Source: Curvibacter sp. CHRR-16 (GTDB taxonomy: Bacteria > Pseudomonadota > Gammaproteobacteria > Burkholderiales > Burkholderiaceae_C). From it: a DNA stretch of 64,000 nucleotides. The stretch lies in the NCBI RefSeq assembly GCF_018474005.1, contig NZ_JAHCSH010000003.1, positions 248,001 through 312,000 of the forward strand, given 5' to 3'. Position 1 is the stretch's first letter. Each line of letters begins with the position of its first letter. Of this stretch, positions 1-64,000 are shown piece after piece. The notes beneath the pieces are model-generated. The model did not search any database, had not been told where the DNA came from, and saw only the letters and a program-made list of their open reading frames with translations. Both the position numbers and the translations under genes were made by a program.

Positions 1-257
1 GACATGACGGGGAATTCCAGTGGAAAGCCGCCGGCTTCGTAGACGCCGCGTTTAACAAATTCAGCCAGTTCACGGAAGTGGCCGTTGCAGGGAGTCAGTT
101 CGCTCCAAGTATTGCAAATACCAATGACTGGACGGCCATCGAGCAAGTCGTGTGGATAGCCTTGGTTTTTGATCCAGCTACGGTGAACAAAACCATCGCG
201 GTCTTGGCGACCAAACCAAGCATGGCTGCGGCGAAATGGGGGTTTTTCAGAACTCAT
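1..257 (-). CDS. IlvD/Edd-family sugar-acid dehydratase, probably L-arabinonate dehydratase (partial, N-terminus only)
   Basis: The minus strand is open from an ATG at 257 to the window edge. The roughly 85 residues begin MSSEKPPFRRSHAWFGRQD and contain VIGICNTWSELTPCNGHFRE, the N-terminal Fe-S-ligand region of IlvD/Edd dehydratases; the Cys residues of ICNTWSELTPC are visible. The variant with 'GRQDRDGFVHRSWIKNQG' resembles sugar-acid dehydratases (L-arabinonate or similar) more than the branched-chain amino acid enzyme. These enzymes remove water from an aldonate to give a 2-keto-3-deoxy acid. It lies downstream of gbpR on the same strand and opposite the sugar importer and 2-keto-3-deoxyarabonate genes, so it would supply the step between the aldonate and KDA dehydratase. 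The C-terminal part lies outside the window. Confidence 0.85.
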   Translation of the reverse strand, partial: MSSEKPPFRRSHAWFGRQDRDGFVHRSWIKNQGYPHDLLDGRPVIGICNTWSELTPCNGHFRELAEFVKRGVYEAGGFPLEFPVM

Positions 258-359
258 GGCTTGCCTCACGTATTGTTGTAGGAAAGAAAATGCCTCTCAT
301 GCAAGGCGGAACGGCATCCTAGCAATGCCTACCGATAAATAAAAATAGATTTCTTTGCT

Positions 360-1325
360 TTATTGATATTGTTTTTTATATTGTTCTCCGTACACCGTTG
401 TGGCTACCGATTGCAGGGAACGCAGCACCACGTGGGCTGCTGGCGATAGCGCGGCATCGCGCAGAGTGATAAAGCCAAAGGGCTCCATCTCGCAGGGCAA
501 GTCCAGTGGCAATATTGCCACCACACCATGCTCAGCGTAGTAACGCGCAGTGTCGCTGGCCATCAGGCAAATCAAATCCGTTTCTTTGAGAATCTTGGTG
601 CTAAAAAGCAGTGAACTCGTTACAACCGAACTGGCGGGCATGGGAAGTTGAAGCTTTTGCAGCAAAAGATCAAAGTGGTGGCGCAAGATGGTGCCCGCTG
701 GCGGAATGATCCAGCCATACGCCAGGGCTGTCTTTAAATCCAGCACAGCAGATTGCAGCAGCGGATGGTCAGGGCGCACCACAGCACACACAGGTTCATC
801 GGCCACCATTTCATAGCGGAAGGCCGACTTGTCGTGCTGTTGCGAGAGCCGCCCAACAACAATATCCAACTGCGAGTGAAGCAGTGCATCAATGAGCACA
901 TTGCTGGGATCGACTTGCACCATGAGTTGCAAATCAGGGTGAGCTTGTTTCACGGCCGACAAAGTAGGCGGCAACAAAGCTACGCTCGGTGCCGTGATGC
1001 TGCCAATGCGCACTTGGCCAAGCTGCCCCAGCTTGGCGGCCATCAATTCTTCGTGCGCTTGGTTCAGGCTACTGAGGGCCGCGCGAGCATGGCGAATCAT
1101 GGTGTCGCCATAGGCGGTGGGCTTCATACCCCGTGGCAAACGCTCAAATAGCTCCAAGCCCAGACTGTCTTCTAAGTCTTTGAGCAGTTTGGATGCCGCG
1201 GGTTGGGACAGGTTGAGCAATTCCGCTGCGCGGTGCATGTTGCCTTCTTCTGCAAGCGTTGCAAGCAAAAGCAAATGGCGTGTTTTGACGCGAGCGCGGA
1301 TAAACCAATGCAAATTCAAGGACAT
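360..1325 (-). CDS. gbpR: LysR-family regulator of sugar-binding protein operon (GbpR-like)
   Basis: This is a 321-residue LysR-type regulator. The N-terminal winged helix-turn-helix spans roughly residues 14-72 (HLLLLATLAEEGNMHRAAEL, then LSQPAASKLLKDLE). The C-terminal half is a periplasmic-binding-protein-like effector domain. Position and type match GbpR, which controls chvE-type sugar-binding protein genes in Agrobacterium and relatives in response to L-arabinose, D-galactose and similar sugars. It is divergent from chvE, with 173 bp between start codons that should hold both promoters, and is followed after about 100 bp by the IlvD/Edd dehydratase on the same strand. Assignment to GbpR rather than another LysR subtype rests mainly on context plus the N-terminal sequence. 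Confidence 0.8.
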   Translation of the reverse strand: MSLNLHWFIRARVKTRHLLLLATLAEEGNMHRAAELLNLSQPAASKLLKDLEDSLGLELFERLPRGMKPTAYGDTMIRHARAALSSLNQAHEELMAAKLGQLGQVRIGSITAPSVALLPPTLSAVKQAHPDLQLMVQVDPSNVLIDALLHSQLDIVVGRLSQQHDKSAFRYEMVADEPVCAVVRPDHPLLQSAVLDLKTALAYGWIIPPAGTILRHHFDLLLQKLQLPMPASSVVTSSLLFSTKILKETDLICLMASDTARYYAEHGVVAILPLDLPCEMEPFGFITLRDAALSPAAHVVLRSLQSVATTVYGEQYKKQYQ

Positions 1326-1498
1326 ACAAGCGAGCCAATCAACGGTGGATCAGGGGGTAGGAAAACACCGATACACGATAAGGCATCATTGCACCCACAA
1401 TCAATATTGGAAACCCTGCCCTTCACGCCGTATCATGAAATTCTGCGCCTGAAATGGCAAAGGTCCTATCAGTAAACACCCATAGAGGAGACATACGT

Positions 1499-2575
1499 AT
1501 GAACGCTCGCAGAACAACTCTGAAGACACTGGTGGCCAGCTTGGCCTTGGGTCTTTCCTTTGCCGGTACCGCTGTGCACGCACAAGACAAAGGCTTAGTT
1601 GGTATTGCTATGCCCACCAAGAGCTCGACCCGTTGGATCAGCGATGGCAACAGCATGGTCAAGGCTTTTGCAGAAAAGGGCTATAAGGCCGATCTGCAAT
1701 ACGCCGAGGACGACATTCCTACCCAGCTGTCCCAAATCGAGAACATGATCACCAAGGGTGTGAAAGTGCTGGTGATTGCTGCCATTGATGGCACCACCTT
1801 GGCCAATACCTTGCAAAAGGCAGCAGACAAAGGCATCAAGATCGTGTCTTATGACCGCTTGATCGTGGGCTCCAAAAACGTGGATTACTACACCACGTTT
1901 GACAACTTCCAAGTGGGTGTGTTGCAAGCCCAAACCATCGAGAACGCGCTGGGCCTGAAGTCTGGTAAGGGGCCTTTCAACATCGAATTGTTCGGTGGCT
2001 CTGCAGACGATAACAACGCTTTCTTCTTCTATGACGGCGCTATGTCCGTGCTCGATCCCTACATCAAGTCCGGCAAACTGGTGGTACAGAGCAAGCAAAT
2101 GGGCATGCAAAAGGTGGCTACCCTGCGCTGGGATGGCCAAGTGGCCCAGTCCCGCATGGAAAACATCCTGAGCGCTTACTACTCCAACAAGCGCGTGGAC
2201 GCTGTGTTGTCACCCTATGACGGCCTGAGCATCGGCATCATTTCTGCGCTCAAAGGAGTCGGCTACGGCTCGGCTTCGCAACCCATGCCCTACATCTCCG
2301 GACAAGATGCGGAAGTGCCTTCGGTCAAAGCCATCATCCGCAAGGAACAAGGCTCCACCATCTTCAAAGACACCCGCGAGCTGGCCAAGGTCACTGTGAA
2401 CTTGGTCGATGCCGTGCTGTCGGGCAAGAAGCCTGAAATCAACGACACCAAGACCTACAACAACAAGGTCAAAGTGGTGCCTTCTTACTTGCTCAAGCCC
2501 GTGGCTGTTGACATCAACAACTACAAGCAAGTGCTGATTGGCAGCGGCTACATCAAGGAAGAGCAGCTCAAGTAA
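1499..2575 (+). CDS. chvE: Periplasmic multiple-sugar-binding protein ChvE
   Basis: A 358-residue periplasmic binding protein. The start at 1499 is chosen because a GAGGAG ribosome-binding site lies just upstream and the protein then begins with a clean Sec signal ([20 protein letters not shown]..., cleavage after AVHA, mature start [11 protein letters not shown]). The mature part is a type I sugar-binding fold with [17 protein letters not shown] and the paired elements expected of the ChvE/XylF family. ChvE binds L-arabinose, D-galactose, D-glucose and D-xylose and passes them to GguAB. It is the first gene of the operon. A hairpin follows it, so it is probably expressed more strongly than the membrane components. 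Confidence 0.92.
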
Positions 2576-2607
2576 TCGGCAAGCGCTGTTTCCACACGCT
2601 GACTGCT

Positions 2608-2645
2608 AGAGGCCCTGCCATGCATATGTCCAGGGCCTCTTTTTT
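2608..2645 (+). terminator. Hairpin with U-run between chvE and gguA (leaky terminator)
   Basis: The 10-base arm AGAGGCCCTG (2608-2617) pairs perfectly with CAGGGCCTCT (2631-2640) around a 13-base loop and is followed by six T residues. This is a canonical intrinsic terminator shape. Because gguA has no obvious separate strong promoter, it more likely attenuates transcription so that binding protein exceeds transporter. Confidence 0.8.
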
Positions 2646-2674
2646 GGTCACAGGTTTATTTCACTGAAGACACC

Positions 2675-4207
2675 ATGGCCCAACCGATTCTTGAAATGCG
2701 TGGAATCCGTAAGACATTCCACGGCGTTGTCGCACTCAGCGACGTCAATTTGACCGTACAAGAAGGACACATCCATGCCATCGTTGGAGAAAACGGTGCG
2801 GGCAAGTCAACCCTGATGAAGGTACTCAGCGGTGTGTATCCGCATGGCGAGTACGAGGGGCAAATTTTCTTTCGCGGTAAAGAATGCCAATTCGGTGGGA
2901 TTCGCGACAGCGAACACGAGGGCATCATCATCATCCACCAAGAGCTGGCGCTGGTGCCATTGCTCTCTATTACCGAAAACATCTTCTTGGGCAACGAACA
3001 AGCCCAAGCAGGCGTGATCGACTGGCACGACTCCTTCGTCAAGACCAAAGCCTTGCTGGGCAAGGTTGGCTTGCACGAGTCCCCTGACACCCTCATCACT
3101 AACATGGGCGTAGGTAAACAGCAGTTGGTCGAAATCGCCAAAGCCTTGTCCAAACAAGTGCGCCTGCTCATTTTGGACGAACCCACTGCCAGCTTGAACG
3201 AGAAGGACTCCGATGCCTTGCTTGAGCTACTGCTCGAACTCAAGCGCCAAGGTATTTCGTGCATTCTCATCTCGCACAAGCTCAACGAAATCTCCAAGGT
3301 GGCCGATGCCATCACCGTGCTGCGCGATGGCTCTACTGTGGCCAATTTGGACTGCACCCAGGGCCCTGTGAGTGAGGATGAAGTTATCCGCAACATGGTG
3401 GGCCGCGAAATGTCCGATCGCTATCCCAAGCGCACGCCACAGATTGGTGAGCGCGTGTTTGAGGTGCGCAATTGGACCGTGCACCACGCAGAGCACGCAG
3501 ACCGTAAAGTCATCAAAGGCGTCAACCTGCACATCAACCGGGGCGAGATCGTCGGCATTGCCGGTCTCATGGGGGCCGGGCGCACTGAGTTGGCCATGAG
3601 TATTTTTGGCCGTACCTACGGCCAAAAAATCAGCGGTGAAGTGCTGCTGCATGGCAAACCCATAGACACCAGCACCGTGCGCAAAGCCGTGGACAACGGC
3701 ATTGCCTACGTCACTGAAGACCGCAAGGGCTATGGCCTAGTGCTCAACGAAACCATTGTGTGGAATACCTCCTTGGCCAATCTGGAAACCGTATCGCAAC
3801 GCGGCGTTATCCACGAAGGCAAGGAATACACCGTGGCGCAAGACTTTCGCAGCAAGCTCAACATCCGCAGCCCCAATGTGTTTGCCCGCACCGTCAACCT
3901 GTCGGGCGGCAACCAGCAAAAGGTGGTCTTGAGCAAATGGCTCTTTACCGAGCCAGATGTGCTGATCCTCGATGAGCCCACCCGCGGCATTGACGTCGGG
4001 GCCAAGTACGAGATCTACAGCATCATTGCCCAGCTGGCTGCAGAAGGTAAATGCGTGCTGATGATTTCCAGCGAAATGCCCGAACTGCTGGGCATGTGTG
4101 ACCGCATTTGCGTGCTCAACGAAGGTGAATTTGTCGCAGAGTTTTCGGGCGCTGAAGCGACCCAAGAAAAGATCATGCGTTCGATCGTGACATCAGGAGC
4201 TAACTGA
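2675..4207 (+). CDS. gguA: Monosaccharide ABC importer ATP-binding protein (GguA/MmsA type)
   Basis: A 510-residue protein with two fused ABC ATPase domains, as in all CUT2-family sugar importers (MglA/RbsA/XylG). The first domain has Walker [10 protein letters not shown] (residues 38-46), a degenerate signature (GVGKQQLVE) and Walker [16 protein letters not shown]. The second has a proper [15 protein letters not shown] signature and Walker [15 protein letters not shown]. Its own Walker A region, [10 protein letters not shown], is the degenerate form typical of the C-terminal half. It energises uptake of sugars delivered by ChvE through GguB. gguB starts 1 bp after its stop. Confidence 0.93.
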
Positions 4208-4208
4208 C

Positions 4209-5396
4209 ATGGCTACCCCCTCCCCAACCGTAGCAAAACCCGAGGGCAGCAATGCCTTTCTCAAAGACAACTTGCGCGAATACGGCCTATTGCTGGCGTT
4301 GGTCGTCATCATGGCCTTTTTCCAATGGAAAACAGAGGGCGCGCTGTTCCAGCCGCTCAACCTCACCAACCTGATCCTGCAAAACGGCTACATCATCGTC
4401 ATGGCCTTGGGCATGCTGCTGGTCATTGTGTCGGGCCATATCGACTTGTCGGTAGGCTCGGTCTGCGGCTTCATTGGTGCTGTGGCGGCGGTGCTCATGG
4501 TCAACCATGGCTGGCACTATTCCACCGCCACCATTGCTTGCATTTTGTTGGGCGGCTTGATTGGTGCAGCCCAAGGCTATTGGGTGGCGTACTACAAGAT
4601 ACCGGCTTTCATCGTCACCCTGGCAGGCATGCTGGTGTTCAAAGGCTTGGCGCTGGCGGTGCTCGAAGGTGCCTCAGTGGGCCCTTTCCCACCCGAATTC
4701 CAGCTCATCAGCACTGGCTTTATTCCCGACTTCTTGGCTGGCGAAACCCTGCGCACAACCTCCTTGTTGGCCGGTGTGGTGATTGCGGTGTTGATGCTAC
4801 TCATGGCGGCGCGTGAGCGCAGCCAGCGCAGCCAGCACGGCATGCGCACCGAGCCTTTGGCCTTCTTTGGCATCAAGAACTTGCTCTTTGCGGGCGTGAT
4901 TGTGGGCTTTGCCTACATGCTCTCCCAGTACAAAGGCTTGCCCAACGTGCTGGTGGTGACCTTGGTGCTGATATTGCTGTTTAACTTCATCACCACCAAA
5001 ACCACCATTGGTCGGCGCATTTATGCCATCGGCGGCAACGAAAAAGCAGCACGTTTGTCCGGTATTCGTACCGAACGTCTGACCTTCTACACCTTCATCA
5101 GCATGGGCATGTTGTCGGCCTTGGCGGGTCTTATATTTGCAGCCCGCCTGAACGTGGCCACGCCCAAAGCCGGGGTGGGTTTTGAGTTGGACGTGATCGC
5201 CGCGTGCTTCATCGGCGGCGCATCGGCTTCTGGCGGTGTGGGCAAAGTGTTGGGTGCGGTGGTTGGCGCTTTCATCATGGGTGTGATGAACAACGGCATG
5301 TCCATCATGGGCATTGGTATCGAGTACCAACAAGTCATCAAAGGCTTGGTGCTGCTGGCCGCCGTCTGGTTCGACGTCTACAACAAAAACAAATAA
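4209..5396 (+). CDS. gguB: Monosaccharide ABC importer permease (GguB/MmsB type)
   Basis: A 395-residue integral membrane protein with about ten hydrophobic segments, e.g. LLLALVVIMAFFQW near residue 27. The CUT2 permease signature ALGMLLVIVSGHIDLSVGSV is at residues 60-85, and a late loop reads GGNEKAARLSGIRTERL. It forms the transmembrane channel used with GguA and ChvE. The central hydrophilic stretch RERSQRSQHGMRTEP matches the longer permeases of the multiple-monosaccharide subfamily. The start codon is 1 base after the gguA stop, implying translational coupling. Confidence 0.93.
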   Translation: MATPSPTVAKPEGSNAFLKDNLREYGLLLALVVIMAFFQWKTEGALFQPLNLTNLILQNGYIIVMALGMLLVIVSGHIDLSVGSVCGFIGAVAAVLMVNHGWHYSTATIACILLGGLIGAAQGYWVAYYKIPAFIVTLAGMLVFKGLALAVLEGASVGPFPPEFQLISTGFIPDFLAGETLRTTSLLAGVVIAVLMLLMAARERSQRSQHGMRTEPLAFFGIKNLLFAGVIVGFAYMLSQYKGLPNVLVVTLVLILLFNFITTKTTIGRRIYAIGGNEKAARLSGIRTERLTFYTFISMGMLSALAGLIFAARLNVATPKAGVGFELDVIAACFIGGASASGGVGKVLGAVVGAFIMGVMNNGMSIMGIGIEYQQVIKGLVLLAAVWFDVYNKNK

Positions 5397-5425
5397 GTCC
5401 TTAATCCTCTTCATAGACCCACACC

Positions 5426-6364
5426 ATGGCAAGCACTTACTCCGCCCGCAACGCCCGCTACCAAGGCGTCTTCCCCGTTGTGCCCACCACGTTTGATGCA
5501 CGCGGCAACCTCGACTTGGCCAGCCAAAAACGCTGCGTCGATTTCATGATCGATGCAGGTTCCAACGGCCTGTGCATATTGGCCAACTTCTCGGAGCAAT
5601 TCGTGCTCTCGGACATCGAGCGCGAGATCCTCACCAAGACCATCTTGGAGCACGTAGCGGGTCGGGTGCCGGTGATCGTTACTACCACCCACTTCAGCAC
5701 CGAAGTCACCATCGCCCGCAGCGTGGTGGCCCAGCACTTGGGTGCTGCCATGGTCATGGTCATGCCGCCCTACCACGGTGCCACCATCCGCGTGGGTGAG
5801 GCGCAAATTTACGACTACTTTGCCCGCCTGTCGGACGCCTTGGACATCCCCATCATGATCCAAGACGCCCCTGTCAGTGGCACGGCCCTGTCGGCAGCCT
5901 TCTTGGCCCGCATGGCGCAAGAGATCGAAAACGTCAGCTACTTCAAGATCGAAACCGCAGGCGCTGCCTCCAAGCTGCGCGAGCTGATCCGCTTGGGTGG
6001 CGATGCCATCGAAGGCCCGTGGGATGGTGAAGAGGCCATCACCCTCATGCCCGACTTGGATGCTGGCGCCACCGGTGCCATGACAGGCGGCGCTTATCCC
6101 GACGGCATTCGCAAAATTGTGGACGCCTATGCCGCAGGCCGCCGCGATGAAGCGGCAGATCTGTACCAACAGTGGCTGCCGCTCATCAACTACGAAAACC
6201 GCCAAGGCTGGTTGCTTGCGGCCAAATCCCTCATGCAAGAGGGCGGCATCATCGCCTGCGAAGCCCCGCGCCATCCGCTGCCTAGCATGCACCCCGATAC
6301 CCGCAAGGGCCTCATAGAGACAGCCCGTAAACTGGATCCTTTGGTATTGCGCTGGGGCCGCTAA
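5426..6364 (+). CDS. 2-keto-3-deoxy-L-arabonate dehydratase (DHDPS/NAL superfamily)
   Basis: A 312-residue class I aldolase-fold protein of the dihydrodipicolinate synthase family. The Schiff-base lysine is K174 in SYFKIETAG. The conserved tyrosine region is MPPYHGATI. The start (ARNARYQGVFPVVPTTFD) replaces the usual GxxPALxTPF. This variant matches L-2-keto-3-deoxyarabonate dehydratases, which convert L-KDA to 2-oxoglutarate semialdehyde, the substrate of the aldehyde dehydrogenase encoded two genes downstream. It sits 29 bp after gguB. A 2-keto-3-deoxy-sugar-acid aldolase of the same superfamily cannot be excluded, but the neighbouring KGSA dehydrogenase favours the dehydratase. Confidence 0.85.
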   Translation: MASTYSARNARYQGVFPVVPTTFDARGNLDLASQKRCVDFMIDAGSNGLCILANFSEQFVLSDIEREILTKTILEHVAGRVPVIVTTTHFSTEVTIARSVVAQHLGAAMVMVMPPYHGATIRVGEAQIYDYFARLSDALDIPIMIQDAPVSGTALSAAFLARMAQEIENVSYFKIETAGAASKLRELIRLGGDAIEGPWDGEEAITLMPDLDAGATGAMTGGAYPDGIRKIVDAYAAGRRDEAADLYQQWLPLINYENRQGWLLAAKSLMQEGGIIACEAPRHPLPSMHPDTRKGLIETARKLDPLVLRWGR

Positions 6365-6421
6365 CCCGCGCATGGGCTTGCAGGTAGCCATCCGCCCACT
6401 CATCCTGCACTGGAGAGTTTT

Positions 6422-7588
6422 ATGTCTGACCCCACGGTGATGCAACTGCTGGGTCGTCGCCTGCGCCTTGCGGTGGTGGGGGGCGGGCCCGGTTCCTTTA
6501 TTGGTGCCATGCACCGCCAGGCCGCCCGGCTGGACGACCACTACCAGCTGGTGGCTGCCGCCCTGTCCTCTCGGCCTGACGCCGCGCTGCAAGCCGGGCA
6601 AAGCATTGGCCTGCCGCCTGAGCGTTGCTATGCCGATGGCGCAGCCCTCATCACCGCTGAAGCCCAGCGCGCCGATGGTGCCGAGGTGCTGGCCATCATG
6701 ACACCCAACGACAGCCACGCCAGCTTGGCCTTGCTGGCTTTGCAGCACGGCATGGACGTCATTTGCGACAAACCCCTCTCCAACACTCTGGCCGAAGCGC
6801 AAGCCGTTCACGAAGCCGTGCAGCGCCATGGCCGCATCCTGTGCCTCACGCACAACTACAGCGGCTTTCCGCTCGTGCGCCAAGCCAAGGCCATGGTCAT
6901 GCAGGGCGACTTGGGCGACATTCGCTTGGTGCAAGTGGAGTACGTGCAAGGGGGCCGTGCTGTGGCAGGCCCCAGCCGCCGCCCCTGGAAAGACGATCCC
7001 GTGCGCAGTGGCCCCTCGCTGGTGCTGGGGGACATCGGCACCCACGCCCACCAACTGCTGCGCTTTATCACCGGGTTGGAAGTGAGCGCCGTGGCCGCCG
7101 ACGTGGGCACCATCGTTCCTAGTCGGCCTACGCATGATTTTGCGGGTGCTTTGCTGCAGCTCTCCAATGGCGCACGCGGTTGCTTGTGGGTTACCCAAGC
7201 GGCGGCGGGTATGGAAAACGGCTTGCGCATCCGCATCAGTGGTGCACTGGGCACACTGGAGTGGGCGCTGGAGCAACCCACGGTATTGCACTTCAAGCCA
7301 CTGGGTGCGCCAGCCCAAATCCGCACCCCCAACGGACCGGGCACTTTGCCCTTGGCGGCACGCTCTAGCCGCATCGTGGCCGGGCACCCAGAAGGGTTTC
7401 ATGAAGCATTTGCTAACCTGTATACCGATGTAGGCCTTACCATAGCGGCTGTGCGCAGTGGTCGGACAACTGACACGCTGTGGCAATATTTCCCCAACTC
7501 GTGGGACGGACTGCAGGGCTTGCGCTTTATCGAAGCTGTCTTGGCCTCCAGCCGCGACATGGGGCGGTGGACCCACCTACCAACCTGA
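6422..7588 (+). CDS. Gfo/Idh/MocA-family NAD(P)-dependent oxidoreductase
   Basis: A 388-residue protein with an N-terminal Rossmann fold (LRLAVVGGGPGSFIGAMH, residues 15-32). A CDKPLS motif sits in the position of the family's EKP lysine, and the catalytic segment GDIGTHAHQL is near residue 204. The family oxidises or reduces sugars and inositols with NAD(P). In this operon a role as the sugar 1-dehydrogenase starting pentose oxidation is attractive. However, known L-arabinose 1-dehydrogenases of this family are shorter (about 310 residues), so the substrate is unproven. It begins 57 bp after the KDA dehydratase gene and ends 9 bp before the aldehyde dehydrogenase gene, so it is clearly cotranscribed. 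Confidence 0.85.
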   Translation: MSDPTVMQLLGRRLRLAVVGGGPGSFIGAMHRQAARLDDHYQLVAAALSSRPDAALQAGQSIGLPPERCYADGAALITAEAQRADGAEVLAIMTPNDSHASLALLALQHGMDVICDKPLSNTLAEAQAVHEAVQRHGRILCLTHNYSGFPLVRQAKAMVMQGDLGDIRLVQVEYVQGGRAVAGPSRRPWKDDPVRSGPSLVLGDIGTHAHQLLRFITGLEVSAVAADVGTIVPSRPTHDFAGALLQLSNGARGCLWVTQAAAGMENGLRIRISGALGTLEWALEQPTVLHFKPLGAPAQIRTPNGPGTLPLAARSSRIVAGHPEGFHEAFANLYTDVGLTIAAVRSGRTTDTLWQYFPNSWDGLQGLRFIEAVLASSRDMGRWTHLPT

Positions 7589-7597
7589 GGACGCAAC

Positions 7598-9034
7598 ATG
7601 CAACACAACCATTTGATCAACGGCCAATGGGTGGCCGGTACAGGCTACAACCCCAATATCAACCCCTCCAACTTGTCTGACATCGTAGGGGAGTACGCCC
7701 TGGCCGACGCCGCTTTGCTGAACCAAGCGGTGGAAGCGGCACGCCAAGCTTTCCCCGCATGGTCCACCAGCAACATCCAAGCCCGTGCTGACGCACTGGA
7801 CAAAATCGGCAGCGAAATCTTGGCCCGCCGCGAAGAGCTGGGCACCCTGCTGTCCCGCGAAGAAGGCAAAACCAAGCCCGAGGGTATTGGTGAAGTCGTT
7901 CGCGCTGGCAACATCTTCAAGTTCTTCGCTGGCGAGTGCCTGCGCTTGTCCGGCGACAGCGTGCCTTCCGTGCGCCCCAACATTGGCGTGGAAGTCACCC
8001 GCGAGCCGCTGGGTGTGATCGGCCTGATCACCCCTTGGAACTTTCCGATCGCCATTCCTGCTTGGAAAATCGCTCCTGCCTTGGCCTACGGCAACTGCGT
8101 GGTGATCAAGCCCGCTGACATCGTTCCTGGTTGCTCTTGGGCCATTGCAGACATCATCAACCGCAGCGGTATCCCTGCTGGCGTGTTCAACTTGGTGATG
8201 GGTTCTGGCCGCGTCATCGGCGAAGCCCTGACCAACCACCCCGACGTGGCAGCGATCAGCTTCACCGGCTCTGTGGGTGTGGGCCGCCGTTTGGCCGAAA
8301 CCTGCGCCAAGAACATGAAGAAAGTGCAATTGGAAATGGGCGGCAAGAACCCCCAGATCATTCTGGACGACGCCGACCTCAAGACCGCTGTGGAACTGAG
8401 TGTGCAAAGCGCCTTCTTCTCCACTGGCCAGCGTTGCACAGCTTCTAGCCGCCTGATCGTGACCGAAGGCATCTACCCTGCCTTCATCCAAGCCATGAAA
8501 GAGCGCATGGCCACCCTGCGCATCGACGACGCGCTGGCCGCTGGCGTGGACATCGGCCCAGTCGCCTCCCAAGCCCAGTTCGAGCAAGACTTGTCCTACG
8601 TCGAAATCGGCAAGTCCGAAGGCGCTACTTTGCTGGCTGGCGGCGAGCGTTTGACCCGCGCTACCGAAGGCTTCTACATGTCGCCAGCTCTGTTTGTGGA
8701 CTCCACACCCGAGATGCGCATCAACCGCGAAGAAATCTTCGGCCCCGTCGCCAGCGTCATCCGCGCCAAGAACTACGAAGAAGCGCTGGCCTTGGCCAAC
8801 GACACCCCCTTCGGTCTGTCCGCCGGTATCGCCACCACCAGCCTGAAGTACGCCAGCCACTTCAAGCGCCACTCCCAAGCCGGTATGGTCATGGTCAACC
8901 TGCCAACCGCTGGTGTGGACTACCACGTGCCGTTTGGTGGCCGCAAAGGCTCCAGTTACGGCTCGCGTGAGCAAGGCAAGTACGCTGCCGAGTTCTTCAC
9001 CACCGTCAAGACGGCCTACACCTTCGCAGGCTAA
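7598..9034 (+). CDS. Alpha-ketoglutaric semialdehyde dehydrogenase
   Basis: A 478-residue aldehyde dehydrogenase with a full set of motifs: the [13 protein letters not shown] cofactor loop, catalytic Glu246 (LEMGGKN) and nucleophile Cys280 (TGQRCTASS). The N-terminus [20 protein letters not shown] and the overall length match 2,5-dioxovalerate (alpha-ketoglutarate semialdehyde) dehydrogenases of the non-phosphorylative arabinose/xylose pathways. It would deliver 2-oxoglutarate to the TCA cycle. It is the last gene of the operon; a strong hairpin follows at 9095. Succinate semialdehyde dehydrogenase is the main alternative reading, disfavoured by context. Confidence 0.88.
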
Positions 9035-9094
9035 GGTTCAGCCAAGACCCGCGCAACGCCGCCAGCCCACAGGCTGGTTGCCTTGTGTGCCAGC

Positions 9095-9129
9095 AACCGC
9101 CCCGCTGCCAGCCAGTCGGGCGGTTTTTT
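9095..9129 (+). terminator. Intrinsic terminator after the sugar-acid operon
   Basis: AACCGCCC (9095-9102) pairs with GGGCGGTT (9118-9125) and runs into T residues through 9129. It lies 61 bp after the aldehyde dehydrogenase stop and ends the chvE operon. Confidence 0.85.
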
Positions 9130-9230
9130 CATGGGGGTGTGCCGCCAAAAGACTTGGGGTTATTCGTGCTATTGCCATACTGCTTGGTTACGCTACGCAC
9201 ACTAGCAACCGCGATTTAGGAGAAATACCC

Positions 9231-10031
9231 ATGGCAATGGATGTGGTCGATTACGAAATTTTTGGCTCTGAAATGCAGTATGTGGAGGTCGAGCTCGACC
9301 CCGGCGAAGCCGCCGTGGGCGAAGCCGGCGCCATGATGTACATGCAAGAAGGCATCGCCATGGACACCGTGTTTGGCGACGGTTCGCAGCAAGGCGGCTT
9401 TTTTGGCAAGCTGCTGGGCGCTGGCAAGCGCTTGCTCACTGGCGAAGGGCTGTTCACCACCATCTTCCAAAACCAAGGCCAGGGCAAGCAGCGCGTGGCC
9501 TTTGCCGCGCCCTACCCCGGCAAGATCGTGCCCATGGACTTGTCCGCGCTGGGCGGCACCATCTTGTGCCAAAAAGACTCGTTCTTGTGCGCCGCCAAAG
9601 GCGTGTCGCTGGGCATTGCCTTCCAGCAAAAGCTGGGTGTGGGCCTGTTCGGTGGCGAAGGCTTCATCATGCAAAAGCTCGAAGGCGATGGCATGGCCTT
9701 TGTGCACGCAGGCGGCACCTTGATGGAGCGCACCCTAGCCCCCGGCGAAGTGCTGCGCATCGACACCGGCTGCGTGGTCGCCTTCCAGCCCACCGTGGAC
9801 TTTGACATCCAGTACGTGGGCAAGATCAAGTCCGCCCTGTTCAGTGGCGAAGGCCTGTTTTTCGCCACCCTGCGCGGCCCCGGCAAGGTGTGGCTGCAAA
9901 GCCTGCCCCTGTCGCGCTTGGCCAACCGCATCGTCATGGCTTCCCCTGCGGCGGGTGGCCGCTCGGTCGACCAAGGTTCGCTGCTCGGCGGTGCCGCGCT
10001 GGGCAGCATCTTCGGTGGCGACGACGACTAA
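9231..10031 (+). CDS. AIM24 / TIGR00266 family protein
   Basis: A 266-residue beta-rich protein. An in-frame open stretch continues upstream, but the ATG at 9231 is chosen because AGGAG at 9218-9222 precedes it and homologues start with [20 protein letters not shown]. The glycine-rich repeats ([26 protein letters not shown]) form the double-stranded beta-helix-like fold of the AIM24 family. The tail reads [17 protein letters not shown]. The biochemical function of this widespread family is not established; a scaffold or membrane-associated role has been suggested. It ends 3 bp before an M48 peptidase gene, so the two are probably one operon. Confidence 0.85.
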
Positions 10032-10034
10032 GCC

Positions 10035-11198
10035 ATGGACAGCCACCCGTCTGACGCCACTGCGCCGCGCATCACCGGGCGCTTGTTTGCGCCCGGGCTG
10101 GACGGTGTGGGCGTGCCCGCCACTGCCTACTGGTGGGGTGGGCAGTTGCATGTGCAAGCCAATGGGAAAGCCAGTGGGCAAACCGATGCACAAGGCCAAA
10201 CCTGGGTGGTGCAAGAGCCTGCCCGCGTGAGCGCTGGCGGCTTCAACGCGGCAGAACTGAGCATCGCTTGGCAGGACGGTGGCGGTGACCCAAGCACCCC
10301 AGCGCGCCTGCAGTTCTTTGTGGACGCCGGTGCCTCGCGCAGCGCCTTGGCCGCTGGCATGCCTGCGCACTGGGCGGGCGATCACGCCACCGCCCAGCGC
10401 CAAGCGCGTGGCGTGCAGCGGCGCTTTCGCATGGCGTGGTGGGTCATGGGCTTGGCCTCATTGCTGCCACTGGTACTGGTGCTGGCCTTGTTACTCAACG
10501 CGGGCAATCTGCTGAACTGGGCCATCAAGCACATACCGCCCGAGCACGAAGCCAAGCTGGGCGACATCGTGCTGGCGCAAACCAAGGCTCAAATGCGCGT
10601 CATCGACAGCGGCGCTGCTGTGGACGCTGTTAAATCCATCGGTGCCAAGCTCACCACAGGCTCGGCCTACACCTACCGCTGGCTGGTGGTCGATGAGCCC
10701 TCTATCAACGCCTTTGCCGCCCCCGGTGGCGTGGTGGTGGTGCACAGCGGCTTGCTCAAAGCCGCCGCCACCGCCGAAGAAGCCGCAGGCGTGCTGGCCC
10801 ACGAAGTAGCCCATGCCGAGCTGCGCCACGGCCTGCAGGGCATGGTCAAAGGGCTGGGCCTTAAAGCCATCGCCAGCGTGGTGCTGGGCGACTGGAGCGG
10901 CTTGGCGGGCGACGCCGCCACCCAGCTACTGCACATGCAATTCAGCCGCCAAGCCGAAGAGGAGGCCGACGCCGAAGGCCTGCGCCGCCTTGTGGCCGCG
11001 CGCATAGACCCGCAGGGCATGGCCCGCTTCATGGACACGCTGGCCAAGCAGCAAGGCGTGGCCTTGCCCGCCCTGCTCTCCACCCACCCCGACAGCGCCG
11101 AACGTGCCCAGCGCCTGCGCACCCTGGCCGCCCAACACCCCGGCCCGTGGGAGCCACTGGCGGTGGATTGGAAAGCGGTGCAGGACAGCGTGCGTTAA
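10035..11198 (+). CDS. Membrane-anchored M48-family zinc metallopeptidase
   Basis: A 387-residue protein. Residues 1-130 are a low-homology N-terminal domain, followed by one hydrophobic segment (WWVMGLASLLPLVLVLALLL, about residues 136-156). The peptidase domain has the zinc motif HEVAH (256-260) and the downstream glutamate ligand region EEEADAEGLRR. It should be an inner-membrane protease related to Oma1/HtpX/BepA. The order AIM24-M48 suggests a shared envelope task, but this is inference from adjacency. Its stop overlaps the convergent MocR gene by 4 bp. Confidence 0.85.
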   Translation: MDSHPSDATAPRITGRLFAPGLDGVGVPATAYWWGGQLHVQANGKASGQTDAQGQTWVVQEPARVSAGGFNAAELSIAWQDGGGDPSTPARLQFFVDAGASRSALAAGMPAHWAGDHATAQRQARGVQRRFRMAWWVMGLASLLPLVLVLALLLNAGNLLNWAIKHIPPEHEAKLGDIVLAQTKAQMRVIDSGAAVDAVKSIGAKLTTGSAYTYRWLVVDEPSINAFAAPGGVVVVHSGLLKAAATAEEAAGVLAHEVAHAELRHGLQGMVKGLGLKAIASVVLGDWSGLAGDAATQLLHMQFSRQAEEEADAEGLRRLVAARIDPQGMARFMDTLAKQQGVALPALLSTHPDSAERAQRLRTLAAQHPGPWEPLAVDWKAVQDSVR

Positions 11199-12721
11199 GG
11201 CGGCGTACCCAGTCGCACCGCCTTGGCCAACAAAGCTACTTTCTCCGCCATCTGCTCCGCAGGCACTTGGGCGTAGCCCAGTACAAAGCCGCGCCAGGGT
11301 TGCATGCGCTGGCCTATGGTGTGTTCGCTCAGGGCGTGGGCTACCAGGCCGTGTTGGCGCAGCCAGTGGCTCATGGCCACGTCGTTGGCCTGTGGGTCGC
11401 GCAGGCGCAGGGCCAGATGCATGCCGGCTGAGCCGCCGTAGACATCCGCCACCGCTGCCTGCCCATCCGCGCCGCCTAGCTGGCGCTCTAGCTCGGCCAC
11501 CAGTGCGTCGCGCCGCTGGCGGTACAGGCGGCGCATGCGCCGCAGGTGCAGGCTGAACTGGCCGCTGTGCATGAAATCGGCCAGCGCCCACTGCTCCGCC
11601 ACCCGCCCCCGTGGGGCGCTGCGCGAGAGCAACTGGCGCAGCGGTGCCACCAGACCAGCAGGCACCACCATGAAGCCGATGCGCAAGGCCGGAAACAGCG
11701 TTTTGCTGAAGGTGCCGAGGTAAATCACCGGGGCGTCGGGTGCCAAGCCCTGCATGCACGACAGGGGTGGCCCGTCGTGGCGAAATTCGCTGTCGTAGTC
11801 ATCCTCGATGAGCAGGCTACCGGCCGCCCGCGCTTGCGCGATGAGGGCCAAGCGGCGCTCCAGACTCAGCACCGTGCCGGTAGGGAACTGGTGCGAGGGC
11901 GTCACGTACACCAAGCGCGGGCGGTGGCGCTGCCAGTCGGCGGCGCTGGGGGCGATGCCCTGCGCGTCCACCACCATGCCCAAGGGCTTGAGCTGCGCGC
12001 CCTTGAACGCGGCCAGCGCCCCTAGGTAGCCGGGGCTTTCTATCCACATCTTGTCGCCCGCATCGGCAAAGGCGTGCGCCACGATGTCCAGGCTGTGCTG
12101 CGTGCCGTCGGTGATGAACACCTGGCTGCTGTCCAGCAGCGCACCGCGTGCCACGCGCAAATGGTTGGCAATGGCCTCGCGCAGCGGCGCTTCGCCTTGC
12201 GGGTCGGCGTAGTTGAGCTGGGCTTTGCGCATGGTGCGCCACGCCCGCTCCAGCAGGCGACGCCACAGCGTGAGCGGAAAGTCTTGCAGGGCTGGCACGC
12301 CGGGGGTGAACGCGGTGGCGGCGTCCACACTGCCTTGCTCGTAGATGGGCACAGACAGTGCACGCCGTGACAGGTGGGCGCGCAGATGGGGGTTGGGTTC
12401 GGGGGTGCTGAGGGCATTGCGGGAGGCTGTGGCGCGCCGCGTGGTCTGGGTGGGCGCGCCCAGTGCTGGGGCCACCACGGTGCCGCGTTGGTCTGGCCGC
12501 ACGAAGCCTTCGGTGGCCAGTTGGTTGTAGGCGTACAGCACGGTGTTGCGTGACACCCCCAGCTCCTGCGCCAGCGTGCGGCTGGCCGGTAGCCGCGCCC
12601 CACTGCCCAGCGTGCCTTGGCGGATGGCGTGGCGCAAGCACTCGTGCAGTTGTCGCTGGCGGGGCCAGCGGGTGTGGGCAGCGTTGGCCGTGAATTGCGA
12701 AAACAGCAGTTGGTAGTCCAT
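11195..12721 (-). CDS. MocR-type regulator (GntR winged helix fused to PLP aminotransferase fold)
   Basis: A 508-residue fusion. The N-terminal GntR winged helix spans about residues 20-85 (RQGTLGSGARLPASRTLAQE, LGVSRNTVLYAYNQL). The rest is a fold-type I aminotransferase domain with the PLP lysine K340 in GTFSKTLFPALR and the SPGYLGAL and DDYDSEFR motifs. MocR proteins sense PLP-linked or amine effectors and act as activators/repressors rather than free transaminases. It is divergent, with 83 bp between, from a PNPOx-like flavin protein gene, the usual regulator-target layout for a link to vitamin B6 or amine metabolism. Confidence 0.9.
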   Translation of the reverse strand: MDYQLLFSQFTANAAHTRWPRQRQLHECLRHAIRQGTLGSGARLPASRTLAQELGVSRNTVLYAYNQLATEGFVRPDQRGTVVAPALGAPTQTTRRATASRNALSTPEPNPHLRAHLSRRALSVPIYEQGSVDAATAFTPGVPALQDFPLTLWRRLLERAWRTMRKAQLNYADPQGEAPLREAIANHLRVARGALLDSSQVFITDGTQHSLDIVAHAFADAGDKMWIESPGYLGALAAFKGAQLKPLGMVVDAQGIAPSAADWQRHRPRLVYVTPSHQFPTGTVLSLERRLALIAQARAAGSLLIEDDYDSEFRHDGPPLSCMQGLAPDAPVIYLGTFSKTLFPALRIGFMVVPAGLVAPLRQLLSRSAPRGRVAEQWALADFMHSGQFSLHLRRMRRLYRQRRDALVAELERQLGGADGQAAVADVYGGSAGMHLALRLRDPQANDVAMSHWLRQHGLVAHALSEHTIGQRMQPWRGFVLGYAQVPAEQMAEKVALLAKAVRLGTPP

Positions 12722-12804
12722 GCGGTACTGTGGTTGGGTGGTTCTAAAAAATAGGCAATAAGTGGATCTTAATTTGGGGCCACGTAAGCCCTACAGTGCG
12801 CGGC

Positions 12805-13488
12805 ATGAGCACCACCACCACTTCCTCCTCCTCCCCCGCCCTGCCTCCATCGGATCGCACACGCATCCGCCGCGTGGCAGAAAACGCCTGCTATGACCGC
12901 GACACGCTCTACGCCATCGTGGACGCCGCCTATGTGTGCCACGTGGCCTTTGCCGATGACAAAGGCACACACTGCATCCCCACCGCCTGCTGGCGCGAGG
13001 GCGATCACCTGTACATCCACGGCTCCAATGGTGGCCGCCTCATCAAGCTGCTGGGCAAGGGCGTGCAAGCGTGCGTGACCATCACCCACATAGACGGCTT
13101 GGTGCTGGCCCGCTCGGCCTTTAACCACAGCATGAACTACCGCTCGGCCATGGTCTATGGCCGCTTTGAAGCGGTGGCAGAAGAGGGCAAGGCCCCAGCG
13201 CTGGACGCCTTCATGCACCACATCGCTCCGGGGCGCGAACACCACGCCCGCCCCGGCAACGCCAAAGAGCTGGCGGCTACCACCGTCATGCGCATCAGCC
13301 TGAACGAAGCCGCCTGCAAGGTGCGCAGCGGCGGCCCGAATGACGATGAAGAGGACATGCACCTGAGCGTGTGGGCGGGTGTGCTGCCGCTGGTGCAGCA
13401 ACACGGTGCGCCTGTGCCGGATGTGCACAATCCACAGCCAGCCCCCGACTACGTGCAGCAGTGGAGCACTGCGCACAGTGCCCCTTAG
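12805..13488 (+). CDS. Pyridoxamine 5'-phosphate oxidase-like FMN-binding protein
   Basis: A 227-residue split-barrel flavoprotein. The ATG at 12805 is preferred over an in-frame GTG at 12796. The PNPOx-like core shows IVDAAYVCHVAFADDKG, CIPTACWREGDHLYIHGS and NHSMNYRSAMVYGRFEAV. Members bind FMN, F420 or haem, so the actual reaction is not determined. It is not a canonical PdxH, because the C-terminal substrate-binding region is missing. The MocR regulator faces it, and an osmC-type gene follows 16 bp downstream in the same direction; the three may respond together. Confidence 0.82.
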   Translation: MSTTTTSSSSPALPPSDRTRIRRVAENACYDRDTLYAIVDAAYVCHVAFADDKGTHCIPTACWREGDHLYIHGSNGGRLIKLLGKGVQACVTITHIDGLVLARSAFNHSMNYRSAMVYGRFEAVAEEGKAPALDAFMHHIAPGREHHARPGNAKELAATTVMRISLNEAACKVRSGGPNDDEEDMHLSVWAGVLPLVQQHGAPVPDVHNPQPAPDYVQQWSTAHSAP

Positions 13489-13504
13489 CAACGAAAGGAC
13501 GACC

Positions 13505-13981
13505 ATGGCCGACTCCAAACCCCACACCCACACCGCCGAAGTGATTTGGGAACGCGGCGAGCAGCCGTTCAGTGACAGGCGCTACAGCCGCAAACACACC
13601 CTGCGTTTTGACGGTGGGGTGGAGGTGGCAGGCTCCTCATCGCCGCATGTGGTGCCAGTGCCCATGTCTGACCCGCAGGCGGTAGACCCGGAGGAGGGCT
13701 TTATCGCCGCCATCGCCAGCTGCCACATGCTGTGGTTTTTGGACATTGCGGCGCGGCAGGGCTATGTGGTGGACAGCTACCACGACAGCGCGCTGGGCGT
13801 GATGGGGGCCAATGCCGACAAAAAGCTCTGGGTCGCGTCCGTCACGCTGCAGCCGCAGGTGCGCTTTGCAGGCCCCAAGCAGCCCACCGCCAGCGAGCTA
13901 GAAGCCCTGCACCACACCGCGCATGCGGAGTGCTTTATTGCCAACTCGGTGAAGACCGATATACAGGTGCAGCCACGTTAG
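13505..13981 (+). CDS. OsmC-family peroxiredoxin-like protein
   Basis: A 158-residue OsmC/Ohr-fold protein. The start at 13505 follows GAAAGGA, and an upstream in-frame extension is discarded because it would overlap the PNPOx-like gene. The invariant region AIASCHMLWFLDIAARQGY carries the helical cysteine, and a second cysteine lies in AHAECFIANSVKTD. These are spaced like the redox pair of OsmC proteins that reduce organic hydroperoxides. Its stop overlaps the stop of the convergent ureohydrolase gene. Cotranscription with the PNPOx-like gene suggests oxidative-stress handling. Confidence 0.88.
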   Translation: MADSKPHTHTAEVIWERGEQPFSDRRYSRKHTLRFDGGVEVAGSSSPHVVPVPMSDPQAVDPEEGFIAAIASCHMLWFLDIAARQGYVVDSYHDSALGVMGANADKKLWVASVTLQPQVRFAGPKQPTASELEALHHTAHAECFIANSVKTDIQVQPR

Positions 13982-14943
13982 AGCCTCTTAACCCCCGGCA
14001 GCACGCACAGCATTTCGTAGAGCAAATTGGCCGCCAGTTGGGCGGTGTTGCCACTCAGGTCATAGGGGGGTGATACCTCCACCAAGTCACCACCCACCAA
14101 CTGCAGGCCTGCGCAGCCGCGCACTATTTCCAAGGCTTGGATGCTGGTGAGCCCGCCCACTTCGGGCGTGCCGGTGCCCGGTGCCCAAGCGGGGTCTATG
14201 CCGTCGATGTCAAAGCTCAGATACACCGGGCCTGCCCCTATGTGCTGGCGCACTTCGTCCATCAGTGGAGCCAAAGATTGGTGCCAGCACTGCTCGGCCG
14301 TGTAGAGCCTGAAGCCCTGGTCCACGCCCCACTGGAAGTCGCCGCTGCTGTAGCCCTGCGCGCGTTGGCCTATCTGCACCACGCGGTGGCAGTCGATCAG
14401 CCCTTCCTCCACCGCCCGGCGAAAGGTGGTGCCATGGGCAATTTTTTCGCCAAACATGGCGTCGTTGGTGTCGGTGTGGGCGTCCACATGCACCAAGCCC
14501 ACCGGGCCGTGTTTGCGGGCGATGGCGCGCAAAATGGGCAGGGTGATGGTGTGGTCACCCCCCAGCGTGAGCGGCACGATGGGGTGCTGCAGCAGTGCGT
14601 CGTAATGCGCCTCGATGATGCGCACCGACTCCAGCAGGTTGTAGGTGTTGAGCGGCACGTCGCCCAAGTCGGCCACTTGCAGCGACTCAAAGGGCGCAGC
14701 GCCTGTGGCCATGTTGTAGGGGCGAATCATGACCGACTCGTTGCGGATACTGCGCGGCCCAAAACGGGTGCCCGCCCGCAACGAGGTGCCAATGTCCAGC
14801 GGCACGCCAATAAAGCCCACATCCACCCCTTGCGGGCTGTCCGCAGAGGGCAGGCGCATCATGGTGCCGCGCCCGGCAAAGCGCGGCATCTCGTTGCCGC
14901 CTTGGGGTTGGTTAAAGGCAAAAGAAGGTGTGTTGGCGTTCAT
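13978..14943 (-). CDS. speB: Agmatinase/guanidinobutyrase-type ureohydrolase
   Basis: A 321-residue arginase-fold enzyme. The ATG at 14943 is chosen because residues from NANTPSFAFNQPQ onward resemble family N-termini, whereas a longer open frame has no ribosome-binding site. All manganese motifs are present: GGDHT, DAHTDT and SFDIDGIDPAWAPGTGTP. These hydrolyse a guanidino group to release urea. The N-terminal MPRFAGRGTMMRLP segment is common in betaproteobacterial 'agmatinases', some of which act on 4-guanidinobutyrate or 3-guanidinopropionate, so the substrate is open. A LysR gene is divergent. Confidence 0.87.
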   Translation of the reverse strand: MNANTPSFAFNQPQGGNEMPRFAGRGTMMRLPSADSPQGVDVGFIGVPLDIGTSLRAGTRFGPRSIRNESVMIRPYNMATGAAPFESLQVADLGDVPLNTYNLLESVRIIEAHYDALLQHPIVPLTLGGDHTITLPILRAIARKHGPVGLVHVDAHTDTNDAMFGEKIAHGTTFRRAVEEGLIDCHRVVQIGQRAQGYSSGDFQWGVDQGFRLYTAEQCWHQSLAPLMDEVRQHIGAGPVYLSFDIDGIDPAWAPGTGTPEVGGLTSIQALEIVRGCAGLQLVGGDLVEVSPPYDLSGNTAQLAANLLYEMLCVLPGVKRL

Positions 14944-15000
14944 CCCAACTATTCTGGTCAGTCCCTTTGGAGTAACAAATGGGCAAAATGAAAAAATCAC

Positions 15001-15016
15001 TTCAGAAAAATCTGAA
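15001..15016. promoter_or_regulatory. Perfect 16-bp palindrome abutting the LysR start codon
   Basis: TTCAGA-AAAA-TCTGAA is a perfect 6-bp inverted repeat ending 2 bases before the LysR ATG at 15019. It occupies the place of the ribosome-binding site. It may be an operator for autoregulation of the LysR gene and control of the divergent ureohydrolase gene, or a translational control hairpin. Confidence 0.45.
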
Positions 15017-15018
15017 CC

Positions 15019-15915
15019 ATGAACACCACCCCCGACATCAAGCTGCTGCGCATCTTTGCCACCGTGGCGCGCCACCAAGGCTTTGCCAAAGCGCAGCAAG
15101 AGCTCAACCTCACCTTGCCCGCCATCAGCACCTACATGGGCCAGCTAGAAGAGCAGCTGGGCTTCAAACTGTGCGAGCGCGGGCGCGGTGGCTTTGCCCT
15201 CACGCCCAAGGGCGAACTGATACTGGCCGAGGCGCTGCACCTGCTGGGCGCGGTGGACGGGTTTGGCGCGTATGCCGCATCGGTCAACGGAGATTTGTCT
15301 GGCTCACTCAAGCTGGGTGTGCTCGATGCCACCGTGACCGACCACAGCCTGCCGCTGCGCGATGCCATTGGCGAGTTTTGCCAGCGCTACCCGGCTGTGC
15401 ACCTGAGCCTGTTGGTGCGCAACCCGTTTGAACTGCAAGAAGGCGTGCTGCACAGCGAGCTGGACATGGCCGTGGGCTTTTTCCCCAGCCGCACGCCGGG
15501 GCTGGTGTTCCAACCGCTGCACCGCGAGCAGCAGTGGCTGTACTGCAGCGACCGCCACCCGCTGTTCAACGCCCGGCACATCACCGAGCCGCTGGTGCGC
15601 AGCCTCAGCGTGGTGCGCCGCAGCTACTGGAGTCAAAGCGAGCTGAGCAAACACGGCTTTGCCCGCAGCGCCGCCACCGTGGACAGCATGGAGGCGCAGC
15701 TCATCCTCATTTTGTCGGGCGGCTACGTGGGCTATTTGCCAGAGCACTACGCCCAGCCCTGGGTGGACAAAGGCCAGTTGCGCGTGCTGCTGCCCGCCGC
15801 GTTTGGCTACCAGTCGCCCTTTGCGCTGGCCACGCGCCGGGGCCGCAACCGCGAGCTGCCCATCCAAGCCATGCGCAGCCTGCTGCTGGGCCAGCTAGGG
15901 GTGAAAAAAGGCTGA
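15019..15915 (+). CDS. LysR-family transcriptional regulator next to the ureohydrolase gene
   Basis: A 298-residue LysR regulator. The winged helix is at residues 6-65 (LLRIFATVARHQGFAKAQQE, LNLTLPAISTYMGQLEEQLG), followed by a two-lobed effector domain. It lies 75 bp from the divergent agmatinase-type gene, the usual position for its activator. The start is fixed by homology at MNTTPDIKLLRIF, even though a palindrome rather than a Shine-Dalgarno sequence precedes it. The effector is unknown; a guanidino compound would fit. Confidence 0.88.
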   Translation: MNTTPDIKLLRIFATVARHQGFAKAQQELNLTLPAISTYMGQLEEQLGFKLCERGRGGFALTPKGELILAEALHLLGAVDGFGAYAASVNGDLSGSLKLGVLDATVTDHSLPLRDAIGEFCQRYPAVHLSLLVRNPFELQEGVLHSELDMAVGFFPSRTPGLVFQPLHREQQWLYCSDRHPLFNARHITEPLVRSLSVVRRSYWSQSELSKHGFARSAATVDSMEAQLILILSGGYVGYLPEHYAQPWVDKGQLRVLLPAAFGYQSPFALATRRGRNRELPIQAMRSLLLGQLGVKKG

Positions 15916-15932
15916 ACGCCCTTGCCCTTGGC

Positions 15933-17024
15933 TTACTTGGCCCGGCGGGCGCGCACTGCGGCGGCCAGTTGCTCCAGCACGGGCACGGTTTGCGGCATGC
16001 TGATGCAGGCGTCGGTCACGCTCACGCCGTACTGCAGGGCTTGGCCGGGCACGATGTCTTGGCGGCCTTCGCACAGGTGGCTCTCAATCATCATGCCGGT
16101 GATGCGCTTGTCACCCGCCGCGATCTGGCTCGCCACGTCTTGCGCCACGGTGATTTGGCGTGCGTGCTGCTTGCTGCTGTTGGCATGGCTCACGTCGATC
16201 ATCACCTGCTCGCGCAGGCCCGCAGCCTTGAGCAGCGCGCAGGCAGCGTCCACGTGGGCCGCGCTGTAATTGGGCTCTTTGCCACCGCGCAGGATGACGT
16301 GGCAGTCTTGGTTGCCACGGGTTTCAAAAATAGCGGCTTGGCCCATCTTGGTCATGCCCATGAAAGCGTGCTTGCCTTGTGCGGCCAAGATGGCGTCGGT
16401 CGCTACTTTGATGCCGCCATCGGTTCCGTTCTTGAAACCCACCGGGCACGACAGGCCACTGGCCAACTGGCGGTGGCTTTGGCTCTCGGTGGTGCGTGCG
16501 CCAATGGCGCCCCAACTCACCAGCTCGCTGATGAACTGCGGGCTGAGCAAATCCAAAAACTCGGTCGCTGCGGGCAGGCCCACGTCCAGAATGTCCAGCA
16601 GCAAGCGGCGCGCCATTTCCACGCCCTCGTTGATGGCAAAGCTGCCGTCCATGTGCGGGTCGTTGATATAGCCCTTCCAGCCCACGGTGGTGCGGGGCTT
16701 CTCGAAGTACACGCGCATCACCACCAGCAGGTCTTGCGCCAGTGCATCGGCCTGCACTTTCAGTTGGCGCGCATAGTCCAGCGCCAAGTCGTGGTCGTGG
16801 ATGGAGCAGGGCCCCACGATCACCAGCAAGCGGTCGTCTTGCCCGTTCAACACCTTGGAAATGGCCTTGCGGCTGCTCTCCACCAGCGCCTGCGCAGCCT
16901 CACCCACGGGCAGCTTTTCTTCCAGCAGCGCAGGGGTGATGAGCGGGCGCACGCTGCCAATGCGCAGATCGTCGATGCGGGTGGTGTCGTGGGTGGTCAG
17001 GTGGGCGGTGGCTGTAGTTGTCAT
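15933..17024 (-). CDS. aroG: 3-deoxy-7-phosphoheptulonate (DAHP) synthase, class I
   Basis: A 363-residue class I DAHP synthase (AroF/G/H type) condensing phosphoenolpyruvate and erythrose 4-phosphate in the first shikimate-pathway step. Visible motifs are VIVGPCSIHDHDLALDYA, MRVYFEKPRTTVGWKG, the KNGTDG active-site loop and IDVSHANSSKQH. The length matches the feedback-regulated E. coli enzymes, but which aromatic amino acid inhibits it cannot be read with certainty. The gene stands alone. Its start codon is immediately adjacent to a repeat element at 17025. Confidence 0.93.
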   Translation of the reverse strand: MTTTATAHLTTHDTTRIDDLRIGSVRPLITPALLEEKLPVGEAAQALVESSRKAISKVLNGQDDRLLVIVGPCSIHDHDLALDYARQLKVQADALAQDLLVVMRVYFEKPRTTVGWKGYINDPHMDGSFAINEGVEMARRLLLDILDVGLPAATEFLDLLSPQFISELVSWGAIGARTTESQSHRQLASGLSCPVGFKNGTDGGIKVATDAILAAQGKHAFMGMTKMGQAAIFETRGNQDCHVILRGGKEPNYSAAHVDAACALLKAAGLREQVMIDVSHANSSKQHARQITVAQDVASQIAAGDKRITGMMIESHLCEGRQDIVPGQALQYGVSVTDACISMPQTVPVLEQLAAAVRARRAK

Positions 17025-17071
17025 GCTATGGATTTGATAGCTGCTTGAGCAGGTTGGGTAAGCGCTAGAGG
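17025..17071 (+). repeat. Comamonadaceae-type interspersed small repeat, copy 1
   Basis: The segment reads gctat-(7)-gatagctgcttgagc... and ends gcgctagagg. This matches the small intergenic repeat I recognise from Comamonadaceae genomes, with an AT-type head, an 'atagctgct' core and a 'gcgctagagg' tail. It directly abuts the aroG ATG, so it forms the 5' leader of that gene. A second, clearer copy is at 26573-26637 in the same orientation. Confidence 0.6.
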
Positions 17072-17211
17072 GCGGATGTTAGGGGGTATTTTAGGTGCAC
17101 TATGCACGGTCTCTTTCCGATGTGCTTAACGACCTGGTAAGCTTCGTATCTATTCAAGCAATTAGTAGTTTTTCTGGCAGTGGTGCGCGCGTCTTGTCAG
17201 AGCCAATATTC

Positions 17212-18771
17212 ATGAGTTACAAGGTAATTGATCTTTTCGCCGGCCCGGGCGGACTAGGCGAAGGGTTCGCATCGCTCAACAATGGGCAGGCCTTTAACGC
17301 TGTGGTCTCAGCAGAGATGGAGGCGAGTGCACACAAAACACTGATCTTGCGCAGTTATTTCCGGCATGCAAAAAAAGCCCAAGACAGTAAGCCGCTGGAT
17401 GCTTACTACGATTACTGTCATTCAGCATCTGCCCGTCATCCCAAGGATGCAATCCCCAAGCTGTGGGAAAAAGCCAGCAAAGAAGCTCGCCAAATAATTT
17501 TAGGTAGTGAAGCTGGTAACCAAGAGCTCGATCAAATCATCGCCAATGCCAAGCTCAACGCAGACGAAACCATAGTCATTGGTGGCCCCCCATGCCAAGC
17601 CTACTCATTGGTTGGTAGAGCTAGAAATTTGGGCAAAGCAGATTACGTTGCAGAAAATGACCATCGGCATTTTTTGTACAGAGAGTATTTGCGCATATTG
17701 CAAAAGGTGTCCCCAGCCATCTTCGTCATGGAGAACGTGAAAGGAATTCTTTCATCCAAAGTCAACGAACGGTTGGTCTTTCACGACATATTGCGCGACC
17801 TCTCTAACCCCAGTAAGGCGACTAACTTAGGGGATGGCCCTGAATACGTTATCCACTCTTTGGTGACCGATACACAGTTTTCTCACGGAATGGATCCTGA
17901 GGACATTGATCCCAGAGACTTCATCATTCATGCCGAGAGGTTTGGTATCCCACAAGCACGTCATAGAGTGATCTTGTTGGGCATACGCAAGGATGCTGTT
18001 CCTCCAAATGGTTTTCGCAAGTTGACCCTTGCCGCGAACACCATTGATGTTAGGCAAGCGTTTCAAGGACTTCCCCATCTGCGCAGCAAATTGAGCAAAA
18101 GCGATGATCCGAAAGCTTGGGCTGATACGGTCAGCGCGTTGGCAAAGCAATTGGCTAAAGAAGCGCATAAGACAAAGTGGGGTGAAATTGAAACGAAGTT
18201 GCTTAATGTGCCCGCTGGTATTCGTGATGACCTAAGCACTGGTGCTGTGCGAATTCCGCACCCAGTAGGTGAAGAGCTAGCGCACGGAGGAAATAGACGT
18301 CTATTCCATGCATGGGTGAGGGACGAAAGACTTGCAGTATGGCTAAACCATGAGACCCGTTCGCATATGACGAGTGACCTTGGGCGCTATCTTTTTGCAT
18401 CGTCATATGCAGATCTTTTTGATAAGTCACCTAAAGGCCATGAAGACTTTGCGTTGCCCAGTTTGGCCCCAGCCCATGCAAATTGGCAGACAGGTAAGTT
18501 TGCTGATCGATTTAAGGTACAGGTATACGAACGCCCGAGTACGACCATCACCAGTCACATTGCAAAAGACGGACACTATTTCATCCACCCAGATCCATTG
18601 CAGTGCCGGAGCTTTACTGTGCGTGAGGCCGCAAGATTGCAGACATTCCCAGACAACTATTTCTTTGAAGGTAATCGCACCCAACAATTTCACCAAGTGG
18701 GGAACGCGGTTCCATCACTGTTGGCAAATCAAATAGCGAGGATTTGCTGGAATTTGTTGGAGAGGATGTGA
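17212..18771 (+). CDS. mzaA: Mza defence system: DNA cytosine-5 methyltransferase
   Basis: A 519-residue C5-cytosine methyltransferase. The start at 17212 is chosen because motif I (DLFAGPGGLGEGF, residues 7-19) begins just after it. Motif IV GGPPCQ has the catalytic C128, motif VI is ENVKG (E174), motif VIII is QARHRVILLGIR, and motif X is QVGNAVPSLLANQIA. About 100 residues are inserted between motifs I and IV. The variable region (roughly 250-440) is large and should hold target recognition. It would mark self DNA for the linked effectors. It is distinctly AT-richer than the next three genes (23 of 60 bases GC at 17641-17700) and is separated from them by 122 bp. The letter assigned follows gene order. 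Confidence 0.85.
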   Translation: MSYKVIDLFAGPGGLGEGFASLNNGQAFNAVVSAEMEASAHKTLILRSYFRHAKKAQDSKPLDAYYDYCHSASARHPKDAIPKLWEKASKEARQIILGSEAGNQELDQIIANAKLNADETIVIGGPPCQAYSLVGRARNLGKADYVAENDHRHFLYREYLRILQKVSPAIFVMENVKGILSSKVNERLVFHDILRDLSNPSKATNLGDGPEYVIHSLVTDTQFSHGMDPEDIDPRDFIIHAERFGIPQARHRVILLGIRKDAVPPNGFRKLTLAANTIDVRQAFQGLPHLRSKLSKSDDPKAWADTVSALAKQLAKEAHKTKWGEIETKLLNVPAGIRDDLSTGAVRIPHPVGEELAHGGNRRLFHAWVRDERLAVWLNHETRSHMTSDLGRYLFASSYADLFDKSPKGHEDFALPSLAPAHANWQTGKFADRFKVQVYERPSTTITSHIAKDGHYFIHPDPLQCRSFTVREAARLQTFPDNYFFEGNRTQQFHQVGNAVPSLLANQIARICWNLLERM

Positions 18772-18893
18772 GTTATCTTGCCTTAAGATTTTTGGGAAAC
18801 TTATGAGTCGTCCAAGTGCAGTCTTTAATTTTGTATTTCGTTTGGGTCAGGAAACTAATAAAGGAAAATGAGCCACAAAGGGAAGATTAATGC

Positions 18894-20405
18894 ATGGAGA
18901 CTCAATGCAAAGAAATATTGCTAACCAGTGCTGACCAAGCCAATCAGGCAATCGAAGAGATTCCCCCGAGGGCATCGGCAATGATCGAGGCGATGCGCGA
19001 CATCGGCTACTCGCTGGAGTCGGCGGTCGCGGACATCATCGACAACAGCATCACTGCCCGCGCGAGTGCCGTCGATGTGCGTTTCGGTTGGCATGACGCG
19101 GGAGCGTGGATCGGCATCATCGACGATGGGGAAGGCATGTCGCCCTCAGTTCTCAAGGAGGCGATGCGGCCTGGCACGCGAAATCCGCTCGAGTCGCGAA
19201 GCAAGGATGACCTCGGGCGCTTCGGTCTCGGCTTGAAGACTGCATCGTTCTCCCAGTGCCGCCGGCTGACCGTACTGACCCGCCACGACGGCATCGAATC
19301 AGCGGCGAGGTGGGACCTTGATTACGTCGCGGAGACCGACAAGTGGACGCTCCAGCGCCCGGCCGCCGCTGAACTGGCGCTGATGCCGTGCTTCAACGAA
19401 CTGGGTCCGCAAGGCACTCTGGTGATGTGGGAGAACATCGACCGGCTTGAGTTCGATGGTCGCGACGAGCGGGGCCACCAGCAGCTCAACGAACAGATGG
19501 CCGAGGTCAGGGAGCACGTTGCCCGCATCTTCCACCGCTTCATTGGCGGAGAGCGCGGGTATGCCAAGCTGGCGATGCGCCTGAACATGGCCGACATCCC
19601 GGCGTTCGATCCCTTCAACGAAAGGAGTGCAGCGACGCAGGTACTCCAGGAAGAGCGCGTAGTTACCAAAGCCGGCGACGTGCGGTTGCAAGCCTATGTG
19701 CTGCCGCATCATTCCAAAGTGACCCAAGCCGAGTACCAGCGCTTGGCTGGCACCGAGGGCTACCTCCGGAATCAGGGGTTCTATGTCTACCGAAACCGCA
19801 GGCTCATCGTCTGGGGGACGTGGTTCCGCTTGGCGCCGCAGGAGGAGTTGACCAAGCTCGCGCGGGTCAAGGTCGACATCCCGAACACCCAAGATGCGAG
19901 TTGGGCCATCGACGTCAGGAAGTCGCGTGCGCGGCCTCCAGCCGCCGTCCGTGCGCGCATGAAACAGATCGTCGAGCGCATCCGTTCCTCGGCCAAGCGG
20001 CCGTATACGCACCGGGGCACGCCTGTGTCGGCCGGACCGACTGCCGCCGTTTGGCAGAGGCGCGCGTTCAATGACGCCGTCAGATATGAGGTCAACCCCG
20101 AGCACCCCCTCGTCGCCGACCTTCGTGCGGATCTGGACAGCGATAGCCGGACCCGGCTCGACGCTGTGCTGCGCATGGTGGGGGAAGCCTTTCCCGCGGC
20201 GATCTTCTTCAGCGACTACGCGACAAATCCGCGCGCACTAGAGCCCGCTACCTGCGACGTGGGCGCATTGGTGACCCTTGCGCGTCTCATCGCCGCGGCA
20301 AACCCAGGCATTGACCAGAAGGGGTTGACGGAGCTCCTGCGCGACATCGAGCCGTTCGCCGCTTGGCCCAAGGAACTCGACAAGGTGGCGCGCGACGCGC
20401 TGTAG
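18894..20405 (+). CDS. mzaB: Mza defence system: GHKL (MutL/MORC-like) ATPase
   Basis: A 503-residue protein with an N-terminal Bergerat-fold ATPase. The N-box is AVADIIDNSITA, the G1 box is IIDDGEGM, and the G2 lid is GRFGLGLKTASFSQC. The arrangement is that of MutL/MORC-type ATPases found in restriction-like operons. The C-terminal half (about 300-503) has no recognised enzyme motif. By analogy it would use ATP-driven dimer closure on DNA to coordinate nuclease action. GC content is high (40 of 60 at 19021-19080), unlike the methyltransferase gene. The next gene begins 24 bp downstream. Confidence 0.88.
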   Translation: METQCKEILLTSADQANQAIEEIPPRASAMIEAMRDIGYSLESAVADIIDNSITARASAVDVRFGWHDAGAWIGIIDDGEGMSPSVLKEAMRPGTRNPLESRSKDDLGRFGLGLKTASFSQCRRLTVLTRHDGIESAARWDLDYVAETDKWTLQRPAAAELALMPCFNELGPQGTLVMWENIDRLEFDGRDERGHQQLNEQMAEVREHVARIFHRFIGGERGYAKLAMRLNMADIPAFDPFNERSAATQVLQEERVVTKAGDVRLQAYVLPHHSKVTQAEYQRLAGTEGYLRNQGFYVYRNRRLIVWGTWFRLAPQEELTKLARVKVDIPNTQDASWAIDVRKSRARPPAAVRARMKQIVERIRSSAKRPYTHRGTPVSAGPTAAVWQRRAFNDAVRYEVNPEHPLVADLRADLDSDSRTRLDAVLRMVGEAFPAAIFFSDYATNPRALEPATCDVGALVTLARLIAAANPGIDQKGLTELLRDIEPFAAWPKELDKVARDAL

Positions 20406-20429
20406 AGCAGAACATGAAGGGAGACAACG

Positions 20430-23144
20430 ATGACCTTGAATGACCTCGAGAACAACGCCATAGGCGTCCTGGCCACCATGCCGGAGCGCACGCCCGAGTC
20501 CGTCCGGATGGTGCTGACGACGCTGCTGATGCTCAGCACGGACCTCAAGGCGCAGACATCCGCAGACCAACTAGAACTCTGCGCGCAGCGCATCGAGACC
20601 AAGTTGTTCGTACGTGTCAACGATGCGTCCTCCATCAAGTTCGACGGCGAATTCAAGCCCTGGCTACCGCAGCGCCGGGCGGAGGTCGAAGGTCATTTCT
20701 ACTACCCGCGCTACCGCCGGTGGCTGAGCCAGAAGGGATTCGTCTCGACAGTTCTGGGTGTCCTGGACAAGGACACCGACAAGATCGTAGGGTTGCTGGG
20801 TGACCCTCTTTTGGCCAAGCCCTGGTCTCGACGGGGTCTGGTCGTCGGACACGTCCAGTCCGGCAAGACCGCGAACTATTCGGGCGTCATCAGCAAGGCC
20901 GCAGACTACGGCTACAAGTTCATCGTCATCCTCGCCGGCATGCAAGAAGACCTGCGCGCGCAGACACAGGAGCGCATCGAAGAGGGCTTCATCGGCAGCA
21001 ACTCCGACAAGGAGGCGAAGGACCCCATCATTGGTGTCGGTCGGCTCGGGCTAGACCGGAGGCCGTCGACGCTGACCAGCCGCGCGGACGACTTCAAGGT
21101 CATGCACGCTAGGCTGACCATGCCGATCCAGTCGTTGAAGGAGCCGCTCATCCTCGTAATGAAGAAGAACGCCAAGGTGCTCGGCAACTTGGTCGAATGG
21201 CTGAAGACGAAGAACAAGGACCCTTCGGGCCGCATCTCTGGCACCCCGATGCTGCTTATCGACGACGAAGCTGACAACGCATCGGTCAACACCTCGGCAA
21301 ACGCCGACAGCCCCACCAGCATCAACGGGCGCATCCGCGAGCTCTTGTCGCTGTTCGACAAAAACGTCTATCTGGGATACACGGCCACCCCGTTCGCCAA
21401 CATCTTCATCGACCCGGAATCGACGGACGCGATGGCGCGGGAGGACCTGTTCCCTCGCGACTTCATCGTGTCGCTGGACGCTCCAACGAACTATGTCAGC
21501 GCAGCGCGTCTGTTCGGCGCCGACGGGGACCTCGGCGACTCTCTCATTGCGGTCGAGGATCACGAAGCCAATCTGCCTGAGAAGCACAAGATCAGCTGGA
21601 AGGTTCCCGCGCTTCCTCCTTCGCTAAAGGAGGCAGTCGCCACCTTCCTGCTGGCCAGAGCTATCCGCTGCTGCCGTGGAAACGGCACCAACCACTCGTC
21701 GATGCTCATCAACGTCTCGCGTTTCAATGACGTTCAGACGCAAGTCACGGGCTTGGTGAAGAGCGAATTGGTCAGGTATCTCGAGGCATGCCAGGGGCAT
21801 GCGGCCCTACCCGAGGCACAGGCACTGCGTGACCCGGCGCTCGCTGAACTGCGACGTGTATGGGACGACCAGTTCGCGGGAAGCGTGACGGAGACTTGGT
21901 TCGACGTTCAGCAGCGACTTCGCGAGGCGGTTGGGCCGGTAGAGGTGCGGAAGATCAACGGGAAGTCACCCGACACGCTGGACTACAAGCGCAACGAGGA
22001 GACTGGGCTTCACGTCATCGCTGTTGGAGGTTTTGTGCTGTCGCGAGGGTTCACGTTGGAGGGACTCTCCGTGAGCTACTTCCTCCGCAGCTCGATGATG
22101 TACGACACGCTGCTGCAAATGGGGCGGTGGTTCGGATACCGGGACGGATACGCGGATGTCTGCCGCGTCTACATGACCGACGACGCCATTGGCTGGTACT
22201 CGCACATCTCCGAGGCCATCGACGAATTGCGCGACGAATTCAAGCGCATGGAACGCGCCAACCGAACGCCGTTGCAGTTCGGTCTGCGGGTGCGATCCGA
22301 CCCTGAGTCGCTCATCATCACTGCGCGCAACAAGATGCGGACGGGCAAGCCCGTCCCGCACAGCATCTCGCTCGGCGGCACGCTGATCGAAACCACTTCC
22401 CTTCGGAAGGACGCTCTCGACCAGAACCGCAAGCTGGCGGAGGAGTTCGTTGCCTCGCTGGACCGGCAGCACGGAGCCAAGCTCGTGGACGCGGGATGGC
22501 TGTGGTCTGGCGTGAGCGCCGCAGAAGTGCGCGATTTTGTTGGCCGATTCCGCAACTACGACGACCTCTGCATCAAGACTCAGGCTGGGCCCGTGAACGC
22601 CTACATCCAGGCGCGGGAACTCGACGAGATGCCCGAGTGGGATGTTTGCCTCTTCAGCCCCGCCAAGGCCGACGCCGGCCCCTTCACGCTCGGGGATAGA
22701 ACCGTGCAGTTGCAGGAGCGAAGCTCAAGTTGGGACACGGCCGATGACGGCATCGGGTACTTCCGTATTAATGGCAAGTCTTCCCGCGTCGCTTCGCGTG
22801 GGCAGGAGCGGGTAGGGCTCACCGACGAAGAGGTGCAGACGGCCCGTGGCGACTTCTTTGAAATCCCTGGTAACGAAGGCAAGAGCATCTCAGACAAGGC
22901 CTATCGGCTGGCGCGGACGCGGCCTCTGCTGATGCTTCATCTGCTCCTCTTGCGAGAGAGCAGTCCACCGCAGGACCAGCAGGCCCGGGAAGAGCGGGGC
23001 GCGCTTGCCTGGGGCATTAGCTTCAAGGCAACTGGCCGTCCCGAGCAGCAGGTCGAATACGTGGTCAACACGACCTGGTGGAAGAGCAACTTCCAGGAGG
23101 ACCTGGAGGAGGCGGCCGAAGAGTCGGAGCAGGCCGATGCGTGA
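20430..23144 (+). CDS. mzaC: Mza defence system: Z1-domain helicase-like protein
   Basis: A 904-residue Z1-domain protein with SF2-helicase-like elements. These are a P-loop-type GHVQSGKTANYSGVISKA (near residue 140), a DEAD-like LLIDDEADNASVN, motif III-like YTATPFANIFID, and a late arginine-finger block QMGRWFGYRDGYADVC. Z1 proteins occur almost only in GHKL-ATPase defence operons. The likely role is DNA translocation or remodelling coupled to the nuclease partner. The last 8 bases overlap the start of the PD-(D/E)XK gene, implying coupled translation. Confidence 0.9.
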   Translation: MTLNDLENNAIGVLATMPERTPESVRMVLTTLLMLSTDLKAQTSADQLELCAQRIETKLFVRVNDASSIKFDGEFKPWLPQRRAEVEGHFYYPRYRRWLSQKGFVSTVLGVLDKDTDKIVGLLGDPLLAKPWSRRGLVVGHVQSGKTANYSGVISKAADYGYKFIVILAGMQEDLRAQTQERIEEGFIGSNSDKEAKDPIIGVGRLGLDRRPSTLTSRADDFKVMHARLTMPIQSLKEPLILVMKKNAKVLGNLVEWLKTKNKDPSGRISGTPMLLIDDEADNASVNTSANADSPTSINGRIRELLSLFDKNVYLGYTATPFANIFIDPESTDAMAREDLFPRDFIVSLDAPTNYVSAARLFGADGDLGDSLIAVEDHEANLPEKHKISWKVPALPPSLKEAVATFLLARAIRCCRGNGTNHSSMLINVSRFNDVQTQVTGLVKSELVRYLEACQGHAALPEAQALRDPALAELRRVWDDQFAGSVTETWFDVQQRLREAVGPVEVRKINGKSPDTLDYKRNEETGLHVIAVGGFVLSRGFTLEGLSVSYFLRSSMMYDTLLQMGRWFGYRDGYADVCRVYMTDDAIGWYSHISEAIDELRDEFKRMERANRTPLQFGLRVRSDPESLIITARNKMRTGKPVPHSISLGGTLIETTSLRKDALDQNRKLAEEFVASLDRQHGAKLVDAGWLWSGVSAAEVRDFVGRFRNYDDLCIKTQAGPVNAYIQARELDEMPEWDVCLFSPAKADAGPFTLGDRTVQLQERSSSWDTADDGIGYFRINGKSSRVASRGQERVGLTDEEVQTARGDFFEIPGNEGKSISDKAYRLARTRPLLMLHLLLLRESSPPQDQQAREERGALAWGISFKATGRPEQQVEYVVNTTWWKSNFQEDLEEAAEESEQADA

Positions 23145-24093
23145 AAGCCCTTGGAAAAGCCTGCCTCCCGGTACGCCAGGGACCCTATCGGTCCTTCGGG
23201 TTCCAGGCTTGACGAGGATTGAGGCATTCTGGGGACGGAAACCCGACGGCCGGCTGGCGCTTCTTATAGCTCTTCAACGGGTCGAGGATGTCCCGGCGGA
23301 ACTGCCGACAGTAAGGGGTGTCGAGCTTCTGGTTGTTGCCGAGGATCGTCGACTTCAGCTTGTGCTTGAGCCCGCCGGCGACTGGGAGATGTTCCATGCC
23401 CTGTGCTTGGATCTGCTGTCTGCGGCAGACGGCGGCAGCGATGAAGTCACGGGGTTGCAGCTTCTCGTGTCGAGGCTGTTGCGATGGCAGAAGTTTCTGA
23501 GCAAGGGAACCGGCAAGCTGCTTGACGAGCGGGAGGTTCGAGGCCTCATCGGCGAACTGCTGTTCCTTCGGGACTACTTGGTGTCGATGATCGGCACGGC
23601 GGCAGTCGAGTGCTGGCAGGGGCCGTTGGGTCTTCCGCAGGACTTCGTATTCGATGGGCGGCTGGTGGAGGTGAAGACGTTTGCCGCCGGCTCGGACCCT
23701 TCCGTGCGCATCACGTCGGCCGAGCAGCTGACGTCTGGCGATGTGCCCCTCTTCCTGCATCTTGTCTGCCTTGTCCGTCAGGATGACGGCCTGACGCTGC
23801 CCGACCTCGTGGATGATCTGCGGCGACTCCTCATTGCAAGCCACGCTGCGACGGAGTCTTTCGAGGACAGGCTGTTGACCATGAGCTATGTCGACCTGCC
23901 GCAATATCGCGCGATGTCGTACGCGGTGACTTCGGTTGCCGACTACATGGTGCGGGATGGATTCCCTCGGCTTGCGACCGAGCAGATTCCTGCGGGCGTC
24001 AAGGACGTCGCGTACTCAATCCGCCTCGCAGACATGCGGCCGTTTGCCGTCCCAGCGGGCGCCGTCACGGGCACGATGGGAGCTCAGACATGA
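23137..24093 (+). CDS. mzaD: Mza defence system: PD-(D/E)XK motif protein (DUF4420)
   Basis: A 318-residue protein. The ATG at 23137 overlaps the mzaC end, and a longer in-frame opening is discarded. The nuclease core is visible as GLIGELLFLRDYL (early acidic residue), then DFVFDGRLVEVKTF with the D-Xn-ExK catalytic arrangement, then ITSAEQL. This matches the PD-(D/E)XK family formerly called DUF4420. It is the best candidate for the DNA-cutting subunit of the island. It overlaps the next gene by 4 bp (ATGA). Confidence 0.88.
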   Translation: MRESPWKSLPPGTPGTLSVLRVPGLTRIEAFWGRKPDGRLALLIALQRVEDVPAELPTVRGVELLVVAEDRRLQLVLEPAGDWEMFHALCLDLLSAADGGSDEVTGLQLLVSRLLRWQKFLSKGTGKLLDEREVRGLIGELLFLRDYLVSMIGTAAVECWQGPLGLPQDFVFDGRLVEVKTFAAGSDPSVRITSAEQLTSGDVPLFLHLVCLVRQDDGLTLPDLVDDLRRLLIASHAATESFEDRLLTMSYVDLPQYRAMSYAVTSVADYMVRDGFPRLATEQIPAGVKDVAYSIRLADMRPFAVPAGAVTGTMGAQT

Positions 24094-26150
24094 CGGACGA
24101 AGAGTTCCACGTCGAACTGATGCAAATGGTGGCAGCTCGCGGGGCGGCCACGGCGGACTTCTCGGTGGCAGCGTTCACGGAGCTTGTCGCCGAGGCCCTA
24201 GTCGATTCTGGTTCCATTCAGGAATTCGTGCCGCTACCGTTCAAGAGCCCCAACGGCAGCATCCGCATCGAGGGCTACGGATTCGCGGACGAAGGCCTGA
24301 CCCTCGACCTACTCGTCGCCGAGTTCGATGGCGGAGAAGAGGTCCAGACGCTGACTAGGACGGCCATGGAGCCGTGCTTCCGCCGGGTCGAGAAGTTCTT
24401 GCTCCAGGCGCCAAGGCCTGCTTTCCGCGACACCATCGACGTCAGTCATCCGGCGTGGGGGTTTGCGCGCCAACTTGCGGACCAACTGCCGGGCGTGAGC
24501 CGAGTTCGCTTCCATCTGCTCACCGATGAGGTGCTATCCAGCGCTGTCAAGGAGATTCCTTCCGAGCAGGACGACGGTCGCGAGCTGACGTATCGCGTGT
24601 GGGACCTTCGGGCCATCCAACGGCTCATGGCCTCCGCCGAACCGGAGGAAATCGAAATCGACTTGGTGGAGATGTTCGGCGAGTCACTGCCTTGTCTCGC
24701 TGCCAATGCGGGAGGCGAGGGCAGTGACTCCTACCTGACGGTCATCCCTGGTGCCTGGCTCGCGGCGATCTACGACCGTTGGTCCGGGCGGCTTCTCGAA
24801 CAAAACGTGCGGACCTTCCTGCAGGCGAAGGGCAAGGTCAACAAGGGCATCCGCAAGACCATCCTCGACGAGCCAGACCTGTTCTTCGCCTTCAACAATG
24901 GCATCTCGGCGACTGCGAGCGAGGCCGGGTTCGTCGAACAAGATGGCGCTCTTCGGCTGACAAAGCTGCGGCATCTGCAGATCGTCAATGGTGGCCAGAC
25001 TACCGCCTCGATCTTCAACGTGATGAAGAAGGACAAAGGCGTCAACCTGGACCGCATCCGCGTCCAGATGAAGCTGTCGGTTATCAAGCCGGAGTTGGTC
25101 GATCAGATGGTGCCCCGCATTTCGCAGTACGCCAACAGCCAAAACAAGGTCAGCGACGCCGACTTCTTCTCCAACCACCCGTTCCACGTACGCATTGAGG
25201 GCATCTCCCGCAGGCTCTGGGCCCCGGCACCCGAAGGCGTGCTGACGCAGACGCACTGGTTCTACGAGCGAGCCAGAGGCCAGTATGCAAACGCCTGTGC
25301 GTGGCTGACTCCTGCGAAGAGACGGGAGTTTGACCTCCAGAATCCGCGTGGGCAGGTTATGACCAAGACTGATTTGGCTAGGGTGGTCATGACGTTCCGA
25401 GGTCAGCCGCACACAGTTTGTCATGGCTCGCAGAAGAACTTCATGCAATTTGCTGAATTCGTAGCTGACTCGTGGAAGGATGAAGGGATCGATTTTGGAG
25501 ATGCATGGTTCCGCACCTCGGTGGCAGAAACCATCATTTTCCGCTCGTTAGAAAAGGCAGTACAGAAGGCCGATTGGTATTCGCAGGGTTACAGGGCGCA
25601 AATAGTTACCTATTCCATTGCACTGATGCAATATCACCTTGGAAGGATAGGTCAGGTGCTTGATTTTGAAAGAATTTGGCAGAGGCAGTCCCCATCTCCC
25701 GAACTTGTAAGAGCCCTTTTAGACATTGGTGAGAGAGTTAACCGACGTATCGTAGAGGCTGCTGCTGCCTACGGAATAGCCAATGTGACCGAATGGTGCA
25801 AGCGGGAACGGTGCTGGGAGGACTTGAAATCCAAGATAGACACGTCAGTGTGTGGAGAATTGGACATAGATTTGGTCTCAACGAATATCGCTTCTTCAGG
25901 GCTGCGGAATGCGCGCAAGGAGCAGAAGGTTACCAACGAGATTGAAGCTCAAGCCGATGTAGTACGAAGAGGAGCGGCATATTGGCAATTGCTACTGAAG
26001 TGGTCCGAAAGTGGTACGTTGATGACTCCTTCAGAGTTAGATGTGCTCCGCGTTGCATCACGCATGCCCAAGATGATTCCTACCGGGCATCAGTCCATAA
26101 GACTGCTGCAAGTTGTTACGAAGGCAATTGATGAAGGTTGGTCTGCCTGA
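24090..26150 (+). CDS. mzaE: Mza defence system: AIPR-family protein
   Basis: A 686-residue AIPR (abortive infection phage resistance) protein. Characteristic stretches are FAFNNGISATASEAG, LQIVNGGQTTASIFN, SQYANSQNKVSDADFF and the HWFYERARGQYANA block. The molecular function of AIPR proteins is not settled. The gene changes composition internally: 42 of 60 bases are GC at 24121-24180 but only 25 of 60 at 25621-25680, with the change around 25.3-25.5 kb. The frame is intact across the change, so the C-terminal third was probably replaced by recombination with a divergent allele or has a different history. Confidence 0.88.
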   Translation: MTDEEFHVELMQMVAARGAATADFSVAAFTELVAEALVDSGSIQEFVPLPFKSPNGSIRIEGYGFADEGLTLDLLVAEFDGGEEVQTLTRTAMEPCFRRVEKFLLQAPRPAFRDTIDVSHPAWGFARQLADQLPGVSRVRFHLLTDEVLSSAVKEIPSEQDDGRELTYRVWDLRAIQRLMASAEPEEIEIDLVEMFGESLPCLAANAGGEGSDSYLTVIPGAWLAAIYDRWSGRLLEQNVRTFLQAKGKVNKGIRKTILDEPDLFFAFNNGISATASEAGFVEQDGALRLTKLRHLQIVNGGQTTASIFNVMKKDKGVNLDRIRVQMKLSVIKPELVDQMVPRISQYANSQNKVSDADFFSNHPFHVRIEGISRRLWAPAPEGVLTQTHWFYERARGQYANACAWLTPAKRREFDLQNPRGQVMTKTDLARVVMTFRGQPHTVCHGSQKNFMQFAEFVADSWKDEGIDFGDAWFRTSVAETIIFRSLEKAVQKADWYSQGYRAQIVTYSIALMQYHLGRIGQVLDFERIWQRQSPSPELVRALLDIGERVNRRIVEAAAAYGIANVTEWCKRERCWEDLKSKIDTSVCGELDIDLVSTNIASSGLRNARKEQKVTNEIEAQADVVRRGAAYWQLLLKWSESGTLMTPSELDVLRVASRMPKMIPTGHQSIRLLQVVTKAIDEGWSA

Positions 26151-26269
26151 TCTGTGTTGGATAGCGTATGGTTGTTGCCTGCCTAGTTTTATAAAGTCGA
26201 ACGGTTTTCACGTCACCATTTACAGTATTCAGGGTTGGTAGTTTTCCGTGTGCAATAAGACGGTGGTAC

Positions 26270-26815
26270 TCAAATCCAAGCATCCCGCATCACCTCCCGC
26301 CAAGCCTCTAGCTTGCGCTCAAAACTCCAGCTGGCGTTGGCCGGGCTGGTGCTGGGGAGTTGGTAGACGGGCAGGCCCAGGGTGCGGGTGTGGCGGGCGT
26401 GTTTGAAGCTTTCGCCGCCGTTGTGGGCGATGGCTTGTAGCTGCGGCAGTTGGCTGCGTTGCAGGGTGGCTATGTCGTTGGGCGTGGCGTTGCGGATGGC
26501 GCTGTCCAGGCTGCCTTGGCGCTCGCAGTGGGCGTACACATCCCACAGGCCCAAGCCGCGCTCCAATAGCCATTTGCTACGAATTTCATAGCTGCTGCAG
26601 CTTATCCCATGCGCTGTAGAGGCCGATTTGTCATAAAAGCCCGCTGGCACGGTATCGGGCCACAGGGCCGCCAGCAAGCGCCAAAACTGGTTTTGCGGGT
26701 GGGCGTAGTACTGCTGCTGTTGCAGCGAGCGCACGCCCGGAAAGCTGCCCAATATCAGCACCCGCGTGTGCGGCCCCACCAAGGGCGGCAGGCCGTGGAG
26801 CACGGTGCTGCTCAC
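26270..26815 (-). CDS. DNA-deoxyinosine glycosylase (uracil-DNA glycosylase superfamily)
   Basis: A 181-residue protein starting with GTG at 26815. It has the hypoxanthine/deoxyinosine-DNA glycosylase signatures ILGSFPGVRSLQQQQYYAHP followed by QNQFW, then GLGLWDVYAHCERQGSLDSAI, and LPSTSPANASWSFERKLEAW. It should remove deaminated bases from DNA in base excision repair. Unusually, about 20 residues (DKSASTAHGISCSSYEIRSK) between FY and WLLERGLGLWDV come from an inserted small repeat that kept the reading frame. Whether the enzyme remains active is unknown; the insertion precedes the conserved LWDV segment. It starts 3 bp after the RidA stop. Confidence 0.85.
   Translation of the reverse strand: MSSTVLHGLPPLVGPHTRVLILGSFPGVRSLQQQQYYAHPQNQFWRLLAALWPDTVPAGFYDKSASTAHGISCSSYEIRSKWLLERGLGLWDVYAHCERQGSLDSAIRNATPNDIATLQRSQLPQLQAIAHNGGESFKHARHTRTLGLPVYQLPSTSPANASWSFERKLEAWREVMRDAWI
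26573..26637 (+). repeat. Comamonadaceae-type interspersed small repeat, copy 2, inside the glycosylase gene
   Basis: The segment shows gctacgaatttcatagctgc, then agcttatcc and gcgctgtagaggcc, closely matching the full small repeat (head, 'atagctgct' core, 'gcgct.gagg' tail). It is read in frame on the minus strand by the glycosylase gene and adds roughly 20 residues. Confidence 0.7.
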
Positions 26816-26818
26816 CGC

Positions 26819-27163
26819 TTACAGCGCGGCGGTGGCCACCACTTCAATGCGCCATGCGGGGTTGGCCAGCAGGGCTTGCACGGTGGCGCGTGGTGGGGTG
26901 TGGTTGGCGGGAATCCAGGCGTCCCACACCTCGTTCATGGCGGTGATGTCGGTGATGTCGCGCAGGAAGATTTGCACCATCAAGAGCTTGCTCTTGTCGG
27001 TGCCAGCGCGCTCCAGCAGCGCGTCGATGCAGGCCAGCACTTGGCGGGTTTGGCCGTGCATGTCTTGGCTGGCGTCTTCGGGAATCTGCCCGGCCAAATA
27101 CACCGTGCCGTTGTGGATGGCCATCTCGGACAAGCGGGGGCCGACGTCAAATCGTTGCACCAT
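26819..27163 (-). CDS. RidA/YjgF-family enamine deaminase-like protein
   Basis: A 114-residue protein. The start at 27163 (MVQRFDVGPRLSEMAIHNG) is chosen because AAGGA lies just upstream. Family features are VYLAGQIPEDASQDMHGQTR, the DITAMNEVWDAW segment and the PPRATVQALL arginine motif. RidA proteins hydrolyse reactive enamine/imine intermediates released by PLP enzymes; this paralogue lacks a clear specific substrate. It lies 13 bp downstream of fbpC and 3 bp upstream of the glycosylase, so it may be cotranscribed with both. Confidence 0.87.
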   Translation of the reverse strand: MVQRFDVGPRLSEMAIHNGTVYLAGQIPEDASQDMHGQTRQVLACIDALLERAGTDKSKLLMVQIFLRDITDITAMNEVWDAWIPANHTPPRATVQALLANPAWRIEVVATAAL

Positions 27164-27176
27164 AAAAAATTCCTTG

Positions 27177-28235
27177 TTAGCGGTTGGGAAACACATGCAC
27201 CGGGCCGCGCAGGCCCAAGCGCACCACGTGGCCGGGGCGCAGGCCCAGCAGGCTGGGCGCGTGCACGTTCAGGCGCAGGGTGGGGTCGCTCTCTAAACCC
27301 AGCTCTAGCACGCAGGTGCTGCCGCCAAAGTCCACGGCCAGCACCTGGGCGCTAGCACCTTCTTCTTGCAGCACGATTTGCTCGGGCCGCAGCAGCAGGT
27401 TAGCGGGGCCGTTGCTGGGTTGGCCATGCACGCCGTCGGTACGCAGACCCACCCAGCCCAGCGCGCACTCGGCTGCGTCGCCCAGCACGCGGGCGGGCAG
27501 CACGGTGGCATCGCCCAAGAAGGCGGCGGTATCGGCATCCACCGGTTGGTGGTACAGGGTGTGTGGGTCGCCCACCTGCACCAAGCGGCCTTGGCGCATC
27601 ACGGCCACGGTGTCGGCAAAGGACAGCGCCTCGGCTTGGTCGTGCGTCACCAGCACGGTGGTAATGCCAGCCTGTTGCATCAGCGTGGCTACGGCTTTGC
27701 GGGTGGCGGCGCGCAGGCCGGTGTCCAGGGCGGAGAAGGGTTCGTCCAGCAGCATCAGGCTGGGCTGCAGGGCCATGGCGCGGGCCAAGGCCACGCGCTG
27801 CTGCTGTCCCCCGCTGAGCTGGTGCGGGCGGCGCGCCAGCATGCTGGCGTCCAGTTGCACCATGTCCAGCAGTTCGCGGATGCGGGCCTCGCGTCCGGGC
27901 GCGTTGCGTGGCAGGCCAAAGCCGATGTTGTCGGCCACGCTCAGGTGGGGGAATAGCGCGCCATCTTGCGGCACGTAGCCAATGCCGCGCTGGTGGGCCG
28001 GTACGTTCAGGGCACTGTGGCCATCGTGTTGGGCCAGTACCCGCTCGCCCAACTGCAGCAGACCGCTGTCGGGTTGTTCAAACCCGGCCATGATGCGCAG
28101 CAGCGTGGTTTTGCCCGAGCCGGACGCCCCCACCACTGCCAGACGCGCGCCGCTGGGCACATCCAGCGAGATGGATTGCAGTGCGGCAACCGCACCGAAG
28201 GATTTGCTGATGGCTTGCAACTGCAGGCGCGACAT
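27177..28235 (-). CDS. fbpC: Iron(III) ABC importer ATP-binding protein
   Basis: A 352-residue ABC ATPase with Walker A GASGSGKTT, Q-loop VPQDGALFP, signature LSGGQQQRVALARAMA and Walker B LMLLDEPFSALD. A C-terminal TOBE-like regulatory domain follows (about residues 240-352). Its place downstream of an FbpB-type double-length permease and an FbpA-type binding protein identifies it as the FbpC subunit powering ferric iron uptake. It begins 9 bp after the permease stop. Confidence 0.88.
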   Translation of the reverse strand: MSRLQLQAISKSFGAVAALQSISLDVPSGARLAVVGASGSGKTTLLRIMAGFEQPDSGLLQLGERVLAQHDGHSALNVPAHQRGIGYVPQDGALFPHLSVADNIGFGLPRNAPGREARIRELLDMVQLDASMLARRPHQLSGGQQQRVALARAMALQPSLMLLDEPFSALDTGLRAATRKAVATLMQQAGITTVLVTHDQAEALSFADTVAVMRQGRLVQVGDPHTLYHQPVDADTAAFLGDATVLPARVLGDAAECALGWVGLRTDGVHGQPSNGPANLLLRPEQIVLQEEGASAQVLAVDFGGSTCVLELGLESDPTLRLNVHAPSLLGLRPGHVVRLGLRGPVHVFPNR

Positions 28236-28244
28236 GGGTTTACC

Positions 28245-29780
28245 TCATACCCCAGCACTGCGCCGGGACTCTACATACAGCAGCCACGTCAGTGGCAGGG
28301 AGAGCAGCACCATCAGCACCGCATAGGGTGCCGCGGCGGCATAGTCGATTTCGCTGGTCAGGGCCCAGAACTGGGTGGCCAGCGTGTTGGTGCCGGTGGG
28401 CGAGAGTAGCAGCGTGGCGGTCAGTTCGGTGGCACAGGCCAAAAACACCATGCTGATGCTGCTGGCCACACCGGGGGCTGCCAGCCGCAGGGTGATTTGC
28501 CACAGCGCTTGCATTGGCGTGCGGCCCAGGCTGCGGGCGGCTTGCTCCAGCTCCTCGGGCGCTTGGGCCAGGCCTGCGCGCAGGTTGACCAGCGCACGCG
28601 GCAAAAACAGCATGGCGTAGGCCAGCACCAGCGTGAACGCGGTTTGGTACAGCGGGCGCAGCGTTTGCACGGTGACGGTGACCAAGGCCAGCGCCACCAC
28701 AATGCCCGGCAGCGCGCCCACCACGTAGTGGCAGCCCTCTAGCCAGCGGGCCCAGCGCCGCCACAGGCCGGGGCGGCGTACCGTGAGCCACGCCACAGGC
28801 AAGGCCAGCACGGTGGTGAGCACAGCCCCGCACAGTGACCACAGCAGCGTTTGACCGACCGAGGGCAGCAACTCGGCCCAGCGCCAGACGTCCAGCCCGC
28901 CAGCCACCAGCCAGCGACCCAGTGTCCACAGTGGTACACCGATGGACAGTGCGCTGGTGGCTGCGCACAGCAGCAGCGCGGGCAGTAGCCACCAGCCCAG
29001 AGCGTGCACAGTGCGCACACGCGCGCTGCCACTGCCCAAGCGCGCATAGCGCTCTTGGCCACGGGTGCTGCCTTCGAGCAGCAGCAAAAACAGGCAGCAC
29101 AGCACCAGCACGCCCGCCATCATGTGGGCACCCGCTCCGTTGAAGGTGGTTTGGAATTGGTCCACGATAGCGGTGGTAAAGGTGTCGTAGCGCACCATCA
29201 CAAACAGTCCGTACTCGGCCAGCAGGTGCAAGCCCACCAGCAGCGCGCCGCCCCACAGAGGCAGGCGCAGCTGGGGCAGCACCACTTTGTAAAACACCGC
29301 CCACGGGCCGTAGCCCAAGGCGCTGGCTACGTCTTCCAGCGCAGGGTCTAGTCGGCGCAGGCTGGCCGCTACTGGCAGGTAAATAAACGGGAAATACGCC
29401 AGCACAGAGGTCAAGGTAGCGCCCCACAGACCGCCAATGCTGGGGATGGCGCTCACCCATGCGTAGCTGTGCACAAAAGCCGGTATGGCCAAGGGGGCTG
29501 CCGCCAGCCAGGACCACCAGCGTGCACCGGGCAAGTTGGTACGTTCGGTCAGCCACGCCAGTGCCAGTGCCAGTGCGGTGCAGGTGGGTACTGCGGTGAG
29601 CAACAGCAGGGCGGTGTTGCGCAGCAGCTCGCCAATGCGTGGGCGCACTACCAACTCCAGCACCTGCTGCCAGCCGGCATGCACGGCGGCCCACACCACA
29701 AAGCCCAGTGGCAGCAAAGCCAGGGCAGCCACAGCCATAGCCAAAAAACCCACCGCCGTGTGGAACGGGGGTGGGTTCAT
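28245..29780 (-). CDS. fbpB: Iron(III) ABC importer permease, fused double-domain
   Basis: A 511-residue membrane protein with about twelve hydrophobic segments arranged as two tandem permease halves, as in FbpB/SfuB. Both halves carry an EAA-type loop: one around [19 protein letters not shown] and one around [19 protein letters not shown]. The ATG at 29780 ([20 protein letters not shown]) is preferred to an upstream in-frame start because it puts the first membrane helix near the N-terminus. It forms the inner-membrane channel for iron delivered by FbpA. Confidence 0.88.
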
Positions 29781-29848
29781 GGCGTGACCGTATGAACTGT
29801 GTCGATCGATAGTAGGCAAAACTAGAGCAAGTCCAATAAAACCCGCTA

Positions 29849-30877
29849 TTAAAGCAAACCGGCTTGCATCATCAGTTCAGTGACCTTGCGGCTGTTGAGT
29901 TTGGCCGGCTCTACCTTGGGGGCTTGCAGGTCGTTCAAGGGCACCAAGCGCTTGTTGGAATCGGCACCGTTGCCCACAGCGTATTCAAACGAATCGCCAT
30001 CGCGCAGCACGGTTTGGCCGCCTTTGCCCACGATCCACTTCACAAAGGCTTGGGCTTCGGCCTTGCGCTTGCTCGATGCCAGCACGCCACCACCGGAGAT
30101 GCTGACGAATGCACCAGGGTCTTGGTTGCGGAAGTAGTGCAGGGCGACGTTGTTGCTGTTCTCGCCCGTCTTGGCTTGGTCACCGAAGTAGTAGTAGTGG
30201 TAAATCAGGGCCGAATCCACTTGGCCGGCGTTCACCGCTTTCATGGCCACGCTGTTGCCTTTGTAGGCGGTGAAGTTTTCTTTCATGCCCTTGAGCCATT
30301 CGAGCGTAGCGGCTTCGCCCTTGAGCTCCAGCAGCGCGCTCACGATGGCTTGGAAGTCCGCGCCAGAGGGCGAGGCAGACCAGCGGCCTTTCCACTCGGG
30401 TTTGGCCAAGTCGAGCATGGACTTGGGCAGGGTGTCTTTGGTGAACTTGGTTTTGCGATAAGCCAGCACGGTGCTGCGGGCGGCAATGCCAATCCAGCGG
30501 CCATGGTCGGGGCGGTATTGGTTGGGCACCAAAGCCAGCGTGGCCGCATCCAGCGGGGCAAACAGGTTGGCGTTGTCCACCAGCGCCATGGCGGGGGAGT
30601 TTTCGGTCAAAAACACGTCGGCAGGAGATGCAGCGCCTTCTTGCAGCAGTTGGTGTGCCAGCTCCATGTCGCCACCTTGGCGCATGGTGACCTTGATGCC
30701 AGTTTCTTTGGTGAAGGCCTCAATCCATTCTTTGGTCAAAGAAGCGTGTTGGGCGTTGTACACCACGATGCCTTCGCTGCTTTGTGCCAGTGCGGCGGGG
30801 GCCATGGTGCTCAGGCCAAGGCTCAAACCCAAGGTGCCCAGAGCGGTTACCAAGCGACGACGTTGAATTGCAGACAT
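29849..30877 (-). CDS. fbpA: Periplasmic iron(III)-binding protein
   Basis: A 342-residue protein with a Sec signal ([20 protein letters not shown]..., cleavage near ALAQ). The mature part is the FbpA fold: [20 protein letters not shown] at the start and a tyrosine cluster YHYYYFGD of the type that ligates Fe(III). The start at 30877 follows AGGAGAAAGC. It is the first gene of the iron operon, 68 bp upstream of fbpB, with a Fur-like site just ahead. A thiamine or polyamine binding role is unlikely given the tyrosine motif and the permease type. Confidence 0.88.
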
Positions 30878-30917
30878 GCTTTCTCCTACTTTTCCTAGAT
30901 GGGGAGCAGGCATTCTA

Positions 30918-30936
30918 AATAAAAATAATTCTTATT
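30918..30936. promoter_or_regulatory. Probable Fur box upstream of fbpABC
   Basis: On the minus strand the 19-mer AATAAGAATTATTTTTATT resembles the classical Fur consensus (GATAATGATAATCATTATC) and the betaproteobacterial AATGATAATTATTCTCATT form. It is a near-palindrome 41 bp upstream of the fbpA start, where it would cover the promoter. It predicts iron repression of fbpABC. Confidence 0.7.
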
Positions 30937-30959
30937 GAGCTTGATTCGGAGCAATAACC

Positions 30960-33149
30960 TTAAATCCGTGCGAGGTGATAGAGCAACGCACTTTCGGCCA
31001 GCATGCGGGGCAGGGGCCAGCCCACCGCCTGCAACCAGCCGCCGTGTGCTTGGGGTAACGCGGTAGTTTCTGTGGCCAGTGCAGCGTCGTTCAGCGGGGA
31101 GCTGGTCCACTCCGGCGGTGTGGGGTCTAGGCGCTCGATGCGGTACTGGGCATTGGCATCGAGCATGGGCAGGCGCAGGGCGGGGGTGTAGCGGTGGGTG
31201 GTTTGCTCGGTGCGGTACACCAGCACCAGCAGTTCGTCGGCGCTGCCGTGGGCTTGCCACACCACGCCGTCGCCCGCTTCGCCCAGCCACACCGTGCCGC
31301 CGTGCAGCAGGTGGCGCCAGTCTTTGTAGCGCTGCACCCAGGCGCGCAGTTGCTCCAGTTCGGCGGTGGGCAGGTGGCGCACGTCCAGTTCCAGGCCCAG
31401 ATGACCGCTGAGCGCCACCCCGGCGCGGTAGTGCAGGCTTTGGCTGCGACCGGTGGTGTGCGCGGGGGCGGGGCCGATGTGGCAGCCCAGTATTTCGGGC
31501 GGCAGCCATTGCAGTGCGCCGCGCTGGATGCGCACGCGGCTGGCGGCGTCGTTGCAGTCGCTGGTCCACACGCGGTGGGTGCGGCCCACTGCCGCGTAGT
31601 CCAGCCGGGCACCGCCCGATGCGCAGCTTTCTATCTCCACCAGCGGGAAGGCGTTGCGCAAACGATCAACCAGCGCGTACCACGCCAACACGTAGCCCCG
31701 GTAGGCGGCGCGACCCAGGGCGTTGCCAGCGGTGGTCAGGTCACGGTTCATGTCCCACTTCAGGTAGGCAATGGGCAGGGTGCGCAGCAGTTCGCTCAGG
31801 CGTTCAAACAGGTAGTCGGCCACCTCGGGGCGGGCCATGTCCAGCACCAGTTGGTTGCGCATGGTCAGCAGCGGGCGGCCGGCCAGTTGCAGCGCCCAGT
31901 CGGGGTGCTGGCGGAACAGCGCGCTGTCGGGGCTGACCATTTCGGGCTCGACCCACAACCCCAGCTCCATGCCCAGCGACTGCACCAGCGCAGCCAGCGG
32001 TTGCAGACCGTGGGGGTATTTGCCCTCGTCAGGCCACCAGTCGCCCAGCGCGGCGCGGTCGCTGTGGCGGCGGTGGAACCAGCCATCGTCCAGCACAAAG
32101 CGCTCCACGCCCACGGCGGCGGCGGCGCGGGCCAGTGCCTCCACGCCTTCGGGTGTGTGGTCAAAGTACAGGGCCTCCCAAGTGTTCAGGTGTACCGGGC
32201 GGGGGCGCATGCGCTGGCCGGGCCAGCTTTGCAGTTGGCGCACCTGGCGGTGCATGCGCTGCATCAGGCCGTTGTGGCCATCGACCGCGCAGCAGGCATA
32301 CACCGTGGGGGTGGTGATGGATTCGCCCGCGACCAGCAGCACTTCGCCGGGGGCCAGCCATTCGCCCAGTTGCCACTGGTACTGGCCGTCGGGCAGCCAT
32401 TCGATGCACTGGCGGTGGTTGCCCGACCAAGCCAAGTGCGCGCCATAGACCACGCCGCTATCGCTGGTTGCGCCGGGCAGTGTGACCACGGCGGCGGGAA
32501 AGCTGTCGTGCGAAGTGCGGCCACGGCGGTTTTCTCGCACCCATAGGGCAGTGCCATGGCCACCGGGCTGCTGGGCCGGGCCCAGTAGGTCGCTGTGCGG
32601 CCAGAATTCGTTGGCCCACTGGCCGCTGCTGTAGTGCACTTGCTGCGCCGTGCCGGGCAGGGGCAGGGTGGCAGCGGCCAGCCACTGCACATCGAGCGCA
32701 CCCAGCGCGTTGTCACCCCGGTTGTGCAAGGTGCTGTGCAGGCTCAGTACATCGTCGGCAGACAGGTGCAGGCCGATGTCCAACTGCAGCTGCGCTACCT
32801 CGTCGTGCAGGTGGATGGTCAGGCTGTTGGGGCTGGGGTGTTTCAGCACGCAGCGTGTCCACTGCTGGGCAAATTGTTGGCCCGTGCGGTGCGCCAGCAG
32901 GGCGCTTTGGTGGTACCAGCCCACGCCCAAAGTGGGGGTCACGCTCAGGGGCTGGTCGAACTCCATGCTGCTGGGCGGGATGGCGCGGCCATCGCGCAGC
33001 GGGGCCAGCGGGGTGCAGCCATCGGGCAGGCGCGGGCCCCAGTAGCGCCACAGCGGTGCCTCGTGCGCACGGCACTCCAGCACCACGCTGGTGTGCTGGC
33101 TGTGCAGGACGAGGTAGCTGGCAGGCGTATCCGGGGCGTGGGTGGACAT
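30960..33149 (-). CDS. Alpha-galactosidase, glycoside hydrolase family 36
   Basis: A 729-residue GH36 enzyme. The nucleophile is D466 in YLKWDMNRD and the acid/base is D531 in TSDCND. Supporting segments are FVLDDGWFH, LGLWVEPEMVSPDS and EIESCASGGARLDYA. It has no signal peptide, so it should act in the cytoplasm on imported alpha-galactosides such as melibiose, raffinose or galactosyl-glycerol compounds. The length and N-terminal beta-sandwich domain are those of full bacterial GH36. It is the last gene of the operon from the binding protein at 39611. Confidence 0.92.
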   Translation of the reverse strand: MSTHAPDTPASYLVLHSQHTSVVLECRAHEAPLWRYWGPRLPDGCTPLAPLRDGRAIPPSSMEFDQPLSVTPTLGVGWYHQSALLAHRTGQQFAQQWTRCVLKHPSPNSLTIHLHDEVAQLQLDIGLHLSADDVLSLHSTLHNRGDNALGALDVQWLAAATLPLPGTAQQVHYSSGQWANEFWPHSDLLGPAQQPGGHGTALWVRENRRGRTSHDSFPAAVVTLPGATSDSGVVYGAHLAWSGNHRQCIEWLPDGQYQWQLGEWLAPGEVLLVAGESITTPTVYACCAVDGHNGLMQRMHRQVRQLQSWPGQRMRPRPVHLNTWEALYFDHTPEGVEALARAAAAVGVERFVLDDGWFHRRHSDRAALGDWWPDEGKYPHGLQPLAALVQSLGMELGLWVEPEMVSPDSALFRQHPDWALQLAGRPLLTMRNQLVLDMARPEVADYLFERLSELLRTLPIAYLKWDMNRDLTTAGNALGRAAYRGYVLAWYALVDRLRNAFPLVEIESCASGGARLDYAAVGRTHRVWTSDCNDAASRVRIQRGALQWLPPEILGCHIGPAPAHTTGRSQSLHYRAGVALSGHLGLELDVRHLPTAELEQLRAWVQRYKDWRHLLHGGTVWLGEAGDGVVWQAHGSADELLVLVYRTEQTTHRYTPALRLPMLDANAQYRIERLDPTPPEWTSSPLNDAALATETTALPQAHGGWLQAVGWPLPRMLAESALLYHLARI

Positions 33150-33171
33150 GGTGGGGCAGGCTTAGCAGGGT

Positions 33172-34287
33172 TTAACGGCAGTAAATGCGCTGCCCATTTT
33201 TGTCGAACAGCAAGGCTTTGTTGGCCTCAAAGCGGGCATTCAGCACATCACCAGCGCGCAGGGTGCGGCCATTTTTGCTTTCCATCACCAGCATCGCGTT
33301 GCTGGACGAGCGGGCGTAGACAAAAGTTTCACCGCCCAAGTGCTCCAGCATGTCCACCGTGACGGGCAGTGTGGCATCTCCGCCCTCGTGGAAGTGCTCG
33401 GGGCGCAGACCCACGGTGACTTGCGTGCCTATTGCGGGAAGATGCTGGCCATCCAGTGGCAGGCTGACCACGCTGTCCGCAAACGCGTGCAGGCGAACTT
33501 GGCACAGGTTCGGGCCTTGATGCAGGCTTGTGCTCGGTTGGTGGGCCACCACGGTGCCGTCCAAAAAGTTCATGCTGGGTGAGCCGATAAAGCCCGCTAC
33601 AAACTGGTTGGCGGGGTTGTCGTAGAGCTCCAGCGGGGCACCCACTTGCTCCACTTGGCCTGCGCGCAGCACGACGATTTTGTCGGCCAGCGTCATGGCT
33701 TCCACCTGGTCGTGTGTGACGTAGATGATGGTGCTGCCCAGTTCGCGGTGCAGGCGAGCGATTTCGATGCGCATGTGCACGCGCAGCTCGGCGTCGAGGT
33801 TGGAGAGCGGTTCGTCGAACAAAAACACCTGCGGGTCGCGCACGATGGCGCGGCCAATGGCCACGCGCTGGCGCTGCCCGCCCGAGAGGTCTTTGGGCTT
33901 GCGCTCCATGAGCGGATCGAGGCCCAAAATTGTGGCCGCCGAGGCCACTTTTTGCGCCACCACGTCTTTGGCCACGCCTGCGTGCTTGAGCGCAAAGCCC
34001 ATGTTCTCGCGCACGGTCATGTGGGGGTAGAGGGCGTAGCTCTGGAACACCATGGCAATGCCACGGCGCGATGGATCCACGTGGTTCATGCGCTGGCCGC
34101 CGATCAGCAAGTCGCCGCTGGTGATTTCCTCCAAGCCCGAGATGGCGCGCAGCAAGGTGGACTTGCCGCAGCCCGAGGGGCCGACAAAAACCACGAATTC
34201 GCCGTGCTGGATGTCCAAGTCAATGCCGCGCAGGATTTCGGTGTTGCCAAAAGATTTGCGCACGCCGCGCAGTTGTACGTCTGCCAT
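33172..34287 (-). CDS. Sugar ABC importer ATP-binding protein (MalK/UgpC type)
   Basis: A 371-residue CUT1-type ATPase: Walker [11 protein letters not shown]-loop [12 protein letters not shown], signature [16 protein letters not shown], Walker [18 protein letters not shown]-loop [14 protein letters not shown]-terminal OB-fold regulatory domain follows, with GLRPEHF. It supplies energy to the two permeases encoded upstream. Its gene lies between the two glycosidase genes, 22-27 bp from each, confirming one operon. Confidence 0.92.
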
Positions 34288-34314
34288 GGGTGTCTCTCTC
34301 GTTGTGTTCTACGG

Positions 34315-36582
34315 TTACAAGGCCTGCAAGTGCAGCACCTGCTCGCCCAAGCGGCGTGTGCGGATGCGCACGCTGATGGGGCCTGTTTCGCCCGTGGTTT
34401 CGAGCCAAAAGCCGGTCATGCCGCCTTTGATAGGCAGCAACTCGGGGCCGAGCACCTTGGCCGGGCCGCTCACACTCAGGTGCACCACATCGTCCAAGAA
34501 AGGCATCAGACGGTGCTCCTGGTCCAACGCCCGCAGCACGATGCGGGTGGCGTCTTTCTCGTCAGCGCGCAGTTGCACATCGTCGGCTTGGACCTGCAAG
34601 GTGGTGGGCACGGGGCTACCGCTCAGGCGCACTTGCTGCACGGCTTGTCCATTGACGTAGCCAGTGACCACGCCATCGCGCCACAACATGCCCCAAGCGC
34701 CCAAGTCGTTCATGTTGATGTGGCGGCCATCGAACACCACTGGGGCGTGGGGCAGGTGGGGGTAGAGGTCGCGGTCAGGGTAGGCGCGTTTGGGCTCAAA
34801 GTCGCCTACCTTCAGTTCCACGTAGTCGCAGTTGGTCAGCACCCACAGAGGCAGCACTTCGCAGCGGTCTTTTTCGCCGCGTGCCCAGTAGGTGACGGGC
34901 TGCAGTACCACCTGCTCGGACGGCTCGCACTGGCTGGAGTAAGCGAAGGCGGCGAACTTGGGTTCGCGCAGGATGTCCATCACGCCGTGGTGGCAGATGC
35001 GGTCGCCCGCGCCGAAGTCTTTGTGCGTGTTGTAGTCGTACATGCACCAGCCGATAGCGCCTGCAATGCCGGGGTTGCCATAGGCTTTGTTGAGCACGTC
35101 TAGGTGGCGCTTCACATGCTCGATCTGGCGCTCTTCGGGGTCAATGCGCTTGGTGGGGAACATGTGGCCGTTGAACTCGGTCACGAGGTAGGGCACATCG
35201 TGCGCCAGACCCGTCACTTGGCGGGGCTCGCGCAGGGGGGTGGGCGCTATGCCGCGCATCCACTCGGGCGTGGCGGCGTGGCAGAAGTCGTTGACGGTGT
35301 AGACGTCCTCCAGCAGTTCGCTGTTTTCGAGGTAGCGCACGCCACCGGTCTGGCGGGTGCTGTCCAGCTCGCGCGCCAAGGCGTTGGTGCGGGTGTAGAA
35401 GTCGTGGTTGTCTTGTGATTCGTTGATGCGCACGCCCCAGATGACGATGCTGGGGTGGTTCCAGTCACGCTCGATCATGCGGCGCACGTTGCGCACCGAC
35501 TCGTCCTGCCAGGCCAGATTGCCGATGTGCTGCCAGCCGGGGATTTCTTCGAACACCAAGAGGCCGATTTCGTCGCAGCGGTCGAGGAAGTAGCTGGACT
35601 GTGGGTAGTGCGAGGTGCGTGCCAGATTGCAGTGCAGCTCGTGCTTGAGGATGTCGGCATCGCGCGCTTGGGCCCGCTGGCCCATGGCGTAGCCCACGTA
35701 GGGGAAGCTCTGGTGGCGGTTCAGGCCGCGAATCTTGAGCAGCTTGCCGTTGAGGAAAAAGCCCTCGGTGGTGAAGCGCGCCGTGCGAAAGCCAAAGCGG
35801 GTACTCAGTTGGTCGTGGTGTTTGTACTGCTGCTGCTCGCCAGAGCTGCAGTGCAACTCTACCTGCACTTGGTACAGGGTGGGGCTGTCCAAGTCCCACA
35901 GTTCCAAGCCCGCCAGTTGGTTCAGGGGGGCGCTGAATTGCTCGCCTTGCACGGCCACTTCGGTTTGGTATAGCACGTGGCCGTCTAGCTTGCACAGGCG
36001 TACACGGGCCGTGCCATCTACCGCCTGCCCAGTGGGGTTGTGCAGCCAGCCGCGCACGGTCACGCGCTTGTGGCTGGCCAGTTCATCGGCGGTTTCTACC
36101 TTGATGCGGGCGATGGAGACGGGATCGCAGACCTTGAGCCACACATCGCGGTAAATGCCCGCATACGTCAGGTAGTCGATCTGGCCACCAAAGGGCGGTA
36201 TGTTGGGGTTCTCGCTGCCATCGACCTTGACGGTGATGAGGTTGTCTCCCTCTTGCAGCAGGCCGGTCAGGCGGGCGCTGAAAGGGGTGTAACCATCCAA
36301 GTGGTGGGCCACTGGCTGGCCGTTGACCCAGACCTCGGTGTTGGCCATGGCAGCGTCAAATTCCAGACTCACTTCACGGTCCGCCCATGCGCTGTCCCAG
36401 CGCAGCACGCGCTGGTAGGCAAAGGGCTTTTGGTAGCTGCGCTCGTCAAAGTAGTTCAGCTCCAGATCCACCGCGTTGTGCGGCAGGCGCACGCTAGTGC
36501 CCGCTTGCAGTTGCTGGATGTGGCTGGGAGAGAAGTGGTCGTGAAAAATCCACTCGGTATGGAGTTTGGTAACGCTGCGCAT
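34315..36582 (-). CDS. Glycoside hydrolase family 2 (beta-galactosidase/beta-glucuronidase type)
   Basis: A 755-residue GH2 protein. The N-terminal jelly-roll domain contains AMANTEVWVNGQPVAHH, followed by an Ig-like domain, then a TIM barrel. The acid/base is E388 in VRINESQ and the nucleophile is E469 in LVTEFNG. The residues GGQIDYLTYAGIYRDVWL are typical of GH2. No signal peptide is visible, so it acts in the cytoplasm. GH2 specificity (beta-galactoside, beta-glucuronide, beta-mannoside) cannot be read directly; pairing with a GH36 alpha-galactosidase makes beta-galactosidase most likely. It is 12 bp downstream of the MalG-type permease gene. Confidence 0.88.
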   Translation of the reverse strand: MRSVTKLHTEWIFHDHFSPSHIQQLQAGTSVRLPHNAVDLELNYFDERSYQKPFAYQRVLRWDSAWADREVSLEFDAAMANTEVWVNGQPVAHHLDGYTPFSARLTGLLQEGDNLITVKVDGSENPNIPPFGGQIDYLTYAGIYRDVWLKVCDPVSIARIKVETADELASHKRVTVRGWLHNPTGQAVDGTARVRLCKLDGHVLYQTEVAVQGEQFSAPLNQLAGLELWDLDSPTLYQVQVELHCSSGEQQQYKHHDQLSTRFGFRTARFTTEGFFLNGKLLKIRGLNRHQSFPYVGYAMGQRAQARDADILKHELHCNLARTSHYPQSSYFLDRCDEIGLLVFEEIPGWQHIGNLAWQDESVRNVRRMIERDWNHPSIVIWGVRINESQDNHDFYTRTNALARELDSTRQTGGVRYLENSELLEDVYTVNDFCHAATPEWMRGIAPTPLREPRQVTGLAHDVPYLVTEFNGHMFPTKRIDPEERQIEHVKRHLDVLNKAYGNPGIAGAIGWCMYDYNTHKDFGAGDRICHHGVMDILREPKFAAFAYSSQCEPSEQVVLQPVTYWARGEKDRCEVLPLWVLTNCDYVELKVGDFEPKRAYPDRDLYPHLPHAPVVFDGRHINMNDLGAWGMLWRDGVVTGYVNGQAVQQVRLSGSPVPTTLQVQADDVQLRADEKDATRIVLRALDQEHRLMPFLDDVVHLSVSGPAKVLGPELLPIKGGMTGFWLETTGETGPISVRIRTRRLGEQVLHLQAL

Positions 36583-36594
36583 AGAAGTAGAGCC

Positions 36595-37416
36595 TTATTT
36601 GACGGAACCCAGCATGCCTTGGACGAATTGGCGTTGCATGGCAAAGAACACCACCAAGGTGGGCAATGTGGCGATCACAGCGGTGACCATGATGGCGCCG
36701 TATTCAGGGAAGTAGGCTGAGCCCAGCGAGGACAGCACCAGGGTGATGGTCTTGAGCTCGGGCGACTGCAGCACGATGAGAGGCCACAGGAAACTGTTCC
36801 ATGCCGCCATGAAAGTGATGACAAAGGCTGCTGCGTAGGTGGAACGCATGACGGGCACGTAGACGAAGAGGAAGATCTGCCATTCCTTCAAACCATCGAT
36901 GCGGGCCGCTTCACGCAGTTCCGAGGGAAAGGCCTTGGTGCTTTGGCGGAAGTAAAACACGATGTAGGCCGATGCCACGGTGGGCAGCACGATGGCCAAG
37001 TGGGTGTCGAGCAAGTCCATTTGCGCCATGAGGGTGAAGAGCGGAATCATGAGCGCCGCAAACGGAATCATCATGGACAGCAGCAAGGCTTGGTAGACGC
37101 GTTCGCGCACTTTGCTGCTGAACACTTCAAAGCCATAACCCGCCAGCGAAGACACCACCAGTGTGGCCAGTGTGCCCAGCAAGGTGACTTTGGTGGAGTT
37201 CCACAGTACTTGCTGCAGGTCAAACAGGTTGGTGAGCTTGTGGATGTTGTCCCACAAGGCACCGCCAATAGTCATCTGGCCTTTGGTGATGTCGGTGGAG
37301 GTGTTGGTGGTGCCAATGAGCATCCACGCAAAGGGGAACAGCGACAGCGCAGACACCACCGTCAGGAACAGGTAGACGCCTGCCATGCGCAGGGGGTTGG
37401 CAATTCGGTCCAGCAT
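36595..37416 (-). CDS. Sugar ABC importer permease (MalG type)
   Basis: A 273-residue CUT1 permease with six hydrophobic segments, beginning VYLFLTVVSALSLFPFAWML. The EAA loop is ELREAARIDGLKEWQIFLFV. It pairs with the MalF-type permease whose stop is 2 bp upstream of this start. The C-terminus FFAMQRQFVQGMLGSVK is the family's usual end. Confidence 0.92.
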   Translation of the reverse strand: MLDRIANPLRMAGVYLFLTVVSALSLFPFAWMLIGTTNTSTDITKGQMTIGGALWDNIHKLTNLFDLQQVLWNSTKVTLLGTLATLVVSSLAGYGFEVFSSKVRERVYQALLLSMMIPFAALMIPLFTLMAQMDLLDTHLAIVLPTVASAYIVFYFRQSTKAFPSELREAARIDGLKEWQIFLFVYVPVMRSTYAAAFVITFMAAWNSFLWPLIVLQSPELKTITLVLSSLGSAYFPEYGAIMVTAVIATLPTLVVFFAMQRQFVQGMLGSVK

Positions 37417-37418
37417 GT

Positions 37419-38330
37419 TTATTTGTCCTTTGCGGCCAAGAACTGCAGGTAGGCCAGCACCGCCACGATGGCGACGATGACGTAGGACACCGTGGCCGCG
37501 TAGCCGAAGTTGGGCACGAACTTGAACGAGAGGTTGTAGATGTACATCGACAAGGTCAGCGTGGCGTTGGCGGGGTTGCCATTGCTGTTGAGCCCGCTGG
37601 TGATGTTCATGGGCTCGTCAAACAACTGCAGCGTGCCGATGGTGGAGGTGACGGTGGTGAACAAAATCACCGGCTTGAGCATGGGAATGGTGATGGACAC
37701 AAAGCGGCGGTAGGCCGAAATGCCATCGATGCGGGCTGCCTCGTAAATCGACTTGTCGATGTTTTGCATGGCAGCCAGATAAAAAATCATGTTGTAGCCT
37801 GTCCAGCGCCAAGTGATGGCCGAAATGATGACCACTTTGGCCCAGAACGGGTCGTTGAGCCAGGCAATGGGTTCGCTGATGATGTGCAAGGCCAGCAAGC
37901 CGTGGTTGATGACACCGTCGTACGAAAACATGCTCTTGAACAGCACCGAGTAGGCCACCAAGGAGGTGACGCAGGGCAGGAACACGATGGTGCGCCACAG
38001 CCCGCGTAGGCGCAGTTGGGGCATGTTCAGGCACGATGCCAGCACCAGTGCCAATACCAGCATGATGGGCACTTGGACCACCAGAAAAATGCAGGTATTG
38101 GTGAGCGCCTGCAAGAACACCGGGTCTTTGGACAAGCGCACCACGTTGCCCCACCCCACAAACTCGACCAGCATGCCGGGCCCTGCGTGCAAGGACATCC
38201 AGAGTGACTTCACGATGGGGTAGACCATGAAGCCCGCCATCAAGGCCAGCGTGGCTGACACAAACAGCCAGCCATTGATGTCGTAAAAACGCCGATAGCT
38301 GCTGGGCGATTGGGGAATGGGGGTTGCCAT
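37419..38330 (-). CDS. Sugar ABC importer permease (MalF type)
   Basis: A 303-residue CUT1 permease with a six-helix core and no MalF-like long periplasmic loop. Its first helix is LFVSATLALMAGFMVYPIV, and its EAA loop is IYEAARIDGISAYRRFVSIT. It starts 3 bp after the binding-protein stop. With the MalG-type partner it forms the channel for a galactoside-type sugar. Confidence 0.92.
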   Translation of the reverse strand: MATPIPQSPSSYRRFYDINGWLFVSATLALMAGFMVYPIVKSLWMSLHAGPGMLVEFVGWGNVVRLSKDPVFLQALTNTCIFLVVQVPIMLVLALVLASCLNMPQLRLRGLWRTIVFLPCVTSLVAYSVLFKSMFSYDGVINHGLLALHIISEPIAWLNDPFWAKVVIISAITWRWTGYNMIFYLAAMQNIDKSIYEAARIDGISAYRRFVSITIPMLKPVILFTTVTSTIGTLQLFDEPMNITSGLNSNGNPANATLTLSMYIYNLSFKFVPNFGYAATVSYVIVAIVAVLAYLQFLAAKDK

Positions 38331-38333
38331 GGT

Positions 38334-39611
38334 TTATTGCGGAATTTGCGATGCCACTTGGTTCTGGATTGCGTCCAGTGCTTTTTCTACTGGCAGGCCT
38401 TGGGCCAAGGCGGGTAGCTGGGCGGACACGGCGGTATCCACCTCATAGGTGTACATGCCGTAGTTCACAGCAGGCACCTTGGATAGCCAGTCGCTGAACT
38501 TTTGCCATACCTTGTCGCCGCCGAAGAAGGGGTCGGCTTCCGAGTAGGCCTTGCCATTGCGCGATGCCAGCAAGGAACCCACAGCGCCACGGGTCGTCAG
38601 GATGTTTTGGTAGAAGTCCATGTCCTTGACGTAGACCTCGTTGAGGAAATCTATCGCAGCCGCTTTTTCCTTGGCGCTGGAGAGCACGTACCAGCTAGAG
38701 CCCCCCAAGTTGGAGGCGTTGATGGCACCGGGCACATTCAGGCGCGGTGTGGGGGCTACGGCCCACTTGCCCGACTGGCTCGCCTCGGCCTTTACAGAGC
38801 CGGTAATCCACACGCCCGTGGTGACGGAGGCCGCGTCGCCTTTGTTGAAGGCACCCACCCAGTCGCCCCAGCCCGACGCGGGTTTGTAGATGCCCGCTTG
38901 CATGATCTTGGCGTAGGTTTGCAAAGCAGCCTTGAGCGCAGGATTGTTCTTGATATCGAGTTTGCCGTCTTTGTCAAAGTACCAGCGGCCAGCGCCTTGC
39001 ATCATGACGCGCAGCAGGCCAATGTCGCCTGGATCCATGGCCAGCATTTTTTTGCCAGTCTTGGCTTCCACTTGTTTGCCGATGTCGATGAAGCGATCCC
39101 ACGTGATGTTTTCCATGTCTTTGGCAGCAAAGCCTGCTTGCTTGAGCAAGTCGCTGCGGTAGTACATGCCGGTGGTGCCAGTGTCAAACGGCACACCGTA
39201 GACCTTGCCGTTCATGGTCATCAGGTTGACCTTGTATTTGGCAAAGCCATCGTGGTTGATCTTGCCGTTCAGGGCTTCAAACGCACCGGGGAAGGAGCGC
39301 AGGTACTTGGGTGCGTTGTAGTCTTCCACCAGTACGATATCGGGCAGCGCTTTGCTCACTCCCGAGGCCAAACCGGTTTGCAGTTTCTGCTCCACGTCGG
39401 CCTTGGCCATGTCCACGATCTTGAAGGTCACGCCGGGGTGCTTGGCTTGGTAGCGCTTAGCCGCCTCTTGCATGATGGCGATGTTGAAGTTCGGGTCCCA
39501 AGCCCAAATCGTCACCTCGCCGGCTTGTGCGGCGTGGCTGGCCATCAGGCCCGATGCGCTCAGGGCCAAGCCAATCATGGTGCTCAGGGTGGTGCGTTTC
39601 GCAAAGTTCAT
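38334..39611 (-). CDS. Periplasmic sugar-binding protein of the galactoside importer
   Basis: A 425-residue CUT1 solute-binding protein with a Sec signal (MNFAKRTTLSTMIGLALSAS..., cleavage near AAQA). The mature protein begins GEVTIWAWDPNFNIAIMQEA, the standard opening of this family. It is the first gene of the operon, preceded by a GGAGCAACC-type ribosome-binding site and, 19 bases upstream of the ATG, by the LacI-type operator at 39630. The ligand is inferred from the downstream glycosidases to be a galactose-containing oligosaccharide or glycoside. Confidence 0.9.
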   Translation of the reverse strand: MNFAKRTTLSTMIGLALSASGLMASHAAQAGEVTIWAWDPNFNIAIMQEAAKRYQAKHPGVTFKIVDMAKADVEQKLQTGLASGVSKALPDIVLVEDYNAPKYLRSFPGAFEALNGKINHDGFAKYKVNLMTMNGKVYGVPFDTGTTGMYYRSDLLKQAGFAAKDMENITWDRFIDIGKQVEAKTGKKMLAMDPGDIGLLRVMMQGAGRWYFDKDGKLDIKNNPALKAALQTYAKIMQAGIYKPASGWGDWVGAFNKGDAASVTTGVWITGSVKAEASQSGKWAVAPTPRLNVPGAINASNLGGSSWYVLSSAKEKAAAIDFLNEVYVKDMDFYQNILTTRGAVGSLLASRNGKAYSEADPFFGGDKVWQKFSDWLSKVPAVNYGMYTYEVDTAVSAQLPALAQGLPVEKALDAIQNQVASQIPQ

Positions 39612-39629
39612 GGTTGCTCCTCGTTGTGA

Positions 39630-39643
39630 TTTAAGCGTTTAAA
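39630..39643. promoter_or_regulatory. LacI-family operator, proximal to the sugar-binding protein gene
   Basis: TTTAAGCGTTTAAA, a near-perfect palindrome with the central CG typical of LacI/GalR operators, lies 19 bases upstream of the binding-protein ATG. An identical copy is at 39720. Confidence 0.8.
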
Positions 39644-39719
39644 TTTGGCGCGCTGAAATGGCCTGAACCCAACACGCCACAGTATCTTGCGCGAATTGGC
39701 ATGCGGGTTGTATTGGGGA

Positions 39720-39733
39720 TTTAAGCGTTTAAA
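39720..39733. promoter_or_regulatory. LacI-family operator, proximal to the lacI-type gene
   Basis: This is an identical TTTAAGCGTTTAAA, 44 bases upstream of the regulator ATG and exactly 90 bp from the first copy. The pair suits cooperative binding, DNA looping and autoregulation. Confidence 0.8.
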
Positions 39734-39777
39734 AAATTTGTTTTTTGCGCTATAAGAGCCAAAAACACATTTTGCTT

Positions 39778-40791
39778 ATGGCCACTCTCAACGAAGTAGC
39801 ACGCTTGGCAGGGGTCACCACGGCCACCGTGTCCAACGTGCTGCGCAACAGTAACAAGGTACGCCCCGAAACCATCCGCAAGGTGGAAGAGGCCATACGC
39901 ATCACCGGCTACCAGCCCAACTTGATGGCGCGTGCGTTGGCCGAGGGAAAGTCCTCCATGGTGGCCTTGGTACTGCCCGATATCAGCAATCCTTTCTACC
40001 CTGAATTCGTGCGGGTGGCCGAACGCGTAGCCCGCCAGCGCAACTTCTTCCTCATGGTCTGCAACACCGATGCACGCCCCGAGGTGGGCTGCGCTTACCT
40101 GCGCCAAATCGCCGGCACCTTGGCCGATGGGGTGCTGGTCTTGCACACTGGTTTGCAAACTGAGGACATCCAAGCGCTCAAAGGCCGCCGCTCACCCGTG
40201 GTGCTGGCCTCGGAAGAAAAAGCCAATTTGCAAGACCATTTTCCCCATGTGCTGGTGGATTTGGCACGCGCTGGCCAGCTAGCTGCCGAGCATTTGCTGG
40301 GACTGGGGCACCGGCGCATTGGCGTTATTGTGGGTTGTGGCTTGGAAGGCGAGCAGCACACCCGATTGGATGGCTTTACCAGTGTGCTGCAACAGCACGG
40401 TATTACCTTGCCACCAGAGGCTGTGCTGCATGTTTTGGACAACGTGGAAAGTGGTCGCAACGCGACCCATGAACTGCTGCAGCGTCACGGAGACCTCACG
40501 GCCTTGTTTGCCACCAACGACTTGCTGGCCATGGGCGTGTACCAGGCCTTGTTTGAGCGGGGACTGCGTGTGCCACACGACATATCCGTCATGGGACTGA
40601 CCGACATCCAGCTGGCGCGCGAACTGCGCCCGGCGCTGAGCACCGTGTCCTTGCACGTGGAAGAGTTGGCCACCTTGTCGGTCAACTTGCTGCTGGATTT
40701 GGTGGGCAATCCGCAGCACCAACCCACCATTTTGCAGGTCAGTCCTCCCACTTTGGTGGTGCGCGACAGCACCGCGTCGGTGGCGGTGTAA
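39778..40791 (+). CDS. LacI-family repressor of the galactoside operon
   Basis: A 337-residue LacI/GalR regulator. The start at 39778 is chosen because the helix-turn-helix (MATLNEVARLAGVTTATVSN) begins exactly there; an in-frame TTG upstream would add an atypical tail. The hinge helix region PNLMARALAEGKS contains the usual LxxAL. The effector domain is periplasmic-binding-protein-like (VALVLPDISNPFYPEFV, ALFATNDLLAMGV). It is divergent from the sugar operon, with two identical operators between. It should release them when a galactoside or its product is present. Confidence 0.92.
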   Translation: MATLNEVARLAGVTTATVSNVLRNSNKVRPETIRKVEEAIRITGYQPNLMARALAEGKSSMVALVLPDISNPFYPEFVRVAERVARQRNFFLMVCNTDARPEVGCAYLRQIAGTLADGVLVLHTGLQTEDIQALKGRRSPVVLASEEKANLQDHFPHVLVDLARAGQLAAEHLLGLGHRRIGVIVGCGLEGEQHTRLDGFTSVLQQHGITLPPEAVLHVLDNVESGRNATHELLQRHGDLTALFATNDLLAMGVYQALFERGLRVPHDISVMGLTDIQLARELRPALSTVSLHVEELATLSVNLLLDLVGNPQHQPTILQVSPPTLVVRDSTASVAV

Positions 40792-40797
40792 GGTGGC

Positions 40798-42258
40798 TTA
40801 ATCGGTTGCAGGCACGGGGTCGTGCGGTTTGTCGTGCAGACTGAGCGGTGGCAGGGCCCGTACCAACAGCAAACACAGCACCAGCACCGCCAACAAAAAG
40901 CCAAAACCTTGGTGATTGGCGTTGACCAGTGTGGCAGGTGTGTTGTGGGTTTGGGTGTGGTAGCTGATCCACGTGCCCATGAGTGCCGTGCCCAGCATGC
41001 CACCCACCATGCGCACGGTTTGCAGCATGGCCGTGGCAATACCCAGTTGGCTGCGTGGCGAGGTGTATTGCACCAGCAGGGTGATATTGGGCAGCAGCAG
41101 CCCCAAGCCCAAGCCACCCAGCACCATGGTGATGACAATCCACCAGTGTGGGGTAGTGGCCTGCATGGTCATCAGCGATACCGCCATGCCCATGGTGGGC
41201 CACAAGCCACAGAGCAACAGGGTGTTGCTGCTCAGTTGCGGCAGCAGACGCACCACTTGGCCATTGACCATGCTGCCGATGGTGATGCACACCGCCAGTG
41301 GCGTGACGAGCAAACCCGCGTCGTGCGGGCTCAAACCAAAGCCGCTTTGCAGCAGCAGCGGGGTGTAGAAAATCACCCCAAACATGCACAAGCCCAGTAG
41401 GTTGGCCAGCAGCATGAGCTGGGACAGCGGTTTACGCAGCAGCATGTCCAGTGGCAGCATGGGGTTGGGTATGCGGCGCTCCCAGCGCCACAGTGCCACG
41501 GCAGCGCCCGTGCTGAGCAATGCCAGCAGCACCAGTACCAGTGGGTTGTGGCCTTCGGGCAGCCACTCCACCAGCAGTTGAAAGCCACCCAAGGCCACGG
41601 CTACCAGTGCGGCCCCCCACCAGTCCAGCGCTTGGGGCTGGCTGTGTTGGTGGCGCACGCGGGGCAAGTGGCGCCACACAAAGTACAGCCCCAATATGCC
41701 CACTGGCAGGTTGACCAAAAACACCCAGCGCCACCCCCAGTAGTGCGACAAATAGCCGCCCAGACTAGGCCCAATGGCACTGGCCAGACCGTAGCTGCTG
41801 GAAAACACCACCTGCCAGCGCAGCCGTTCTTGGCTGTTGGGGAAGATGTCCGCAACCGAGGCAAATACCGATGCGGTCAGCATGCCACCGCCTATGCCCT
41901 GCAGTGCCCGTGCGGCCACCAGTTGCGGCATGCTTTGCGCGGCTCCGCACAGCAACGAAGCGAGCGTGAACAGGGTGATGGAAATGAGCAAAAACGGCTT
42001 GCGTCCATGTTCGTCACCGAGCTTGCCAAAAATAGGCACGGTAATAACGGAGGTCAGCAAGTAGGACGTACCGACCCAGGCATACAACTCAAAGCCCTGC
42101 AATTCGGTCACGATGGTGGGCAAGGCCGTGCCCACAATGGTTTGGTCCAGTGCCACCATGATGAGAACGCAGCACAAACCGACCATGGCCAGAAGCAGAT
42201 CACGCAGGGTTTTGGTGGAGTGGGGTGTGGTGTGGGCAGCAGGGGGCGATTCGGTCAT
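40798..42258 (-). CDS. MFS drug/proton antiporter, DHA2 (EmrB/QacA) family
   Basis: A 486-residue membrane protein with 14 predicted helices. Motifs are LDQTIVGTALPTIVTEL (DHA2 motif D1), GKLGDEHGRKPFLL (motif A) and GPSLGGYLSHYWGWRWVF (motif C). The ATG at 42258 overlaps the stop of the upstream YkgJ gene by 4 bp (ATGA). The family exports lipophilic drugs or metabolites; the substrate here is unknown. It converges on the LacI gene with only 6 bp between. Confidence 0.9.
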   Translation of the reverse strand: MTESPPAAHTTPHSTKTLRDLLLAMVGLCCVLIMVALDQTIVGTALPTIVTELQGFELYAWVGTSYLLTSVITVPIFGKLGDEHGRKPFLLISITLFTLASLLCGAAQSMPQLVAARALQGIGGGMLTASVFASVADIFPNSQERLRWQVVFSSSYGLASAIGPSLGGYLSHYWGWRWVFLVNLPVGILGLYFVWRHLPRVRHQHSQPQALDWWGAALVAVALGGFQLLVEWLPEGHNPLVLVLLALLSTGAAVALWRWERRIPNPMLPLDMLLRKPLSQLMLLANLLGLCMFGVIFYTPLLLQSGFGLSPHDAGLLVTPLAVCITIGSMVNGQVVRLLPQLSSNTLLLCGLWPTMGMAVSLMTMQATTPHWWIVITMVLGGLGLGLLLPNITLLVQYTSPRSQLGIATAMLQTVRMVGGMLGTALMGTWISYHTQTHNTPATLVNANHQGFGFLLAVLVLCLLLVRALPPLSLHDKPHDPVPATD

Positions 42259-42656
42259 GGTCGGCGCATTCCGTAGGCGCAGTAACCCGGCTTGGGGCTT
42301 TTCTTTTGGGGGTGCAGGCGGCAGGTGTCGGGGCGTTGCTCGTACACCGTGCAGCGGCGGGTTTGCGCGTCCAGAAAACGGCAATCGCCTCCAGCACGGC
42401 GGGCGATGGTGAAGAGGCAGTGCTTGTGGTTGAAGTGCTCGATGATGCCTGCTTTTTCCAATCGTTTGGCGATGCGACGCGGCTCCTCGTACTCGGCTTC
42501 AAAAGGATCCACCACCCCCAAGCGGATCAAATCGGGCAGCCCCACTTCCAGCGGCATGGTGCAGCAGTTGGCTTGGCAGGTGTCGCACAAGCCATTGCGG
42601 TAGCGCGACCAAGTATCGAGTCGATCCACGTCCACGATGTGAATGGATGAGCGCAT
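42255..42656 (-). CDS. YkgJ-family cysteine-cluster protein
   Basis: A 133-residue protein starting at the ATG at 42656. Cysteines occur as CDTCQANCC, then CLF, CRF, CTVYEQRPDTC and a terminal YC, the zinc/iron-binding cluster of the YkgJ (CxxCxxxCC) family. The function is unknown. It lies 8 bp downstream of the hydrolase gene and overlaps the MFS gene start. Confidence 0.85.
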   Translation of the reverse strand: MRSSIHIVDVDRLDTWSRYRNGLCDTCQANCCTMPLEVGLPDLIRLGVVDPFEAEYEEPRRIAKRLEKAGIIEHFNHKHCLFTIARRAGGDCRFLDAQTRRCTVYEQRPDTCRLHPQKKSPKPGYCAYGMRRP

Positions 42657-42664
42657 GGGAGGGG

Positions 42665-43687
42665 TCAGAGCGATGCGTTGGGGTCGTTGCTGTGGCGCTG
42701 TGTTTTGGTGGGCGCGCCCAAAGTCTTGCTGATCCATGTGACAACGCGGTCGATGATGGGCTTTTGGAACCAAGTCAAATCGCCATGCCCAGCGCCTTCG
42801 ACCAGCACGTATTCGGCACTATTGCCCTTGGCCACCAGACCTTGGTAGAGCTGGGCGCTTTGCACGGGGGAAACGTGCGTGTCTGCACTGCCGTGGAAAA
42901 TCAGAAACGGGGGTTTTTTGCCCTCCAAATGGCCCATGGAACTGGCTTCCAAGGCTTTGTCGGGCACGCTCATGATGCTGGCTCCGGGAAAGCGCGCAAA
43001 GGCAGGGCCGTTGACCAGCAGGGCTTCCGTGACGGCGGGCGATTCGTGCACCTTTTGGATGTTCTCTGGCAAGCCAGCGCCGATGTTGAGCAGATTGGAC
43101 AGTCCATACAGCGTGACAACGGCCTGCACATCGGAAGACTTGTCCAAGTACGAACCTTTGTCGTAGCGCTTCTCGCCCCCTGTGGTGCCCAGCAGTTGGG
43201 CTACATAGCCACCGGCTGAATCACCGAGCGCGGCAATGCGGGTGGGGTCTATGCCGTATTCGGCGGCATGCTCGCGCAGATAGCGCACGGCTGCTTTGGC
43301 ATCTTCGAGGGGCGCAGGAAATTTGTCCGGCACGGTGCGGTATTCCACCGCGGCCACTACATAGCCCGCTTGGGCCAAGGCCATGCGCATTTCCAAGTAT
43401 TTTTCGTGTTCTGAGGTGGTGAATCCCCCGCCGGGAAAGTACACGATGGCGGGTTTGAGATCGTCATTGCGGGGCACCAGCAAAGACATCTTCATCTGGC
43501 GTACTGAGCGCGTGCCTTTCCACTGGGCGTAAATCACATTGCTCAGTAAATCGACTTGACCACGTTCTTGCTGGATTTGAACCACTTGGGCGCCGGGCAC
43601 ATAACCCATGAGCTTGCTGTTATCGGCTGCCATGGCGGTGCAGCACAAACCCGAGAGAAGCCATACAGCCAAGGCTGCATTTCGCAT
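42665..43687 (-). CDS. Secreted alpha/beta hydrolase (HSL/carboxylesterase-like)
   Basis: A 340-residue protein with a Sec signal (MRNAALAVWLLSGLCCTAMA, cleavage before ADNS). The oxyanion-hole region is YFPGGGFTT, in place of HGGG. The nucleophile elbow is GDSAGG, the acid lies in the HGSADTHVSP segment, and the catalytic histidine is probably in GAGHGDL. It should be a periplasmic esterase; the substrate is unknown. Confidence 0.85.
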   Translation of the reverse strand: MRNAALAVWLLSGLCCTAMAADNSKLMGYVPGAQVVQIQQERGQVDLLSNVIYAQWKGTRSVRQMKMSLLVPRNDDLKPAIVYFPGGGFTTSEHEKYLEMRMALAQAGYVVAAVEYRTVPDKFPAPLEDAKAAVRYLREHAAEYGIDPTRIAALGDSAGGYVAQLLGTTGGEKRYDKGSYLDKSSDVQAVVTLYGLSNLLNIGAGLPENIQKVHESPAVTEALLVNGPAFARFPGASIMSVPDKALEASSMGHLEGKKPPFLIFHGSADTHVSPVQSAQLYQGLVAKGNSAEYVLVEGAGHGDLTWFQKPIIDRVVTWISKTLGAPTKTQRHSNDPNASL

Positions 43688-43786
43688 AAAAAACCCTTTT
43701 AAAAGAATAGTTGTGTGTTCCAGCCAATGGGCCGGTCATTATCTTGGATGCGGTTTGCGCTATGGAGTTCCTGCCATGGCGCATGC

Positions 43787-45748
43787 CTAAAGAGAGGTCG
43801 CTGGCAGTGGCAGGCTCGATGTGGGGGTATCGTGCAGTTTTTGTGCTGTAGCAAAAAAGTCATCACAAGGCATGGGTCGCGCAAACCAGTAGCCTTGCCC
43901 CGTGTCGCAACCTTGGGCCGCTAGCCACTGCGCGGTAGCCGCATCCTCAATCCCTTCAGACACCACCGTCATGCCCAAGCGGTGCGCCAAATGGATGGTG
44001 GAGGCCACAATGGCTTGGTCACTGTTTTGGGATAGCAGTTTGCGCACAAACACTTGGTCGATTTTGAGCTCCGTGATAGGCATGTCTTTCAGATAAGCCA
44101 GTGAGGAAAAACCGGTCCCAAAGTCGTCAATCGATAGCTGGAAACCCATGCCACGTAGCTGGTGTAGTACTTTCAAGGCGCGCTCAGGCGAGCCAATGAA
44201 GCAGCTTTCGGTGATTTCCAGTGTCACGTTCTTGGCCTGCACTTGGTATTGCTGCAGCCAATTACCAAGCTGCTCCAAAAAGCGTGGATGCATCAGCGTC
44301 AAAGCCGATACGTTGATGGAAATGCCTAGTTGCAAGCCAGCAGCTTGCCAACGGGCAAGTTCGGCAAAACAGCGTTGAAGCAGCCATTGCGTTAACGGCC
44401 CAATCAGTCCCGATTCTTCGGCAATGGGGATAAAGATAGATGGCGGAATCATTCCCTCAGTCGGGTCGCACCAGCGGGTGAGTGCTTCGGCGCCCACCAG
44501 TTTGCCAGTGGCCAAGTTCACTTGTGGTTGCAGATAGAGCTGGAAATTGTCATCGTTGAGAGTCTGCACCATGCGGCTAAACAGCACATGGTTGCGCTGC
44601 AACTGCAATTCGTGGGCTTGGTCGTACATAGCCCATGCCGCGTCGGTTTTGTATGCTTGAACCAAGGCTTGCTCAGCCTGGCGCATCAGGGTGGTTGCTG
44701 TATCACTGTGCATTGGGTAAAGCGCAATCCCAACGGCAAATTCCACCCTCAGCGTGTAGCCTTGCACTTCCAATGAGAGTTCTCGGTGTTCCATCAGCTT
44801 TTTCACGGCCTCAGGTTCTAGTTTGCTACTGGGCATGCGGCAAATCAGCATGAACTCATCGCGTCTGCTGCGTGCTACATGGCCATTGTGTTCAAGCACA
44901 CGTGTAAGGTGTTTGCCAATCGAGAGAAGCATTTCATCCACGCCCTCTACGCCAAGAGAGTGGCTCAACTCCAAAAAGCGTTTGATATGCAAACAACACA
45001 CGGCGATGCCAGTGCCTTGCTCGTGAGCGCGGGCAATTTCGTTTGCCAGTAGCGTGGCAGCTTCAAGGCGGTTGGGTAACAGGGTGACTACATCGTGTCT
45101 GGCCTGATACTCAAGTTGCTCCATATACGTGTGTGCAGTCTTTGTACGCTCTTCCACCTTTTGCTGCAAACGCTCTTCAAACCGTGCCCGCAAAAGGTTG
45201 AAACCCGCTGCAATGGCGGTGTAACAAATCAAGGAAGCGCAGTAGTGCCATCCGTAACCCTCGGGATAGCGGTGGATATAGGGCAAAAAGCCTGATCCGA
45301 CTTCAAAGAAACTGGCTACGGCGATGATAAATAACAAGCTGTAGAGCAAGCCAAGGCGCGCACCTTTGAGGAAAAAAGCCAAGAAGGGAAATAAGAAGGC
45401 CCAAAACAATCCTGTGCCTAGTACGCCATAGAACACGATCAGTGAAGAAAAGATGAAAAAGCCACTGAGCAGTACCAAGTTTTCAGCTACGGCGATGGCG
45501 CGTTTATTCAGAGCCAAAAAACCAGCGGGGAGCAAGAACAATACCGATGCGCACAGCTCTATGACGCCAACCAGTTTGAGTAACGGAACGTTGAGGTTTG
45601 AAAAACCGTAAGGAACAGCAAAAAACAGTCCCAGTACCACCGTGAGCAGCACTTGCTGGGCGCGTTCTTCGGTGCCCAGTAGGTCGTCCATGGCAGATAT
45701 GGCTTGCCAGCCCGATCGCATGGTTTGCTGCATGCTTGCCAATCCCAT
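43787..45748 (-). CDS. Membrane-bound GGDEF-EAL cyclic-di-GMP phosphodiesterase
   Basis: About 653 residues. The start is uncertain: the ATG at 45748 is used, while a GTG at 45775 and an ATG at 45733 are also in frame. Five to six hydrophobic segments (MASE-like sensor, about residues 30-190) are followed by a coiled segment, a degenerate GGDEF domain (active-site RSRRDEF instead of GGDEF) and a C-terminal EAL domain. The EAL domain is intact: EALTRW, IDDFGTGFSSLAYL and KIDQVFV. It is therefore predicted to hydrolyse c-di-GMP. No partner genes are adjacent. Confidence 0.88.
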   Translation of the reverse strand: MGLASMQQTMRSGWQAISAMDDLLGTEERAQQVLLTVVLGLFFAVPYGFSNLNVPLLKLVGVIELCASVLFLLPAGFLALNKRAIAVAENLVLLSGFFIFSSLIVFYGVLGTGLFWAFLFPFLAFFLKGARLGLLYSLLFIIAVASFFEVGSGFLPYIHRYPEGYGWHYCASLICYTAIAAGFNLLRARFEERLQQKVEERTKTAHTYMEQLEYQARHDVVTLLPNRLEAATLLANEIARAHEQGTGIAVCCLHIKRFLELSHSLGVEGVDEMLLSIGKHLTRVLEHNGHVARSRRDEFMLICRMPSSKLEPEAVKKLMEHRELSLEVQGYTLRVEFAVGIALYPMHSDTATTLMRQAEQALVQAYKTDAAWAMYDQAHELQLQRNHVLFSRMVQTLNDDNFQLYLQPQVNLATGKLVGAEALTRWCDPTEGMIPPSIFIPIAEESGLIGPLTQWLLQRCFAELARWQAAGLQLGISINVSALTLMHPRFLEQLGNWLQQYQVQAKNVTLEITESCFIGSPERALKVLHQLRGMGFQLSIDDFGTGFSSLAYLKDMPITELKIDQVFVRKLLSQNSDQAIVASTIHLAHRLGMTVVSEGIEDAATAQWLAAQGCDTGQGYWFARPMPCDDFFATAQKLHDTPTSSLPLPATSL

Positions 45749-45821
45749 CCGCCCCCCCGAAAATAGAAAAGCCACACCGTGTTGCGAGGCATTATGCGGT
45801 TAACTATTAAGGATGACCACC

Positions 45822-46979
45822 ATGAACCGATCACTGGATCACCTGCTTTTGCTGTTGGCTGCACTGCTGGTAAGCCTGTTTTTTAGACTTTATCGGTTCA
45901 TGGTTAATCTTACGTTGCCGATCATTTTTGTGGGGCTTTTTGCCTTGCTTTACTGGGGGCATCAGTATTACGGCCTTGGCGCTTGGGCTATGGCGACCGT
46001 GGTCTTGGGCATGGTGTTGCTCGTGGGCACATACACTGCCTATGCGCTGTACCACTACGACAGCGATCGTTTACCCGATTCGGTAGGCGCTGGTGGTGTG
46101 GTCACGCGCATTTGCTCGCGCTTTATCACGTGGCTGGGTACGTTGCGCTACTTCCGGGCGCCGTGGGTGGTGGTGCAAGAGAGCAGCGTTTTCAAACTGC
46201 GCGGCCACGAAATACGCCAACTCATCGACCAGCCCGGCGGCTTGCTGCAGCCAGGGGACATCTTGCTGCGCGGGTTTGACGGCTATGTGGATGGTGAGTT
46301 CATCCGCCTAACTGGTGGTGCTGGCAATGGCAGCCAGTATTTCTCGCACGCCGCACTGTATGTGGGCCCGTTGACCGAGGCCGATCGCGCTATCGCCAGC
46401 CGTCGTCTCAAGGCACTGGGGGCGGATGGCCATTGGCACGAAGCCACGCAAGCGCAGCAAGATGCCGTGCGCCACAACCCGGATTACTTTCAGACGGGCT
46501 CGCAAATGGTCATGCACTCCATGGCCAAAGGTGTGCATGTGGAGGACATCCTCACCTTCTTGCGCTGCGACTATGTGGCCGTGATCCGCATGCCAGAGAC
46601 CTTCACCCGCGCTGACTTGCAGCCCGACGCCCACACCTTGGTGCAACTCAGCGGAGAAGCCAAAACCCTGTACGAGCGCCTGCACGCTGGCGACACCTTG
46701 ACCCGCGCCGAAGTGGCTGTGGCAGCTATCCGCTCTGGTTTGGGGCAAATTGGCGCGGGCTACGACTGCCTGTTTGAAGACAGCGCCACCTTCCACCGCT
46801 TTAGCTGCTCGGAGTTTGTGTACTACTGCTACAAAAGCGTGCACCAAGTGGTGGGCTTGCAGCCCCAAACCCATGCCATAGCGGGTTTGTTCAAGCGCAT
46901 TACCGTGTCACCCGCAGACCTGTACAACGCTGCCGGGGCAGGCTTGGGCAAGATGCGCGTGCTGTGGAAGAACGTTTAG
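45822..46979 (+). CDS. YiiX-like permuted papain-fold (NlpC/P60-related) membrane protein
   Basis: A 385-residue protein. The start at 45822 follows AAGGA; an ATG at 45813 overlaps that site. It has two or three N-terminal hydrophobic segments (LLLLLAALLVSLFF, LTLPIIFVGLFALLYW, MATVVLGMVLLVGTY). The soluble domain has PGDILLRGF, a catalytic-type histidine in YFSHAALYVG and a cysteine in RFSCSEFVYYCY. The His-before-Cys order is that of YiiX/YebB-type permuted papain-fold hydrolases, which act on lipid or peptide amide bonds. The substrate is unknown. The gene is divergent from the EAL gene. Confidence 0.8.
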   Translation: MNRSLDHLLLLLAALLVSLFFRLYRFMVNLTLPIIFVGLFALLYWGHQYYGLGAWAMATVVLGMVLLVGTYTAYALYHYDSDRLPDSVGAGGVVTRICSRFITWLGTLRYFRAPWVVVQESSVFKLRGHEIRQLIDQPGGLLQPGDILLRGFDGYVDGEFIRLTGGAGNGSQYFSHAALYVGPLTEADRAIASRRLKALGADGHWHEATQAQQDAVRHNPDYFQTGSQMVMHSMAKGVHVEDILTFLRCDYVAVIRMPETFTRADLQPDAHTLVQLSGEAKTLYERLHAGDTLTRAEVAVAAIRSGLGQIGAGYDCLFEDSATFHRFSCSEFVYYCYKSVHQVVGLQPQTHAIAGLFKRITVSPADLYNAAGAGLGKMRVLWKNV

Positions 46980-46985
46980 GACTAT

Positions 46986-47204
46986 TTATCGCCGCAGAGG
47001 CTGCAGCAAATGGCGCAAGCCGTTGTGGTCTATGGTCTGCATCAGCTCCAGTAAGCGACCCAGCTCACCGGGTGGAAATCCCTCGCGGGCAAACCAGTTC
47101 AGGTAGTGCCCCGGCAAATCGGCCAGCAAGCGTCCAGCGTATTTGCCGTAAGGCATTGGCATAGAGACAAGCTTGAGTAGCTGGGTGGCGTCGTTGGGGA
47201 GCAT
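46986..47204 (-). CDS. DUF3820 small protein
   Basis: A 72-residue protein (MPMPYGKYAGRLLADLP, YLNWFAREGFPPGELGRLLE) recognisable as DUF3820, a small domain also annotated as a quorum-regulated virulence factor family. The biochemical role is unknown. It converges on the YiiX-like gene 6 bp away. Just upstream lies the decayed ATPase fragment, so this gene marks the left edge of the accessory DNA next to gyrB. Confidence 0.8.
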   Translation of the reverse strand: MLPNDATQLLKLVSMPMPYGKYAGRLLADLPGHYLNWFAREGFPPGELGRLLELMQTIDHNGLRHLLQPLRR

Positions 47205-47236
47205 GGGAGCCGATTGTGCGTGCCGCGACTTGTTTT

Positions 47237-47423
47237 TTTGTCAGTTGGCGACCTTTGTGGCCGAAAAACGTTGACGATCTCATGGAAATCTTGAACTAGG
47301 GCCAGAATGTTCTCAAGGTCATCAGTGGTCAGTGTTGTGCGTTCGAACAGCATTGCCACAACAAGCTGTCTGCCCGACAGGTAGCTTCTCGGCCCACTTC
47401 TGAATTTCGCTAAGGATAGTCAC
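47237..47423 (-). pseudogene. Frameshifted 5' stub of a large defence-type ATP-binding protein
   Basis: A perfect AGGAGG (47430-47435) precedes a GTG start at 47423, but the frame closes after 33 codons (VTILSEIQKWAEKLPVGQ...). One base out of register the sequence continues as VVAMLFERTTLTTDDLENIL then ALVQDFHEI. Joined, these resemble the N-terminal helical segment ('LSEIQxW...LPxWQ...LT..DL..L..L....HGI') seen on large AAA/SMC-like ATPases of defence loci. A single extra A near 47371 would explain the break. The rest of the gene is missing. The family call is from memory of the motif. Confidence 0.6.
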
Positions 47424-47467
47424 TTGTTGCCTCCTGAAGGCTGGTCGCCCAGTTGTCGCGCTGTTCT

Positions 47468-48916
47468 TTACATGAAAAGTCGGTAGGGATAAACCTTGCC
47501 GGGCAGGTCCGGAACATTGGCGATGGTCCGCGCCAACCGCTGCGAATACCGAATGCTCACCGGTACTGGGTCATACAGTGCGTCGTTGTTCCAGTCCATC
47601 TTGGTCAGAGCAAGCGCTTCGTGGGCAATCAGCTCTAGCGAGCCTCTTCCAGCATGCCGGATGAGTTGCAGCGGCTTCGGGATGCTCTTCTTCCCTTGGT
47701 AGTAGTCGCCTCTCGTAGATACCTCAGGTGCGTTGCCGGCCACCCATACGAGTGCCGAGGTCCCCGAACGGGCGACCATCGTCCCTCGGGGAACCGGATA
47801 GCCCGATGGTCTGGTCGGCGGCGTCGCACCAGCAGACTGAATCAGCCAGACCCCTCGCCAGCAGGACGCTGCACCGACCTCTACACACTCAATCTCAGCC
47901 ACGCCGGACAGCGCATCAAACGCGCCTTCGATTTCCTCCTGCTTGAACGCCGTGGTCTTGTGGATGACCAGTCGTTTGGGCAAGTTGCCACCATTGCGGC
48001 CCTGATAGAGCTCAAGGCTTCGTGCGAGAACCGCACGCATGTCGTCCCGGCTCAGAAAGGGGTTGCGGCGGGCCTCGGCTACGTCGGCGACAGGGTCGCG
48101 CGCTTCGAACGCCACGAACTGCATGCCTCCGCCGTCCATGTCAAAAACCTGCGAGCAACACGTCACATAGTGAGCGTCACGCTGGTCGCCACGTAGTGCA
48201 TAGGCGAGGCCGATGTACGCGGTGTCATCGGGCACCCCTTTCAGCGGAGCCAACTTCCAAGGTGTCCCCGCCGCCTTCACGTAAAGGGCGGTTGCCAAGC
48301 GCCAGGCGAGCGAAGCCTTGTAGTTGAAGGTGAAAACTCGGTCGTTGAGCACCTGGGTAGGAATGTTGTACTTTGCCCCCAGTGCTTTGAGTGCGTCGTG
48401 TGCATCGAAGAACTTGCTGCGTGTTGCGGTAGCCCAGGAGTCCGGGAAGTGCACCAGCACCACATCGAACTCGTTGCGCACCGCATCAAGCCTGCGAAGA
48501 GCGGAATTCATTGCCTGGAACAGCCGAGCCTGCGGATCGCCGTCGCCTGGAAGTTGAGCTAGGGAGTCAGGCCATTTGATATGCGCGCCGCGCGCCGCCT
48601 CCAACTGCACACCGAACAATCGATCAAAGCCTGGGTACGGTGGCACGTACTCGGAGCGGTCGCTGGGCTGGTATGAGCCGCGCAGAGATGCCATCAGCTC
48701 ACCACGGCGTTTGTACGAACTCTCGGGCCCCACAGTGGCGATTCGAATCTGCGAGGTGTACCCACCGAATGAGCCCTTGGAATACGGCCCGAAATTGAGT
48801 AGTCCTCTCAGGGGATGGACGTCCACCTGTGTGTCGTCCGACGGCGAGAAGGAGAGCAGCGGCTCGTCCAGGAGCGTGAATGGCGGAAGCTTCGATGCTT
48901 GGAAGGAACTGGCCAT
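47468..48916 (-). CDS. Short prokaryotic Argonaute (MID-PIWI, catalytically inactive), SPARSA type
   Basis: A 482-residue short pAgo without N or PAZ domains. The MID domain (about 150-225) keeps the guide 5'-end pocket pattern YNIPTQVL...FNYKASLAW...LYVKAAGTPW. The PIWI domain (about 230-482) has lost catalysis: YIGLAYAL (235-242) replaces the first catalytic Asp, and IHKTTAF (318-324) replaces the second Asp. It should bind guide and target without cutting and switch on its SIR2-APAZ partner. The ATG at 48916 overlaps the partner's stop codon (TGATG); a GTG at 48919 is the alternative. The two proteins are coupled and presumably made in equal amounts. Confidence 0.9.
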   Translation of the reverse strand: MASSFQASKLPPFTLLDEPLLSFSPSDDTQVDVHPLRGLLNFGPYSKGSFGGYTSQIRIATVGPESSYKRRGELMASLRGSYQPSDRSEYVPPYPGFDRLFGVQLEAARGAHIKWPDSLAQLPGDGDPQARLFQAMNSALRRLDAVRNEFDVVLVHFPDSWATATRSKFFDAHDALKALGAKYNIPTQVLNDRVFTFNYKASLAWRLATALYVKAAGTPWKLAPLKGVPDDTAYIGLAYALRGDQRDAHYVTCCSQVFDMDGGGMQFVAFEARDPVADVAEARRNPFLSRDDMRAVLARSLELYQGRNGGNLPKRLVIHKTTAFKQEEIEGAFDALSGVAEIECVEVGAASCWRGVWLIQSAGATPPTRPSGYPVPRGTMVARSGTSALVWVAGNAPEVSTRGDYYQGKKSIPKPLQLIRHAGRGSLELIAHEALALTKMDWNNDALYDPVPVSIRYSQRLARTIANVPDLPGKVYPYRLFM

Positions 48917-50814
48917 CACTTGGTCCTATCGAAGTAGGTGTGATGGTGGCCTGGTCGGCTCCAGCCAGTGAACCGCGAGACGGTGAACACTGCGTCGATG
49001 CCAATGCCATCCTCCAGACCGAAGGCGCGGACCTTGCCGTCCTTGGCCGACGTGAGCAGCGTTGCCCACGCGTGGATGATCGCTGCCCACTGCTTGTTGT
49101 ACTTCGGAGCCCAACGCTCTCTTCGCCAGTCTCCCGCCGGATCACCACCGCGGCGTTCGAATGGCACTCCCAACGCGTCGTTTTCGGTACTACCTGACTC
49201 TGGCTGAAGGGCCCGCTCAGAGTGCTCAGGCCGGGGAATGTCTACGAACGTGTATGGCTCGAAGCCGCACCACCAACGGTCCTCTATCTGTTCCAGCTTC
49301 AAGAAGACACCTTCATTGAACGGGAAGTTGAGCTTCGGGACGTTGCCCGTGAGGGCGCTCTCATACGCCGTGCGCAGTGGGGCGAGGTCCTGTGAACGCT
49401 TCAGAGCGAATTCCGGGTCCTCGCCTTCCCGAGGGCTGGCGACGATGAGTGAGTGCCCGGAACGCTTGAACCGAGGAATGAGGGGGCGATACCGAGACAG
49501 AGCTTTGACCAACGCGTCGTACAGAAGACCCAACGCCCAGCTGTCCCTGGCCGCATCCAAGTCTACCGTCCCCGCGATCTGAGCTCCGAGGGGCGCTAGC
49601 GCTGCCAAGACTTCTTCGTCTTTCCCGAACACCGCTAGTTCACGGCCATTTGCGGCGACGACTGCCCTGCTGTGCTGTTCTTTCAATAGTGCTCTGACCG
49701 TGGGAGAGGTCGCAGCCTGCGCTAGGGTCATCCGCCGTGCAACGCGCGGCAACGATTCGATGAGGAGTGCGGAGTACCGCAGCACCGGAAACTCCCGGGC
49801 GTGGCTGTTCGGCAGATTGACGGGCACCAGGCGGGGGGCAGCCCTGCCTTGCATCACATGGTCCATCAGCACCTGCGGCAGGTCGACATGCTTGATGACA
49901 TCACCTGCCAATTCGTCGAACGTCTTGCACTCGACCACCGCAACGTCGACGCCAGCAAGATGAGCGTGCTCCAAGAACTCAGTGACCGCAGGTAGGAGAC
50001 GGGAAGCGGACGATGTCACCCAATACAGGCCGTTCGGAAACGGTGCAGGTTCCCGTAAGACTGCGGTCAACGCCTCCATAACCGAAGCGTCCCGCCCGCT
50101 GTAACCGACGAACACCATCCCGAAGCGTTTGCTTGCCTCGACGAGCACGTGCCGCATGCGCTCGTCCTGCCGCTCGAGTTCAGACCCTGTGTTCTTGATG
50201 GCGATGGATTGGTAATCGCCATGGAGCTTGGCCACCAAGGGCCAGTCCGACTCGTTGAGGCAGCGCATGGCGCGCTCTCCCGAGTCAATGGCCGCGACCG
50301 TTGGCCGCGCCTGATCCGCCGTGGGCAGCAATACGTTGGCACTGACTGCGGATTCCTCCACCAGGGGGTCAAAGTTGGTGGTGAATATGCAGTCCACCTT
50401 GCGGGCGGCAATCAGGCTTCCGAGAACCTTGTGCCCAAAGCAAGGCGTGCCTTTGGAGATGGCGTCGTCAATGTACTGCCTGCGATGCCGGGGCTGGGGG
50501 TAGACCGCTTCGAACGCCGCAGCGTACTCGGTCGGGTCTCCATCTGGCGGGAGAAGCGAGGTTTGCCTGAAGAAGGCGTCGATCCGGTCAATCCAGACTT
50601 GGTCGCCGGTGTCGATTTCGCGCTTGGAGAGGTTGTTCTTGCGACAGAAGATTTGGGCCTTGAAGTCCCGAATCATCGCGTAGCCAGTAGGAATTCCTGA
50701 CGCGGCGGAAGCGCCAGCCCCGAGGAACCAGGCCACCAAGTTGGGCCTCAAGGCGAAGGCCGTTGAGAACTGTGCTGCCGAGATTGTCGGTATCGAACTA
50801 GACACGTAGCTCAT
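48916..50814 (-). CDS. SIR2-APAZ NADase effector of the short Argonaute system
   Basis: A 632-residue fusion. The N-terminal SIR2 domain (about 22-290) shows the NAD-binding GAGAS (32-36), TTNFDPLV with N147, KLHGD with the catalytic-type H198, and VFVGYSGRD. Residues from about 340 to the end (ARRMTLAQAATSP... to HHHTYFDRTK) form the APAZ domain, which substitutes for the missing N-PAZ half of Argonaute and holds the partner. In characterised SPARSA systems, target recognition by the pAgo triggers NAD+ depletion and abortive infection. The gene has AAGGA upstream and starts 122 bp downstream of gyrB, on the same strand. Confidence 0.92.
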   Translation of the reverse strand: MSYVSSSIPTISAAQFSTAFALRPNLVAWFLGAGASAASGIPTGYAMIRDFKAQIFCRKNNLSKREIDTGDQVWIDRIDAFFRQTSLLPPDGDPTEYAAAFEAVYPQPRHRRQYIDDAISKGTPCFGHKVLGSLIAARKVDCIFTTNFDPLVEESAVSANVLLPTADQARPTVAAIDSGERAMRCLNESDWPLVAKLHGDYQSIAIKNTGSELERQDERMRHVLVEASKRFGMVFVGYSGRDASVMEALTAVLREPAPFPNGLYWVTSSASRLLPAVTEFLEHAHLAGVDVAVVECKTFDELAGDVIKHVDLPQVLMDHVMQGRAAPRLVPVNLPNSHAREFPVLRYSALLIESLPRVARRMTLAQAATSPTVRALLKEQHSRAVVAANGRELAVFGKDEEVLAALAPLGAQIAGTVDLDAARDSWALGLLYDALVKALSRYRPLIPRFKRSGHSLIVASPREGEDPEFALKRSQDLAPLRTAYESALTGNVPKLNFPFNEGVFLKLEQIEDRWWCGFEPYTFVDIPRPEHSERALQPESGSTENDALGVPFERRGGDPAGDWRRERWAPKYNKQWAAIIHAWATLLTSAKDGKVRAFGLEDGIGIDAVFTVSRFTGWSRPGHHHTYFDRTK

Positions 50815-50936
50815 TCGCTTTTTTCCTTGGATGCGACGGCTTTATAAATCCGTCGGTCAGCCCTATTAAACGCCCTCAAATCATAGATTTTGCAAAATAT
50901 TGTTCGCCGTATTGCATCTTATAAATCGTTCAAAAA

Positions 50937-53522
<2,586 letters not shown>

Positions 53523-53591
53523 CTATGGTTTTGCTAGCGCGTCAAGCTTTATCCATGCGCCTTTCGGCGCATTTTTTACTTTTTTGCGGGC

Positions 53592-54701
53592 TTAGATGCG
53601 CATCGGCATGACAACGTACTTGAAGTCTTGGTTGTCGGGGATGGTGATGAGCGCGGAACTGTTGCCATCGGAGAGTTCGATCTTGACCATGTCCTGATCC
53701 ATGTTGGTCAGCACATCAATCAGGTAGGTAACGTTGAAGCCGATTTCGATGCTGTCACCACCGTAGTCGATGTCCAACTCGTCCATGGCTTCTTCTTGCT
53801 CGGCGTTGCTGGAGGCCACGCGCAGCGAGCCGGGGTCTAGGTTCAGGCGCACGCCCTTGAACTTGTCGCTGGTCAGAATGGCTGTGCGTTGCAGCGTGGT
53901 CAGCAAAGCGGTGCGGCCCAGTGTGACGCTGTTTTTGTGGTTTTTGGGGATGACGCGGTTGTAGTCGGGGAATTTGCCTTCCACCAGCTTGGTGACGAAC
54001 TCCATGCCGTCAAACGCAAACTTGGCTTGGTTGTTGGCAAATTGCATCTCGATCAGGCCTTCATCGTTGGAGCTGAGCAGGCGCTGCAGTTCCATCACGG
54101 TTTTGCGCGGCAAGATGACTTCTTGTTTGGGCACTTCGGTGTCCAAGGTGGCGCTGGAGAAGGCCAAGCGGTGCCCGTCGGTCGCGACCAAGCTCAGGGT
54201 TTTGCCTTCGGCCACGAACAAAATGCCGTTGAGGTAGTAGCGGATGTCGTGCACGGCCATGGCAAACGCCACTTGGCCCAGCAGCGCTTTGAGGGTTTTT
54301 TGCGGCACGCTGAAAACGGGGCCGAAGTTGGCCGATTCTTGCACCAGTGGGAAGTCTTCGGCGGGCAGGGTTTGCAGCGTGAACTTGCTCTTGCCACCTT
54401 TGAGGATGACTTTGTTTTGGCTCGACTCCAAGCTCACGGTCTGATCGCCGGGCATGGTGCGCAGGATGTCGATGAGTTTTTTGGCGCCAATGGTGGTGGA
54501 GAAATTGCCAGTGTCGCCTCCCAGATCGGCGGTGGTGCGGATTTGGATTTCCAAATCGCTGGTGGTCAGTTGGATCGAGTCACCTGCTTTGCGCAGCAGT
54601 ACGTTGGCCAGTATCGGCAAGGTGTGGCGACGCTCCACGATGCCGGCCACCGATTGCAGTACCGACAGAACCTTGTCTTGTGTAGCCTTCAAAACGATCA
54701 T
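53592..54701 (-). CDS. dnaN: DNA polymerase III beta clamp
   Basis: A 369-residue sliding clamp; the start [20 protein letters not shown] at 54701 gives the expected length. It has three clamp domains, the YYLNGILF segment, [10 protein letters not shown] (conserved in DnaN), and the C-terminal VVMPMRI end. It tethers replicative polymerases to DNA. It lies downstream of dnaA with a 94-bp gap. Confidence 0.97.
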
Positions 54702-54795
54702 GGGTAAATCCTCTCCATATATCCAATTCACTGGGCAACGCGCATTTTCGCTTGTTTTGTGACATTTCTTGGCGCGCGTTGTTGGGTTTTTCGCA

Positions 54796-56259
54796 TCAGC
54801 CTTTCAGGGTTTGCTCCAGTACGTGCAGCTGCTGGTTCAGTTCAGCTAGCTGCTGGCGCTCGGCGGCGATTTTGCGCACTGCATGCAAGACAGTGGTGTG
54901 GTCGCGTCCGCCAAACAACTCGCCAATCTCAGGCAGACTCTTTTGCGTCAGTTCTTTGGCCAGGTACATAGCGATCTGGCGTGGCCGGGCAATGCTGGCC
55001 GGGCGCTTTTTGCTGTACATGTCGGCCACTTTGATCTTGTAGTAGTCGGCCACCGTTTTTTGGATGTTCTCCACACTGATTTGCCGATTCTGAATCGACA
55101 GCAGGTCTTTGAGCGCGTCGCGCGCCAGCTGAATGGAAATGTCTTTGTGGTTAAAGCGCGAGTAGGCCAGTATCTTGCGCAGGGCCCCTTCAAGCTCGCG
55201 CACGTTGGAGCGCACGTTTTTGGCCACAAAAAAAGCGACTTCTTCGGGCATGTCGGCGCCTTCGGCGTGGGCTTTGTTGATCAAGATGGCCACGCGCATT
55301 TCCAATTCGGGTGGCTCGATGGCCACGGTCAGTCCCGAGTCAAAGCGCGACACCAAGCGCTCGTGGATGTCGGTCAGCCCCTTGGGGTAGGTGTCGCTGG
55401 TCATGATGATGTGGCTCTTGCGCGTCAGCAGGGCTTCAAATGCGTTGAAGAACTCCTCTTGCGTGCGGTCTTTGCCAGCGAAGAACTGAACATCGTCAAT
55501 CAGCAGCAAATCCAGCGAGTGGTAGCGCTGCTTGAATTCATCAAAAGTCTTGCGCTGGTAGGACTTCACCACATCGGAGACGAATTGCTCGGCGTGGATG
55601 TACAGCACTTTGGACTGCGGTTTGTCTTGCAGCAGGCGGTTGCCGACGGCGTGCATCAAGTGGGTTTTGCCCAAGCCCACCCCACCGTAAATGAACAGGG
55701 GGTTGTACATGGCACCCGGTGAGGTTGCTACATGCATGGCGGCGGCGCGGGCCATGCGGTTGGCAGAACCCTCCACCAAAGTATCGAACGTCAGGATGCT
55801 GTTGAGGCGGTTCTTGGGAACGCTGGTAGTGGTGCTTTCGGCTCCGTTGGCAGCGGCAGATATGGTGCCGTCCCCGGCTGGATTGGGGGTATAGCCGTTG
55901 GCAAAGGTGTCAATGGTGGGGGTGCTATCCACAGGCCTGCTAGGCATATGCACACGGGTGGGGGCTACTCGGGCTGCGATGGCCAATTCCAATTGCACGG
56001 GCATGCCACGTAGCTGTTCCAGCAGCGTGCTGATGCGTTGGCTGTACTGGGCGCGCACCCAGTCCAGCTTGAAGCGGTTGGCCACCAGCAGGGTGATGCG
56101 ATCTTCCTCGTCGCCCGGCTGTACAGAGAGAGGTTTGATCCAGGTGTTGAACTGTTGTTCGGGCAGCTCTTGCGCTAGCACGTCCAAACACTCTTGCCAC
56201 AAACCCACGCTCAGTGGGATGCCGCTGTCGCTGTTTTGTAATGATGGTCCCTGGCTCAT
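54796..56259 (-). CDS. dnaA: Chromosomal replication initiator DnaA
   Basis: A 487-residue DnaA. The start at 56259 ([13 protein letters not shown]) is chosen over an in-frame ATG at 56313. Domain I has [25 protein letters not shown], domain II is a variable linker, and domain III (AAA+) shows [16 protein letters not shown] and [13 protein letters not shown]. Domain IV has the [15 protein letters not shown]-binding signature. It unwinds oriC in the adjacent intergenic region and is read away from it, with DnaA boxes just upstream that would also autoregulate it. Confidence 0.97.
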
Positions 56260-56324
56260 GGCTGATGGCTTTGTTGTGGATATTTGTGGTTGTGGATGCT
56301 GGTGAATGCGCAATTATTAAGAGC

Positions 56325-56333
56325 TTATCCACA
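56325..56333 (+). promoter_or_regulatory. Consensus DnaA box
   Basis: TTATCCACA is an exact match to the DnaA box consensus, 66 bp upstream of the dnaA start. Confidence 0.85.
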
Positions 56334-56385
56334 CCGCCTGCATGCCGAAACGGCAAGGGGGCGGATTATGCCTGCAAGCGCGGCC

Positions 56386-56414
56386 TTGCTGCATGTTTAA
56401 AGTTTTGCGATAAT
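56386..56414 (+). promoter_or_regulatory. Sigma-70-type promoter for rpmH-rnpA
   Basis: TTGCTG (56386-56391) and GATAAT (56409-56414) are separated by 17 bases, close to the -35/-10 consensus. They sit 100 bp ahead of rpmH. Confidence 0.7.
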
Positions 56415-56513
56415 TCGCGGTTCACCGGACTTCAGGGTTGGCTTTGGCCAGCTAAGCGTGGTCCGAACAGAAGTCCACCCGAAGCAGTCGGTTACTACAG
56501 GAATTTTTCAACA

Positions 56514-56648
56514 ATGAAACGCACATACCAACCATCCAAAACCCGTCGTGCTCGCACCCACGGTTTCTTGGTTCGCATGAAGACTCGTGGTGGTCGCGCC
56601 GTGATCAACGCACGCCGCGCCAAGGGCCGCAAACGCCTGGCTGTCTAA
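56514..56648 (+). CDS. rpmH: 50S ribosomal protein L34
   Basis: A 44-residue protein, [20 protein letters not shown] continuing to KGRKRLAV, the invariant L34 sequence and length. AGGAA lies upstream. It is the first gene of the rightward origin-proximal operon rpmH-rnpA-yidD-yidC. Confidence 0.98.
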
Positions 56649-56672
56649 GCTGGCTTAGTCTGGTCTGGGTGC

Positions 56673-57164
56673 GTGGTGTCCCACGACGTCCACAGCACAC
56701 ACTGCACGCACTTGCTGCGTTTGCAAACCCGCCCGCAATTCCAAGTTGTCTTGGATGGGGTTGTGGTGTCGCGAACGCAGCATTTTGCGTTGCATGCCCG
56801 TGAATTGAGTGCCTTGAGCCTGCGCCAGCCCGAAGCTATGCGCCCGGTGTTCCATCCATCGGGTACGTGGTTGGGGGCGATGGTGCCTAAGCGTTGGGCA
56901 CGCCGGGCTGTGACACGCAATACCATCAAGCGCCAAATCTACAGCGTGGCCGCAGAATATGCGCCCACGCTGTTGTTGCTCGCACCCATGGGCCATGTGG
57001 TGCGCTTGCGCACAAGCTGGGACAGGGCAGAGTACATTAGCGCCACCTCTGACAAGTTGCGGCACGACGTGCGCCAAGAGCTGCAGGTCTTGTTCAGCAA
57101 CGCCCAGCGCCGTTTGGCAGACTTAGCGGCCACACCATCCCAACTGGCAACGAACACGCTATGA
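56673..57164 (+). CDS. rnpA: Ribonuclease P protein component
   Basis: Up to 163 residues from a GTG at 56673. The family-like part starts around LLRLQTRPQFQVVLDG, so a later start (TTG near 56712) is possible. The core is GAMVPKRWARRAVTRNTIKR, the RNR motif that contacts P RNA, and RLRTSWDRAEYISATSD. It assists tRNA 5' processing. The stop overlaps the yidD start by 4 bp. Confidence 0.93.
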   Translation: MVSHDVHSTHCTHLLRLQTRPQFQVVLDGVVVSRTQHFALHARELSALSLRQPEAMRPVFHPSGTWLGAMVPKRWARRAVTRNTIKRQIYSVAAEYAPTLLLLAPMGHVVRLRTSWDRAEYISATSDKLRHDVRQELQVLFSNAQRRLADLAATPSQLATNTL

Positions 57165-57448
57165 AGTCCATACTGATTCTGCTGGTTCGTGGCTACCGCT
57201 TATTCTTGAGCCCTTGGTTGGGTTCTTCTTGCCGTTTTGAGCCTACTTGCTCGGCCTACTCATTGCAGGCCTTGCAGCAGCACGGTGCAGCAGCGGGAAC
57301 TTATCTCACATTGCGCCGTCTGGTACGTTGCCATCCCGGCTGTGCTGGGGGGCATGATCCGGTACCCGAGCAGTCGCCTTTGCACGGTGGTTTGTTTCGC
57401 CGTTTCTCTTCAACCTCATCTGTCTCTTCGGAAAAGAGAGTTCCATGA
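57161..57448 (+). CDS. yidD: Membrane protein insertion efficiency factor YidD
   Basis: A 95-residue protein with the diagnostic GYRLFLSPWLGSSCRFEPTC then SAYSLQAL, and RLVRCHPGCAGGHDPVP. It aids YidC-dependent membrane insertion. It overlaps rnpA and yidC by 4 bp each, a tight translationally coupled string. Confidence 0.95.
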   Translation: MKSILILLVRGYRLFLSPWLGSSCRFEPTCSAYSLQALQQHGAAAGTYLTLRRLVRCHPGCAGGHDPVPEQSPLHGGLFRRFSSTSSVSSEKRVP

Positions 57449-59154
57449 ACGATATTCGCCGCACCATTCTTTGGGTGGTTTTTGGTTTCTCCATGGTCTT
57501 GTTATGGGACCAGTGGCAGGTCTATAACGGACACCAAGCCACTTTCTTCCCACGCGCCACGCCGGCTGCTGATAAGGCTGCAGTGCCGACAGCAAGCGCG
57601 GCTACTCCCACGCCAGCCACTACTGGAGCGACTGGCAGTGCAGTTCCTGCCACGACGGCTGCCCATGCGGCAACTCCCGCGTTGCCCAAAGAACGTTTTG
57701 AAGTGAGCACCGATACCCTCAAACTCACCTTCGATACCGAAGGCGGTTCTGTGGTGCGCACCGAGTTTCTCAAGCACGTGGATGACCACGACAAGACCCG
57801 TAATGTGGTGCTTTTGGAAGACAGTGCTGCCCATGTGTACCAAGCGCAAACGGGCTTGGTGCAGACGGCAGGTGCAGGTTTGCCAACCCACAAAACCGTG
57901 ATGCAAGTTAGCGGTGATCGCGTATTGAAAGAAGGTCAAGATAGCTTGAGCATTCAATTTACGTCGCCCGAAGTCGGTGGTGTGAAGCTGGTGAAAACCT
58001 ATACCTTGCACCGCGGCTCTTATGCGGTGGATGTGCAGCAAGATGTGGTGAATGCTTCTGGCGCGCCTATCGCTCCGCAGCTGTATTTGCAGTTGGTGCG
58101 CGACGGCAATCCTTTAGAAGGCGGATCGTCCTTCTATTCCACTTACACCGGCCCGGCCCTCTATACCGAGGACAGCAAGTACCGCAAGGTGGATTTTTCT
58201 GACATCAAAAAGAAAAAAGCCGACTACCCCGCACAAGCTGACAACGGTTATGTCGCCATGGTGCAACATTACTTTGCCAGCGCTTGGATTTTGCCCAAGG
58301 GCGTGCAGCGTGAGTTCCACTTTGACGGCGTAGACATTGGTTCGACCTTGGCCGATTGCTGCTACCGCGCCACTATGGTGAGCCCATTGGGTGCCATTGA
58401 GCCTGGCCAGAGCAAGCAAATCAAGGCAACTTTGTTCATGGGCCCCCAAGACGAAAAAATGCTCGAAGGCATTGCGACCGGTTTGGAGTTGGTCAAGGAT
58501 TACGGTCACCTGACCATCATTGCCAAACCGCTGTACTGGTTGCTCGACAAGTTGCATGGCTTTATTGGCAACTGGGGCTGGTCCATCGTGGCCTTGGTGC
58601 TTTTGCTCAAGATTGCTTTCTACTGGTTCAACGCCAAGGCCTACGCCAGCATGGCCAAGATGAAGGCCATCAACCCCCGCATCATGGAGCTGCGTGAGCG
58701 TTTGAAAGACAAACCGCAGCAAATGCAGCAAGAGATGGTGAAGATCTACCGCGAGGAAAAGGTCAACCCCATGGGCGGTTGCTTGCCTATCGTGATTCAA
58801 ATTCCGGTTTTTATTGCGCTGTACTCCGTGCTGTTGTCATCGGTGGAGATTCGCAATGCACCGTGGATTTTGTGGGTGACCGACTTGTCTGCCAAGGATC
58901 CTTACTTCATCCTGCCCGTCATCATGACCTTGTCAACCTTGCTGCAGACAGCGCTCAACCCCGCGCCACCAGACCCACTGCAAGCCAAGATGATGTGGAT
59001 CATGCCGCTGGCCTTCAGCGTGATGTTCTTCGCTTTCCCCGCCGGTTTGGTGCTGTACTGGATCACGAACAACATCTTGTCGATTGCTCAGCAGTGGATT
59101 ATCAACACCCGAATGGGCGTACCACCGCAGTTCAATCTGCCCAAGTTCAAGTAA
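57445..59154 (+). CDS. yidC: Membrane protein insertase YidC
   Basis: A 569-residue YidC/Oxa1 insertase of the Gram-negative type. An N-terminal helix ([15 protein letters not shown]) precedes an Ala/Thr-rich linker and the large periplasmic beta domain (about 80-350). The conserved five-helix core follows: [40 protein letters not shown] and [15 protein letters not shown]. It inserts inner-membrane proteins alone or with Sec. Confidence 0.97.
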
Positions 59155-59161
59155 GCAGATC

Positions 59162-59193
59162 AGCACAAAGGGCCCGCAAGGGCCCTTTGTGCT
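59162..59193 (+). terminator. Strong 14-bp hairpin between yidC and mnmE
   Basis: AGCACAAAGGGCCC (59162-59175) pairs perfectly with GGGCCCTTTGTGCT (59180-59193) across a GCAA tetraloop. There is no long U-run directly after, so it may stop or attenuate transcription or protect the mRNA end. Confidence 0.7.
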
Positions 59194-59236
59194 TGGGTTC
59201 CCTGCTTGTATAACGACAGACAGTTGGCCATTTTCC

Positions 59237-60655
59237 ATGACTTCGCTTGCTCGCCACCGTGATCCCATCATTGCCATAGCCACAGCTCCCGGACGTGGGG
59301 CGGTGGGTATTGTGCGTATCAGTGGTCCTCAGTTGGGGCCGTTTATTGCAGCCTTGCTGGGCAAAGCCTTGGTGCCGCGCCAAGCCACTTATTTGCCGTT
59401 CAACGATGGTCATGGTGCACCACTGGACCATGGTTTGGCCCTGCACTTTGTGGCACCACAGTCCTACACCGGTGAAGATGTGTTGGAGTTGCAAGCCCAC
59501 GGTGGCCCGGTGGTGCTCCAGTTGCTGGTGGCCCGCTGTCTGGAGTTGGCGCAGCAACTGCAACCCACAGGTCAGCCGTGGCTGGCCGGTTTGCGTTTGG
59601 CGCAGGCGGGCGAATTCACCCAGCGTGCCTTTATGAATGGCAAGCTCGATCTGGCCCAGGCCGAAGCGATTGCCGATTTGATCGATGCCAGTACCGAGGC
59701 GGCCGCGCGGGGTGCTTCGCAGTCTTTGTCGGGTGCGTTTTCGCGTGAGATTGCTGTGCTGCGTGAGCGCCTCATCCACCTGCGCATGTTGGTGGAGGCG
59801 ACACTGGATTTTCCGGAAGAGGAAATCGATTTCCTGCAAAAAGCCGATGCCGTGGGGCAGCTACAGCGCTTGCGGCAGCAGTTGCAGCAAGTTCAAGCGC
59901 AGGCCCAGCAAGGAGCCCTGCTGCGCGAGGGGCTCAAAGTCGTTATCGCCGGTCAGCCCAATGCTGGCAAATCATCCTTGCTCAATGCCTTAGCTGGTGC
60001 AGAGTTGGCCATCGTCACACCGATTGCGGGTACCACCCGTGACAAGGTACAGGAAACCATCCAGATAGAGGGTGTGCCTATCCACATCGTGGACACAGCT
60101 GGCTTGCGTGCCAGCGACGATGAGGTGGAGCGCATCGGCATACAGCGTGCGTGGGGTGAGATAGAGCAGGCCGATGTGCTGCTGTTTTTGCACGATTTGT
60201 CACGCGCATCTGCTACAGAATATGTAGCAGCAGAAGCAGATATAGCAAGCTTGGTGGCTGAAAAACTTCCCCAAGGTGTGCCGGTATTGCATGTGTGGAA
60301 CAAGGCCGATGCGGTGCCCCCGCAAGAGTTGCCCAGCATTGCTGATGGGGTGGTGCTATCGGCCAAGACGGGTGAGGGCTTGCAACCCCTGCGCATGCGC
60401 TTGCTGGAATTGGCGGGCTGGCAGCCTGCGGGCAGTGGTGTGTATTTGGCGCGACAGCGCCACCTTCAGGCTTTGCACACTGTGCAGGAGCATCTTTCTC
60501 TGGCAGACGAGTGGTTGCAACAGAGGGCGTTAGCGCTAGATATACTGGCCGAGGAGTTGCGTTTGGCTCAGAATGCACTGAATCAAATCACGGGCGAATT
60601 TGGGAGTGATGACCTATTGGGAGTGATCTTTTCGCAGTTTTGCATTGGCAAGTAG
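59237..60655 (+). CDS. mnmE: tRNA uridine-5-carboxymethylaminomethyl GTPase MnmE
   Basis: A 472-residue MnmE/TrmE. The start at 59237 gives [20 protein letters not shown]; an upstream open stretch overlaps yidC and is discarded. It has an N-terminal folate-binding domain, a helical domain, and a G domain with [20 protein letters not shown] and NKAD. The invariant FCIGK C-terminus is present. With MnmG it modifies the wobble uridine of several tRNAs. A palindromic, Ala/Glu-rich stretch around 60208-60250 ([18 protein letters not shown]) in the G domain is atypical and may be an insertion. Confidence 0.96.
60208..60250 (+). repeat. Palindromic segment inside mnmE, possible degenerate small repeat
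   Basis: CTGCTAC and GTAGCAG form a perfect 7-bp inverted repeat around AGAATAT, followed by 'cagaagcagatatagcaagc'. It recalls the head and core of the small repeats at 17025 and 26573. It is in frame with mnmE. Confidence 0.35.
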
Positions 60656-60712
60656 CGCACTAGACTGGCAAACAGCAGCACGTTACCGAGCCGCATACAA
60701 GGATGAGACAAG

Positions 60713-61429
60713 ATGTCTTTATTTAATTGGTTTGGCAAAAAAGCCAATACCGCAACACCAACAACCCAGCGTACCAATGCGGGGTTGCAAGCCGATGGTG
60801 CACGCGCGGGTGCTGTCGGCGCAGATGCCAACGATCCGTTGGCACGTCGTGCAGAACGTTATGAACGACGTGAAATGTTGTATGGCGTGGTACGTGAAAC
60901 GATGGCCCGCGCAGGCCTGATTTCCAGCAGCTACAAGTTCAAAGTGTTGTCACTGGACTCACGCGGCTTGGATTACTTGGTGATGGTGGACGTAGGCAGC
61001 GCCATCATGGCTGATCACGGCAGGCTGTACGAAATGGAGCAAAACATCGTGCAAGCAGCCAAAAACCGCCATGAGATGCAGGTCAATGCGGTGTACTGGC
61101 GCGCCAACGAGCATGTGCTGGCACAGCGCATCACTCGTACCGAGCGGGTGGCGCAGGAACCGGCAGACAGCCGCAAAAGTACAGCAACGGATGAGCGTGC
61201 CTTTGCCGATACCACCTCACTCAAACCCTACGACCCGTTGCATGAAGATGAGTTGTTGGCGTTCAAAAAAGCCTTGGCATCCATCCCTGCGCAAGGACCT
61301 TTGTCAGCGCCCGGGCAAATTGTGCAAACCGGCCCGCGCAAGCCTATGCCGGTGCGCGACTTTCAGGATACGGTGATTGATGAGCGCGCTATGTCACCCT
61401 TGAGTTCTACCCAGTGGGGCGACTTGTAA
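60713..61429 (+). CDS. Conserved-looking protein of unknown function
   Basis: A 238-residue soluble protein (MSLFNWFGKKANTATPTTQR; RAERYERREMLYGVVRETMA) that I do not recognise. Residues 1-45 are low-complexity and probably disordered. Residues 50-150 look like an alpha/beta domain (YKFKVLSLDSRGLDYLVMVD; QVNAVYWRANEHVLAQ). The tail is acidic and proline-rich. It starts 57 bp after mnmE and converges on apt. No signal peptide or membrane helix is evident, and the codon use looks like its neighbours, so it is probably a genuine native gene. Confidence 0.75.
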   Translation: MSLFNWFGKKANTATPTTQRTNAGLQADGARAGAVGADANDPLARRAERYERREMLYGVVRETMARAGLISSSYKFKVLSLDSRGLDYLVMVDVGSAIMADHGRLYEMEQNIVQAAKNRHEMQVNAVYWRANEHVLAQRITRTERVAQEPADSRKSTATDERAFADTTSLKPYDPLHEDELLAFKKALASIPAQGPLSAPGQIVQTGPRKPMPVRDFQDTVIDERAMSPLSSTQWGDL

Positions 61430-61444
61430 GCGCTGTGCATTCGC

Positions 61445-62011
61445 TCAGTGGCCTTCGAAGTCCACCAGTGTGAACAAAGGCAGGCCTGCTTCGCGCAGGC
61501 GCGCCGAACCGCCCAACTCGGGCAAATCGACAATCGCTGCACCTTCGGTCACGGTGGCACCTAGCTTTTCCAGCAGTTTTTTACCTGCCATCATGGTGCC
61601 CCCGGTGGCAATCAGGTCGTCGATCAGCAGCACGCGGTCACCGGCCTTGACGGCATCGGTGTGCAGCTCCACGGTGGCACTGCCGTATTCCAGCTCGTAG
61701 GTTTCTTCGACCGTGGTGAAAGGCAGCTTGCCTTTTTTGCGGATAGGGACAAAGCCGACATTGAGCTCATAGGCGACCACAGCGCCCAAAATAAAGCCAC
61801 GGGCATCTAGGCCCGCTACCACGTCGGGGCGCATGCTGGGATCCATGTAGCGGTGCACAAAGGCGTCGATCAGCACACGAAACACCTTGGCGTCTTGCAG
61901 TAGCGGGGTAATGTCGCGAAATTGCACTCCAGGTGCAGGCCAATCCGGCACGGTACGGATATGGTTGCGCAGGTATTGGTTGATGCTCAGGTGTTGCATG
62001 GCAGTGCTCAT
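61445..62011 (-). CDS. apt: Adenine phosphoribosyltransferase
   Basis: A 188-residue APRT with [22 protein letters not shown] and the PRPP-binding loop [18 protein letters not shown]. It salvages adenine to AMP. An ATG 12 bases further in ([15 protein letters not shown]) is an alternative start. It is 29 bp downstream of the antiporter gene on the same strand. Confidence 0.95.
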
Positions 62012-62040
62012 GGGGCCAGAAAAATGAAATGGGCAACAGG

Positions 62041-64000
62041 CTATTTTGCCCGCAAAAGATACGTTTCGGCGTCTGCCAACGCAGAAGCTAGGCCAGACAG
62101 TACCAAGGTGTCCCCGGCGATGAGTTGTGGATTGTCTTGGCTGTGCAAGATGTGTCCATTGGATTTGCGCACATGCAGCACCCGCACCGACAAGTTGTCC
62201 AAGGCGAGTTCGTGCAAGTACAGGCCGCAGCTGGCGGCAGTGTCGGACAGTCGGATGGATGCCAAACGTTGCTGTGCGTCGGCGTCTTCACTGCCCAAAT
62301 CGTCAGCACCATGGAAAAAACCGCGCAGCAGGTTGTAGCGGGCATCACGCTGGTCTTGCACGATGCGGATCACGCGCCGCATGGGCACACCAATCAAGGC
62401 CAGTGCATGGCTGGCAAGCATGAGCGAGCCCTCCATGGCTTCTGGCACGACTTCCGTAGCTCCTGCTTGTTGCAGTTTTTCCAAGTGCAAATCGTCTTGT
62501 GTGCGCACAATGACCGGTACTTGCGGTGCGTGTGAACGCACATGGTGCAGCACCTTGAGCGCTGCGGGTTCGTCCAAATACGTGATCACGACTGCACTGG
62601 CGCGGGCCAAACCAGCAGCCATTAAGGCTTGCAGGCGGATGGAGTCGCCATACACCACCGAGTGGCCGGCAGCAGCAGCTTGCCGTACCCGGTCAGGATC
62701 CAAGTCCAGAGCAAGGTAGGGTATGTTTTCTTGCTCCAGAATGCGCCCCAAGTTTTGCCCACAGCGACCAAAGCCGCAGATGATGATATGCTCCTTGGCC
62801 GACATGGCTTGGCGAGCAATGTGGGTCATTTGCAGCGATTGCATCAGCCATTCGCTGCTAACAAGTTTGAGCACGATGCGGTTGCTGTTGAGGATGACAA
62901 AAGGCGTCAGCATCATGGACAGCACCATGGCAGCGAGCACTGGGTTGAGCAGTGGCGCAGGCACCAAAGAATGCTGTTGTGCCAAGGCCAGCAGAACAAA
63001 ACCAAACTCCCCTGCTTGCGCCAAATACAAGCCTGTGCGCATGGCTACCCCAGGGCTTGCACCCAGCAGGCGAGTCAGTCCACCAACTAGGCCGGCTTTG
63101 AGTACCGTGAGGCTGAGCACGAACACCAACACCAGTGGCCAACGCTCTAACACCAAAGCCCAGTCCAGCCGCATGCCAATGCTGATGAAAAACAGTCCTA
63201 GGAGCACATCGTGGAAAGGACGGATATCCGTCTCCACGCGGTGCTTGTATTGGGTTTCCGAAATCAACATGCCCGCAATAAAAGCACCCAATGCCATGCT
63301 CAGGCCAGCCAATTCGGTGAGCCAGCCCAAGCCCAACGTGATGAGCAAAAGATTGAGCATGAACAGCTCATCACTCTTGCGCCGTGCAACCTGCGTCAGC
63401 CAATGGCGCATGACGTATTGCCCGCCACGCAGCAGCAGCGCGATGATGGCTCCTGCCTTCAGGGCTGCCAGCCCAAGATCGATGAGCATGGTGTCGCCCG
63501 AACTGCGCAAGGCTGGAATGAGTACCAGCAAGGGCACCACGGCCAAATCCTGTAGCAACAGCACCCCCAGCACGCGTTTGCCGTGTTCGGATTCCAGTTC
63601 TACGCGCTCAGACATCAGCTTGACCACAATGGCGGTACTGCTCATCGCCAACGCGGCAGCCAGTGCTAAGCCGCCCTGCCAGCTCAGTTGCCACTGGCTG
63701 GGTAACACCCAGCCCAAGCCCAACACCAAACCCACTCCCAGCAACAGGCTGACGAGCACCTGCAGCAAACCCAGTCCAAACACGTGCTTGCGCATGGTGT
63801 GCAAACGGCCCAGGTTGAACTCCAAGCCGATCACAAACATCAGCAGCACCACACCCAGCTCACCGAGGGTATGGACAATATGCTCGTCGTTTGACACCGC
63901 TAGTGCATGGGGGCCGATCAGCATGCCTACGGTCAGGTAGCCCAGCATGGGGGGTAAGCGCAGGCTGCGGCACACGACCACCCCTAATACGGCGGCCAAT
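62041..64000 (-). CDS. CPA2 monovalent cation/proton antiporter (KefB/YbaL-like), 5' end cut
   Basis: At least 652 residues. The first residues seen ([20 protein letters not shown]) correspond to the end of the first helix of CPA2 antiporters, so about 15-20 residues lie beyond the right edge. The transport domain has about twelve helices (e.g. [20 protein letters not shown]). A TrkA-N/RCK domain follows with the nucleotide motif [20 protein letters not shown], and then a TrkA-C domain ends at TYLLRAK. It is likely a potassium or sodium/proton antiporter gated by nucleotide or glutathione-type ligands. Confidence 0.9.

Follow-up and report, generated by a model that had tools for sequence, protein, structure and literature searches.

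The closest described relative of the locus reported here is GsSPARSA of Geobacter sulfurreducens, a complex of a SIR2-APAZ protein and a short prokaryotic Argonaute (pAgo) whose NADase activity is described as triggered by guide RNA and target DNA (PMC10781750, PMC10474274). PMC10474274 reports no higher-order assembly of this complex; PDB 8y80, which was among our fold matches, bears the title of a tetrameric SPARSA complex. According to PMC10781750, SIR2 residues N142 and H186 are both required for NAD+ loss, single changes of F143, D144, Y226, and F287 abolished activity, and single alanine changes of R30, S38, R190, and E262 left it intact, while a Y89A/R190A double mutant was dead. In the Argonaute subunit (GsAgo), the same source describes R190 and N195 as contacting guide nucleotides 2-3 and reports both the R190/N195 and the Y84/Y359 double mutants as dead.

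Here, we compare with these systems a gene pair at 47468-50814 of a 64,000-nucleotide stretch of Curvibacter sp. CHRR-16 DNA (the window), and examine the gene content next to gyrB in the genus.

Results

Organization of the locus

A sequence-only reading of the window had placed a SPARSA-type pair directly downstream of gyrB, with the MID-PIWI start overlapping the SIR2-APAZ stop. Both points were borne out, as the two proteins match Geobacter SPARSA, a 122-bp gap separates them from gyrB, and the overlap is present, with both frames intact (Table 1). A ribosome-binding-like AAGGA lies ahead of the SIR2-APAZ ATG. A simple scan of 46900-51200 gave no sigma-70-type promoter match and no terminator match in the gyrB/SIR2-APAZ gap; two terminator-like sites, at 47380 and 47563, lie outside the gap and are fewer than in shuffled sequences. 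Just before the SIR2-APAZ gene, at 50834-50855, a 6-base inverted repeat (CGACGG/CCGTCG) encloses an AT-rich 10-base loop with no following T run, and is possibly an operator. On the other side of the pair, the 86-aa ORF of the remnant had no NCBIfam match; by eye, we take the remnant to resemble the start of an AAA-type defence protein.

Table 1. Features of the SPARSA locus in the window, and PADLOC-matched genes among the first three genes of at least 150 aa after gyrB in four other genomes of the genus
Feature	Position	Strand	Evidence
SIR2-APAZ effector gene, 632 aa	48916..50814	(-)	PADLOC 4.5e-227, Pfam SIR2_2 2.2e-13, PDB 8in8/8jkz
Short prokaryotic Argonaute (MID-PIWI), 483 aa	47468..48919	(-)	PADLOC pAgo_I 8e-213, PDB 8in8_C 2.3e-94, profile 4.5e-123
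Gap gyrB / SIR2-APAZ, 122 bp	50815..50936	(-)	
gyrB, upstream neighbour, same strand as pair, right edge of accessory locus	50937..53513	(-)	Pfam
Short degraded-looking coding remnant, pAgo / YiiX-like gene interval	47099..47440	(-)	86-aa ORF and by-eye reading
YiiX/YaeF-like permuted papain amidase gene, left neighbour, convergent	45813..46979	(+)	Pfam Peptidase_C92 2.7e-07
JetA-JetB-JetC	L155, after gyrB		PADLOC
Type III restriction	L145, after gyrB	other strand	PADLOC
CARF-RtcR, then BrxL on the other strand	L133, after gyrB		PADLOC
PDC-S36 (candidate only)	L142, after gyrB		PADLOC

Catalytic and guide-contact residues

We mapped residues to Geobacter by phmmer alignment, with reference residues from PMC10781750. 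N147 and H198, which the sequence-only reading had picked out as SIR2 motif residues, align to the proven NADase residues N142 and H186 and are kept in 78 of the 79 SIR2-APAZ matches, those covering the positions (best 80 of 131 relatives). Geobacter F143, D144, Y226, and F287 are kept in the window protein, as are Y89, S227, R229, and D230. R30, S38, R190, and E262 are replaced by A37, Y45, Q202, and L274; among the SIR2-APAZ relatives, Q202 occurs in 68/79 and L274 in 77/79 (best 80 of 131 relatives).

The pAgo consists of MID-PIWI only and matches 8in8_C over residues 9-483. Its guide 5'-end residues H174, K178, Q189, and N192 correspond to GsAgo H166, K170, Q181, and N184 and are identical in all 80 pAgo relatives. 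GsAgo R190, N195, and Y84 are replaced by F198, S203, and V92, while Y359 is kept as Y374. Across the same 80 relatives (the best 80 of 131), position 198 is F in 79 and Y in one, position 203 is S in 74 and S or Q in all, V92 is found in 73, and position 374 is Y in 49, F in 24, and A in six. We regarded the R190/N195 guide contacts as a Geobacter feature and did not count them as defining SPARSA. The stretch AYIGLAYAL has no Asp, as in GsAgo (one slicer position mapped), and presumably lies where slicing Argonautes carry their first catalytic Asp.

Judging from the aligned residues, the clade probably reads guide nucleotides 2 and 3 differently from Geobacter, with F198/S203 in place of R190/N195, and the differing guide contacts suggest another 5'-guide preference. 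Since the changed contact residues are the rule among the relatives, another guide or target-end preference is more likely than loss of function.

This bears on whether the pair could be a decayed or inactive SPARSA copy left by horizontal transfer, which we consider improbable. The degraded-looking remnant (by eye) that adjoins the pair, the changes at several Geobacter guide- and target-contact residues, and the broken appearance of some relatives (L119 has a stop within SIR2-APAZ; the L093 pAgo match starts only at residue 110) would fit such a history. However, the changed residues are common to most relatives (best 80 of 131), the catalytic residues are kept, and both frames are open. In addition, comparison with L043, a Rhodoferax metagenome bin and the nearest relative, gave dN of 0.056 for pAgo and 0.084 for SIR2-APAZ with dS of ~1.2, and the resulting dN/dS of ~0.05-0.07 indicates strong coding constraint.

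Predicted fold and class assignment

The SIR2-APAZ protein comprises a SIR2 NADase domain (~10-314), a linker, and an APAZ domain (~344-622), the latter agreeing with the C-terminal APAZ-like region described earlier from the sequence. PADLOC, PDB profile searches, and fold comparison all match it to the Geobacter SPARSA protein. In an AlphaFold model (mean pLDDT 83), both the SIR2 and the APAZ fold are predicted, and the best Foldseek matches are SPARSA chains; the fold re-alignment worked on Foldseek's own list and is not independent of that search. Structure prediction had been proposed as a means of refuting the SPARSA assignment, and with both folds predicted the assignment is kept.

Fold matches beyond the SPARSA chains mostly cover the SIR2 domain alone, which resembles ThsA, DSR2, and KomBC. 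This resemblance would be shared by another NADase defence, such as SPARTA, SIR2 with a long-B Argonaute, or a stand-alone SIR2 (ThsA, DSR2). Such an identity is very unlikely, however, as the protein carries SIR2 rather than TIR, an APAZ domain is present, and the short Argonaute matches the SPARSA pAgo best, at 2.3e-94 against 9.9e-29 or weaker for the next chains.

Relatives and distribution

Of 131 relatives in the named-genome scan, the best 80 were used. Both genes lie side by side in 79 of these 80, with the SIR2-APAZ match just upstream of pAgo. The sets A4 and A3 take in 40 of the 79 SIR2-APAZ relatives and 23 of the 80 pAgo relatives, respectively, each with the window. The pAgo tree holds 77 of the best 80 relatives and the window, with three partial pAgo matches left out; Pseudomonadota make up most of its 77 rows, which also include five Actinomycetota, one Deinococcota, and one Thermodesulfobacteriota. 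Measured by path, the rows closest to the window pAgo come from Rhodoferax, Pseudomonas, and Duganella; resolution in this part of the tree is poor. The closest loci, L043 and L044-L049 (Agrobacterium, Pseudomonas, Duganella, Bradyrhizobium, and others), share the gene pair at 84-90% pAgo and 71-86% SIR2-APAZ identity, but differ in their surroundings: the DNA match ends at most 23 bases past the pair, and the fetched flanks contain no GyrB match.

Within the genus, the SIR2-APAZ gene was found in 1 of 103 genomes, so that the pair is not fixed among relatives; the sequence-only reading had named fixation in all of them, with no defence phenotype, as a refutation. A draw of 200 family genomes contained eight with some SIR2-APAZ match, the seven others being partial at 28-37% identity. 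From this distribution, we infer horizontal acquisition of the pair.

We also looked for signs of transfer at the pair itself. We compared window 45.8-54.0 kb with the named loci (best 80 of 131) by same-strand blastn. Matches were obtained for 79 of the 80 (none for L114), and none ran more than 23 bases past the pair, so DNA similarity stops at the gene ends. Repeats around the pair are short imperfect matches only, and an ARAGORN search of the whole window for tRNA genes was negative. From these blastn edges, short repeats, and the tRNA result, no element boundary or target duplication emerged, and a mobile-element origin was set aside. Composition gave no signal of recent transfer, as six other genes of the window span GC3 values of 0.59-0.82 and the SPARSA genes, at 0.70-0.73, lie inside this range. 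Elsewhere in the window, 17001-19000 has a GC of ~0.48 against ~0.63 on either side and is a possible foreign segment.

The genes around SPARSA loci vary between relatives. Apart from the pair, every cluster is confined to seven or fewer of the 80 loci (best 80 of 131), which leaves no candidate for a conserved third gene. We picked ten neighbour proteins from other SPARSA loci and ran them against two profile libraries. Several match HamA, HamB, SoFic, RT-protease, type I restriction-like, or Mrr-type families, and two were unmatched in both libraries. A HamA-HamB (Hachiman) pair follows SPARSA in L053, L056, L063, and L069 (by profiles in L056, by cluster in the others), with a SoFic-like gene ahead of it in L056 and L063. 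Seven loci (L051, L059, L073, L085, L107, L109, and L118) carry, close to SPARSA, a reverse transcriptase belonging to a single cluster; that of L107 matches RT-Protease type XI.

Tblastn found no GyrB match in the flanks of the 80 SPARSA loci (at most 8 kb, shorter at contig ends; best 80 of 131), indicating that SPARSA is not tied to gyrB. A housekeeping function linked to gyrB, for which the shared strand, the short gap, and the lack of a terminator-like site found there might speak, is extremely improbable in view of these flanks and the presence of the pair in a single genus genome.

Gene content after gyrB in the genus

The location next to gyrB had been called unusual for an accessory locus, a view that the genus does not bear out. 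We fetched gyrB 3' flanks from 40 genus genomes; 39 had the gyrB end and 36 were used, three having fewer than 500 bases. Across the 36, genes predicted in first place after gyrB form 27 clusters, one of eight members and one of three, indicating a highly variable region; gene calling was simple, and this number may include small spurious frames. PADLOC matches occur near gyrB in at least 12 of the 36 relatives: the eight of the largest cluster and four further flanks (Table 1), RtcR/BrxL and the candidate PDC-S36 included. RtcR of L133 is an RNA-repair regulator.

The eight-member cluster corresponds to a Zorya III operon directly after gyrB (L124, L129, L130, L131, L134, L135, L136, and L147). 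PADLOC matches were DUF3348 (ZorG) and ZorA in L124 and ZorB and DUF2894 (ZorF) in L129, and all eight genomes have a ZorG match immediately following gyrB. In each, the last base of the gyrB stop also opens the first frame (bases seen for four plus-strand loci), so that start and stop overlap, which suggests that Zorya III is translationally coupled to gyrB. ZorG also adjoins gyrB in G012, a ninth genome outside the fetched flanks. Against a special role of the gyrB site, ZorG is not shown beside gyrB, or not placeable, in 28 of the 37 genomes of the genus that have it. PMC8565338 reports that a Zorya III system protects E. coli against phages; its names, ZorF for the DUF3348 protein and ZorG for the DUF2894 protein, are swapped relative to the PADLOC labels.

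Near proteins, defined as the first three genes of at least 150 aa, numbered 107, of which 85 were scanned by PADLOC (E 1e-10) across 29 of the 36 flanks; seven of the eight Zorya flanks, with 21 proteins, were set aside as duplicates, and a 2069-aa protein had no match in a scan of its own. The 85 match 63 PADLOC families, of which 25 were covered here, so that there may be further defence matches. Twenty near proteins were scanned singly. Eight had clear defence-type matches, namely the L145 first gene, three genes of L155, and two of L133, together with the second gene of L145, whose helicase matches are weak, and a WYL regulator of L150, these last two being kept out of the tally; the other twelve had none. 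Genes further out (ranks 6-8; 53 of 74 scanned) match 12 families, with PglX and type IIG in one protein each and mad3 and mad8 in two each. The difference between near and further genes rests largely on the Zorya group, whose eight genomes may represent one event, and enrichment is not proven.

The YiiX-like gene was matched in 9 of 103 genus genomes, the window's included. Of the eight others, seven have this gene and gyrB on separate contigs; in the eighth, gyrB was not located.

Discussion

Taken together, the data make it highly likely, as judged from sequence, that the pair is a SPARSA defence operon encoding a guided SIR2 NADase. Support comes from homology and gene coupling, from the retained NADase residues and the SIR2 and APAZ folds predicted for the protein, and from strong purifying selection and a patchy distribution. 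The pair adds a member to a known system and most likely acts as an RNA-guided NADase; the system itself is intact and ordinary.

In the proposed mechanism, a guide RNA would be held in a two-protein complex by the short MID-PIWI Argonaute together with the APAZ domain. Pairing of the guide with invading plasmid or phage DNA would lead the SIR2 domain to hydrolyse NAD+, and the cell would be stopped or killed before the invader spreads. Complex formation, guide type, target type, NADase activity, and abortive outcome would carry over from the Geobacter relative. The guided NAD+ depletion proposed in the earlier reading is thus a predicted mechanism, well supported by homology, kept active-site residues, and the predicted fold.

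The pair sits in a variable interval that starts at the gyrB end and, in the genus, often bears other defence genes. The location is noteworthy as a variable boundary repeatedly holding defence genes; a statistical hotspot is not established. High gene dosage of the pair near oriC is plausible. A bolder and rather unlikely reading is that, in this genus, SPARSA, Zorya III, Wadjet, and others have each independently come to use the 3' end of the gyrB operon as a recurrent docking site, where defence rides on gyrB expression. In E. coli, gyrB transcription rises on DNA relaxation, so a phage that upsets the supercoiling of its host could switch on defence genes at this position. The end of a core operon, bordered again and again by defence systems of unrelated kinds, could be an expression-linked docking site, which would be more interesting than the system itself.

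Compared with known systems, the pair shares with the Zorya III operons of eight relatives the genus and the genomic slot after gyrB, but the proteins and mechanism of Zorya III are unrelated to SPARSA. With SPARTA (TIR-APAZ and short pAgo), it shares a short pAgo with NADase-APAZ logic (PMC10474274), but has SIR2 instead of TIR, and its pAgo matches SPARTA more weakly (for example 8fex, 2.5e-19). GsSPARSA (PDB 8in8, 8jkz, 8jl0, 8y80) has the same gene pair and domain order, the catalytic N and H, the guide 5'-end H/K/Q/N, and the same predicted fold. It differs in its ~25% identity over the SIR2-APAZ structural alignment, in length (587 aa against 632 aa here), and in the R190/N195 guide contacts, the Y84 target-end contact, and SIR2 R190, which are F198/S203, V92, and Q202 here. 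The window pair is an intact SPARSA of a widespread, well-conserved clade, and its guide contacts differ from those of the sole solved SIR2-APAZ relative found by our structure searches, making it a useful comparison for guide choice.
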